Of a stretch of 64,000 nt of DNA, positions 1 to 64,000 are shown piece by piece (within the stretch, counting starts at the first letter, position 1; each line of letters begins with the position of its first letter). The notes below the pieces were generated by a model. That model saw only the letters and a list, made by a program, of their open reading frames with translations. It searched no databases and was not told the origin of the DNA. The translations under genes and the position numbers were made by a program. Origin of the DNA: Mesodorylaimus sp. YZB2_4 (lineage: Eukaryota > Nematoda > Enoplea > Dorylaimida > Dorylaimidae); contig JASANH010001039.1 in NCBI GenBank assembly GCA_030248295.1, positions 806,001 through 870,000 on the forward strand, given 5' to 3'.

Positions 1-84
1 AACATGTTTTGACTCCCCTGATTCGAGTGCTGCTGACATGAGGCTTGCGATCATTAGGACTCCATAATCCTTCATTTGGTCAGT

Positions 85-845
85 CTGATAACAGCTATCA
101 GAATTGATCAAATCGATTATTGGATTATCCCATCAATAATAAGTTACTGTAGTTTACTTGAACCAATTCACAAACTCAAGTTTATTAACTGATCCGCCAA
201 ACTTATCGTGACCTGATCAGTGTGGAACCGATTTTCTGGTCAACCTAATTAATATGCATGCGATAGTCAAGAATATGATCAACCAATCAATAATCAAAGA
301 TCTGATTAATCGACAATCTAGAACTTGCTTAACCAGTCAATCTTAAAAATCTGATCAATAAATCGATAATCATAAATCTGAATAATTAATTACAGATCTG
401 GTTAGACAATTGATGATAAGAAATCTGATCAACAAATCGATTATTGAAAATATTATTAGACAATTAATTATCAAAAATCTGGTTAGATAATAGATTATTA
501 AGGATCTTGCCAATCGATAATTGAGCCCCTAATTAACCAATCGATAACCATAAATCTGATTAGACAATCGATCGCTAATGCTATTGCTATTTACTCTCTG
601 GCCAAACAGGGGCTCAATTATCGATTGGATCCTTAATAACCTATTGTCCAACCAGATTCTTGATGATCAATTTTCTAATCAGATTTTCAATCAGATCGAT
701 TATCAAGGATCTGGCTACAAATCGATCATCAAACCACTGATTTACTAATCGATTTAAAAATATCTGATTAACCTTCTGATCGATAATCAAAAACCTGACT
801 GACCAATCGATAATCAAAAATCTGAGTATCAGACCGACCATAGGC
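85..845. repeat. AT-rich long imperfect palindrome
   Basis: The stretch is built from degenerate copies of AATCGATAATCAAAAATCTG in both orientations. Bases about 477-530 and 609-658 are near-perfect reverse complements, differing mainly by a 4-nt gap and a few substitutions. The similarity continues outward on both sides for at least another 100 nt, so the block folds around a centre near 570. No coding potential is visible. It could be a foldback element or an inverted satellite fragment. It lies just downstream of the EB/lustrin gene on the other strand. Confidence 0.7.
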
Positions 846-871
846 CATCATCATACCAAATTGATCCGAAA

Positions 872-3308
872 TCAGAATCTGTCTACAGTTCTTCCCACCA
901 CCTTGGTCCACTTACCATTTGGGCAACACATGGTCTCTGTATAGCTTCCAATGACATACGAGAAGCAGTGATGGGTTTCCCAGGGGCAGTTCGTGCAATT
1001 ATGTCCCTCCAATGGCTGACCGATCGGACAATTCATTTCTATAACCGTGCACCTTCAGTATGCTGAAAGCAGTCATGACAAAACGCTTACTAATTTTGGG
1101 GCAGCAGAATCCATTTTGGCTTCCTATTTCGGCGTGTAAACAGTAAAAATCCTTGGCGCATACTTCCTCGTTATCCAGTGTACACGTCTGCACTTTTCCT
1201 CGTTTGTCCTTCGTCGGCTCGCCCAGTGGGCATTGATTAACTGAGATGGACAAAGGATACAGGGGAGTGGGCAGGAGGATGCAACTTTGTGTTGTACACG
1301 AGAAATTGAATATGAACAGGACACGGCGGTCAGTGGGGGGGTGGGGGGGTCCTACCTGGATAGCAGTGGCCATTAAGTTGATTGGTACCGGCTATGCATT
1401 GGCATTTATTGTGCAAACATTGCGAATACGCTTGCATACATTGCTCGTTAGTTTCACATTTTTCTTCTAATTGACGAGCTGAAAAAGGAAGGAAATGTGC
1501 TGTGCAAGCATTTGAAGTTTAAAATTAGAATCTTATTTTGCAATGGTTAAAGTGCAAAACATGTTTTTTTCTGCAGTCTCAATTTTCCGAATTTTGCAAA
1601 AAATGTGCAATTTTTGTTATCGACAATGATAATTCGAGATCCACGCGCTTGCAGTTTTAATGCAGGATCAGAAAGAACACGAAAAAGTTACATTTTGACT
1701 TGAAAATCAGCACAGAAATCTTATGCATCACCCAACTCCCCGAGCCTGCACGCACGCGCGCAAATATTGGATTTGCCACTTGCACTCAAACATTTTTTGC
1801 AACCGTCTGAATTCAAGCCCAAAAATAAACAAGCACTTGAAAAATGCAGTCTGCGTTAATTCTGTGACATGCACTTAAAATCCTGAAAGCACAGCTTTCA
1901 CAAACCAACTTCCTCCAGTCACTTACCAGCCATGCATCCATCTCCAACTGGGACTTGTCCGACTGGGCAGTCTAAAAAGTACGTGAGAGCTTTTTCAAAA
2001 AATCTTAGCTGTGCTGAGCAAAATTTATCATAAAAAGGTCAAAAAGAAAGTCAATCTTAGTTTACCTTTCACGCATTGGAAATATTCTTGCAAAAATCCA
2101 GGTTTGCAGTCGCACATGCTCGTGGCATTGCATACGAAGGGTTGACGACATTCGACCTCACCCAATGCACACAGCTCGTTATAGCCAGGTGCTAAAAAAA
2201 TGCATGCGCGTTTGGAGAGTCACTGGAACTATGCAGCGATGCTGTAGTGGATCCGTTGCAGCACATACCGAGCTTGCATGTCCCAGTGTAGACAGGATCT
2301 TCAATAAAATTGGCCATGCATTGGCAAGTGCGATTACTACCGCAGAATGAGTTCGGGAGGGCGGAACAGGTGAAATTGTCGACACATGACGAGCCAAGGA
2401 CCATCAGTGGTGCTGCCATTGCTGAAGGTAAAAGATATGGTTATTTCAGAGGATCCTTTCAAACACAACCCTCTATTCGGGCGCTCTCACTGCTGGGTTG
2501 ACAGTGGCGACTTGTGAGCACCTCACTATCGGTTTTTGAACTCATGGAGGGAAAGAAATGAGGGACATCCCTATTGACACGCTGACGTTATACAACTGAC
2601 GTGAGCCACTCGACGCTGGGGGGGGGGGGGGCGAATGGCAGTGTGATACAGTACTGAAATAGTGGCCTACCAGCTTTGAGGCCAGTGCTCTTACGTACTG
2701 CATGCGGACTGGCGCTCTGGCACAGCACACCTATATTTCACAATGTAAGATTCCTAAAATGAGCGGAATGGCCCTACATTGGAGAATATGCCGCGGGGAG
2801 CAGATGGTCTTAAAAATCCTCCACGCAGAGACATCAACCCGACGGGTTTCTGCCTCGCTTGGAGGCCAACGATAGGCTGATGCGGCGGGCATTCACGGCA
2901 ACCACCTTTTTCGCAGGCCAAACACACTTATCACATTACAGTATGAGTTGGACGCTGCCCACGAGGTAGTGCTGATCTCTTTGTGCATGTGGCTGTGCTT
3001 GCAGCCCTCTAGATGGTCCAAGTGATTGCCAGCCTGATCTGCTGATCCAGCCTACAGGTATTCTATGACCCTTCGAATCATGCACATGCAACAGCCTGTG
3101 GCTTCTTACCTGCAGCAGCCTGAAAATATTGTGGATCAGCAGGCAATGCAGCGGCAAATCCTCCATTACCGGCCACGAATGCAGGAACTTGTTGAGCCGC
3201 CACTGGGACAATGGGGACTGCTCTTACTTGTTCGACTGGCGCCTGGTGGGACTTGGCAATTGTACAATGCCAAAATTGAGCAAGAAGCCATAAAAATACG
3301 ATATGCAT
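872..3308 (-). CDS. secreted cysteine-rich protein with EB modules and lustrin-type repeats
   Basis: Seven exons on the minus strand: 3308-3110, 2421-2269, 2191-2066, 1971-1927, 1478-1356, 1240-1091 and 1038-872. All internal junctions are phase 1 and the total is 320 codons plus stop. Residues 1 to about 18 (MHIVFLWLLAQFW...) form a signal peptide, followed by a short Ala/Pro/Gln-rich linker. Exons 2, 3 and 5 each encode an EB-like module with CxC spacing (for example CDCKPGF, CQCIAG). Exons 6 and 7 each encode a lustrin-type repeat of the form CPxGxP...C...CCP. Such proteins are extracellular; modular EB/lustrin proteins are expanded in nematodes, and their roles are mostly unknown. The last exon reads through a possible donor at 915 (GTAAGT) to a stop at 872-874, so a further 3' exon beyond the palindrome is an alternative. 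The acceptor of the last exon (TTATAG) is weak but is the only one that keeps phase. Confidence 0.75.
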
Positions 3309-4340
3309 TGCAATTTCCGAGAAGCTGGGAGTCGGAATAAGAAAATTGTTATTTTGGGGTAATAATCAGGATTAGAGAAATAAACTTGGATAAATACTGG
3401 AGACACGTCGAGGAGAACTCGAATGGGTCACAACTCGAATGATCGAGCTGCAATTGAATGAGGTTGGTAGGCGTGAGGCGATGACTAGCCTCTCGTTTCC
3501 GTGACCATCGACTGGTTTGGAGTGGGGCGTAGGCTTGGACGGTTCCCTGGTCCTTGTTGGATATTTACACGAGTGCGGGCGACGGGTAGTCTTGACCAGC
3601 CGCGGCTAAGCACCAAAGCGTGCTCGAACTGTCAGCTGACAAGTGCCGAAGTAGACGGTCGATAGCGTCATGCCTTCGAGAAGGCGTTTTTAGCTTTTTG
3701 ATTCAAAGACCCAGCCGCGTCAATAATTCATCGACTAGGTGGTCATTGGTCAAGGGTACCCATTGCGGGTTCAAAACGCTACGTTTTGTCTACATTTTTG
3801 TTTGCATTGTGTAAGCATGGAGGAAACACGGATACAATTATAAATACGACAGGTAGGGGGCAGGCAAATGGGTGTTGGCTAGGCTAGCATGTGTCATTTT
3901 ACACATCAGTTTTTCCGTATAGTCGCATGCCAATGTGCTATGTTTGCCTCTGTGCCATTGCGCGATCGGACGGTGTTTATGCATATTTTTGTGCATCCTT
4001 ATTTGGAAAACTTGCGTGTGTAAAAAAGCGAAAGGATGTGACAATAATCGACCAGATTTTAATAAGCTTTAATGCGGATGACAAACGCAAATAGGAAAAT
4101 GAACATAACAACTAGGCCAAATATTAGAGCCAAGCTTATATTAGTAACAAATATTTATACAGTTCGCTACTGTAATAAGGTATAAAGTTAGTGAAGCCTT
4201 GTTAAATGCTGTTTGTTGTGGTTAAATGTATGAATTCAAAATTCAAATATTCTGCGTCCATTAAAATACAGTAGATTTTACGGAGCCATCATAAAAATTG
4301 AATTCCTATAATTCCATATTTCCCTAGATTAAATGTTTTT
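3309..4340. other. intergenic, no gene seen
   Basis: This is the upstream side of the EB/lustrin gene. Open frames here are short, lack splice-consistent neighbours and overlap one another on both strands. I see no RNA gene or clear repeat. Confidence 0.5.
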
Positions 4341-4466
4341 TGTTAGCCGTGCATGTGCGAAGTTGAATGTGAGGGGAAATAAAAGAGATTGATAATTAAG
4401 AAATTTTTTAACTCATGCTTCGAACGTTAGTGTGCTATTAGGAGTTTGAAATCTGCACGGCTAACA
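4341..4466. mobile_element. MITE-like element, TTAGCCGTGCA family copy 1
   Basis: The left end is TGTTAGCCGTGCATG and the right end is its inverse, TGCACGGCTAACA, about 126 bp apart. There is no coding capacity. A further terminus (GTGCACGGCTAACAG) sits at 4497-4510, suggesting a nested or partial second copy. Three more pairs with the same termini occur in this window. Confidence 0.6.
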
Positions 4467-4546
4467 GGAAAATCATGGGAGAACAGGATATATAGGTGCA
4501 CGGCTAACAGAGAGATAGTAAAATAACAGAGTGCGTTCAGATGGTC

Positions 4547-7500
4547 CTAACATTTCATCTCAACCATTTCGCTAAAATTTACATGCATCCTGACCACTAA
4601 CCTTTCCAAATATTCCAATAATCTTCTTTCCCTTTCCTTGCAAAATTTGTCGGTACTCCCGCATTCCCAGCAACTCATGGTGTCGGCGGGCGCACTTCGC
4701 TCATGACCCGAACCCTTCATCAAGGACCAATGTTGGACAGGACAATACAAATGCTGACCGAATGCTAAGTACGCCGTTTCGTAATAATCTTCACCCAATG
4801 GACTTTTGTAGACGTATGTGCCCGACATATGCAATTGTGTTGTCGGGTAAAGAATCTTGAGTGTTTGTTGAACCAGATTCGACGCATTATGTAGCACATA
4901 CTGGATTTCTGAAATGCCCGATGACTGAAACGAAAAATGCAAAAGGTACCGCCCTGTGTGGGGCTCGAACCCACGACATTGGGATTAAGAGTCCCACGCT
5001 CTACCGACTGAGCTAACAAGGCTGTGCGTGCGATACGTTACTTTTGACGTTTCGAGCCTGTCTAGCATGTGTTTCGAATTGGGATACTTATGCGAGGTCT
5101 TACCGTAAGCTGAGGCAGAATGTTCTTGAATTTGTCTATATATATTTTTTGCGAGCGAAAAAGACTGTAATGGCGATCGATAAAAAAGCTTTAGCATGCG
5201 CCAAGACATCGAAAAACAGAAATAGGCTCAGGCTTCGGGTCAGGACAGATCAACTTCCTTGCAATCAGGGTGTGCAAAAATAACTCAACAGGTTGTACTA
5301 AAGAGAGTATTGAAAGCTGCTAGGATCAACACAAAATTAGCTGGAAATAGCGCAGTCGAATAAACCGAGGCGAATACTGGACTGTGGTGAAAATACAGTG
5401 CATGGAACGGTCTAGTGCATGCTCTCCTGTGCCCCCACCCAGCATGCTAGGGCTTCCGTGGTCTTTAATGTGTCCACCAGTGCCGTAAGGAGCAAGCCCC
5501 ACACCCTCCAATATGCCTACACGTGGCTAACAAGACTTTGCATTCTCACAGGCGATCAGTACTGTAGGTTAGCTGTGGAACCCGGCTAGACCTTGGATCG
5601 AGTCAGGAACTTTCGGGTCGGGTCGGGTCGGGTCTCTTTTTTTGAAAGATCGGATCAAACGGGTCAAAAATACAGCAATTTTGTAAGTTAGAGAAACCTT
5701 CTCATATCTGCTAAACTCCAGGATTTTGGAATTTGCTTCATGAATGCATGCATAAAGCCTTGCATTACCACGTTTTATGTAATTCTGCGTAACTTGCAAG
5801 AATGTCAGACAAATTATAAGATGTGATAATGGGCAATTTTTCTGAGTAATTTCTGCATAAAGGAAGGTCCATGTGAGTGGAGGCGTCGTGCCTGGAGGAT
5901 TGTTGGATGTGGGCAGTGTAAAATACAATTTCGCTTCTTCGTCTGATATGTGCAAGGTGCTCCGCAAACTTTTTTAACTCCCTCCGTATATTTTACACAC
6001 TTCCAATACAATGTCAAGAGATAAACTAGACCAGTTTTCTCTGCTAATGAAGGCAGGGTTCTAACTGCAAATGCAAAACTGCCTGACACTGAAAATCAGA
6101 AGGATCGATATGTTCGATCCTGAAAGAAGATGTAAATTTAGGGCAGGAGAAGGAGTTTATTCAATTCACCACTATGGCAGCTGCCGACTCTGGCGCAGCA
6201 GTTTTCTCACGTACGAAACATTGGATGGTCTTCTTTCTCCTTGGACCAATCTCGCGTGGTCCAAAAAGCAAAGGCGAAGCAAACGTTTTAGGTCGTGGCA
6301 CATCGTGGCATTAGAGCATGGCTCGGATGATGATTTAAAAAAAACATGGAGTATTTGAGGCATATTCCACATCTTCTAAGATAAGTGATGACGATTCGTG
6401 CATGAGTACTTGTTTCTAGGCGAAGGCTCAAAATTTAAATAGTCGCAGTTTCTTTACACTGACGGTGGGGAAAACGAAACAGTAGGGGATGTCTCACAAT
6501 CATTATTTGGACTGGTCAAATCTTGCTTAAGACTAGCGGACAGACCCTCCCTAGTCGCTGTTATATCTACTAAGGTATTTCTCAATTATTTGAGCACTAT
6601 TCTGGGAAATATGAAGGGATGCAGTTTCTGAAAGAGTTACTGAGGATTACCAGGGAATAACAAAAGGTGAAAATTCGGGTGCGTATAATGAGTTCTCTCC
6701 ATCGAAATATTTTCACACAATTACCTTTACACCAAAGTCACCGCATGTTCTGAGGATTTGTGCAAGGTTTTTATCTCAAGGAACTTCAGCTGCTTATAAC
6801 AAATGCGGGTCAACCTGACCCGAAATTTCGGGCCAGAGACTTTTGGGCCAACTTGTCGAGTTAAACCCGATCTGATCCTCGGTCTAAGCCCGGCTGATCG
6901 TGAGTGTCATTTCTTGCTGCAAAAAATGAGTCTGTTCTATCTGTACATACAGTACATATATCTGTATTTTAGGTGTGCCAAACACACATCGTGTGCACTT
7001 AGTCTGGTAGCAACAGGAAAGACAGTATCGGGTACAGTAGTCAGTGGCGACGGGATGCCAGGTCCTAGGACCACAAAAATTTCAGAATTTCAAAATTTAC
7101 AGAAGGTCAATGGTGATATTCAGGAGTATGTGTTGGCACCAAGCACACCAGTCGCAGGTTTTGCTTGACCGCGATCTTGTGCAATGAATATTTGCTCTGC
7201 AGTGATGGAGCCGCTCGAAACCAAAATGAGGGCCTAGGACTCACGTCAGATATAAACATACAGGTAGGCATCGTGCTTCCTGATGCCAGATATTGCTATC
7301 ACCATGCGGCTTTACGTTGATCAAATTCCAGAATTCGCGCACTCTCAACCCTAACATCATCTTGTCGTAAGGAGCAAGCGAGCGAAAACCTGTTGAATCG
7401 GCCATCTCATCGTCAGTGCAGCTGCCACATCTAATGCAGATGAATTTGGAGACAAAGTAGAGCTGGGAGTAGTAGAGCTGATTATATGTGGAATAGCCCC

Positions 7501-8507
7501 CCTGCGCAGAACACACTGTACCCGTACCTCATTTTCCAGCCAATGCGTCCGAGTAACCACGGGTGGTAATGGAGGGAGGCAGCCGTCAAGCACGCGACTA
7601 AATTCGGGATTGATTATTGGATTCTTGCCCATACTTTTCTAAAAATCAAAGAAATATTGAAATACCTCGGACCATTGATTTATTCTTTGGACAGGGCCCA
7701 CATCGTCGGCCGTGCGCTCTTATGGCGTTGATGCTTCGATGGCCGTAATGAGCGTGGAGCTCGAGCATAGTTATTAGCCGTCGTTCCCACTGGGTGACCC
7801 CACCCCCCCCCCCCCAAGATACAGTATGGTTTTGTAAACTTTACACTCTCTCATTGACTAGAGCCTAGTGGGAAGGACGGCTAATAACGGTCAGTTATCT
7901 CCGAGCCAATCGGACGCTGTGATATGGCAGGGCGAGGGTAACCTAGTATCTCTGGCTCTGGCAGCTATTGCGCCTGTGAACCCTCTGCCGGCGGGCCTCG
8001 GCGAGTCGGAATGAGTGATCGATACTTCTCATGGCGCGTCAACCCCTCGGGTTGATGTTTCAGCCGTAAGTATAGTCGCAAGACTACCTACTCTAGCCGG
8101 AGTTTCCGTCCCCAACGCCCCATCCTCTTCCACGTCTGCTAGCATGGTTTCACGCCTGGTTTCGTGCCCAGTCCCGCTTCAGCCGAAGTGTCACCAGTCC
8201 ACTTGCATGTACTTACTGTGATGATAGCCAGCATTTCCTTGAATATGGCTCTTAGTAGGCCATCGGGGCGGGTCACAGCGTTTACGAGTTTCACGACTTG
8301 GCACTCAGTCACATTGGGCGGCAGAGGGCGGCATGCGAATTCGCCCACATTTATTGCTGCCGGCTGCAATATTACACTGGTCGTCGTGGGACACACGCAC
8401 TCGGCATGATGTCCACTGCGCATGGAATGACGGATCGACGATCCTTCCTGGACCATGATTGATAATAAAACGTTGGCGAAGGGAAAAATCATATTTTTCG
8501 TTGCCTC
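4547..8507 (-). CDS. unrecognised multi-exon protein with scattered cysteines
   Basis: I do not recognise the family. A phase-consistent model on the minus strand is 8507 (ATG at 8492)-8217, 7638-7528, 7477-7262, 6375-6215, 5968-5769, 5135-5104 and 4924-4547, giving about 457 residues from the ATG. Good donors support it: GTAAGT after 8217, GTATGT after 7262, GTACGTGAG after 6215 and GTAAGA after 5104. One intron (7478-7527) is only 50 nt. The acceptor before 5968 (AAAAAG) is weak. The protein has paired and scattered cysteines (CVCP; FICIRCGSC; a C-terminal CWECG motif) and possible N-glycosylation sites (NVT, NAT, NAS), which suggests an extracytoplasmic domain, but no motif identifies it. 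The N-terminus is uncertain: an in-phase acceptor at 8507 implies upstream coding, possibly the exon near 10801. tRNA-Lys lies in the intron 4925-5103. Confidence 0.5.
4951..5022 (-). tRNA. tRNA-Lys (anticodon CTT)
   Basis: A 72-nt cloverleaf is readable. The acceptor stem GCCTTGT pairs with ACAGGGC with one G-U pair. The D arm is GCTC/GAGC. The anticodon stem TGGGA/TCCCA encloses the loop CTCTTAA (anticodon CTT, reads AAG Lys). The T arm contains GTTCGAGCC, a perfect B box. No intron. A run of T on the transcribed strand just downstream (A-run at 4941-4944 on +) would end RNA polymerase III transcription. It sits within an intron of the unrecognised minus-strand gene, in the same orientation. 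Confidence 0.95.
5615..5634. repeat. short GGGTC tandem array
   Basis: Four perfect copies of GGGTC in tandem. They lie inside an intron of the unrecognised minus-strand gene. Related GGTCGGATC/GATCCGATC stretches occur near 24170 and 25105. Confidence 0.8.
7771..7887. mobile_element. 117-bp inverted-repeat element
   Basis: The left end TTATTAGCCGTCGTTCCCAC is matched in inverted form at the right end (GTGGGAAGGACGGCTAATAA). A poly-C run lies between them. No coding capacity. The core TTAGCCGT is shared with the TTAGCCGTGCA family, so it may be a relative. It lies between the exons at 7638 and 8217 of the unrecognised gene. Confidence 0.6.
8028..8090. repeat. dispersed repeat with GTCAACCCCTCGGGTTGA hairpin, copy 1
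   Basis: The block with a CAACCCCTCGGGTTG hairpin followed by ATGTTTCAGCCGTA and AGTATAGTCGCAAGACTA recurs almost unchanged at 57090-57142 and in diverged form at 48090-48140. A partial match is at 2820-2840. It has no coding role. Confidence 0.6.
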
Positions 8508-8796
8508 CTGCAGTAAACGTGGATATATTCTTGGTAGAAGTTTACGGCACACCCCTATTGCATGCCCTCATTAATTAGCTTGCTTTAATCCGGTCCCACT
8601 CTTTCTTGACAGATTTTAGATAGTCACATTGGCTGATGTGAGCTCGAAAGTGTCACAATCTCTGTGAGAAAGTCCGATTCACAGTTTTTGGCAATTTGAA
8701 CTTTTAAATTTCCCGCGGGTCTCGCTTCAGCACTTTATAGCACGCCAGCCCGGCTCCTGGTTGTTCTGTGCGAAAATGAACAGACGACAACGAGGG

Positions 8797-8875
8797 TGCA
8801 CAGCACGGCCCCACTATCACTATTATAGTAAAACTAAAATAAAACTAAAATAGTGATAGTGGGGCCGTGGTGCAC
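8797..8875. repeat. hairpin with about 27-bp arms
   Basis: GTGCAC..CACGGCCCCACTATCACTATT on the left is matched by the reverse complement on the right with only a base or two of mismatch. An A-rich loop of about 24 nt separates the arms. It could form a stable RNA hairpin on either strand or be a minimal foldback element. Confidence 0.7.
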
Positions 8876-9963
8876 AGGGTGGCGCAATTGAGTTTTTTGG
8901 AACTTTACCCCGTAATCCACTGCGCAAAAGATTTTGTGACCACAGTCCACTAAAACTACTCCCCCCCCCCCCCCAGCATGTGTGTGAGTCGGAATGCAGT
9001 GATCCTTGCATTTTGGCTTAACCTTCCTCGGAAAGAATTGAAAACCACCGTTTCGGACCTTCATCTTTTTTTGTCACTGCAATACACACAAAAGGTGCAA
9101 TTCATTGCGGCGCAACTGGGATTCAAGGAAACTATTCTTTCCATAAAAACCTTAAATATATGCAAAAATGCCTTTTTCATTTTTTTATGCTAGGAATGTT
9201 TAATAACTGACGATTGAAGATACGGGTAAGGTTTTTCTTTCCTGTAACTCCTCTAACAAAGTGCGCGAATTTCAAATTCGAAATTACACTTGACTAGTGG
9301 ATCCACAAAAAAATGCCAAAACCTATTTCATAGTTCAAATAAATCAAGAAAACGGGTTTCTTTTAGGAGTTACTTGATGTGACTCTCGAGTACTCACTCC
9401 TCTTCTGTTTCATTTGTTAGCAGTAGGAGTGCGCAACTAAAATTTTGAATTCGCGCTCTTCTTTCAGACTTTCAAAACTATGATATCGCCTACCCGATCA
9501 CCTTTATTATCTCTAACCGTCGATTCTCAGCAGATCTTCCATGAAAAGCATAAAAATTGGAGCTTGCGCACAACATCTTTGGTACAAATATGTTTCTTGA
9601 TTTTCAATGTGGCCAAAGCAAAACACACCTCTTCAGACAGTGGCAGACACATACACACACATGCAGAGGTACACATACCCGAGTTGCTGATATTGAAGCG
9701 CTGCCGAACATACGACGGAGACGTTAAACAATTCTTTCATTTTTGCTTTTAAATCTTGTCGCCCCGACTCTGGGCGGTGATTTTTTGTTGCAAATAATCG
9801 AGAATAGGTACATTGGCATATTAGTGTGTTTAATAGCGACAGCCCTGAAGTGATAATTTATTCATATTAATTGTACACTAATTAGAAAAGCCCCAGCTAA
9901 TATTTACTTGTTAAGCAAGGCGTGAGCGTGGGGCGGACAGTCCTCATTATGCAGCTATTTCTT

Positions 9964-10125
9964 CTGTTAGCCGTGCACTTGCCCTTTCCGATCATCATTC
10001 CTCTTGCTGTTAAGTCGGGGCGAGCCATTAGGTCACCAATTTTGATGACATGATTTCGCTCTTGTATCATTCTAGGTTCAGTCTGTCCCTGAGTCATTGC
10101 ACGGAGAAAACGGCAGGGCTAACAG
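9964..10125. mobile_element. MITE-like element, TTAGCCGTGCA family copy 2
   Basis: The left terminus CTGTTAGCCGTGCAC and a decayed right terminus (CGGCAGGGCTAACAG) are 162 bp apart. Non-coding. Confidence 0.55.
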
Positions 10126-10663
10126 AATAAATGAAGCATCAGTAGTTCTGTACACTGCATTTGCGACGACACCTTTTGCAATTATCTAAGCAGTCATGCA
10201 TGTGCTTTTTCCCGATTTCTAACGCTCTGTGACAAACGTGGATTTTGCATAGATTGTGCAACCAACCTAGAAATTTATCCTTTGACCTTGGAACTAGGAA
10301 TCGCGCTCATTATACAAGCCACGCAAGAAACGAAATGTCATCTTTGCCCAGCTAATATGCAGTGGTCGCGAGAAAAATTTTTACCGGCTTTGTCCTGGTA
10401 GCAGATAAAAATAATAAAAAGTCCTACATAATAAAAAAAGATAAATTTATGTCCAAATTACCGACAGCAGACGCGGGCGTTCCCTGAGGGTGTGGCCGCC
10501 TGTTTGACAGGGCGGCTCCCCAGTCATGAAAAGGGCAGTATTCGGAATAGTCAAGATTACAATGTCTCATCTATTTGACAAATACGTAATTAAAAACGCC
10601 CTAGAAAATCTGTGAGGACAGCTCACTTTATTTGAACAGTTCTTGCATCGTACGTTTGCAAGG

Positions 10664-10801
10664 TCAGTGGACCAATTCTGTTTCAATTCCATCATATACA
10701 AAATTTGGATTCAACATTCCTCCGCAAAAGAAGTCCATATGAAACAGCATGGTCCGCCAGTCATGGTGCAAGGAATATTCGATGGGGAAACACTCATCAC
10801 A
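10664..10801 (-). CDS. possible isolated exon, unknown product
   Basis: After an acceptor (CACCTAATACAG) the minus strand reads 45 codons with a balanced composition (CDECFPIEYSLHHDW...) to a stop at 10664. A GTATAT donor inside it would leave phase 0 and match the phase-0 acceptor at 8507 of the unrecognised gene, so this may be that gene's upstream exon. It has no recognised domain and could be chance. Confidence 0.25.
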   Translation of the reverse strand, partial: CDECFPIEYSLHHDWRTMLFHMDFFCGGMLNPNFVYDGIETELVH

Positions 10802-10904
10802 CTGTATTAGGTGGACCAAGGATGATGTTGAGTGATTAAGGTCAATGCACTGTGTACGGTACATATATTAGATACATTTTTAAAATTTTATTATAGCAGG
10901 GTCC

Positions 10905-11030
10905 TCAATATGTACATATATATACTATACGAATATAAATAATAATATATATCTACATATATATATATATACATATGCGGCATATATACATATATATTTA
11001 TACTGTATATATATATGTATACATAAATCC
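10905..11030. repeat. TA/CATA microsatellite
   Basis: Interrupted (TA)n and ACATATAT repeats. Simple-sequence DNA without coding potential. Confidence 0.85.
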
Positions 11031-11250
11031 CATATATAGGTACTTTATTTGTCCAGGAGCTCAAAGTAAAACCCTATAATATAATGCACTTTAACATACA
11101 TGTATTTTTATGGGTCAAGCTGGTTTTTTCACATACTATGCATACGTATGAGGTGTACTGGTCCCAGAAATATGTACGTATCGTTAGTCCGAGAAGCCGA
11201 CTACAGCATGGCACGATAATTTTTGCCAGCACAGCAGTAGTAGAGCCTCG

Positions 11251-11345
11251 CCGCCTGGATGGCGCAGCGGTGAAAGGCGTGTGGCACAGTTTGCTTGGCA
11301 GAGCTGGACATCGGTCGGCCCTGAGTTTAACTCTGGCTGCTAAGA
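11251..11345 (+). repeat. tRNA-derived SINE-like fragment
   Basis: GGATGGCGCAGCGGTGAAAGG at 11257-11277 resembles an A box. GAGTTTAACTC at 11323-11333 is a decayed B box. No cloverleaf folds, so this is a tRNA-derived repeat rather than a tRNA gene. Confidence 0.4.
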
Positions 11346-11852
11346 AGTTTGGTGAAGTTCTCTATGCGCCTTGAACGTCTGGCGGTGGGCGACTCTGTTT
11401 ACGAGGTGTGTAATTATTCATTTCCACTAGAACCCTCGACGGGAAACGCATTTCCAATAAATTTTCTCTCGTCATTACTCATCAGCAATTAGACCTGAAG
11501 GCAGTGCATCTCTAGGCGGCAGAAGCAGTGCACGATTTTCAGACAGTCGACAACTCTTGTCCCGCCAGTGCTCGTCAGTACATCGAGGCGGCCGCACCCT
11601 CCTCACAAAATATGTTGATAAATGTTTTCGTCTTCGTCGTCGTCGAATTTTTGTTCTTGACGCAAGCATATTTATCACCCAAAGGCACAATAGGCACAGT
11701 TCCACCCATTAGCAACACATACTCTAGTGTACGAACAGTCCACTAGGACATTTGCTTATCTTTCACAGGCACGCAAGACACAACAGCAGCTAAAGTGCAA
11801 GGCGTCTGAAGCAACAGGGAAGGGTGGCGTGCCAGGTGCCAAGGCCTACAAA

Positions 11853-14800
11853 ATGGATTTGATTATTTTCCTGCTGTCGTCATGGCATCTCATTAGTGCA
11901 ATTTTCGGTCTGGTGCTTGTGTCAGTGATATGGAATCGGATATCTCGGCCATTGAACCGCATAAAGGTATATACGTCAGGAAAAGTTTCAATGCTGCAGG
12001 GGTGTGGGTTCGATTCCTGATCAGAGCTAATGTTTTTGCACAGGAAAACCTGACCAAGCAACAGCTGGAGAGTAAAGGCAGAGGTGCATTCTATGATTTG
12101 ACTTTTCTAGCATCTCGGTGACATCGGCTACCTCGAGCAGTCTGGTCTGACCCGTGCAGAAACTGTAGCCAAATGGAAACGCTTGAAGAAAATTGGTGCT
12201 GTTCCGCCTGTTTATCCGAATGGATGGTATTATGTGGATGAAACGCATCAACTCAAAGTCGGCGATGTGAAACCCATCGTAGCATTTGGTCAAAACTTGG
12301 TCCTATTTCGTGGCACTGACAACACACCTCATCTTCTGGATGCTTATTGTCCTCATATGGGTGCCAATATGGCCGTAGGTGGGAATGTTGTGAATGGAAA
12401 TTGCTTGCAGTGCCCATTCCATGGATGGGCATTTCGAGGTACCGATGGTCAATGTGTGCATATACCCTATGCATTGGGTGGTAAAATACCAGAAGCAGCT
12501 AAAGTCAAGCGTTGGACAACCACAGAAAAAAATAAACACATATATGTGTGGTATCACTGCGATAACGTGGACCCGACTTGGAATCTACCTGATATTCCTG
12601 AAGTGGAAAGCGGGGAGTGGACATACCGAGGAAGAACCGAACATTATATCAATGCCCATATACAGGTAAAATTAAACATTTTTTCGCGGCTAGTGTTCGA
12701 ATTTTGTACCAGATAATGTAGGATCAAAGCTCGAAGCATACTTTAAAGGGGATTAAGTAATATGGAACTATTTTATGCATTATTCCTCTGAAACTATATA
12801 TTTCGCCTGTTCTCACCTGAAACCATATTTTACCCATTCCTACCCGAAACCATTCCTTATCGTCAAGCATAATTTTCTAATCCTTACCAAAAAAACAGTA
12901 TCTTTCACTCAGACACATTTAAAAGAACCAACTTCATTCATTAACATCTGAAACCCAATTTTACACCCTGCATTGGCTGGAACAATCTTTTACCTAGCTT
13001 ACTGAAATCCTTCATAGGAACCCTACTAAAAACAGGCGGCGGTTCAGAGCAGGAAATAGTATCATGATGGAAAATAAAACGGGTTTTGACGTGAGCAGAA
13101 TGAGAAAAGGCCAGGCGAAAAAAATGTCCCTCTCATAAAATGCACACATTTTCAAGTGGGTATATCTTTAGTTTCTCTGCGAAGCGCGGACCTCAAGTAC
13201 AGCAAAGTGCCTCCACTACATATCGTCCCATTTTGTATTTTTTTGCGCGTCTTTTACTCTGCGTGAAAGAGCAGAAAAATTCAAAAAGTACACTGTACCG
13301 TGCACTTTTTTAGGAAATTCCAGAAAATGGCGCAGATATGTCGCATCTGAACGTCCTTCATCGACCAGCGTTATTTAAAGGATCGGATATCTCTAAAATC
13401 GATTTCTCCAGTACTCTAGACACTACTATTCATGAATGGGATGGCACTTGGCACCAGGAAGAGAATGATCGAAAGCACGTTGGTGTGCTGACATTGAAAC
13501 ATATTCTGAAAATTTTTGGATATAAGCTGCCGCTTGCTAGTGTTGAAGTGAAGGCGTGCCAGGTAAGAACTATACTCTATACATGTACAGTACAAATAGA
13601 GGTACCTCCTTTCTGTGTTTGACCCCGAGGAGCTCTACAGACGGTTACATGCAGCAAAAGTTAGCACTAGCGAGGGTGAGAACATGGCGAGGACACCAGG
13701 AGGGGCCTCTGTCTCCTGTAAGTTGCAGGTCGAACACAACATCGTCACAGCATGGAGAAGAAAGAATTGTGAGGAAACTATTTTGTAATGTGTGGGCCTT
13801 AGCATTCAGACCAAAAACGAGGGTGATCATTTTCAGCAAACTCGCTCAGGGAGAAGAGTTATGCCGCAACATTCTGAGGCTATATGCCGGCTTGAAAAAA
13901 AAATACGAAGATCAGCCAGGCCAGTTTTAGCCTCCCTTTCACTGCAAGCATCAACCAACATCTCTGCTTGCTGCTGCTTAGCATACACAAATCGCTCAAA
14001 TAAGATTCTTGGGATGAAACTGTTTTCGAGCTCCGTTTATAAGAGGCATACAGACAGTATATGAGGGAACTCATTTTTACAACGACCTTTTTATGACACA
14101 CGCGAAAAGCGGCTTCTCTTATTGTATTTTCACCAGTGTCACCCACCGCTTTCCCTGAAGCGTCACTATAAGGTCCCAAGCATAGGCTAACCAGAACATT
14201 TCAAGATTCCTAGCGCTGCATGTGTTCCACTCAACTCTCCCATCGCTTTGTTCTCAACCGAGCTAAAAGAGGGGGGTTAATCGAGGGGTCTTCATGATCC
14301 AACATTTACAGTGTTCGATTCGGACTAGTTCCACGGATGTAACCATTATTACAATAGTTCCATCGAGAGGACCAATGTCTTCACTTTGATCTTTGAGTTA
14401 CATTGCGTGTTTGTATCCCCCGGTGGGTGTCAAATGAGAAGTCATGGTGTGTACAACAACGATATCATTGAATTTTGTGCTGCAGATTGGCCCAGGCGTG
14501 GTCTATTTGTATTTTGACACTGGAATTTTCGGGAAAGGTGTCCTATTTCACCAAGTGACTCCAGAAGGACCTCTGCTACAAAAGTTGCAGCATAACCTCT
14601 ATTTCGGATGGCGTATGCCCACGATTGGTGGAAAGCTACTCCTTTTAGCGGAGGCCTTACAAGTGAGCATTGATTGTTACACTTTTATCGGGCCTAGAAA
14701 ATTTAAGTTAGCCGTGCATTAATATGACCTTAGCTTGTCTTTTATGCTCCTCGCTTTTGGCATCCCTCTATCGGAACAAAACTTTTTTTAAAAAGACAGG

Positions 14801-15280
14801 TCAAAACTATATAGTTTTTGTGAAAAAAATCAAACATGATTTCTGTAAATACGCGAATATCGAAATTTAAAAAGCACACGGCTAAGTTAACAATTTCTAA
14901 GCCCAATAAAAATGTTAAGCACCTTACGGTAACACGCTTGGTATTTGTAGTGATTAGATGCTAAATTAAATGATTGCACTCTAAGTCCTGAAAAGTTGGT
15001 TCTTACTCATAAAACCTGATTTGAAAAATGATCGGTCTTGCTCATGAAAACCAAAAAATTGCTTCAGGTTTAATCTGTAGGTGCTGATAATTATGACGAT
15101 CTTTTCTAGCTGGAACGTGATGTTATGATCTGGTGCAATAAGAAATACCTCCGGAATCCTCTCCTGATGAAAGAAGACGCATTGATTGCGCGCCATCGAC
15201 GATTTTACAGCCAATTTTATACTGAAAATAGTCTGACATTAGAGCAGGCCTTAAAATCTAGCAACGGATTTGATTGGTGA
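11853..15280 (+). CDS. daf-36: Rieske oxygenase, cholesterol 7-desaturase (DAF-36/Neverland)
   Basis: Five exons: 11853-11966, 12111-12665, 13314-13562, 14486-14662 and 15110-15280. All are phase 0, giving 421 residues, close to the family's usual size. The N-terminus ([20 protein letters not shown]...) is one membrane segment. The Rieske [2Fe-2S] ligands are C118-P-H120 and C139-P-F-H142. The non-heme iron motif DMSHLNVLH (D231, H234, H239) follows at the start of exon 3. Family members introduce the 7,8 double bond of cholesterol, giving 7-dehydrocholesterol, the first step towards dafachronic acids (nematodes) or ecdysteroids (insects); in C. elegans the product feeds DAF-12 signalling. 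All ligands are intact, so an active enzyme is likely. A 3' splice site (TTTCACAG) at 11768 upstream of the ATG fits a 5' UTR exon or trans-splicing. Intron 1 carries a B-box SINE fragment (12007-12017) and intron 4 a MITE. Confidence 0.95.
12730..12990. repeat. decayed GAAACCATATTTTAC repeats
   Basis: In daf-36 intron 2, several direct copies of the CTGAAACCATATTTTAC terminus occur (near 12817, 12840 and 12948), without a clear inverted partner. They look like rearranged remnants of the second MITE family described at 18262, 27397 and 49581. Confidence 0.4.
14706..14887. mobile_element. MITE-like element, TTAGCCGTGCA family copy 3
   Basis: AGTTAGCCGTGCAT at the left and GCACACGGCTAAGT at the right, 182 bp apart, in daf-36 intron 4. 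Non-coding. Confidence 0.55.
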
Positions 15281-15640
15281 TAAGACTAGATTGTTTGTTG
15301 CAAACCCTAAATTTTCAATGTTCGAAAGATTCATTTCCAGTGAGTTATCTTGTTCAACCAAGGTTTCCCGCATATTTTTTCAAAATTGATATAAGCAGTG
15401 GATTGACCTTGCAAGTTGTCTGCTAGTAAGCGGGATAAAACGATCTTCCATTGATTGACGTGTCCAATGTGCGAGTTTGTTTTGTGTGCCTTTTTATCTC
15501 GTGTCAGGTGTTCAAATATAATCTTTTCGGTCCGTTCATTGGTAATTCACTATGAATTTATTCCAGTTTTAAAACTTTCTGTGTCAGTGTCAATTTTAAT
15601 TTTTTACGGACTGTGAAGGACCAAATTTGGACTGCAGGCA

Positions 15641-17774
15641 ATGAAACGACTTCCACCTCGACTGTTGGCGCTAGGTTTGACCAATAGTGTGTTGTGTAAT
15701 TTCGTTGCCACATTTCCTTATACCGTATTGAATGTACCTCAGGATGTTTTGGAAGGTTTTGTTCGACGTGCATTCCAAAATCGTTACGATTACGAATTAA
15801 GCGCAGGCGCACTGGCTACTTTGTGGGGTTTCTTCGTATGCATTTGGGATATTGGCGGTATGATTGGGGCTGTTTTGACGGCCTATTTGGATGAGAAATT
15901 CGGTCGAAAAGATACACTTTTCATATTTTGTAATTTAGTTCATTTATTTGGTTGTGTTATGACTTTATTAGCAAAACCGACAAATTCTTTCGAATTGCTT
16001 CTCTTGGGTCGATTAATTTTTGGTGTTTCATCAGGCGTTTCGTCAACTTCGATGGGCGTTTTTGTAACGGAATGTTCACCTGATCAATATCGTGGATTTT
16101 TGGGCAATTTTAGTTTATGTTTGCAACCGATCATATGCATTATCGCTATGGTTCTGGGCTTGCCTGAATGCTTGGGTAAGAACTTGAGGGTCGTGAATTT
16201 TGGCCGTCATAGGTCACGTGTTAGATTGGTTCAATATTAGAAGTGATCGGATAGGCGCTAGATCAATCGATCACACACACAGCGGCATTTGAAGTTTGAT
16301 TGCAAATATTGATTGATCAGGCCGTAACTGAACTAAAAACCTGATACCAGTAATTTTGGATGATTTTATCATCAAAAAACCAATTTGGTTGGGCTGTCTT
16401 GGATTTCGCTTCGCAGGTTAGCTGGTCTTTTAAGACAATTTTTCACTAAATTCAATTTTATCATTTTTCAGTGAGACTGGGTTTTAGATCACATTTTTAG
16501 GGGTGCTGTCGATCGATAGGTTCAAGCTGAATAAACGTAGGATGCCAGGGGATAAAATCTAGACCTTTATGTTGACGAGGTAGTGCCTGGAACATAATCG
16601 GTTTTTATCATGATGTATCGACTTCCTCATGGCGGGATATATCGATTTTTCGTTCATTGAAATAGACTGATTTAATCGATTTGTGTTGAGATTTATCGAT
16701 TTTACTCACATGATGTGCATTCTAGGCAACGCTGATAATTGGCCTTATCTGCTCTCATTCAGTGGCCTGGTCTCCTTCACCATTTTGGCTATCACTCCAT
16801 TATTTCGCGAGTCACCAAAATATCTTTACATAGAATGCAATGACACAGTAAGAGCAGCCGAATCGATACGATTCTACTATGGGGAACGCGAAGGTGTTGA
16901 AAATTTGCGCAATATTCTTGATGAATATGATCAAGAAGCCAAATTGGCGTCAGTTGGACGAGAAGCTTCGTTAAGACGAATTCTATCAACGCGTCACTTA
17001 CGCATACCACTCCTCTTATCTGTCGTAGCTAACCTGGCACAGGATACCATAGGTAGCGATGTTGTCAGTAATTATTCCACAGACATAATGGAATCATTAA
17101 ATGGTGTTCCTGCGGATGATCCAAATGCGAGTCTTCGTTTCATGCTCACAACAGTCTTCACGTTGATTCCGGGCATTGTCTCAGCTATTATGGCTACTGG
17201 CTTAGCCGAATATGCAGGTCGAAAGTTCCTTCTCATCTCTGGCTTAACTGGCGCTGTACTGGCAAATATTGTTTTAATGTTGGCCAATTTCATGGAACCA
17301 TCGTTACTTGGAACTGATTCAGGACGAAATATACTTCGCTTAACATCTGCCATTGCTTTTGGAGTATTTAACTTTTCATATTATTTTGGACCGGCCTCAG
17401 TTCCGCAATATATCTATGGCGAGATCACGCCAACAGCATCTCGTTCAACTGTGGCTGCAGCTGCAATGATATCGAATTATGGTGGTTCAACAGTTTATAG
17501 CCTAGTTTATCCTCCATTGTCGCAGATTGCTGGTGCTTATAGTTTCCTCACTACCATCATCCCCACTCTCGTTTGTATCGTCGTCTTGGCTAAGTGGTTA
17601 CCTGAACCAAAAGGGAAGTCTGTCGATGAAATCGTCAATGCGTGGATCGACAAGAAACACAGTGGTGATGGGATCAATGATGATGGGCTCCTAGACTCGA
17701 GCGACACTGCCCCACTGTTGGATGAAGATATGGACAATGATTCAGTTGATCAAAGTAACAGTATTCTAGCTTGA
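15641..17774 (+). CDS. SLC2 (GLUT)-family sugar transporter
   Basis: Two exons, 15641-16175 and 16726-17774, joined in phase 1 to give 527 residues. Major-facilitator signatures are in order: FGRK (87-90) in the TM2-TM3 loop, GRLIFG (123-128), the E..P...RG motif ECSPDQYRG (144-152), ESPKYLY (207-213) after TM6, a GRK loop (AEYAGRKFL) between TM8 and TM9, and PEPKGKS after TM12. Around 10-12 hydrophobic segments are readable. The TM7 region reads QDTIGSD where GLUTs usually have QQxSGIN, so substrate specificity is uncertain. The acidic C-terminal tail (LLDSSDTAPLLDEDMDND) contains a dileucine-type signal. It should move hexoses or related polyols across a membrane by facilitation. The ATG follows an acceptor (GGACTGCAG, ends 15637) by three bases, which fits trans-splicing. 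It lies 360 bp downstream of daf-36 on the same strand. Confidence 0.9.
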
Positions 17775-18745
17775 ATTTAATGCGTTTGACATGGCTTTTC
17801 ATATTTTGCACTACCTTGGATTTCCTATTCCATGATTTCGTATATAATTGCTGGATAAGTTATTTATATTCTTGAACCATGGCGTTTAATATCGCCAAGA
17901 AGTTCTGTGCTGTTCATACGCGCTGCTTGGCACTAATAAAGCAGAACTTGATCTGGGTAACAGTTGATAACTGCTAAGCAACAATGCAGCTCATCAGTTT
18001 TCCAAATATTGCTGGATAACAGCTCGTGATGCGCTCTACTCCCTTCATAGCAGTAGGGTTTTCTGCTTGCCAGCCAGCTTGATTGGTTCTCTGCAGGCGA
18101 TTCACACATGGGAACGTCCTATTAGCAGACCGACATGCTTGCTTCAAGTGTCAAAACAGCTTCTAAATTACTGAAGCACATGCTCAGATGGTGCTTTTCC
18201 TGCAAAGAATACCTTAGAGTGCTATCATTCTGTACCACAACTTGAAGATACGACTATTTCCATCTGAAACCATATTTTACCTTTTATGAAAGCGTTGCTG
18301 CTTGGGTGCATCTACATCAAGAGAAGGAAAATACAAAGGTGAATCTTGTCTGGATCTCGAAACATTGCTGTACAGTTGGTAACTCACAGCACTGCATGCG
18401 TAAAATACGGTTCCAGATAATGGCTTCAAAAGCTATGACCAAAATACATACACTTTAGTTCCTTGGTGATCGATCACGTGTGCTCTTATGACAGGTCACT
18501 GAACGTTAGAAGAGATCATCTTCCAAGAGCAAACTTCGATTCCTGAAACCTAATTTTACTGAAGTATAAACATTAGTTTCAGATAATCACAAAAACGGAC
18601 GATATCGACTTTTTGAAACATCTTTTCTTTTCGCGAATCGAAAGAGAAACAAAATGAGCAATCTTCGTTAACCTACCACATCTCACTACTTCGAAAAATC
18701 TTTCCACCTTACTCAAATAATCGTACACAAGAAATCTGATCAAAA
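17775..18745. other. convergent 3' intergenic region
   Basis: Between the convergent ends of the transporter and MPP-alpha genes. It contains an AATAAA signal (17935-17940) that could serve the transporter and the MITE at 18262-18418. No coding sequence seen. Confidence 0.5.
18262..18418. mobile_element. MITE-like element, CTGAAACCATATTTTAC family copy 1
   Basis: ATCTGAAACCATATTTTAC at the left is inverted at the right as GTAAAATACGGTTCCAGAT, 157 bp overall. Non-coding. A miniature copy with the same termini is seen at about 18540-18585. Confidence 0.6.
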
Positions 18746-21700
18746 TTACTTAAAAAACGAATATGTTCCAGGTTTTAACAACCTGACATCTCTTCGTCCA
18801 ATCGCCTTGTCAATATTTTCATAAATTGGTAAGTTCTTCAAAGTTCCATATCCGATCACTGAAGCCTTGGTTGCCAACATGCGCTCAGCAATTCGTTTAA
18901 TGTCTTCAGCTTTCACTTTTTCTAAAATTGACACATTTTTAACTATTCAAAAACCAAGGCTGCACAAAACCGTACGAATCTCCTCCACATATTCCAATGG
19001 TGATTTTCGATATCCATGCCCAAGTACCTGCCGCGCCACATCTTCAAACATGACCGGTCTTTGCTCCAGGTTCATCATTAGATTGCTTTGTAACTGGGTC
19101 TTTGCTCTGGCTAATTCGACCTAAAATACAAAACCGTCTGCCTTTCACGCTGGGCACGCATTCAAAGGGAAGGGTTCGATTCCCGCCTGGGTAAAAATCG
19201 TTGCCAATTCATGTGTTTCTTAGCCCTGGACTGCGCTGTATAGTGCTTGGCAGTTGCGAAATTATGAAATGACCGTTGGGTGACCAGATATTTTCAGACT
19301 TTATTGTCTGCTTAGCGGAAACTAACTTTTACCCAGCTGGAAGTTGTGTGGTTTATTAGTGCAAGTAAGGCGTACCAGAATTCCATCCACCCCTATGTCT
19401 GTCAGACCACTTATCTCAGGCACCAAAGTAAGCACTGATAAGAGCCCACCATCAGCAAACAACAAACAGCCGACATACCCGTCCGACATCGGCCGCCATT
19501 TGAAGAAACTGATGCACAATGACTGTGACTAGATCGAAAAGCTACAAAATAAACAGTCAACAACAGACCACACTCCACCCCAGCTAACATACCTGCGTTG
19601 GGTTCGCGCTGGCGTGAATGTAAAACAAGCCAGTGTCGGCGTAAGCAGCATTATAACTGGTTGCGTTGTACATCCAGTGGTACCTATAAGATATTACCAA
19701 GATAGGATGCCACCATGCCGCCAAGGCCAGTGCCATTGCTTACTTATTCAAGACATCCAAATACAACCTGGTGTACATGCCTTTGCCAGGTCCACCTGAT
19801 GAAAAACTTCCACCACCACCCATTAACGAGTTCAATACGCAAAACGGTACAAAATCAGGATCTTTGTAACCGCAACTTTCTAAACCCAATACGAAGTGAG
19901 CCAATTCGGGAAAGTCATTGATGCCCTGACTAACATCGCTCAAATCTTTTTCCACCTAAAATACAGCAAAACATTGCTAAATACTCTTCAGGACTGCATA
20001 TCAGCAACAACATACTTTTAAGATGCCTCCAGTATACTGAGCAACCGACTCATCCCTGAGAGGCACAGTCGACGAAAGCAACGATGGATTTTTCTCCCAA
20101 GTGGCTGACGTTGGTTCGAAGTACTTTTTCGAGGCTTCCACAAGAATCTCGTGAGGCACGCCGACGCCTGAAAATCAGGGAATTTTTGGGGAAGCTCAAA
20201 ACACCCGACCACTGTCTATGAGGCACTCATGGACGAATAAAGACCTCATAGTCGACCAGACGAAAGAGGACCACCGGCGCTCCCACCCACTATGAGGGCA
20301 CATCAATGTGATTTGACAATGATGTGCCCTCTAAGACGAAAGAGGACCACACCCAGGACCCTGGTCTGGTTGATGACATACCTAAACCTTTCGCAGACCA
20401 CAAGACTCCTCCCACCCGCTAGACCCCTCGTTGACCGCATATCCACATCCCAAGTCCCTCGCTGACAACACCCAACCACTATAGATCCTACACCTGCCTA
20501 TCCAAGACACCACATCACCTACCTGCCACAACGATCCGTTTCGGCGTATAATGAGTTTTCAAATAACTAAAGAGGATGTCTCGACGAATCTTTTCCACAT
20601 TCTCCTTTGGACATATTTTAGGCAACCCAAGCGTATTCTCTCGATATGCAGCCTAAAATGGAATTATACATTACAATGTAAAAAAGGGCGGGAAAACAGA
20701 ACTTGCAGAATGGATTAAGTCCGTAAGCAGTTCTTCTGGTTCAGGTTTCATGTGAATCGCATCGACATTGGATCGAACAACTTCTTTCGCCACAGTTAAC
20801 TGAAAATCAGCAGCCTGATTTCTGTGATCAAAAGGACCCATAAGGCAAATGAAAACTAGCAGATATGCGATGGCTCATTCGACAGTGAATGAGGGGGAAA
20901 AACACCAACTTGGGTTTGTGCACACCCAGTCCACTACAAGGCCCCTTTGGAGCGGGGGAGAGGGGGCGAAATCCGGCTTACCTCGTCGTCACTTATTCTC
21001 GGTCTTAGCACAGTGTCCGCGATCAATGACATTAACTGATCAGCCCCCGAAATGTGGCACGAAGCGGCATAAATTATGGTGTCTCTGGAAAAAACCATTT
21101 CGCATTTCTATTACACCAAGAAACCCTGACATACTTGGTGGCTTGACAATCGCAGACCCCACCGTACCGTTCCAAAATAGCCGCTATTTCTTCCCTGTTT
21201 TGGAAATTTTCTGTCGACTTAAAATATAAATAAATGGAGATTTAAAAAATTACATCAAAAAGATATGCTTACGTTAAAAGCTAGCTTTTCTACGAAATGA
21301 GTCATGCCGCTGGGATAAGCCACTTCGTAACGACTACCCGCGTCAATTGCAACTGAAAAAGAGATAACTTGACTTTATATCTTTTTTGAACTTATTAAAA
21401 AAACATTCTGAAAATACAAAATTTCACTCATTTACCTCCAACTGTACAGAATTCACCAAATTTTGCCTCAGATGCGACTTTCAATCCCGAATCTAATGTT
21501 GTGATTTCTGTTTGAAATGGATCACTTTTCGGTGGAACTGCGTATTTTGCCTTCGGTATGCCAGGCAATGGTTTCGATAATGGCACGCGGCATATTTCGG
21601 GCAGATCCTCGACCTAAAACGAGAAAAAAACTGGGATGTAGTAAGAGTTCAAGCAAGAAACGAATAAAAATTGCTATAGACGTAGAAAAATCGTAAAAAA

Positions 21701-21987
21701 GTTTTGGGAAGGTTTTTACATAACGAAGATTTTTAAACTGCGAGAACTCACGTCAGAAACAGGCTTCCTTTGTGATGCGGTCGTAAAAGAAGATGAGGAA
21801 GGTGCAATTTTCACAGCAGCACCATCACGAGGCCCGACACCTCCGTTGCCTCCACTCGATGCAAAATAACGACGATATACTCTGAAATACGAGAAAATTA
21901 TGATTTCGAAGAAGCAACTGCCGAATTTCGTCAGATTCACAAAATCGGGTTTTACCTCAAAAAATTTGCCGGTCGGACGCGCTTCAT
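18746..21987 (-). CDS. mppa-1: mitochondrial processing peptidase alpha subunit
   Basis: Thirteen exons on the minus strand: 21987-21956, 21881-21752, 21613-21436, 21352-21273, 21217-21135, 21084-20982, 20799-20707, 20652-20523, 20167-20016, 19955-19744, 19683-19593, 19120-18976 and 18921-18746. All phases agree, giving 534 residues. The start ([17 protein letters not shown]) is an Arg-rich mitochondrial presequence. The M16 peptidase fold follows: HFVEK at 132-136 replaces the zinc-binding HxxEH of the beta subunit, as expected for the non-catalytic alpha partner. The glycine-rich loop [14 protein letters not shown] (373-386) is the alpha hallmark that grips presequences. With MPP-beta it removes targeting peptides in the matrix. 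The intron between exons 7 and 8 (20653-20706) starts with GCAAGT instead of GT. The acceptor before exon 5 is TTTAAG. The ATG directly follows an acceptor (AAATCAG). The downstream end overlaps no gene. Confidence 0.95.
19128..19200 (+). repeat. tRNA-derived SINE-like fragment
   Basis: A perfect B box, GGTTCGATTCC (19173-19183), follows a stretch (CGTCTGCCTTTCACGCTGGG) that recurs at 25659-25678. It sits antisense in an MPP-alpha intron. No cloverleaf. Confidence 0.5.
20259..20350. repeat. hairpin flanked by 16-bp direct repeats in an MPP-alpha intron
   Basis: GACGAAAGAGGACCAC occurs at 20259-20274 and again at 20335-20350. Between them lies a perfect 12-bp inverted repeat (GAGGGCACATCA at 20294, inverse at 20320) with a 14-nt loop. 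The layout resembles a small insertion with a target duplication, or a remnant of one. Confidence 0.6.
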
Positions 21988-22989
21988 TCTGATTTCTTGT
22001 GAAAAATTATTTAACGGCTTTTTAAAAAAGTGACTTGTAAAATTTGCTTGCGATTTGATTGAACTTTCGTTCGATCGAAAAGATAAATGATAATTTTTGG
22101 CAAGGATATACTATGACCATGATTATTGTCCGCAAAAAATTTGCATATGGTCCACGGACTGGATTTTAAATGATGTAAGTGGCTCTTAGATTACTGTAAC
22201 AAAAACCCGCGAATTCAAAGTTGGCCAATCGAAATTCGCTTGGAAGCCCTGTGGAGAACCAGTTTTGCTGTCCAAACCAAATTCGTTCAAGCACATGGTA
22301 GGTTCGTATTCGGGTTAGGTTCACTTACTTGTAAGGATATAGTAAAGTTCAGTTGGTGCCATCGAAGTGAATCTGTACTCTGAATGAAGTGATCGGAGCA
22401 TCTGAGTTATTATTTGTCGATCGATCACGATCAGGGCTCGCGATACGGTCCCGCACTGCAGATTACCTGGCCTAGATATAACTTTAATCTTCGCTTGTCA
22501 TTCCAGGGGGCTTATAGGATCTGATCGTGAGTGGTGGGGACATGGGATCTCTCCTAAGCCTGGGGAGGCGATATCCAGTACTCCTGAATGGATCCAGCAA
22601 GGAACAAAGGTAGTAGAGGGTGTACCCGCTTGATTGAAACTGAAATCAATGTTGTAAGGACGAAGTTTCGACTTTTCAATAGCTTTCTTTGAATTGCTCA
22701 CGTCTTGCCTTTGATTAGTCGTTCAGATTACAAGCAAAAAGTTGGGCGTAACAGTTTACTTCCATGAGACGACACAAAGAGGATTCCAATAATATTTTCC
22801 TGGAATCTCTAAAGCAGGACCGAAGGCTTTTTCGCGCTTTACACTGTGAAACCTATCTGGACCCCCGAGAAAAGTTTTGTAGCAGAGCTCGAAAACTGGT
22901 GGGTGATCTGACTGTGAGCCGCCATAGAACAGTCCCTCTCTCATGGTGGTGTGAGCCATGCTAACTGGCTCAGCCTAGGGGCCATCCAT

Positions 22990-23200
22990 AAAGGTCGACC
23001 GCAGCCTAGGGGGGGGGGGGGGGCCGCCCCCCCCCCCCCCCCCCGGGGACCCCCCCCCCCCCCCCCGGGGGGGGGGGGGACAGGAAGAACCACCCCCAGG
23101 GGGGGGGGGGGGCAGAAAAGGGCGGGGGGGGGGGGGGGGGGGGGGGGGCGGCGGCCCCAACAAAACCCTCTCTCCCCCCCACCTCCTCTCCTCCTCCCCC
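22990..23200. repeat. poly-G / poly-C block
   Basis: Alternating runs of 10-30 G and C make up most of 210 bp. The block could form G-quadruplexes or a G/C hairpin. It could also be partly a sequencing or assembly artefact. Shorter G or C runs of 10-17 occur near 1336, 2620, 7801, 8961, 29839, 41028, 41094, 45857 and 48178. Confidence 0.9.
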
Positions 23201-23806
23201 CCCCTCTCCCGATAATGCAATTTCGGCTTTATCAGTACTCTTATTCCCGACTGGAATGGCATCTGATCCGAAAGGGAAAAGTTGGGAGGCGATGGCTAAG
23301 CTGATTTAGGCGTTTAGGCCTTTCTGGCCCGCAACCCTGACTGGGAGGCCGGGGTTCTATTCCGACGGAGGACGGCAGTTTAGTAGCTTGTCGCTGGCTT
23401 TGGACTCCTGGCTCCGGGCGACACCACGTTACTGTCAAACGGCGGACGCCCACCCAAGGAGCGGAGAATTGGGAAACTGTCCTCGAACACCAGTCGGGAG
23501 GGTCCCTAAGCTTACGATAAGCCCAAGCCCCTTCTCACCCAGTATGCCCTCGTGTTGAGGTGCTCCCAGTGAAGACCCAGGGAGCCTGCCATGAGAGCTG
23601 GTCACCTCTAGGGATAGGTCGGTATCACCTTTTTCAGGATCGAGATCAGGGCAAGCCCGATCGGGATCGGGATTTTTTTTTTGAGGTCGAACAGTTTGCA
23701 CGCACGAAGGAGATGAGTCTATTTTCGAGACTAAAGCACACTTCAGTCATCCAGGTTTTTTATCAGTTCGAGTTTCAGTCATTATAAATAAGCTGAAATT
23801 GATGAG

Positions 23807-23976
23807 TACCGTATTTCCTCGAAATTCTCCCCGCGGGAGAAATTTTTTCAAATGAGTCCCAGACGGGGGAGAATAACAGAGGGGCGAGGATTTCCAAAGG
23901 GGGAGAATAAAGTTCAGTCGGGGTCTATACAGGGGAGAATAACCAGAGGGGGGAGGATTTCGAGGAAATACGGTAC
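23807..23976. mobile_element. MITE-like element with TACCGTATTTCCTCGAAAT termini
   Basis: The left end TACCGTATTTCCTCGAAAT is exactly inverted at the right end, 170 bp overall. The inside repeats GGGGGAGAATAA three or four times. The ends may include a TA target duplication. Non-coding. Confidence 0.75.
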
Positions 23977-25654
23977 ATTCCCTATTCTGTTTATTGTTCT
24001 GGTTAGCTGCTGGATCGAGAGGACCAGAATGCAGTTTTTGATGCTTGGGTGAGAGACACGTATAAAAGGGACCTTCGCCAAGGGACGGGGCAAACGGCAA
24101 CCCCGGCTCTTCTAGGGGCAGGTTATCGAGGCCTTGCCTTACCAGTCACTGGCTAGTAGTATACTGTAGATCACGGTCGGATCGGATCCCACCCATTCGA
24201 ATCGGATATACAACCTGATCCGATCCGACATTCCATGGTTTCTGCAATAACCGAAGACAAACCACGAACTACCGCGCAATTTTTCTCCACTCATTCTATA
24301 GTGTAATGAATGAGATGCATTGATGCTTCCTTTCTTCCGCTAATTGGAGTTACAAGTCATCTTCTCATTATTATCGCTTCCGTTACGTCGAACTTTACGA
24401 AATAGAAAATCGTCATTTGCTGATTGTCCCCAGGAGCAAAAGAAAGCTTTCTGCAAAATATCAGAGACGTCTGGCCAACTGATCAGCGATGTCCTAAAGT
24501 CCTGAAAATTTTTGAATCCTTGATATAAGGAACCCGAGCGTTGAGAAAAACACGCAGGGTTTATTCCAAACTTGCTTTCGGGTTTTGGGCTTCCAACACT
24601 CAGGTTTCGGTTTTCCCTCTCAAAAAAACCCAAAAGAAGAATTTTAAAAAAATATTAAAAAATTCCTGGACATTAGGCACTGACCACTGCTGACCAGTGA
24701 GCCAGAGGCCCCAATAATTTGCAAATAGCTTTCTTTTACACCAACAGTAGAAACAAATTGCAATTTCTAGTTTTGTTGAATCAGACGCAACGGTTAGAAA
24801 GATTGCCTTCCCAGATTTTGCAAATGTTTGGAGATTGACGACAGAAATATTAGAGAGGATTGAAAATATCCCTTTTTTATTTAAAAAAGTTGAAGTTCCG
24901 GTTACAGTCATTTATGAGGCATGGATGTTCTTCACTATCAGCTTGTAAAGTAGGTCCATGATGGGCAGTGTGGCAAAGCTCTGAGAGAGAAGCTGCTTGT
25001 CCCATGGCACCGTGATAATAAATACTCTGTGTTCATCAAGGGGAGCAACCTTTCGGAAAAAGTTTATGCGTTATTGATTGTCGGAAAAATTACAGATTTT
25101 TTACATGACCTGATCCGAAACGCATCCAATCCGATCCGACAAACCCCCACTTGATCCAGTCGTGAACTGTAGACACAGGTACTTCCGACCACGCCAACAG
25201 GCCTGACCCGCGCTGAGTATCCTTCAAGCTTTTGGACGAAACAGTTTTGTCATGAAACAGAAACATCAGAAAATCACAGAAATATGCAAATTCGTGCTTG
25301 CGGGTACATGCGCGCACAGATCACGCAAAGTTATTTCAGTTATGATATACGCAGTTATACCGTATTTGGTGTTTTCAAATTTTTTAGAAACTGAAATGAT
25401 CTATATCATCCACCATCGTGATAGGGCACTAAGCTGAGCCACGCATCTTGGACATGGTTGAAAGACTAATTTCCAGAGGGGATTTCATTAGGGAAAGTAC
25501 CTACATCTATAGTTGCAGTAGAAGACGGCTGGTCTGAATCGTCAGTGTCCTGTTCATGGTGCCACTCAGGGAACTGTCTGCGAGTGTTGTGCTCTGCCAG
25601 TAGTTTAGTGTTGCTCGCTAGACCACTTTGGTCGTGGCGTAGCTGATTAATATG

Positions 25655-25715
25655 TACGTCTGCCTCTTACGCTGGGTACGCACTAACCTGTAAGTGTTCG
25701 ACTCGTGACGGGCAA
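25655..25715 (+). repeat. tRNA-derived SINE-like fragment
   Basis: ACGTCTGCCTCTTACGCTGGG matches the fragment at 19134. A decayed B box (GTGTTCGACTC) follows at the same spacing. Confidence 0.4.
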
Positions 25716-26009
25716 ACTTTTTTGCTTGTGTTCCTTCATCCCCGAGGCCCTATCCCATTATTTGATTGGTGGTAAAACACAAACCTCAGATCAGCGGTCA
25801 GATGCAGTATGTACTATCGAAAATACAAATGCAAAACTCCGAGCAACTTACAGTACGGCTACATCTTTGCAGGAGAAAATATGGCTTGCACGAGCGAGGT
25901 ACAATCATCACAACTTTTGACAAGCAATACTTGACTAGATGCTGCACTTGCTATAGACTAGAACAAACACTGTGCTTAGCTATGCACAAGGGCCGTCATG
26001 GTGCGCTGC

Positions 26010-29000
26010 TCACCCCATGTAACCAGGCATGCCACTCATGTGCATCACGTCTGCATTTAACGCCTCTGCCACTGATCGAAAGGGTGGGACGGTCAGGTGG
26101 TCGCTGAGGTAGGCTGCCACCTCAGCCAATGGTGGTATGCCAGTCGAGGACGTGGTTTGCTGGTGGGCAGCGGCCACAGCGGCGGCAGTGGCTGCTGACA
26201 TAAGTGGTATGGCTGGACCGAGTACGGCACCCGTTACTGGCGGACTGTGACGATGGTGGTATGCGAATGAAGAAGCAGCCGAGTGCTGCTGATCGAGTGC
26301 TGCCTGCAGTGTACTTTGATCGAGGAGTTGCTGACCAATTAGTGCCGCCGCATGGGCCAAGGATTGTTCGGATGGCTCACCACTCGCGACTTGCGGACCC
26401 TCATTCGGATAGCCATGTTCGCTCGGCTGAATATCGAATGTAACTGTCGTATCCTCTACAATGGTCATATATGTATCACAGTTCCCGCCAAAATCTCATT
26501 TGAATTATACAACTACCACTTCCCGCCTTTTCCAAAACCCTCAGATTTTTAACTTGTCCTTTCGCATGACGTGATTTCTTACCCACATATTCGCTGATAC
26601 TTCGATTATCATCCGACGATCCTAAATCGGCCGAATCATTACTTTGCGGATCACCAACAGAACTGCCGCCTGGTGTCTTCGCTCCTTTACTACTACCACT
26701 CCCACTGAAATAGTGGCTCCATCGAGCACGACCTGCATCCTTTTTCAATCGTTTCTCCTTGGCTCGACGATTTTGGAACTAGCGCACAGAAAAACTCAAG
26801 CTTACTTCGAGATTCAGGAAAGTACAGTAAGCGACTTACCCAAACCTAAAATAGAGGTAGAATCAGGGGTGAATCAAAACTCTAGCATGGGCCCATGTGA
26901 TTTTAACAGTAGCACATCGAGGCGGAGGGCCCAGTGGCAGCCAGGAAAGGTCATATCTGGAACTATATTTTACACACCGTGAAAAATTTTCTCTTCAGTT
27001 CTAGTTCAGGAAACCATAGAAAACTAGTAGCTGGTGCTCTAATGAATTCCCGCGACATTGGGTAAAATACAGTTTCAGACATCTTTTCTATAAACAGTTT
27101 CAAGAAAAGTATTAAAGATAACTTACTTGAACCACGCGCATATCCAGTCCAGTATCGGCGGCCAACTGTTCCCGCACATGCCTGGCTGGTTTTGGCGACG
27201 CCTGATAAGCTTGTTTCAAAGTCTCTAGTTGTTTGGCCGAAATAGTTGTCCTGGGCCTTTTGTTCGTGCTGTCTGCATCTAAAAAGCGTGCCTGTTTACG
27301 TGTGCATAAAAATGCAAGTGCTGAGATGATGCCAGCATCGAATCATTAACCACTGGTCTGGTCTACATCAAGGTACTGTAACAGGCACTAATCCATATCT
27401 GAAGCCATATTTTACGCTGCTAGAAATAATATGGAGCACGTGTCTAGCGATTACTTCTCGATCCACAAAGTCAGCTTCAGGTCTTCCGTGGCATCTTACA
27501 TAAGACTGCCACGTTCTTTAGAAGCGTGGTTCATGGTGTGTGAAATACGGTTTCAGACGGGAAGTTTGGCAGTATGTAGGTACATAGCTGATTGCATGCG
27601 AAAAATTGAAAGATGTGGAAGTCTTTAGTTGCATAATAATATATACGTTTCTTAATTCACAGGATAGAAACCCATTTTGTTCCTGCACACTGTAGCACCA
27701 AGCCCCACTTGCTAGAGGTTCACGGGCAAACTCCGATACATGCCCGTTCGAAGGACCCACACCCCCTCCGCAAACAGTCCCAGACCACCTTACCTTTGTT
27801 TTTGGCTGCATCATAATCTTGCTTACACACCAACTTTCCATCGGACGGAATCAAATAGAATTCATCTCCTGTATCCATTTCACGACTGCAAATAACACAT
27901 TTGAAACATTGCAAATGGTAGACGTGATCATGCGCTTTGCGAACCACACTTTGAGGTGCAATGCCTTGTTTGCAACCAGAGCATTTAGTGCCAAATTTCC
28001 TAGAAGCAAGACACATTTCAAAATTTTGAATTCCCGCCATACGTTAAGTGATAGTCAAGTACTATAAGCGACTTCAAATGCCGCTGTTTGGGCAGTGTAA
28101 AGAAACCGGAACGAAGAAATAAGTGAAAAATCTGAGCCCTGAGAAGGAATCGAACCTCTGTCCTAACGGAAGATACTCACTTGAAAAAATCTTCTTTACA
28201 ATAGACCAGATTTTCTCTCGTGTAACACTTTCCATTCAATTGTTGCTGGCAGTCGGCACACCGTAAGCAATGGGCGTGGTAATGACAGTCCAATACTTTC
28301 AGTATGAATCTGTCCAATATCGATTTTTGACATCCGGAGCATTTGGCTACAGAAACTAAGAAAAGAACTCTGATGTACTGTAGCCTGTTGTCTGCTCTTT
28401 CTTATTACGTTATGCCTGTCAGTGTGTTTCTCCTCATGCCGAGCGGGGCATCCATTTGCTCGAGACCGTCATCAGTCTCGTGCCCTCACGCCTGGCCCAG
28501 GCGTATCCATTTACGGAGTTGCGAGGGGGGCGCTCAGTCAAAAGCCATATGGTCAAATGGATTGATATGGTAGGAAATGGGCGGTCGGGGGCTCATCCTG
28601 GCCAAAGATCGATGCCCGAGTGCTCATGTAACCTGTGCACTATAGTATTAGGCCAGGCCTCAGACCGTATGTCATGAATTTTTAACACGCTCTCTTCTGC
28701 CCGCCGTGTTGTTCGATTCGACAAATTAATTTCTCCTAGCTTAGTCGAACGGAAGCAGACCTTTTACATTTGCTCTAATCGTATAGGAAAAGGAGATTGA
28801 AGAAAAACGAGCAAAGCCGAGCGTAGCGGGGGTCAATCGGGCGAAGAAGGAGATGGGAATTAGCGAATAGCCATGCCCGCGCCAAGACACCTCGAGGCTA
28901 GTGTCAACAAGAGGATGAAAGCATTTCAGCTAACACCTTATACGTATTGGTTTTACAGTAGGACTAGCCGGATGCCAGCGGTTACAGTAGGACAGAGTCA

Positions 29001-31925
29001 TCAGGGATTTGAGACTATGCTGGTGCGGATCCTTTGCAGATCAGAAGATACTGGAGGCCTATTGATGATGAGTCTTAGGTGAGGGCAAAGGATTCTAAGG
29101 TTGTTTGGAACAATGGAGAGGGATCACAGATCGAATATGGGAGGAGAACAGGAGCAGGAGACAGAAAAGGTGAAAGGAGGGATGTTGACTGAAAGAGAAG
29201 ACAACTTCAAGGCTACGTTTTGCGAGTATCTTAGGCTAATGATCCTAATCAGGAGTTTAACGACCTTTTCACGCTAAAGAGCGCAAACTTCCTATTTTGC
29301 GGGTGATAGTCGTTTATTCTTTTCTTGCTGTCAGACCCCTCAATCGACCATCTTTGAATTCCCTTGGCTCCGCCGAAGACTCCAGCAGAGCCTGAGATGT
29401 TGCACATGCCTGGTCCATTCTCACCGATACTCCTCAGAAGACCCACCAGTGACTTACAGTGCATTGCACACGCTGCTATATTCACCACATGCTTTGGTCA
29501 CCAGCCCCCAGTGTCCCCACCCTCCCCTCAATTATCCAACATCCGGCCTCGACCGTCACCTCCTTAAACCATGGGTGGCCCCACTGCACACATCCTAAAT
29601 GTAAGTTCAACACTAGTTTCTATTTAAAGTCCCCGCCCCAAGGCTTTACTGCCGCCTCTCCTGTGTGCCCATACCGTACTGTGCCTAGATCCCACCAGAC
29701 CACAGGCTTCACTGTCCCTATCATCCCTCAGTCCTCTCCCCAGCTATCCAGCATTCGACCCCGACCTCCTTAAACCATGAGCCAACATCTATCAGTCCCA
29801 ATACCCTATGGTTTAACAATCGTTTCACTTAAAGGTCCACGTCCCCCCCCCCCCCCCCCAAAGCTTCCCCCTGAGCCTCTTCAATGAACTCATACAGCAG
29901 ACCCCGCCAGACCATATGCTTTACTGTTCGCATCATTCCCCCAGTTCTCTAGTCAGCTATCCAAGATTCGGTGACTGCCCCATGGGTCATCTATCAGTCC
30001 CACTACTCATCCCTGAGATCCAACATGGGTTCCACTTCAAAATTTCCACTCGCCTCAAGGTTTCAACGGAACCTGTTTAGTGAAAAAATGCAGCACACCT
30101 CACCAGACCACAGGCTTCTGCACGCACCGCACTACACGGCCAAACTCTCCTCAGCCCTTCTTTACCTCCCATTGCCTAATCTCCAGATCGCTGGCTTTAG
30201 AAATCAAATTCAAAAAAGGTCATAGCCCAAATTGAAACCCAAATTTTCGACCATCGAGCCTAGCACACTCAATTAAAATGCATATATGGCATGGAGCGTT
30301 GAACAGTAAACACAGACACAATGAAGGGAAAACAGCGAAAAACGTTGACCGCTCACCAGCCGAACGTCGATGAGAGTAGGCCATACGGGTGACAATGGAC
30401 GCAAGCACCCGTGACGCTCGCATCTCCGATTACCCCACGCCCGTCCCACATACACCACCGTCGGCCATATGGCCTAGGAAATATTGTATCAATGCCCCAC
30501 CATTCACTGACCAGGATGCCACCCATTAACCGCGGGTGTCAAGACCCCCCAGCCAAAAGAAGATTTGGCCATGCCTCTTTTGGTGGCAGAGCTAAGCCGA
30601 TTTGGCCAAGCCGTTAGGATTAGCGCCGTTGTACCTGATGCACAGGGCGGGGATACAGTAAGGTGGTGTAAGCCGATGGGTCAGGGGGTCAAGGCAGGGA
30701 AAACAGGGTGTCAGAGAGGGAAAAAGATTCAGTTTTGACAAATGGCGAAGGTGACGGATAGAAAATTCATGCTGTCAAATTCTCCTGCTCGGGGCACAGC
30801 TAGAGTCCACATCAGGAGACACTTTTCTGGACAGTAGGCGCACTTTAGAGGATTCATTGCACTTCACACTGCCCTCGCACTTTACAGCTGGACAGCTATG
30901 GCCTACTGTATCTTCCAGTTTCTTCTGCTCTAATTATTCGCCGAAATCAATTCAAAAACTAATCAATCAATTCGATAAAAATCAATTAGACCGATATTAT
31001 ACGAATCAGAAAAAAAATTGCTTACCATCTGAAAAACGTGGTAAAAATAAAATTGTCATGTGAATAAAGCAAAATTCAGTATTTAAAATAACTGCGCGTT
31101 GGTTCTAGCTTTTGGTTTGAATTCTGCCGTAGCTCGCAAATTTCTTAGGTGAAATTGAAAAACCTCGGGGTAAAATGAAAAGAATCACAGAAATTCATGA
31201 GATTAGTGAATTCATGATTCGAAAACGATGCAAAAATTTTATGCAAACTTGACGAAAATTTGAGGACTATGTGATCTGATCATATGCAGACCACCTCCTT
31301 GTCGAAACCCTCAAAAATTTAAAAATGAGTGGGAAAATTAAAAAGTTTGAAAATTAGTCAAGAATTTCAAAAGCTGCCAAAAAATTTAAAACTTGGTCAA
31401 AAATTCGAAAACTGCAGGAAAGTATGAAACCTTGCTCATTTGAAAAACTTTGCCGAAAATTCAAATATGGTAACTATGATAGAGAAGATGATGGGGTTGT
31501 GGAAGAGTGGCAGCGCGACTGGTGAGTATCGCGCAGTTGATAGGAAAGGGGTGAAAGGCGAGGCCAAGCATCAGAGCTAATTTCATTACTGTAAAAGCGA
31601 TGGTAATTATTTTGATGAAGGTTTGTTCACTTATGGTGCAGTCCCATCCATTGCCCGTATGGCCCCTACTTGGAGTCGAGTGTCCTATTATAGGCATGGG
31701 ATTATGGACGGACATTTTGTCATTTCCACTCGTTTTATATTCCTAACCTGTTGAACAATCGGTCGATGACTGCGATCCACTGCCGTATGATAATAAATTA
31801 TCGGAGGGTGTCGGTTGCTGCTGTGGACTCGGAACGGATGAGACAAAATTATTGGACGATGATGATGTCATCAAAGAATAAATAGGAGACGATTCTCGTT
31901 TCACTTGTTTCAATGCCTTATCCAT
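26010..31925 (-). CDS. ceh-14: LIM homeodomain transcription factor (CEH-14/Lhx3-Lhx4)
   Basis: Seven exons on the minus strand: 31925-31748, 28346-28181, 27999-27794, 27278-27127, 26845-26840, 26778-26583 and 26455-26010, in phase throughout, 449 residues. Exon 1 encodes a Ser/Gln-rich N-terminus starting [13 protein letters not shown]. Exon 2 is LIM1 (CSGC...CHYHAHC...CADC). Exon 3 is LIM2 ([12 protein letters not shown]...TGDEFYL), closest to CEH-14/Lhx3. Exon 4 starts the homeodomain ([13 protein letters not shown]). A 6-nt exon supplies Val47-Trp48 and exon 6 continues [16 protein letters not shown]. Exon 7 is an Ala/Gln/His-rich tail. In C. elegans CEH-14 specifies thermosensory AFD and other neurons. 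The first intron is about 3.4 kb and holds a roughly 200-bp degenerate tandem repeat. Its donor GTTAGG is non-optimal, so exon 1 is the least certain part. An in-frame region upstream of 31925 lacks an ATG. Confidence 0.92.
26840..26845 (-). other. ceh-14: 6-nt coding microexon of ceh-14 (Val-Trp of homeodomain helix 3)
   Basis: On the minus strand the order is TCTATTTTAG, then GTTTGG, then GTAAGTCGC: a full acceptor, six coding bases and a full donor. The upstream exon ends in CAA (Gln46) and the downstream exon starts TTCCAAAATCG (Phe-Gln-Asn-Arg). Without these six bases the otherwise invariant VW of the WFQNR motif is missing, and no other VW codons adjoin either exon. Flanking introns are 281 and 61 nt, both phase 0. 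Confidence 0.9.
26955..27081. mobile_element. MITE-like element, CTGAAACCATATTTTAC family copy 2
   Basis: ATCTGGAACTATATTTTACAC and the inverse GTAAAATACAGTTTCAGA bound 127 bp, in the intron just upstream of the ceh-14 microexon. Non-coding. Confidence 0.5.
27397..27558. mobile_element. MITE-like element, CTGAAACCATATTTTAC family copy 3
   Basis: ATCTGAAGCCATATTTTACGC and the inverse GTGTGAAATACGGTTTCAGA bound about 162 bp in a ceh-14 intron. Non-coding. Confidence 0.55.
28125..28170 (-). repeat. B-box fragment (SINE-like)
   Basis: A perfect GGTTCGATTCC lies on the minus strand (28146-28156) in the intron between the two LIM exons of ceh-14. No cloverleaf. Confidence 0.35.
29480..30200. repeat. 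degenerate tandem repeat, unit about 200 bp, in ceh-14 intron 1
   Basis: The phrase CCAGACCACAGGCTTCACTG recurs with changes at 29693, 29907 and 30102. CTATCCAGCATTCGACCCCG recurs near 29537, 29742 and 29956. CTCCTTAAACCATG and CATCTATCAGTCCCA recur in the same order. This gives three to four diverged units. A poly-C run interrupts one unit. Non-coding. Confidence 0.65.
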
Positions 31926-32985
31926 CGATGACGAGGATGTGGAGGAAGAAGTCAAGACCAGACCACCTCCTTCCCCAAACCCTCTCCCAAGTCTATGCAA
32001 GCAGTGGTTACTGTGTCTTGGCTAACAAAGCGCCACCTAGTGACTTAAATGCTTAGTCTGTGGCTTTTTCTTTTTCTGATCGATATATGGCGGTGGTCAC
32101 GTGACCTGGCCAGGACACACACATTGGCGACTAATCAACGTAATGGGGCGGCTTAGGTAGACGACTAGTCGAGTCGGCTTGATTTCCCAAATGGCCATAA
32201 CTGCACCTCGGACCAATCGCGCATGGCTTTTATGTTTGCCCCTGAACATGGTGCTAGGAATCATGTTCGAGTGTAAAGTACCCTTGACGATCGTTCCATG
32301 CCAACATTGGAATGGCTTATAGAAAATGACAACATTTTCCATTTCACCTTGGAGGATAGTTAGGAGGGAAAAATATTGGATAAACACCATTAGAGTGAAA
32401 ATGAATTCCTGCTTTGATAGTATTGCCTTGGCAGTGACGTGATCAATTTTTTGTAGAGAAAATTAAAAGATACATATTTTAGGTAGGAGGTTCTGCAGGA
32501 AAACAAAATTTGAAATTCGAATTTCCCGCCAACAAAACTGGGTGTGCAGGTAAGAGAAACAATAATTCAAAGATTCACATCAGATATGCGAAATACAGGG
32601 TCTTCGGTCAGCGATGCTTCAACAAGACTGTGTATCCAACTTTATTCATGCGTTCTCTGAAATAGTACGCCTTTTATGTTACTTTAATTCTACATAGATA
32701 GACATCAGACCACAAAAACTTTCATGGAGCATCAATCAAAAACGGAGGGTTAAAGAAATAAGAAACAACCTAAAAGAAGCTCTCTCGATAATAAAGATGT
32801 GGAACAATATTTTTCCGCATTAGAGCAGGCTGATTTTCCAACTTACAAAAGGGCATATTTAAATTTCCCGCTAAAAGAGTTACACAAAAAGTACCTGCGT
32901 TTGTGCTGCGAAAGATTACGGTATGCGCTAAAATCACGCCAGCTTATTTGTTGTTTAATTTTTTCTGTCTTTCAGTTATCACACA
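31926..32985. other. divergent 5' region between ceh-14 and the Btz-like gene
   Basis: About 1 kb between the two start codons, likely holding both promoters. On the + strand, 32799-32930 reads an unexpectedly protein-like frame (VEQYFSALEQADFPTYKRAY...) without an ATG, in the same frame as the downstream start. Reading through the putative intron would extend the Btz-like protein. Splicing at GTATGC/TTTCAG instead makes it a 5' UTR. Confidence 0.45.
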
Positions 32986-32993
32986 ATTTAAAA

Positions 32994-35900
32994 ATGCCAT
33001 CTGCATCATCATCGGAACGTCGAAAACGAAGTTTGAGTCCATCTCGCGACGATCGTCGAGATCGAAGGCGAAAATACGACGAAGAGACGATGGGAAGTGA
33101 TGAAAAAAAAGATTTCTCCAACAGAGGATCGTTTAAAAGAAATTATGATGAAGAGTTGTCGGATTCAAAATATCAAAAAACTAGCGCGAAGTAATATCAT
33201 AAAACTCTTTCGAAAAGAGTTGCAGTATGCATTTTTAAACTGATTTCCTGTTTTAAAAACCGTCTCATCTTTTAGCGATCGACCAAGACGTGTTCGTAAC
33301 GAAGAAGATGAAGATATCGATGAAAAACCTTCACGCGCGTCACGATTCGTCGGAGAGCGGAAACAGGATGATTTCAGGTATATCCGCCCCATTCGGATCC
33401 ATGGGTCCAATTTCATTGAAACCACGTTTCTGTCCTTTCCGCCATTTTTTGCTTTTTGGCTCCCCGTTACGCTTCACTTTTTCTAGCCATTAGTAGCTCA
33501 TACAGTACATGGGATAGGATCTGTAACAGATAGGCAAAACTCAACTTCACCGAGGCCTTTTGTGTTTTTGTTCTGGGCAAAAAGACGAAGTATAAGGCGC
33601 GTTCTTGTAAAAAAACAACCCCTTATTTCCAGCCGTCGGGCTTCCCTCATAACTAATTGTGTGTAAGGAATCGATTTTTGTGGCTGGAATTTATGGATAG
33701 ACTAGCAAGCGCGCCATATTCAGTGTATCCATGCTAGAATTACTTGAAGCGCCACGTGACATACTTTTGTGTGAAAAGTTGGTTTCAGATAACGAATTTC
33801 CAGTTTTGGCCTTTATTGTAGACGCTCAAACACTGAGACGAGTGGGCGAAATTACACTTCTGATCGGCTCAGCTCCAACATGCCGCCATCTCGGTAAGGT
33901 TGCTTGTTATTTTTCTCGGTTTGCTGTATTTTCACATATCCTTTTTTAGTCGGGACGATTACAGTAGAAGTGGTTTTGATGGCGGCTATCGGAACGCAGG
34001 GTAGGTAAAATTTTAGGCCGGTTTTGGTGGCTTTAACGTATATTTTGTGTTCATGGCCCTTAAATGGTGAGTTTTTGCATTAAAATCATAAAAATTTACT
34101 CCAGAAACTTTTCTTTCAGTTTTTCTGGAAATGGAAAGCAAGAAAAATATTTTTTGAAATTGTGTAAAGTGAGGGCCGTGACTTTAATTCTCATTCTACA
34201 CTCGATATACTAATTTAGTGCCAGTGGAGGCTATGGCCGACGTGGATCATCGTTCGGGCGTTGGAATAGTGGTCGAGGTATGGAAAAATAGTTAATTTTT
34301 TATAGTTTTGTGTTTTTATGAACTAATTTATACATCAAAAAATTTTTTTAGGACGTGGGCGAGGTGGGGGACGGGGTGGTCGTACAATCGTTTATCGTCC
34401 GGGCGAAGATCAACAACGACCGACCATGAACTTGTTCGATCCGAGTCAAGTACCCAAGGGAAGGAGTTATTTCGAGGTGAGATTTGGAATTGTGTAATTT
34501 AAATCTGAGTCATATCCAATTTTTTTAAGCACGAAGATCGAGCATCTGGCGATGCCAATCGACGATTTCGTGGTCGTGGTCGTGGTTTTGGGGGTGGTGG
34601 CAGACGAGGTACTTGGCAAGCACGACCACGAGAATATGCAGGTATGATCGATTTTTCTGTGTTTGACGGTTAATACCAAAAAAGGAAGCATCACGGATGG
34701 AAAAACTAAGACATAGTCTATTATAATGGGAATTTTGGAGCCAAAATCAGGAGAACTGAGGAGTTGCATCCCGAGATTTCAAATTTTGAATCACCCGCCT
34801 TTCTCGAGCTCCTGCTAAACAGACTGTAAGTCAGTTCAAATTTTTATTTGGTAGGATTAAGACAGCGTAAAAAATCAGGTGGAAAAGCAACTTTTTGTCT
34901 GGAAAATCGAGGAGAATTTTTCCGCGCCTTGTATAAACCCTGCCCTGTTATTGTAGCCGCTGACATGACCTGGAAAGTGCATATCCAAGAAACGGACCTT
35001 TAAGGTTCGAGTGAAGATAAAATCAAAATCATGGTCCAAAGTAGCATGGAGCGATTACCCGCACTTTCTCTTGGGTGATCAGGTTTGATGGCATATCACT
35101 TACGCCATAAGCAGTTTTTAGGCGGGAATTTCAAATTTTGAGTTAAGCCCCGGTTGAAAAAAACTGTTTTGTTATGGTTCATGCTTTCATAGGCTTAGCG
35201 CTCGCTTGAATTAGCGAGAGATATTGTTAGTCAAGGATTTCATATGGACTTCAGGTACACATGGGTCAGTCTGCCCTTGGCAGATACCTTTCAGTGTTGA
35301 CTTTGGCTGACTTCGTGGTTTTTCATTTATTGATTTCCAGGCGATCGATCGGAGGATGTTTGGCGACATGACATGTATGAAGAAACAGAGATGGGAACAA
35401 ACGAGTCGTCAAAGACTTCCACTGATGTGGGTATGGATGAGGGAAAGTAGAGGGTTATGTGGCTTTAGGAGAAATCTTGCTTTGAATGAATTAATGATGG
35501 CTATCGACTTTTTGAGATTTTATTTCAATCAATACTCCTATTGGACAAGGTTGCTTTTTAAACTTTTTGCGATTACTTGTTTCTTTGTGGTTTGTGAAGG
35601 TTATCTAAAGAATCTATCGTGAAGTGATGGTGATAATCTTATCTGCGCGAAGTTGCTTGAACAGCTGAGGGATTGAAAAATGAGGTGTTCAGTAATTGAT
35701 AAAATGGATGGTATGGATCTGTTACGATGAATTTATTGAAAGTTCATGATTCTTTGCTTCGATCTCGTTTGAATTTGGCGCCGGTCAAGGTAGACATGTT
35801 TGCACCTGAGCATCAACTGTTTGAGTGTGCTTACTGTACCGCCTTAATTGGCTGCACGATTTTGGCGCGTTTCGCTTGGCTTGGCTTGCACGTGTTTGGA

Positions 35901-37398
35901 GTGTGAAGGTGATAATGATTGTTTTCTTTTGGAAAGTTTATAGATATGAAATTTTCATGCCGCGATCTTAGGAATAGGGGGGTTAAAAATAAAAGTTTCG
36001 TTTTAATTGCATTATATGCAGTTTTGTGAGCAGTTTGACATTTTGAAAAGAGTGACGTCGGTTCCGGAAACGAAAAGCTCTGATCTTATGTTTTTATTTG
36101 AGACGTGTTTCGAATGTTTTTTGGTTTTCGGGAAGCAATTTAGCCATTGACTAGTAGCTACTCGCGCGTGAATGTTTCTCGAAGTTTGCAGGTGTGGGCC
36201 AGAATTTTAGAGGGGTGGGATTCATGCGGCGTGTGTTTTACGATCGGGTATCAGAGATTTCAAGAAATTGAGGGAGCTTTGTCCCGTGAATTTTATCGTT
36301 TATTTGTTAAAATTTTTGGAAATTATGCGGAATTTGAATACTTTTGAAATTTTGCAGAAAGCTACTATCGAAATTGCGAGATTCTTTTTGCGCAGTACAG
36401 TTCTAGTTTCTGAGGACATACTGTAGGCCTATTGTTAAACTGAAATTCATTATTTGTAGGGACCGAAGTGAGGCAGATCAGTTGACATGCGTGTTAAGGT
36501 TGCAATTGCACCAAAAGCGGACGAATTTTTTCAACGATGGCTCAGCGATCCAGCCACGCGGGATTTTATTACTTATTTGCGATGTCACAGTAAGTTTGTT
36601 GGGGACAGAATGGGATAAATGCAATTTCCTGTACAGTACTAGGAGCATTGGCCACCGAAAATTTTAAAAGTCCTACACGTGTGAAGGGACTAGGGGGAAT
36701 TCGCATTTTTTACTTTTCCCGCCAATTCAAATTCGATTTGGCAAATTAAATTTCTCGATTTTTGATAAAACGGTGATGCGGTATTGTTGCCGTGATCATT
36801 GAAAATAAAGGGAGGTAAAAATTCCGCGTGATACTGTAGTTTAGGACACCGTTTCTACTGCGTGCTCCTGGCCAAATGGTGTAAAACCGAGGGAATGTCA
36901 GGAAGCTTTCAGAGGTTTCATTTTAACATTTCAGGTTTCAAATCACCCGCCTTTTTCCATGCACTTGCTTATCAAGCTGTAAATATTAGACTTTGGGTTA
37001 GTAATATGATATAGTTTGAAACTAATTGAATCCATTGAAAACAATGAAATTTTTGTCTGGGAAACCTAAGAAAATGAAAGAGTATTATTTTCCACCCTAG
37101 CAGCAAAATAATAGTGGCTAATTTTTAAAAATTCTTAGTTTTTCCATTACATTAAAAATATCATTTTAGGAATAACATCGACGACGGTGAACATTTCTCA
37201 AAACGCGAGTGGAACGAATACAATTTGCGAATGGACGCTTAAATCATCTTCGTCATTGGCACTGCCAACTCATCAACACCATTACGCACCAGTGAGTTGC
37301 ACTTTTTTATGCAGAGTCAAGTTTTTAACGCTATAAAACTTTTAAAAATCATCAACCGAACGCAGGATATACGCAATAAGCTAGCAACAATCCATTGA
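32994..37398 (+). CDS. RS/RGG-rich RNA-binding protein with Btz (CASC3/SELOR)-like motif
   Basis: Exons 32994-33190, 33276-33377, 33950-34000, 34219-34277, 34352-34476, 34530-34641 and 35341-35450 give 251 residues ending ...VGMDEGK. The N-terminus is an RS-type segment (SSSERRKRSLSPSRDDRRDR), the middle is acidic then Gly-Tyr, and the core has RGG-like repeats (GRGRGGGRGGR, RGRGRGFGGGG). FDPSQVPKGRSYFEHEDR followed later by VWRHDMYEE matches the Btz pattern (VPxxGxFFEHD...W.HD) that contacts eIF4A3 and RNA in the exon-junction complex. I infer nuclear mRNA binding; THRAP3/BCLAF1-type relatives are an alternative. If the GTGG|GTATGG donor at 35430 is used, exons 37170-37291 and 37366-37398 follow in phase (ITSTTVNISQNASG..., ending LATIH), giving a longer C-terminus. 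The region 35451-37169 is then an intron. Confidence 0.75.
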
Positions 37399-38033
37399 CT
37401 CGGATCGAAAGAGAAGGTGGAAAATCCTTTTTATAAGCATAACAAGATTACGTAACGAAACTAAGACGATTCGATGCTCTCACCAGCCCGAACTCGCTAA
37501 GCTAGCTGTGTTCGACACAGCGCAGCAAAGTGGCAAAAGTGACTCGGTTAAGAGATTTTTAAAAATAAAAATCCAGCGTTTTCGCATTCTCTCAATGCGA
37601 TGGTGAACGAAGACGTAACTAGCAACTTTTGACATAACTCGAACGCGTGTACTCCTCAATCACAAGGCCATATCGACCATTGGCTAGTTGAAGAAACTCA
37701 CCGAGCCGATGACGAGATTTGCGAAATGCGTAAATTTCGTATTCGTCTAAGACGAAGAGTGGCTCGCGGCTGTTGTGTTCTTTATGATGAAGTTTCTTCT
37801 TGCTTCGTTCTTCTTCTTCGAGTTAAGGAGTTTGTGGTATGCCGTTGAATGCGTCCATCATCCTCGCCTCGTAACGTGTTGTCAGCTGTTGAATTCCCAC
37901 TTCTCGACCATTCGTGCCTGGCCTGGCTCGGCTTGACTGGCCTCGGGGGCCCTTGGCTACGATCGTCGGCTCGGCTGTTTCCTCAGGTAGACAACGATAG
38001 AGGCTAGAACTGAGAAGGCGAAATTCCCTCGTC
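37399..38033. other. intergenic, probable promoter region
   Basis: Between the last possible Btz-like exon and the PP2A B'' locus. No coding sequence seen on either strand. The stretch is moderately rich in CG-containing motifs such as CTTCGTTCTTC and likely serves the downstream gene. Confidence 0.4.
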
Positions 38034-38216
38034 CTAGTCTCCTTTTAGTATATTTCGCATTCTCAGCAGCTTTTCCAAGGCTTCTCGCTGCTTGGCTGTT
38101 AGTTTGAGGGTGGCGGTGGCGGCGGCTCTTCTTGCTCTAGTCTTCGCACATTCTCTCCTGGTTTCGGCCGCGTAACACGGTTCGTCGGTTGGCTCGTATG
38201 AAAAGTTTGTATTCAT
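38034..38216 (-). CDS. possible 60-residue basic protein
   Basis: An uninterrupted ATG-to-TAG frame of 60 codons. Composition looks protein-like: a polar N-terminus (MNTNFSYEPTDEPCY) and a basic helical C-terminus rich in Arg, Ala and Leu (KLTAKQREALEKLL). It starts 108 bp from the PP2A B'' start on the opposite strand, so the two would share a promoter. I recognise no family. It may be chance or an exon of something else. Confidence 0.35.
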   Translation of the reverse strand: MNTNFSYEPTDEPCYAAETRRECAKTRARRAAATATLKLTAKQREALEKLLRMRNILKGD

Positions 38217-38323
38217 TGCCGACTCGGCTTGTCGTCGTTGTTGCTTTCGAGCAGCCGCCGGGGCGAATCGAGTCGAAGTTTAGCGAAACATCGTCTGCGT
38301 AATAGAATTAGGAGGACTATTAC

Positions 38324-41300
38324 ATGTCCCGATATCGAAATGAGAGCTTTGCCTCGTCTAATCACTATCATTATTCATCGATTGATCTTGATCAAAATAA
38401 TCGATTATTAAATCCGTACGCAATATCGAATCCAATTGACAATACTCTAGTGGCGAACGGTGAGGGTAAAGGACCTGTAGCTGATCAAATTGTATCGTCG
38501 TATACTCGATTACGATCATCGATTGTCGATTTGTGGCCTGCCAGATCAATACACGTGACTAGTGTATGCGAGAGGGGTACGAATGGGAGATCGTGTCAAG
38601 CGACCCATTTCGGTTTAAGTGATTCATTATTCGATGAAAATAATCAATCTTCGCAATTGGAAGAATTCGCAGAGATGACATCGTCAGGTGGAGGTAATAG
38701 TGGTAGTTCAGCATCGTCGTGGAAAGCTACTTTTATGTCGACTAGAGAACGTTTTTCAAGCCCGGCAGCTAGTCCTATTCAATTGAAACTTGGCGGACCA
38801 ATGGCGCCAAAGATAGTTAATAGAAAATTGGGTTCATCGCCACCACCTCAATCGATGACAACATCGGACGATTGGTCGTCGTTTGAGAAATTATTTGGTG
38901 AACGTCAACCGACTATGTCAACATCGACTAGGGTGGCGAATAGAAGTGCTTTGACACCATCGCCGACGCCGTCTAGCCCATCGCAGCAGACGATACCTAT
39001 GACGAATAATGTCGACGATGCGACTGCGAAAGAAATCGAGACACGTTTTGTTGCTTTGAACGATTTGATCAGAGGTATTGCATTTCTGGGCACGAATGGC
39101 GCGGCCATAGAGACTAGTGTAGGTGCTCGATCAGTATCCCCATCTCCATTGACGGTTAATTCGAATCCGGTGAATCAAATTTCCACAACCGTTTCTTCTA
39201 CGATGATGCATAAGAAAAGTGTAACAGCAAATTCTATGTCATCGATTGGTAATAAGTCGCTGCAAAGTCATAAATCGCCATCGATTGCCAATAATCTATC
39301 TCAGGCGTCGGAAATTAAAAGTCGAGTGATCAACGGAAACAGTATTAATGGAGAGAAATTTGATAAAACAACTCGTCGGGTGCCCGAATTGAGGTTGAAT
39401 CTAGACGGAAAAGAAATGATTAATCGTAACGATAGTATTAAGAATGATGCGAGTAATACGAGTCCGAGTGGTATGAATAATAATATGGCCTTGAAAATAA
39501 TTGATGAAGTTCAACAATTTTTACAAACGAATACGGAAAGTTTGAAGAAGAATGGTCGATTTCCATCTTCTCATTCGCCACAAACGCCATCATCACCAAC
39601 GAATAAAAATTTTTCAAATTTATCAGATCAATTAACTAGGCAAGTTGTTGATGAACGATATCCAACATCGGCACCATCGTCACCATCGGCGGCGACTGCA
39701 GTCAGACGCGCCATGTTGGATCATCATCATTTGCATGCATCGTATCGTTCGAATAGTTCGCCCGTACCTCGTCAACATCATATACCGATTTTGACTGGTT
39801 CAGTTGCCGAACGTGTCAATCAATTCGAGCATAGTCGACATAATAAACGTTCGACGTTAGGCCAAGGAAATATAATACAAAATACTAATATAACGAAAAA
39901 AAATGATGATAAAAATTCGACATATTTCCATTTTCAGTTACCAAATTCAGTCGCTGGTGTTTCGGCTTCGATTATACATCAACCATCGATTATTAAATCA
40001 GCTGCTTCATCGTCGGCGAAATTATTGAATAATGAATCATCAAATTCGTTTCAACCAAATCAGCGTCGTTTGGACGAAGAAAAGGTGACACCTGTCGTTG
40101 GTGGCAGTGAAGAAGAGAATGGAAATGGAGAGAAACGGAATCGTGCGGCTGTTTTAAACGAAATCGAAAAAGCTTTACAACAATTGCCAGCTGGGATATC
40201 GAATTCGTCAGCGATCACAACGCAACAAACGTTGTCGACGAATAATACGATAAAAAATAATGGATCGATACAAAATAATTTAACGAATGGAAATGAAAAA
40301 CAACAAGCTAAATCGAACGTATTGAATGGACCATCGAAACAAATTATGCCTGTGTTAACATCGGCGGATAATAATTTAGAGTCGGCAGGATCGTCGAAAA
40401 ATGGAGCGTTTTCGTTAAGATTGTTATTAAATCGGCGAATAATAACAAATAGGCCTAATGGAAATATAACTATGGAAAGTATGATTAATAAATCGGTTGG
40501 TATATTTCGTACGATACCCGGCGGTAAAGCGGAATCAGGCGAGTTTGGGCGAATATGCCGCGCGTTAGGATTACCTGGATGTTTAAAAAAGGCATTATTT
40601 ACGGCGTGTTGCGGTGGAAAGAAATTTGTTGTACAATATGATTTGACTCGATTTTGGACGAGTTTAGGCGAAGATGCTGGCGATGAAGCGGTTGTGTTGG
40701 TGAGATTGCTCAGTTCGTCGAATACGAAACGATATTTAGTTGCCGATGATTTTGTTGGGCTTGTACAGGTGAGTGAAATTGGGGGTTTGAGGGAGGGGGT
40801 CTGCAGGAGAAGAAATTCCCGTATGATAATAGGTTTTGAGTGAACAAGTTCGACTCCCTGTCCCCTCATGTTTTTTTTGGAATGAGTTTTTTAAATGAGG
40901 CTGTTATGGGCAGGGCTTGGTGTAAGAAGTGGTTTTAGTGAAATTTTTTTGGAATGGAAGTTTTGAACTGAGGCTGTTGTAGGCTAAGAATTGTAGAAGT
41001 GGTTTTAGGCATTTTTTCAGAATGCGGGGGGGGGGGGGGGGAAATTGAATTTTCGTAGATGGGAAATAGGAAAGGGGGTATGCTTTCTTATCCCCCCCCC
41101 CCCCCCCACCCACAGGTCAGAATGCATTGAGTGACTCATCGGCAGTGATAAGGCGTCAGTCTGTTATTAGGGAGGTCCCAGGTTCGAGCCCCGGCCGCCC
41201 TGTGGTTGCGCATCATATAAGACGGACCAATCAATCGAATGTGTTTTTTGATAGAAAAACACGTAATTGCAGATGTGTTGTTTAGAAATCACAGAAACTT

Positions 41301-44300
41301 AATATTCAGCTGGTTTAAGGAGGCCTGCAGGAGCGGATATGATGTAGCTGGGATCTATAGGCTTTTTGATTGTGTTATTGGCAGGTTGTTTGTGCGGTCA
41401 GTGCTCAAAGATAAAAACAGGGTTTTGCTGTTTTGTTGTGTTGTGCACGCGTTTGGACAATGCACGAGAGCTTGCCGTAATGTCGATTGAAAACACAGGG
41501 ATTGATTTCAAAACAACGAGAGTCGCGTTCTTACTGAAGCTACTTTTTCCTTGGACCAAGCCCTTATTATAGAAAAAACTAATGGATTGAAGGCCAGCAT
41601 CGACCAATCCGCCAAGCCAATCAAGGGGGTGGATCGGTCGATGCCCCCCTCCCCATCTGATCCCACTGCTTGATCGGCCGGATCGGCAACTAAGACTTTT
41701 TGCGCTTTATCTGCTGGAAAATGATTAACTGTGGCAACTATAATGAGAAAGTCCCGTTTTCTCTCCCAAATCAGTATTATCCCACTTTAGGCGCTAGTTA
41801 GCTCTCCCTTGTCTTTGGAGTGGTCTGATAGAGAGTTACAGCGAGGAAACAGGGCAGGTTGGTGAGGACTCTGTGCTAAACACGTCATCCACACTAAACT
41901 TGTATTTCCTGAAGCGAATCGGGCTCATCCAGACCCTGGATCAGATGGGGATCCAGGAGTAGGGTCAGATCAGTCGATGCTGGGGTGAAGGCAGAGGAGA
42001 ATTCCAAGATCCGCACCAAAGTGCGATCTGAATTCTTTTGAGCTGTTAGGTTGACAGTGGCGGCTAGGGCATGGCTCAGTTTTTTCAAACTTACAGAAAA
42101 TAAATTGGGTTCCTGAGCTTCGAACCTGGGGCTTCTCGATAAGCAGGATGACGCTTTATAACTGAGCCACTCGCCGACTTCTGGCTGATGTTGGCTTGCA
42201 CGTGGGCGAGGGGGGTGTAGTGCCAGGACTGGATCGTGGCAGGTTAGGGTAGATGATGAGATTTATTCGAATGCAGCTCACACTTCAAAAGCTGAGACAA
42301 CCTCGTGTGCCTTTTCCCCATTGGAGTGCCCTGTAAGGGTTCGGATGGGCAAGTACGAACGAGTAGCTTTAGGTTTATCATGAAGGCAATGTAAAGGTGA
42401 ATTCTTAAAAACCGCGGGCATAGAAATAAAAGCACGAGACTGCTTATACTTATGGGCTGTTCTGGTTAGATTAGGCAGATGAGACTGGTGCGTTACACAG
42501 GTTATCTTTACTGCCAAAGACTTCTCTATCGAATCTGCAGTAGGTACTTGTCCCGATCCTGGTCCTGATCTGTAAAGTGCTGCAAAGTGCCGTGGGTGGG
42601 TCAAGTCGAGACGGGAGTGGTGCCTGGGGCGAGCTGGTCTGCTGTAATAAGGAAAATAGATGAGTGGTGGAAATTGTCTGGTATCAGCAGCCACAGAAAT
42701 TATTGAGAGAGAATCGTTCTTGTGAGGGAATTTTGACTGGTCAGAATGAATCAAAAATCGGAAAAAAACTTGAAAAGAGCAGCATATAACCCTGAGCAGG
42801 TTGATTGGTGATCTGTTGCTGCATCAAATCAGGCCACTTGTTGCACTTGCAGGGAAAGACCAGGAGTCATAAAATGCCAGAAGTGCATACCACGAAACTT
42901 TTGCAGATGCGGTTTTTGGCCGATTGTGAGTTAAATGACGTTAGTGTATCAGAGAACATTGAAATTTTTGGTTTTATTTTTTTTGTTTTGATTTGGTATC
43001 TAAAAGATGAAAAATTCAATTTCCATTTCGGGATTTTTGCATCTTTTCATGTTCTTGTCTCTCTCTCTGCAGTTTTATCTCGCTAGAACACACGTTTCAG
43101 GCGTACAGCTTTTTTTGGAACTTCTGAAGAAACTGAAAACATAAATAAGCCATTCTAGCTTTCCTGCCACCCCCGCAATTGAAGAAGAAGCAGCAGAGCG
43201 TGCTTTTGCCTTATTATTCATGCTGAAAATAAAAAAACTGGGAAAAGTCATCGAATCTAAGAAGTGTGGAAAACCTGGGAAAATGAAAATTTCGAAGCTT
43301 AAATCATGGGAAACTGCAAAAAGCTGCATTCTGAGATTTGACATTCTGAAAATTATCATGGAGAATGTCTTGTCTGGAAAACTTGTAAAACTATGGGAAA
43401 ATCATTGTATGAAGCTTGGATACAAAACACTTGCTTTTTGCTACCTGCCCCTCCCCTCCCAGCCAGAGGGTAGGTTTCGTAAGACATTTTTCAAAAAGAA
43501 TTTCGCATTCAATGCAGTGATTTTCGTGGATTGGATGGTAAAAGTGTTTTTATTTGCAGACGGTGGTCGATGATCATCCTGGTTTGGCATTTTTACGCGA
43601 AGCGCCGGAATTTCATTCACGATATGTTCAAACAGTAATCGCTCGTATATTTTTTGGTGTAAATCGATCATGGAGTGGGCGAATAACGGCGGCGGAAATC
43701 AGGCGATCGAATTTAATTGACGTTTTACATCGATTGGACGAAGAGGAGGATATTAATCGTATTTTACACTATTTCTCCTATGAACATTTTTATGTAATTT
43801 ATTGCAAATTTTGGGAATTGGATCGTGATCATGATTTATTGATTGATAAAGAGGATTTATCTCGATTCGATGATTATGGTAAGTTTTAGACGGTTGGTGT
43901 GAGATGGGGAGAGTGCGTAAGTTCTGTTTTCTATTTTTAGCCTTATCGAGGCGAGCTATCGATCGTATTTTCTCGTCAGCATTGAATAATGATCGACAGG
44001 CGTTGAATAGTGGGAAAATGACTTATCCGCAATTTGTACGATTCATATTGGCGGAAAAAGACAAAAGACACGCGACGAGTGTGGAATATTGGTTCAGATG
44101 TATGGATTTGGACGGAGATGGTATTATATCGATTTATGAATTGCAGTATTTTTATGAAGAACAAGCTGAGAAAATGATTTTGTGCGGAATTGAACCAATG
44201 CCGTTTGTGGATATTTTGTGTCAGGTAGGCGAGGGTGGGGGAAAATAGGGAGGTAGGGGCGGGATCATGTGAGAATGGAGGGTTGTGGGCTGGGCGGTGG

Positions 44301-46584
44301 TTGCAGTGAGGGTGGATGGGTTGGCTTCACTGTATTGGAGGAAGTGACCACGGGGGCTTTAGCACTAAGTCAAGAACCCAGGGCAGTCAACCAAGTCTTC
44401 CACCTAGTTCATGGCTGAAACATCATCATGACGGGTGAAGGTCCCCACTACGTGCAGATTATGGATTGCTGGTCCAGCCTCTGCAACATGTGCTTGGTGG
44501 AGTGGATGGTTGGCTGTCTCTGAGAGACGGCTGTAAGTGATGGTCATGGCTTTACAAGTTACGTACTATAGGAAGTTTGATGAATCTAAAATGGGTGCCT
44601 GTGCTGTGCTGCAGAGAAGATACTTTTAGTTGGGGTGCATCTTCAATCCACATCCACATTTGGGGTAAAGGGCAGCAGAAGTCGCATGCGTGGTGGAGCT
44701 GTTATAGCACACTGACGGAAAAAGTAGGAAGGCCAGTGCCTATGGGTGCTGCAGTGTGAACATGGTTAGACTTTTACGCGTTTCAGGTAATGGATATGGT
44801 TCGACCACGAACTGCGTCCAAGATTACGTTGGCTGATTTAAAACAATGCAAAATGGCGCCAGTATTTTTTGACACATTTCTAAATTTGCATCGTTATCTT
44901 GAACACGAGCAAATGGAATCTGGAGGCGGTGTGAATGCAGCTATGAGGAATGGAGTGGTATGCGAATATGATTTGTGTGGGGAGAATAGAGGTCAAATGG
45001 GTGTAGTTTTTTAGAGCGATATGCACGAAAGTGGTAGCAACGAGTGGAATATGTATGCGGCCGAAGAATACGAAGCTTTGGTGGCTGAGGAAGCGGATAT
45101 TGGGACGGAATTGTAAGTGTGGACTGTTGGGTGATGTGGTGCTGGTAATGGATTTTTGGTGGGTTCAATCATCGCTGATCCTGTGCGAAGTGTTCTACGG
45201 AAGGGGCTTGGCTGAAAACTGAGGGTGTGAGTGAATCCTAAGGAAATAAAGGGTACTGTGGTAGGGTATGACGTTCATGGTTAGTTAGTGGTGCCTGTGG
45301 GTTGTGGTCGTGCAAGCATTGATAGTGGGTCAGTGGCGTGTGGGCTGGGATGCTGTGGCCACTTTCATAATCAGTTAAAGCCTGGGTCGTAGAGTCGTAG
45401 TCGATCAGGCGTAATGCACATGTGTGCGAGTGTGTTTGACACGCACCCGCAGATGTGCCAGACCGAAAGTAAGGTAGCCAAGTGCGACTGATGTGCTGTA
45501 AGGTCTGGGCCCAATCATGGGTATGTGAGGTGGGGAGACAGCATGTAATCGGAGCTTGTATGTAGGTGTAGGAAAGAATCCGACTGTTGTTTCGAATACC
45601 TGAACAATTCAAAGATGATCACTTCGCACTATTTGTGTGAAGTCTCAGTTTGATCTTTACTGCAGGTGACAGGTCCGTCTTGCCTGTTGATTTTTCTTCT
45701 GTACGTACTGTAGTCTCAACAAAGGCCGCTTTTTTGATGTTATCTATGTATATCCATGTAAGCAATTGCTGAAAAACTTATACTGATTGTGACTCGTGCA
45801 CTGTAGCCGCCCCGCCATTGTGGGCCTAACAGCTGGAAAGTTTTGAAAAGCGCTTAGGGGGGGGGGTGGGCTGCTTCGACCCTGGTGGAGTGGCTCAATA
45901 GCGGATTGGGGAAGTGCGGAATAGCTTCAGCTTTAGATGTTCCTTAGAAGTCTGGCTACTTCAGCTCCGCAGGATAAGCAGTATTTGAGATTTGGAGGTT
46001 GTGGGTATAGGCACTGTGCTGCAGGGTGTAACTGTCCCCTTTTAAGGAAATGTGACGAATCTGACGAAGAAGATCGATGATCCAACGAAAGATGTAATGG
46101 GAGCCCATTTATTTGACTTTACCTGACATTGAAACTCAAGTGGTCGCAAGTGGTGATTGTAAAGTTACTCGTTGTACAAGTGATATGAGAGCAATGAGAA
46201 AAACCAGCCTTTCATACTCTGCCTTTTATGCAATTCTTGCTACACTGTGTGTTGAGTGCGAGTGCAGTTATTTCAGTGTTCTGTAGATATTTGACTGAAC
46301 TGAATGAGCTATTTATGCGAGTGTGGTTGGCAAAGATATGGTGGCTATGGCGAGGGCGATGACAGCAGCTGGACATGTTGGTTCGCATTGATTGATATTC
46401 TAGCAGAAATGGGATGCGCGTTGACGTCGAGTGAGCAGTTACTGCTTCGTTGACTTTATTGGTTCTAGGATGAGTCAACAATCGTAAAAACCGTTTGTGT
46501 GCGAATCGGCCATGTTGATTTTTGAACTAACCGCGTGTGATTTGCAGGTTGCGTTGCGTGTTGCGGTTTTGGAATGGTTTTTAG
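38324..46584 (+). CDS. PP2A regulatory subunit B'' (PR72/PPP2R3 family)
   Basis: Exons 38324-40768, 43560-43878, 43941-44224, 44787-44957, 45015-45112 and 46548-46584, in phase, 1117 residues. The first exon alone encodes 815 residues. About 740 are low-complexity Ser/Asn/Gln/Thr-rich; the rest starts the conserved core ([28 protein letters not shown]). Exons 2-5 give the classical B'' core: [44 protein letters not shown] and an EF-hand [12 protein letters not shown] (977-988), then [10 protein letters not shown] near the end. B'' subunits bind the PP2A A/C core and direct the phosphatase in a calcium-dependent way, for example at centrosomes. The last exon ([11 protein letters not shown]) is chosen only because it keeps phase. 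A more protein-like frame over the same bases runs to 46691, and using it needs one extra exon I could not find. The 2.8-kb intron 1 holds two SINE-like fragments. Confidence 0.88.
41113..41203 (+). repeat. tRNA-derived SINE-like fragment
   Basis: GTGACTCATCGGCAGTGATAA resembles an A box. GGTTCGAGCCC (41181-41191) is a perfect B box. The arms do not fold into a tRNA. It lies in PP2A B'' intron 1. Confidence 0.5.
42098..42178 (-). repeat. tRNA-derived SINE-like fragment
   Basis: On the minus strand GTGGCTCAGTTATAAAGCG (A box) is followed by GGTTCGAAGCT (B box, 42116-42126) at tRNA-like spacing. The remaining arms do not pair well. In PP2A B'' intron 1. Confidence 0.5.
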
Positions 46585-46750
46585 TTGTGCGCGAGCGCGA
46601 GGGCACCGTATCTAATAATTCCCCAGTTGAGGAAGAGGACACGTGGAATTTAGCGGAAAAGTTTCATCGTAGTCTGCGTCATACTGGATAATAGTTTAGG
46701 AATTTTAAGAATTCAATCAAGTAGAATTATTTTGTGTAAGTTTTTTCACG

Positions 46751-49023
<2,273 letters not shown>

Positions 49024-50601
49024 ATCGGTATGAGCTGCTTGAAGATCATGAAGCATCATCATCATCATCTATGTCGTAATTGTTCTGCTCGCTGTGTTTG
49101 CCCATTTTATTACGAACACTGATGTCGCTTACTGGTAAGAAAGTAACGAACTTTTGACGCGCTGTGTGTTAACCTTATGTTGTCTGATTGGAGCCCCCGA
49201 TTAATATTTATAATGTGGCTTTGAGTGATGGCTATGGTTTTCGTATGTGTACCTATGTTCATGCGTGTAGGTTATTCGGTCCCGAATATGCTGCTCTACG
49301 GTTCATACTTGTGCCAGCTTGAGTGTAAACCGTTCATTTCACTGGAGCCAAAATACACGAGTCCATATGCCTCATGGTTTATAAGTGCTTTACTTATAAT
49401 GTGAGAAAAATGGGGTAAGAAAGAAGACGCCCTTCGATAGCTACTCCCAGGTCGATCCTGATCATTGGTCACTTGGCTCGGGTGTAGGCTGGGATGCGAG
49501 TGACGGGGGACACGCCGCGGCGTTGGGGAACGGGCACACGACTGAAAAAAGATGCGTCGATGGATAAGAAACTGGTCTGGATCTGAAACCATATTTTACG
49601 CAGCAGTGTAGTTGTGTGAATTCCTCAATTTTAAAGTGTGAAATCGAAAGTTCGCCCGCCGTCGAATGAAAAGCGTGACTTCGTCAAGGTGCAAGTAGCA
49701 TGCTATTGCACGGAATAAGTAAAATATGGTTTCAGATATGGTACGGATAATGCTTACCTTTGGGCGGAAGATGCCTGGGGTGCGCGGCCTGCGGATATGC
49801 TTCTGAAAATAAGATAAGTGGTCATTGACGGACCCTGCGACTGTAGTTACACGTCCGCATGACATGGTCAGGGGCAACCAGGAGAATCAGTGAGCTTGCA
49901 TTGCGTAGGTACCACCTAATCTTAAGATATGTGCACTGTATCAAATCATGTGGTTATTAGTGCTATGGTAATCCTAAATAGAAGCGGGTTAGGAAAATGG
50001 GGATACAGTATGCACGCACCCTATGATCGTCGCGGTATCCCAGTAACATCCCCCCGCTGAATGGTTTGGCCATGCTGCAGCTGGGATGCCAGGTCTGACT
50101 TTTTGGTTAATTCACGCTGACATAGTCTAGAGGGTAAAGTTTGTTTTGTTGAAGCTCGTGGATCATGCACACTGTGTCAAGCATACTGCAACCTTGCTTC
50201 GCACGGTGTGCAGTTGGCTCAGGCTCCTGCAAAGCATGTGCACTGTGCAGTTGAGGACCTCGTGTGGATAGCAATCGCTGTGGTGCTGTGGCAGACATAC
50301 ATACATATGAAAGCATCAAGGATGTTCATATGTGCTGTATGCAAAGACAAAGTGTGATTGACATGTCCTCAAGATCATCCTAGGGTTCGTTGCTGTGACG
50401 ATGTCACGTCTGCCCACAGTGTACAGTGCATGTTACAGTACAAACTGTCGCAGTACATTTACAGTTGTGCTCTGCATAACCCCGGGGAAACTATTTCAGG
50501 AAATTGGGGCTGAATGAGTATTTATGGTACAATGTTAAAAGCAAATCTTGCTGAGTGCTGAAAATGTCATGTGATTCCTCTAGCAACCTCGAAAAAATTG
50601 A
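49024..50601. other. convergent 3' intergenic region
   Basis: Between the ends of rab-6 (+) and the ZC2HC1-like gene (-). It contains a MITE (49581-49737). No supported coding sequence. Confidence 0.5.
49581..49737. mobile_element. MITE-like element, CTGAAACCATATTTTAC family copy 4
   Basis: ATCTGAAACCATATTTTACGC at the left and GTAAAATATGGTTTCAGAT at the right are near-perfect inverted repeats, 157 bp overall, the same length as the copy at 18262. This is the best-preserved copy. Confidence 0.7.
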
Positions 50602-53600
50602 TCAAGAAACTTTTCTGGGCACCCGATCCCCTTTCTCCACTGACCTCATATTCTTTGCCGGAGCTCTGTTAGCAGAACGTGCATTGCGTTCATCCTCATA
50701 CTCATATCCATACGAGTCGTGATTGCTAGCTGTGCTGCCATTGTTGGTGAATGCTGATGATGCCTTGCCTCTTGAATTTCCACTGGCACCGCCACTGCCA
50801 TATCTGGCCTGTGCCATACGATCGTTAGCAGCAGCGTGATTGCCATACGAAGCCACCATGGGTTGACGACGGCTCGACGAGGCTGCTTGATTACGATTCT
50901 GGCTGCTGCCCAGAGAGCCACGTGCTGGCGGTTTAGAGCCTTGACGAGCGTGTTGTTCTTTGCAGAATGGAATGTGCCGCTCAGCCGCGTTCTTATTGAA
51001 ATGGCGACCGCAGTAATCGCATTGAACGTAATCTGTGCAAGAAGGGGGTCATTAGTGCACTTATCGCTTATCAGTGTGATCGGGGAACTGATTTGCACGA
51101 TTGAAATCAGCTAGCATCGAAACACGTGCTACAAAGCTTGTCTCTCATACTGTATCAGAGTGATAAGTTACAGTATATGCTCCGTATCAGTGATAACATT
51201 CTCCGGCGATGGGGTCTTCCAGTGATAAGATACACCAAGTACAAGACATGCCGATGATAAGATGCATAGCATGTGTGGTCGATAAGCTGTGTGCCCTTTC
51301 ATCAATGATTAGCACACCTTATCACTTATCAGTGTGATTGGGGAGCTGATTTGCACGATCGAAATCAGCTAGCATCGAAACACGTACAAAGCTTATCAGC
51401 CATACTAGTGATAAGATACCTCAATGATACTATCTGCTAGTGATAAGATACACCAATGACATTATGTTTTTGTGATAAGGATTATCGACATGTGACTAAC
51501 AAACTTTATGTTTTCTTATCAGTGATTATACAACACGGCATGATATAACTCTTATCTACGAGAAGCAAAATCACTTCATCAACTTCCACATTTCTCAAAA
51601 ATGTAATACCCTCAAAATTTACCTGAAAGGCATCTCTTATCAGCATTTCGCATTCATCTCATCCTCGAACAACTCCTATCACTATGACTGATATCCGCCG
51701 ACAAGGATAGAAATGACTGAACCGCTTCCATGGCGACTGATAAGTAATACTGTGTGGCAGTCCCCGAAAGGAAAACATTTTCAACTAAGTTAGAATGTCA
51801 TTGAAAACTGCTGAATGATAGGACTGATAAGCATTACACTAGCAGGCGGTCACCAAGGCAGGGCGTCAGGAAAAAGCAGATTATTTGATGGAGCCTGCTG
51901 TGCTGCGTCAGCCAGCTGCACAGATTATCCAACTAGCTCATCACAACTGATAACAAAATGTAAAATCAATAAGAAAGTAAACTATAGTTTCCGGTTCAGG
52001 TTTTTGTTCCTTAAATGCAAAGATGAAGTGCCAAATATAGCGCGGCATGGTTCACAGTTACAGCTAGACTTGAGTCGCATTTCAGCTTGGTGCATATCAG
52101 CTTATCAACACAGCAAATGTGATAGTTTCGCCTGCTCAGTTCATCTTACCTGAAGGAATAGTCGATTTTGGTGGTGGCGGCAATGGTGCTCCAGTTTTCA
52201 GTGCATAATCCACTCCTTTGGCTGATTGAACAGCTGTCATAAATTGCTCGTGTCTTTCCCGCCATGCTGTTTTTGGTGGCTTGAATTTACCACGATTCTG
52301 AAGTGAGGCCCGATACTACTTCGTAGTGATGCCTACCCGATGTTCGCCCTATCACCATCGTGGGTGGAAGACAGCCACGATGGCGATGGTGACGGCCTTT
52401 TAACACTATCTTATCGGATGTGACAATCTTGGCATAACATACGGGATGAATTTTTCAGCAAGTTAGAGTCCATCCGACTTTTGTCATTTCAAACTTTTTT
52501 CGTCTTGCGGTGCCAGTGTTTTCCTGTTAGCCGTGCATTTTCGAACTATTCTCCCGCACTGTTTTAAACTCGCCAGGATATGATCACGGTAATGCATCTT
52601 ATTCTGACTGCACTCCAGTTCTTGGCAGGTGGAACTTTTCATTTAGCAGAGTAACAAAAATCCACGCAAACTCTCATGCACGGCTAATGGGAAACACCAC
52701 TCGATGAAAATGTAGTGCAGCAAATCAATATGATGGAGCATTGGGAAGCAGAGAGCCTTAGGCTGCTCACTCTTCATTCTTCACTCCAGCCCGCCATGTC
52801 CTCCACATTGTTTTCGAAACCCATAATATTGACTCATATCAGGCCGCCTGACATTAGTCATCATGGCAACCATGATTTTCTAGCCGTCATTTTCTTCAAT
52901 AATAACCACCCACATCATAGGTCAGAAATCAGCTTTTTCTCATACAAGTTGCCTATCCTCCCTTCCCCGACCAAAATGATCATGTTTGAGTGCTGTGCTG
53001 GAAATCATCCAAGCTCACCTTTTTATCCTAACTCTCCTAGTCAACCAAATCAGGCCAGGAGAGGAAAAATTTTTTTAAGTTCAGTAAGAATCAAAAAATT
53101 TTAAAAGTTTTTTAAACTGAAATCAAATAAAAATTGATGTTACCTTTTCAATTTCATCTTGTACTTTTCGAATATCTTTCAAAGGGATATCTGATCCAAC
53201 GGCACGTTGTTTACCAGAATCAAATACTTTTCGTTTTTTGGCCCCTTGTTTGCGGCAAATGGGCTCGTGACGTTGCTGAAAATCTGGTTTATTTTTTAAC
53301 ATTCAACGGAAATTTTAAACCATTTTGACTTGATTAGTGATATTCTAGTGACTAGTGATATTCTGATTGATCGATTTTCCGAGTGGCCAATCGATCATCG
53401 AGTGGCCAATCATCGAGTGGCCAATCAATCGATCGATTGTTTGATCGATCATTCGATCAAACAATCGATCGATCAAATTTCTATCGAGCGATCGAAGAAG
53501 AATCGAGTCGATCACTTGATAGATCAAGGAACTAATCTGCTGATCAGTTGATCATATCTACCAAATTAATCGATCAACTTTATTGGTAGATCAAATCGAT

Positions 53601-54059
53601 CAGCGCGCCATCTGATCAGGTAAATTGATTGATCGATTGGTCAGCCGAGCAGCTTGATAACTTAAGTGATTCATTCAGAATATGATCACAGAATCAATTT
53701 GAGCCTGGTATTTTGATCACCCTATCCTTAATCGCTGATTGATTGAACAGTCACCTGATCGCTAACCGATCGACTTTCAAGTCAAAAAATCGCAGCTACA
53801 GAATAAAATCAGGTTTTTTTAGCTAAATTTCAATCAAATTAAGATCCGATATTTTCAATTTTCAGCGACTAGTATCGATTTTGAAAATTTTTGAGCAAAT
53901 ATTTTTAGATTTTCCATTACATTTTTTATGCATTTTTAAAATTTTTGAATTCTCAATATGATTTGAAACGCTCATTTTTCGTTTCCTTACCAATGATTCG
54001 CGATTGAAATGTCGCCCACAATTCGAACAAGGATAAGTCGATTCGGGTCTTTCATCCAT
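50602..54059 (-). CDS. ZC2HC1-type zinc-finger protein
   Basis: Four exons on the minus strand: 54059-53991, 53275-53144, 52297-52150 and 51032-50602, in phase, 259 residues. The first C2HC finger is C11-C14-H26-C30 (PCSNCGRHFNRESLQRHEPIC) and the second is C122-C125-H137-C141 (CDYCGRHFNKNAAERHIPFC). The conserved linker KKRKVFDSGKQRAVGSDI matches ZC2HC1A-type proteins. A Pro/Lys segment (FKPPKTAWRERHEQF) and a disordered Ser/Asn/Arg-rich tail follow. The function of this family is poorly known; two C2HC fingers suggest nucleic-acid or protein binding. The ATG is two bases after an acceptor (GATATTTTAG), which fits trans-splicing. Intron 3 (51033-52149) is packed with TGATAA motifs, and intron 1 contains a perfect 21-bp hairpin. 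Confidence 0.88.
51055..52110. promoter_or_regulatory. cluster of about 17 TGATAA (GATA-factor) motifs in an intron
   Basis: TGATAA or its inverse TTATCA appears about 17 times in roughly 1,050 bp, mostly as TGATAAG, on both strands. A block around CTTATCAGTGTGAT and AAATCAGCTAGCATCGAAAC is duplicated at about 51065-51125 and 51320-51385. Chance expectation for either orientation of a 6-mer here is below one. It may be an intestinal GATA-factor enhancer or a decayed minisatellite whose unit contains the motif. It lies in intron 3 of the ZC2HC1-like gene. Confidence 0.6.
52515..52699. mobile_element. MITE-like element, TTAGCCGTGCA family copy 4
   Basis: AGTGTTTTCCTGTTAGCCGT at the left is matched by ACGGCTAATGGGAAACACCACT at the right, giving the longest terminal inverted repeats of this family here (about 25 bp). 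In an intron of the ZC2HC1-like gene. Non-coding. Confidence 0.65.
53330..53780. repeat. ATCGATC-rich repeat with perfect 21-bp hairpin
   Basis: GAGTGGCCAATC is repeated three times (53380-53425). It is followed by a perfect inverted repeat, arms 53428-53448 and 53453-53473, with a 4-nt loop (TCAT). The rest is degenerate GATCGATCAA-type sequence. It resembles the palindrome at the left end of the window in composition. In intron 1 of the ZC2HC1-like gene. Confidence 0.75.
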
Positions 54060-54989
54060 TCCTAAAATATCAATTCCACCAGTTCCCTATTTCAAATTAA
54101 TTTTAAAAGTTTTTCTAACAAGTCGACAACTTTGTCCGAACTTTCGTTTTTTGTTTTCTAACTCGGCCCCTTCTGTCGACTCTATCCGCGTGCCTAATGT
54201 GATCAGGCGTGGAAAGAGCGAGCAGGAGTTGAGTCTCAACGCCAAAGCCAATGACTCAATTGGTCGATGGTAACTTGGAAAAGGTTCGACGTTTTCCCCT
54301 TCCTAGCTACCTTCAACCACCGCATCGACTTTGTTGCCGCGCTGTCATGGCGACTGCACAAACTCCAATAAGGCCTGTGGCCAAGGGGACGTGTCATCTA
54401 TCTTGGCCTGCAATATTGACAGCCTCGATGACTCGAAGGGGTGTTCAGTTAATCTTCGTGGAAATAAGAAAGCTATGAAAAGGACGCGCAGTGTAAAGTG
54501 GGTTAGTGTAAAGCTACTCTTACTGTGCATGCCTATTTTAAGGCTTAAGGCCGAGCTTTTCTATCCTTAAAAACGGCGAGGCTACGAGGGCAAAAAATGA
54601 CCGCAATTCGAAAGAGCTCGCGACAAAGACCATCGCCGTGAGATCACGCCAGGGTGTCCTGCATGAGAGCCCTTTCTATCATACTGCAGGCACAGGTGTG
54701 TAACGACAATCTCGATGTCACTCGTCTGACCACTTGTCTATGGGCTTGGGTTCTCAGGGGCTTCAGGAGGACTCACAACCAAGAACCAAACTCACTGAAT
54801 GTGCACAGACTACGATTAGCCATACTGTAAATCACTTAAATCACTTAATTGACTTAATTGATAAAAAAGTGACAGAGTCAGGAGTAGTCAGGAATTGCTG
54901 ATCGCACTTCCCTGACTCGATCGAGCTATAAAAATTTACCCTAGGCCTCTCCGGACGGTTTTTAAGAGGTCCAAAGGTGCAAAAATGAT

Positions 54990-55480
54990 AATTTTGCCTG
55001 AGTGGACATCCTTCTGAGGACCCTACAACAATTTGAGGCAATACGTGGTCAAAATCAATGACAAAAGGCACCAGCAGTGATGTTACCCTGTCGTTTGAAC
55101 ATATAGCTGGATCCCCCGCTCTCACACAGCTCCCGATCGGCGTTGTGATCTATCGGGTCCATACATACATAAATACATACATACATATATGACGCGGGCA
55201 CGTTTCTGCCCATAAAAGGATAACCAGTGGAGATTTTGAAAAGATTTTTGGAATGCGCCTTTCCCAACCAGTCCCCTATGTCCAAAGCAAATTTCATCGG
55301 TTTTGGCTGCATTGTTCGCGAGTTATAGCGAAAACAAGAAACCTGGTCGGGTTTTTCGCCCTCTCACCCCTAGTATGAGTGGGGCCCGAACGGAAAAAGA
55401 TCTTGCGAATTCCTTCAGTGGAACTCAATCTAGTGTAAAGTTACACTAAGAAACGAAATTTCATCGCGTCATGACATCAG
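54990..55480 (-). mobile_element. probable non-LTR retroelement 3' remnant
   Basis: On the minus strand the text GCTATAACTCGCGAACAATG, then CCAAAACCGATGAAATTTGC, then a TGTATGTA microsatellite resembles the 3' tails of RTE/CR1-like elements common in invertebrates. Low-quality open frames (54841-55312) show no reverse-transcriptase motif. The assignment rests on style of sequence only. Confidence 0.3.
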
Positions 55481-56137
55481 GCTGTTGAGATACGGTCTCG
55501 TTGTTGGTGTGGCACATGTACTACATGGGGGACGCTACCGCGACCCCATGGATGCTGGTTTTTACGACTACTCAAACGTGGACTTGCGAGGAGGTGCTCC
55601 TGGTGGAGACACGCAGAGAGACGCTGCTGTGCGTGCCAGTGTCCGCATAGCCCTGCTTGACGGGTTTGACTGCTGGTAGGCTATGGGCAAAAACGGGCTT
55701 CGGCTCAAGGAATGAAAAAATATACAAGTCTACGCTTTTTTCTGAGACCTTGCGAGTTTGAGCCTAGACCGCTCCAAAGGTCTTGTTAATACGTCCTGCA
55801 ACGCTCGGAAATGTCGATGCCCTGATATGGTTAAGTAGGTGTATAGTGGGTTATATTTGCCTCATATTAATAATCAGGCTTTCTAGTGCTTTCTAGTGAC
55901 CGCGAGTCGACAAGAGATCAGGTCAGCTGGCAGCTGTTAGCAGATGATATTGAGCTCTATGATCTGATACTGGTATTGAGCATCTGCTAACTGACGATTT
56001 GTCAGTTCCATCATCGAATGAGATTAACTGAGGCCACTAGGGACTCAAGCAGGCATGGCCTTCGATCTATTAACGGCAGATCGAATGATCTAAGAACTGA
56101 ACACTGTTTGCGCTAGTGTTCCAATGACCTAGGTTTT

Positions 56138-56265
56138 TCACTGTCTGACCTGACCCTGACCTTGACCGAAAATTTTCTGACCTGACCTTGACATTGACCG
56201 AACCAAAAAAAACTTTCTGACCTGCCCGTTGACCTGCGAGGAATTGTAAATTTTCTGGCTCACTT
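56138..56265. repeat. TGACC/TGACCT direct-repeat array 1
   Basis: CTGACCTGACCCTGACCTTGACC and variants recur along the block, separated by AAAATTTTCTGA. A related block is at 58060-58195. The half-sites match AGGTCA, the nuclear-receptor core. Confidence 0.65.
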
Positions 56266-57048
56266 TGACAGTGATCGGACAAAAAATTTTGCTTAACCAG
56301 CACCAGCAACAAAGCTTCCTTGTGTTTGCAATTTTACCAAGAAATTTCACTACAGCTAACAATTTTCTGGCATTACGTAAAATTTACGTGCAGCCCAAGA
56401 AACTGAATTTTTATCAAGCTCAAAAAGATATGCTAAGCTGTTTTCACGGCTTTAAGAAAACTAGAGCAGCTGACACCCATTAAAACTCAAAGATAAATCT
56501 CATTCGTTATACGTCAATGCCTGCTCAAAATGCCGGCTGCATGATCGATTTCTGTTCGCCGTAATATGAGAAAAGGCGTCTTACCAGGCTGGAATTGGTT
56601 GGTACAGCCAGGATACCTCGCTCCAATAACGCCAAGTTTGGATATGAATGGATGGGAAGAGATAAGGATGGCATTCGCAAGCACAGGCTGGCACACAGTA
56701 GTCTGTGCAGCTGGGCTGGTAGGGGACTGGACGAGTAAGACAACTGCAATGACACAAGACTCGCAATCAGCAGGGGCCAGTTTCACAGTGCCATCCTAAT
56801 TTTTCACAGTACGAATTGAGGGCACTATTAGACAGCAACTTGGGACAACGCTGAGACACCAATTTCGGACGCTTCACAATAGCTGTTCCAGGAGTGCCTT
56901 ATCTGTGGATTCAGGCACGTTCTAAGACAGGTCTTATCTTGTTCCATAGAGGTTGACTTGAGACATTTTAGCAGACCACAAAATTTAACGCTGGAAATGC
57001 ATACTGTACGTGTGAGCTGTGTAACCCCCCGCCTGGTAGGCCATGGCG

Positions 57049-57145
57049 AGTGGGAGAGAGTAATCGATACTCTCCCCTGGCTGGGAAACGTCAACCCCTC
57101 GGGTTGATGTTTCAGCCGTAGGTATAGTCGCAAGACTATCTTGTC
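57049..57145. repeat. dispersed repeat with CAACCCCTCGGGTTG hairpin, copy 3
   Basis: GGGAGAGAGTAATCGATACT begins an inverted pair with ACTCTCCC. It is followed by CCTGGCTGGGAAACGTCAA, the CAACCCCTCGGGTTG hairpin, and TATAGTCGCAAGACTATC. This is the longest copy in the window. Confidence 0.6.
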
Positions 57146-58059
57146 GCTTGTCCCGCCGACTTTGGTCGGCCGCCTCCCTCCTATGCCTACAAGGCTTGAT
57201 TACAACTGGGCACCAACTACTGTTCGAAGTTTGCTGTCCGACTGCATCTGAATAATTTTACTACGTCACGAGGATGCCTTGGCTAAGGCAGGCTAGTCCA
57301 CACTATATGAGCTCTGTAAACGAGCCAAATTGGGTTTATTTTATAAGCTTTACCATGAATTTTATTACTAGGGAATCCTCGTTTTATGCACAAAATCTGA
57401 CCGTCATGTCAGCAGACTTCGTAAACCACATTTTTTTGGTTTTTCCAAGTCATAATTTTAAGTCAACAGAGTTTTGTGATTTCCGCGACTGTTTTACGGG
57501 ATTCTTTCCATGGGATCATGTTTGCTAGTGACTCTGTCACGCGTACAAGTTTTAATTAATACTGTGTCGCCCCCTCCCCTGTCAAGTGCATGTATTTGCT
57601 TGGGTAAAGAAGAAGTAAAATGATAATAATGGCATTCTGTCGTTCTTTTTTGCCTCAATGCTTAAAAAGGGACGACAGAGTTTCAGTTCAGCTGAAAAAG
57701 AACTTTTTTTACGGCTCGAGAGAGCCAACGCAAAATGCCACAATCGCAAGACGCCCAAAAAGTTGCTCTGGAAAGATCAGCTCAAAATCCCCATAGGTCA
57801 AGGGACATTGCCCTGCGCCTGACAGCGCTGCTGGGAAATGAAGACACCAGGGAGTGACTAAAACTTACTGTATGACTGCCTGGTGTCCTTGGATGGGATA
57901 CCAATCTGATTGTCAAATGACTTACTGTAGGTTTGTCCTAGAATTTGGGACATGCCTCGGGATTTAGAACTGTGACACTGCCCCCCAGATCCCTACTCAG
58001 GAAGGCAGGAGCTTGAAATGTTTTCACCAACATTTCACTAAATTTACTTTCTTTCGCTG

Positions 58060-58195
58060 TCAGAATCTGACCGGGTGCAAGAAATTCTGACCTGACCCTG
58101 ACCTTGACCAGACCCCAAAAAATTTTCTGACTTTGACCAACGGTCGGTCAATGGGGGTTTTGACAGAATTCTGACCTTGGCCTTGAGGTCATTTC
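58060..58195. repeat. TGACC/TGACCT direct-repeat array 2
   Basis: TCTGACCTGACCCTGACCTT and following degenerate TGACC units, with the same AAAATTTTCTGAC spacer as the block at 56138-56265. Two dispersed copies of one repeat. Confidence 0.65.
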
Positions 58196-59302
58196 CACCA
58201 CTAGTCCAAAGTAACGATGGCTCGAATTGTAAGCTCCTATTTCTATCAGTACAGCAATACCAATTAACATCGAGTGTCAAAGGTATTGGATTCACTCGGA
58301 CGTATTCATTGCAGTCCTAACTTGTTGCCCGGCCCCGAATCACCTCATTCTTGACAAATTGTCTTTTTTGAGAGCGCTTGCGTTGGAAATACAGTGCCAC
58401 GAAGCTTGTGGCAACAGCCAGAAATTCCAGACCTCCTACAGAAGGTCAGGCAACGAAGCAGTATATCTCACCTATTAAAACTTGAAGAAATAGTTTCTAA
58501 AAAATTGAAAAAGATCAAGCTGGAAGCAAGAGAATTTTTATGTTTCTCCGACCTTTCGTGGCATTCTAGGTACTAAAAAATGGATTAAGTTCAGGGAACC
58601 ACAGGATCTCACTTTCACGGTCTCATGAGTGTGTGTACAGACTTGCTGGGCGACGGGGCAATTGGCAACAAGCGAGGGAATGGTTCACCAGGAGAGTTGG
58701 CTAGTACACCTACAAAAATCAACTGAGGGAAACTAGTGCCGCGATGATCGATGGTTCTACAGTTTCAAGATACCTTATCGGCGCCGGATTTTGCGGCAGA
58801 GTGACTTATCGGAAGCAGTTATGGATGACATTCAGTGATATGGATCAATCGACGATGATCAGCTAGCGTCAGTTTCTGCGGTCGTCCGCTTCGTTTCCTG
58901 TCTCGCATACGGGTCAGTCTCAGCAAATTTTTCGATGGCCATTATGAATGTATGTACTTTTTCACGCATGGCAATTCGCTATGCATGTACTACAACGACG
59001 TTGTATCGTGATACCACCCATCCTGCGCGCAGGTGTCACATCGGATTTACTCGGCAAATACTTCGCTGTGATCGGTTGCACTAACGATAAGCCACGCCCC
59101 CAGCTCAAGTATTTCTCACCTGTTAAGTCGAGATGCCATAGCGACGTCAAAAGAAAAGAATCAGTATTTTAAGTTCGCGATCATGAATTCTGATTTTTAG
59201 TCAGTTTATTCAACTAGTTCAAAACGGAAAAAGGAAGGCAGAAAATATCAAAATCTCAGAAAAGAAGGAAAAATCCTTTAAAGGCACCAGTTTTCGAAAT
59301 TC

Positions 59303-59740
59303 CTACGCCTTGTCTAACGTGTTCTTAATTTTTTCCGCACTCTTGAACATTTCTTCTAACAAACTGCTTAATTTCTTGGCTTTCTTTTTCAATCGATTAC
59401 AATCCGAGCACGACGCTTGACAAGCTGCATCCATTTTCGAGATCTCCTTTTGTTTTTTCTTTTTCGCCGATGGATCAACAATATCACGAATATTTCTTGG
59501 TGTAGAATTGTCGGAGTGAGGAGCGACCAGTCTGGGACCCGGAATTTTTCGAATATCGTAATAATTTTCCATTGAATCTGAGTCCATAACTTTATGTAAC
59601 TTAAATAAATGACGTCGAATGCTGGCCAAATGAAGAGTCGTACGATGACATAATGTGCAAGCATAACATTCATCGGCCGCCAACGGAACTACTGAAGATC
59701 TTGATCGTCGATCTGATCGAGTGCGTTTTAAACCCGACAT
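59303..59740 (-). CDS. small C2H2-type zinc-finger protein
   Basis: A single-exon frame of 145 residues from ATG to stop. The basic N-terminus (SGLKRTRSDRRSRSS) could be a nuclear signal. A C2H2 finger follows: C28-x2-C31-x12-H44-x4-H49. The middle is Pro/Asp-rich, then a Lys-rich stretch (KKKKQKE), a second cysteine group (CQASCSDC) and a C-terminal coiled-coil-like segment (KKLSSLLEEMFKSAEKIKN). I recognise no orthologue; a DNA-binding or BED-like role is inferred only from the finger. Inverted E2F-like sites lie 99-150 bp upstream. Codon use is ordinary, and the absence of introns is unusual for this window. Confidence 0.75.
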   Translation of the reverse strand: MSGLKRTRSDRRSRSSVVPLAADECYACTLCHRTTLHLASIRRHLFKLHKVMDSDSMENYYDIRKIPGPRLVAPHSDNSTPRNIRDIVDPSAKKKKQKEISKMDAACQASCSDCNRLKKKAKKLSSLLEEMFKSAEKIKNTLDKA

Positions 59741-59838
59741 TTCGCATATGCGGGATAGGATAGCTAAAAAGGTATCATAAGAAACGAGCCAATCGTTTCC
59801 CCCCAGAGACTACGTTTTAATGGGCATTGCGAAGACAG

Positions 59839-59890
59839 TTTCCCGCGCAAATAATGTCTGCTGCAGACTTTGCATACTTGCGCGGGAAAT
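59839..59890. promoter_or_regulatory. inverted TTTCCCGCGCAA sites (E2F-like)
   Basis: TTTCCCGCGCAA at 59839-59850 and its inverse TTGCGCGGGAAA at 59878-59889 flank a palindromic centre (GTCTGCTGCAGAC). They lie 99-150 bp upstream of the C2H2 gene start. TTTSSCGC is the E2F/DP core. Promoter function is inferred. Confidence 0.5.
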
Positions 59891-60125
59891 TTAAATTTAC
59901 TGTGAACTCAACAAGGCCGTGATTTCCATTAAATACGATTACGAATATTGCTACACTACTCGACCTTTATTGCATTAACGATATATTGGGGCATAGTAAA
60001 AAAAATTAAGATAAGAACCATAAGTGAAAGTCTGGAAGCAAAAAAGCAAGCTACAGTACATATCATCAGTCCCTACAATCCTGTGTCAAAAAGACATATT
60101 GCAAAATTTGCACATTTTCAAGTGC

Positions 60126-62632
60126 CTAAGCAACGCCTTCTTGGGGCAGGACACCACCAATTCTGGTTTCTATCATGACAGTGTTATTGCCACGTCGAAT
60201 TTTCAAAAATCCATTATCACCGAAATTTACTCCGTGCGAGTCGACGATAAGCCAATAATCGACACCATTCTCCTTGCCCCATCCGATAATTTTCACCGCG
60301 TGCACGTCGGTTTCTATGCCGTATTTTTGTTCGTACACCCCTGAAATGCAATATTTTTGTTTACACTGCTCTGAAACCATTATTTGAAATTCGCGCGCTA
60401 CGTGATCGCACTGCTGCTTATGTCAAGATGAGTGTGCGTGAGCTCGCGCGCGGGCATAAACAGAATTGCATCCTTTCGTGGTATAGCCAGCTATAAAAAT
60501 TGATTCTTTATGTCTCACCTGTTTTGTGGAAATAAAAATCAGTAAAAACACGCATACTGGCAGTGACTGGTCCGTACACATATACTTCTCGCTGTATGGT
60601 CTCCACATTTGGATAGTACCAATGATAGTAATCACCACCTAAATTTGAATTTTACGCTTAAACTTTGAATTTTAGATAATATTTTAAAAGTAACTTGCCT
60701 CGAATTTTATCCTCTTCAAATGTTTTGGGATAATTTGGATTAGTGCACGATCTTGGGCATCCAGTAGGATTTCGAATGAAGTTAAGAGGCAGTGGTAAGC
60801 ACCCGTCTGGTTGGTTAGCTTCACGATATGCAGTGCCCCCTGTCACTAGTCCTCGGTGGACCCAATGTTCGAAAGCATTGAATTCCAAACCTCCGTCGCA
60901 GCTAAAAGCAAAAAATAAGCTTTAGGACGGATGATGTGCAACGATACAAACATGGAGATGAGCTTTCGCATGAGTCTGTATTCGCACTTAAAGCGTTGAA
61001 CGATGAGCCCCTGTGATAATACTTCACACTAGGTGTACTGTATGAAGCTGCGGCATAGAGCAAATTTGTAATTGAATTAGTGAATATACTTTGTAATACT
61101 CAAGGGATTTGTAATAAAATCAGTTTAGTGAATATTTAGTGGCTATAATTCACAGCTGGAAGCGGATACAGCTCGTGAATGAAGTATAAGTCATGAATAT
61201 TTTACCATATACCAGCAAGTTCGTGTTTACAAGTATATGCACGTAATTTGCTGTATATAATTCTGGTTTTAAACAGTATCTACATAATAATAATACTAGT
61301 TACTTCCATTACTAAATATATGCTCATTCTATTTACAGTATATCCCAAGTATGCTTGATATTGCAACATATACTTTTTTACAAATTTTTGAAAGCTGAAA
61401 TCTTTCTGAGCCCCTGATATGCGGGACCTACCGTATGTGTGAATGCATATGTATATGATATATTTATAAATGTTTTCTTCTTGTGTAGATATGCAGTATG
61501 TGTATCCATAAAACGCAAATTTGAATGTATATATAGTATATATAGATAGTATTCTACGCCCGCATTGTTTCATTACGCATGTAAGCTTTTCGAACGATAT
61601 ACTGTATGTCCAGTTGTGGGGATAGGCACAGTATGGATATTGAGCTCTTGATGAGCGGCAAGCGTGATTGCGTATAAGCACATAAGCCTTTCCTGACGTA
61701 GCGAAGCATGAACTGGCGTTTGTTATATATATATATATATATACAGTATATGTATTGACTGTTTATTTATATATATATGCAAAGTATATGTCACAAAAAT
61801 ATAAATGTATGTATGTATTCTATGCATATAACTATAAATGTACTTTATATGGTATGTTTATTGTTCCACCAGATTTACTGCTTAACATATATAAAACTGC
61901 TGTACGGTTTTTGTGAAGAAACGCATTCCTTTGATTTCATGCCGGGTTTAGAACAGTCCCTAAACGTGCAGTATTACATATAATTTTTACCCGTTTCCAA
62001 CGCACGAGAGGACTTGCATTGTTGAAAAGAAAATCTGACCAGTTTTTGCATAGTTATAAATACAGTGACGATCGCTGATGACAGAGACTGATGCGAAGGC
62101 CTGAAGAATAAAGACAGCATTGTGCGCAAGAACGAACGATTTTATCTAAAGACTAGATTTCGCACGAGACCAGTCCATGACGCAGTTGTCTTCTGCGTTT
62201 GGCTCACGGTCAGTCACAAGAATTCAGGCTTTCTTAAAGTAAAAATTGCTTTGAGCATGAGAGTTTTCTTGCAGCATTAAATTTGAATTCCCGCCAATTT
62301 TTTGCGGGAATTCAAATTTTTGTGCATTCCCAACATACCCAACATCCACCGCATGCCATTTGATTTCTGATCGATCCAATACTCGAACAATATGGATAAT
62401 CCCATCGTACATCATAGGTCTCAGGTAAATTTGTAAATCGTGTTTCTCTACCTGGTTCTTCATCATACTCACTCTCACCAGGACGGACCCGCAATGGAGG
62501 CAGTTTGCGTATTTTTCTTGAATGTTCTCTTTTTGGGGGCTGTGGGCCTGATTTGAGATCAGTGCTAATTGAAGAAGGAATGCTAATTGAGATCAGTACA
62601 ACTAGTGTCAAAAATGGACCAATCATGCCCAT
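60126..62632 (-). CDS. cathepsin-B-like cysteine protease homologue with altered active site
   Basis: Five exons on the minus strand: 62632-62339, 62100-61991, 60901-60699, 60638-60519 and 60340-60126, in phase, 313 residues. A signal peptide (MGMIGPFLTLVVLISI...) and a propeptide of about 50 residues precede LPETYDVRWDYPYC. The active-site block is NQMACGGCW, with Gln91 and Cys97 at the oxyanion and nucleophile positions. GNGCDGGLEFNAFEHW and GPVTASMRVFTDFYFHKTGVYE follow the cathepsin B pattern. His256 is present (DVHAVKIIGWG). The Asn that orients His is Asp276 and the next Trp is His278 (VDSHGVNFGDNGF). The occluding-loop His pair of cathepsin B is absent. Cathepsin B acts in lysosomes or gut lumen; here activity may be reduced or changed. 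The intron after 60699 begins with GCAAGT rather than GT. A 16-bp perfect hairpin lies in intron 1. Confidence 0.88.
61718..61745. repeat. (TA)n microsatellite
   Basis: About twelve TA units in a cathepsin-like gene intron, with scattered TATATA and CATATA around it (61430-61870). Confidence 0.9.
62279..62319. repeat. perfect 16-bp hairpin around CCCGC/GCGGG
   Basis: AAATTTGAATTCCCGC (62279-62294) is exactly inverted at 62304-62319 with a 9-nt loop. It starts about 20 nt inside the 5' end of cathepsin-like intron 1. AAATTTGAATTCCCGCC-like half copies occur at several places, for example near 26485, 32510 and 35125. Confidence 0.75.
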
Positions 62633-63679
62633 TTTTGGTCAGCTTGAGGATTCCTCAGTAGAGCGGAGTAAGTGTATGAAGAAACGTCAGTTTACCAGTC
62701 ATCGTCTCCTTTTATACTGTCCTTTTTCCATCTCGCACCAGTCTAGTCTAGTCAGTGCCAAATCGGTCGACCTCACCTGGAACATACGGAAGTCGGCAAT
62801 GATATGCGCAAGGTCATTGATAAAAGAGTAAACCCGTTGCTGATGCTGTCGATTCTTTTTGTGCGAAAGTCAGAGCGACTTTTCGATAAATGGTATATTC
62901 CTAAGATAAAGGTTATCTAGTTGCATAGAACAGGCTTGGTTACAGGATTAGTTGGTTCGTTGAACATGGACGTCCATGGGTGCAAAACTGGAATTTCAAT
63001 TTTCTCTACTCGAGCATCTACTCGAACGCCTTCTTGAAGAAATGAAGTGAACCCGAAACTGATGTGACAGGTCATGTGTCACTGCCTTGTCTATTACCAG
63101 TCAAACAATGCCCGTTTTTCGTTTGGCTGCACCCAATATAATGACAGGTCCGGTTCGAAATTCTCTTTTCAGTACTCGCATCAGATGATCGGTTTTTTCC
63201 ATCAGCGAAAATCATTTTCTGCCTGATAATGACATTTTGACTAGGGAATACAAACTGCATACACGTATTTCCAATTTGATTCAATGAGAGAGGAAGCTTT
63301 CGAAAAGTTTAACACCAGCGGGAATCGAACCTAGCCCGTCGCAATCGGGATTACTGCCAGGGTACAATTCAGCCAGAGAAAAATATGAGCACATAGAAAT
63401 CGGGAAGCGGGGCACAGGCCACGACCAAGAAAATGGGCAAGCCAGCACTACCAACTCTAAAAATGTGCAACAGCCAATATCAATCGTGATTATGTCTTCC
63501 TCACTATGTAATAGTTTCTTCTTTTTGTTCGGTCGAGGAGGTCGTTAACCCGCTCGACCTCGCCAAAAATCCGCGGCATTATTTGCCAGAAATTATCATT
63601 ATTGCCAGAAAAGGCTACCGCTGAAAATTACATCGCGCAAAACAATATGGCCTCACTTGGCTAGGGCACAGATGTTGAG
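62633..63679. other. intergenic, upstream of the cathepsin-like gene
   Basis: Likely holds the promoter of the minus-strand cathepsin-like gene. A SINE-like fragment occupies 63309-63385. No coding sequence supported. Confidence 0.45.
63309..63385 (-). repeat. tRNA-derived SINE-like fragment
   Basis: On the minus strand CTGGCTGAATTGTACCCTGG (A box) precedes GGTTCGATTCC (perfect B box, 63321-63331). The acceptor arms do not pair, so it is not scored as a tRNA gene. Confidence 0.5.
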
Positions 63680-63989
63680 ATGACGGTATTGGTGGATATA
63701 CTGAAAACGACCATCATGGTTTATGGGCCCGAAGACGTCAGAGGAACGAAGTTTTCTTGGACGGCTGTGGTCGGTGCGGTAGACGATCGATTTCATTTGA
63801 CTGTCCAAAACACCGACGCAGTCATATTTTTGGAGAACAAGGTGTGGGCACTTCGAACCGATTATCGAATGGAACGTCTCGAATTCAGCGCAGGCGCCAC
63901 CGGGCTCACAACCTCGTGGCGTTGGAGCTACAGCTATGGCGCCGGGTTCAACACCTCGCCCCGTGGCTTTGAACAGCGTGGGATTCCAG
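63680..63989 (+). CDS. possible first exon of a gene running off the right edge
   Basis: From ATG at 63680 a frame stays open to a GTATTC donor after 63989 (103 codons, phase 1). It reads MTVLVDILKTTIMVYGPEDV..., with a Trp/Tyr/Gly-rich part near the end (WRWSYSYGAGFN). Other frames across the same bases are also largely open, so coding status is uncertain. I recognise no family. Confidence 0.4.
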
Positions 63990-64000
63990 GTATTCGATCG

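Follow-up and report, generated by a model that had tools for sequence, protein, structure and literature searches.

The window analysed in this study, i.e., the whole stretch of 64,000 nucleotides, carries on its minus strand a gene in which two LIM domains lie in open frames, the first at 28180..28401 (PF00412, 5.9e-15) and the second at 27723..28043 (PF00412, 1.4e-17). These two PF00412 matches are followed, on the same strand and in this order, by a single PF00046 match, as in an LHX3/4 LIM-homeodomain gene, and among solved relatives the homeodomain is closest to Lhx4 of PDB 5hod (E 4.2e-30, 52 of 59 residues identical), the next being LMX1A (2.2e-17). The LHX3/4 (CEH-14) identity put forward in the original prediction is hence borne out, and the gene is called ceh-14-like, or ceh-14 for short, in the following. 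A comparison of three homeodomains with the NCBIfam profiles gave no matches. Elsewhere in the window lie a tRNA-Lys (CTT) gene (4950-5022, minus strand), a low-complexity segment that is open in several frames as Pro/Gly-rich repeats (22918-23309), and open frames which we take to resemble a Rieske oxygenase of the DAF-36 type (12111-12716, plus strand), a sugar-transporter-like protein (15617-17774, plus strand) and cathepsin-B-like peptidases (60126-62638, minus strand).

The homeodomain of the ceh-14-like gene is interrupted within helix 3. One exon ends after Gln46 (...LDMRVVQ; 27127..27278, minus strand) at the donor CAA/GTAAGT (slashes mark splice junctions), the next long exon starts with Phe49 (FQNRRAKEK; 26583..26778, minus strand, read directly), and the two would join in phase 0 between the 3' end at 27127 and the 5' start at 26778. 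The codons of Val47 and Trp48 are read directly as GTTTGG at 26845-26840 of the minus strand (26840..26845), in the context CTATTTTAG/GTTTGG/GTAAGT that had been predicted. Searched in all frames of the minus strand, the 348 bases between the RVVQ and FQNRR exons hold no other hexamer for Val-Trp or Ile-Trp. The upstream intron of 281 nt (26846..27126, minus strand) thereby falls at homeodomain position 46/47 and the downstream intron of 61 nt (26779..26839, minus strand) at position 48/49. With canonical GT-AG introns on both sides, the predicted internal exon fits the microexon class in size (up to 27-30 nt), and the earlier remark that six bases are near the lower limit of exon size is fair, exons of 3 nt, 4 nt and 1 nt being known.

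Splice sites were scored with matrices trained on homeobox introns of this genome (23 donors, 21 acceptors); the training set contained no ceh-14 site, and 5 of its donors and 4 of its acceptors come from sister microexon genes. The microexon acceptor CTACCTCTATTTTAG is the best of the 21 AGs in the interval (9.9) and the microexon donor TGG/GTAAGT the best of the 23 GTs (14.6), followed by the donor after Gln46 (8.9, second). By comparison, the acceptor GTGCGCTAG of the 61-nt intron, which is that of the FQNRR exon, is weak (2.9): it ranks second of the 21 AGs and lies below even the lowest-scoring training acceptor (range 4.7 to 15.4, n=21). Within the same intron a second donor-like sequence, GAA/GTAAGC (26800..26808, minus strand), is the third-ranking GT of the interval and has a low score with the homeobox-derived matrix (3.5). 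Its GT starts at 26805, which is 40 nt past the microexon acceptor, and 27 nt are left to the intron end. The sequence AGGTNTGGGTRAGT has a single exact match on the two strands of the window and three matches when up to two mismatches are allowed, which is comparable to shuffled sequence (mean 1.78). A stable RNA hairpin that would present the microexon is not supported, since the fold has a z of -0.93 and 36 of 200 shuffles fold equally well.

Inclusion of the microexon is what both the coding need and the splice sites predict. With GTTTGG the translation gives a full homeodomain (Pfam PF00046, 81.0 bits), whereas without it the frame stays open, helix 3 lacks Val47-Trp48 and the score drops to 61.3 bits, so that skipping amounts to the in-frame deletion of two residues that had been foreseen; retention of the upstream or the downstream intron leads to a stop or a frameshift. 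The original prediction had further described Trp48 as the most conserved homeodomain residue and as needed for DNA binding. Its near-invariance stands, and PMC4901127 names W48 among the near-invariant residues of the hydrophobic core. Without the pair, both the fold and the helix-3 register should therefore be perturbed, and not simply a DNA contact lost; since W48 is such a core residue the skipped form would probably misfold.

The arrangement is not unique to ceh-14, as at least eight other homeobox genes of this genome have the same 6-nt exon, which brings the number of genes with an isolated Val47-Trp48 pair to at least nine, from the LIM, PRD and NK-like classes. A search of the genome for AG/GTNTGG/GT followed, after a gap of 45-75, by AG/TT(C or T), the start of the Phe49 codon, gave eight matches, namely ceh-14 and genes on C7, C8, C44, C54, C63, C179 and C181, whereas the reversed pattern gave none. 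A ninth Val-Trp exon lies in a Pitx-like gene with a downstream intron of 177 nt; as the pattern covered downstream gaps of 45-75 bases, nine is a lower bound. In eight of the nine genes the downstream intron measures 55-65 nt. The upstream exon could be read to its end after residue 46 in ceh-14 and six others, the gene on C7 among them; the one on C44 ends after Lys46, the long intron in between being read in part, and the gene on C63 is counted without the end of its upstream exon having been read. The class of each homeobox gene was assigned by sequence likeness, and the names unc-4, ceh-17 (Phox2), alr-1, unc-30 (Pitx), cog-1 (Nkx6), Otx, Rx and Lhx1/5 are likewise our assumption from such likeness, which was checked against solved structures for Phox2b, Pitx2 and Lhx4 only. 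The 145-Mb genome as a whole holds 78 homeodomain matches, many of which end at position 46 or 48 and so indicate introns in helix 3, as well as 133 matches to the cuticle-collagen N-domain (Col_cuticle_N), which mark it as that of a nematode. A search for the nematode SL1 22-mer gave no exact match, which does not show that it is absent. A literature search returned nothing on a set of homeobox genes with 6-nt exons for Val47 and Trp48 among the matches listed, subscription journals being mostly outside its scope.

In three more genes an exon of 12 nt occupies the same spot. On C11 and C64 it encodes VKIW and lies between introns at homeodomain positions 44/45 and 48/49 (loci L090, G000:C11:612620-612860, and L077, G000:C64:156900-157480), the end of the upstream exon on C11 being derived from the Pfam match. 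A third match to the VKIW pattern, on C1, proved false, as it is part of a longer exon. The remaining 12-nt exon, GTGTGGTTCCAG, encodes VWFQ at about 2060-2071 of locus L065 (G000:C2:1092260-1098697), presumably an Rx-like gene, and is followed by an exon starting NRRAKWRRQEK.

Where the two introns at 46/47 and 48/49 occur together in one gene, Val47-Trp48 is left isolated on six bases, and each of the two positions, of which W48/F49 is frequent in this nematode, is also found by itself. The 46/47 intron is present without a microexon in two Otx-like genes (C143) and an Lhx1-like gene (C4), and the 48/49 intron in Hox-like genes. Among 38 matches to a pattern for the acceptor of the W48/F49 intron (reversed control 22), 27 could be assigned to homeobox loci, either from the sequence around them or by pairing with a matching exon. 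The remaining 11 comprise four that read as something else, two with FQNS instead of FQNR (C115, C248) and five outside the fetched loci. By a corresponding pattern, Trp48 and Phe49 lie within one exon in 20 places (reversed control 7). As side observations, the 46/47 intron of L078 (G000:C43:208800-209290, minus strand) starts with GCAAGT and is apparently a GC-AG intron, and Hox-like homeodomains occur in similar pairs on different contigs (G000:C1 ~1720933-1731450 with C36 ~239301-256480, and C39 113939 with C2 2002850), as if part of the Hox set had been duplicated in this nematode.

The upstream intron of ceh-14 shares a long-known position (PMC2211742, PMC2938728, PMC1779571). Many human PRD genes carry an intron at this 46/47 position (PMC2211742), as do 31 of 33 PRD homeodomains of Nematostella, at nucleotide 139 of the homeobox (PMC1779571). 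The 48/49 intron, which makes the microexon here, goes unmentioned in the excerpts of the three papers. It may nevertheless already be on a published list, since one of these sources places bilaterian homeodomain introns at more than 20 positions.

The introns that follow the helix-3 microexons, 55-69 nt long except for those of the Pitx-like gene and of C2, mostly show a further feature. A second donor-like sequence resembling that of ceh-14 recurs in six of the nine other short introns of this kind, giving 7 of 10 in contrast to an internal one in 0 of 16 short homeobox introns used for comparison (Fisher 1.8e-4), although such p-values overstate independence, because paralogous introns may share their history, and the groups are small. 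None of 20000 plain base shuffles of the intron interiors reached seven. The motif was defined as GTRAG or GTACG, the latter having been added after the intron on C11 was seen; under the strict GTRAG motif six of the ten introns qualify, and an earlier cut-off at a donor score of 4 bits, below which ceh-14 fell, gave 4 of 8 versus 0 of 15. Left out of the ten, being long, were the 177-nt intron of the Pitx-like gene and the intron on C2. The comparison set (52-110 nt) comprised ten introns of genes with W48/F49 only, two at 46/47, one at 44/45 and three short ones upstream of microexons, taken from the microexon genes themselves. For reference, GTRAG occurs in the window at 0.0016 per base and strand.

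The second donors read AAG/GTAAGC, TCG/GTAAGC, TTT/GTAAGT, TTG/GTAAGT, GAG/GTAAGT, GAA/GTAAGC (ceh-14) and CAG/GTACGT (C11, 26 nt into the next intron), and lie at +23 to +34 in the intron, i.e., 29-40 nt from the microexon acceptor. They are absent from three of the ten introns (C7, the Lhx1-like gene on C54, and C64), and the 177-nt intron of the Pitx-like gene contains no GTRAG. Five introns longer than 130 nt in genes with W48/F49 only likewise lack GTRAG at +20 to +36; a sixth (L032, 244 nt) has GTGAG at +29, so the motif is not exclusive to microexon introns, and a seventh, L083, was not part of this survey.

Two properties of the second donors bear on what they might be for. Past each of them only 27-40 nt of intron are left, which is less than the shortest comparison intron (52 nt). 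Moreover, the provisional exon between the microexon acceptor and the second donor has a length divisible by three only on C181 (30 open bases) and not in the other six cases; splicing at the second donor of ceh-14 would shift the frame. It is hence unlikely that these donors serve a second protein. The upstream introns are longer where a second donor is present (107 to about 3600 nt) than where it is absent (60, 110 and about 190-200 nt; exact p 0.033, n=7 and 3, with the lengths of C11, C44, C63 and C64 estimated from match coordinates), as would be expected if the second donor substitutes for intron definition.

From our point of view, the six bases probably represent a real and obligatorily included exon, trapped between the 46/47 and 48/49 introns, which would be removed in order. 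A 6-nt exon is thought to be too small to hold two splice-site complexes side by side (PMC8378409); too small as it is for ordinary exon definition, its two introns would have to be handled one after the other, and we infer that the exon is included in all tissues. What is more tentative, and in our judgement somewhat less likely than its opposite, is that the second donor defines a provisional exon in ceh-14 and most of its sister genes and thereby sets up splicing in two steps. By binding the second donor at +23 to +34 of the downstream intron, U1 would delimit a provisional exon (29-40 nt). Removal of the upstream intron would come first, and the first donor, by then located at the end of a long exon and far from any acceptor complex, would be used for the second intron. 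This choice in the second step would be due to the short distance from the second donor to the acceptor, only 27-40 nt.

A precedent for such a role comes from human cells, in a KPNA1 reporter whose exon carries an inner donor after 6 nt. There, the downstream donor is needed for any inclusion, and the inner donor is used, giving a 6-nt microexon, when the transcript is part-spliced or the exon junction complex is depleted (PMC6224609). With the exon junction complex in place the inner donor is repressed (PMC6224609), and as this is the normal situation in human cells, the proposal requires the nematode to evade such repression. Also unfavourable to the proposal are the low scores of the second donor and of the final acceptor in ceh-14, and the lack of a second donor in three of the ten introns and in the Pitx-like gene.

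The strongest alternative, to which we give a little less than an even chance, is that intron definition alone suffices. The short downstream intron of about 55-65 nt would then be removed first, fusing the Val-Trp codons to the FQNRR exon, and removal of the upstream intron would follow, while the second GTAAG would be a product of chance or a leftover. Obligatory inclusion and ordered splicing are common to this explanation and the provisional-exon proposal. In its favor, eight of the nine Val-Trp exons have downstream introns in just this size range, a PRP-40-assisted model for C. elegans microexons does without a helper donor (PMC8378409), and around a 9-nt exon of potato splicing begins with the second intron (cited in PMC4674806). 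The genes on C7 and C54, which have short introns on both sides and no second donor, fit such a downstream-first order. However, the model has no need of the enrichment of second donors (7 of 10 versus 0 of 16; 0 of 20000 shuffles), which speaks for an upstream-first order in most microexon genes, and in ceh-14 it would have to rely on the weak downstream acceptor (2.9). Either order results in obligatory inclusion all the same.

It is improbable, by contrast, that skipping is regulated such that a LIM protein with a broken homeodomain titrates partners in some cells, possibly in parallel across several homeobox genes. Skipping does preserve the frame, the LIM domains of CEH-14 alone bind LIM-7 in the yeast two-hybrid system (PMC5496915), neuronal microexons of C. 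elegans are often alternative (PMC8378409, PMC12287369), and in Drosophila 283 of 411 microexons in exon-microexon-exon arrangement are as well (PMC8042270). The microexon acceptor is, however, far stronger than that of the next exon (9.9 versus 2.9), even if inclusion needs the weak acceptor too, and the layout follows from two intron positions that are common to many homeobox genes and has nothing specific to LIM proteins. The dominant-negative switch particular to CEH-14 that was originally proposed thus finds no support, given that at least nine homeobox genes have the same exon. That GTTTGG is a chance match, with the Val-Trp codons supplied by another exon or a non-canonical site, is scarcely credible, for although six bases alone hold little information, this is the only such hexamer in 348 nt, it sits between the top acceptor and the top donor, and eight other homeobox genes repeat the arrangement where the reversed-pattern control finds none.

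Returning to the provisional exon, one could speculate that a recurrent device is at work, in which a helper 5' splice site that is useless for coding first defines the provisional exon and is then bypassed for the donor 6 or 12 nt into it; this device would have been kept or gained in several homeobox classes to deliver the core of the recognition helix, an idea that we regard as rather doubtful. It would be a very long shot to assume in addition that, by way of the helper donors, DNA binding by a whole set of neuronal homeodomain proteins is turned on or off jointly by one splicing factor.

Single tiny exons were already known. New here is the second donor-like sequence in most of the helix-3 microexon introns, and it is unusual that in a set of homeobox genes the near-invariant Trp48 shares a 6-nt exon with nothing but Val47. 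The question of how spliceosomes find exons below their own footprint can thus be asked in about a dozen natural replicates, with the second donor as a candidate element. As a warning for annotation, Trp48 may be missing from the gene models of many homeodomains of this animal unless the alignment was microexon-aware.

Among the closest known systems is micro-Ex8 of Drosophila hth, which likewise belongs to a homeobox gene and measures just 3 nt; it arises from a donor just inside a longer exon, which has another donor farther along (3 or 48 bp; PMC7392893). In hth, however, the microexon lies between the exons of the MH domain and the homeodomain and both donors make in-frame proteins (PMC7392893). 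The nematode microexons lie inside helix 3, the length of the provisional exon is divisible by three in one of seven genes, and past the second donor there are only 27-40 nt of intron. Human cryptic microexons or RS-exons are similar in anatomy: no more than 15 nt separate the acceptor from a first donor, a further donor follows downstream, and splicing takes place in two steps (PMC6224609). A corresponding layout, with a candidate second donor, is present in ceh-14 and in six of the nine sister introns. In human cells, however, the exon junction complex normally keeps the tiny exon repressed (PMC6224609), whereas in the nematode the tiny exon would be the required product. The PRP-40-dependent neuronal microexons of C. 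elegans, such as that of unc-13 (PMC8378409, PMC12287369), also come from a nematode, are too small for exon definition and depend on the length of neighbouring introns, as would be the case here; they are alternative cassette exons, in contrast to an obligatory pair of homeodomain residues of which one belongs to the core. Lastly, the constitutive 4-nt exon of MPC1 (PMC9929638) and the 1-nt exon of Arabidopsis APC11 (PMC4674806) resemble the nematode case in being obligatory exons of a few bases. Both are, however, found in single genes, whereas in this nematode one and the same codon pair has been isolated in many members of a gene family.
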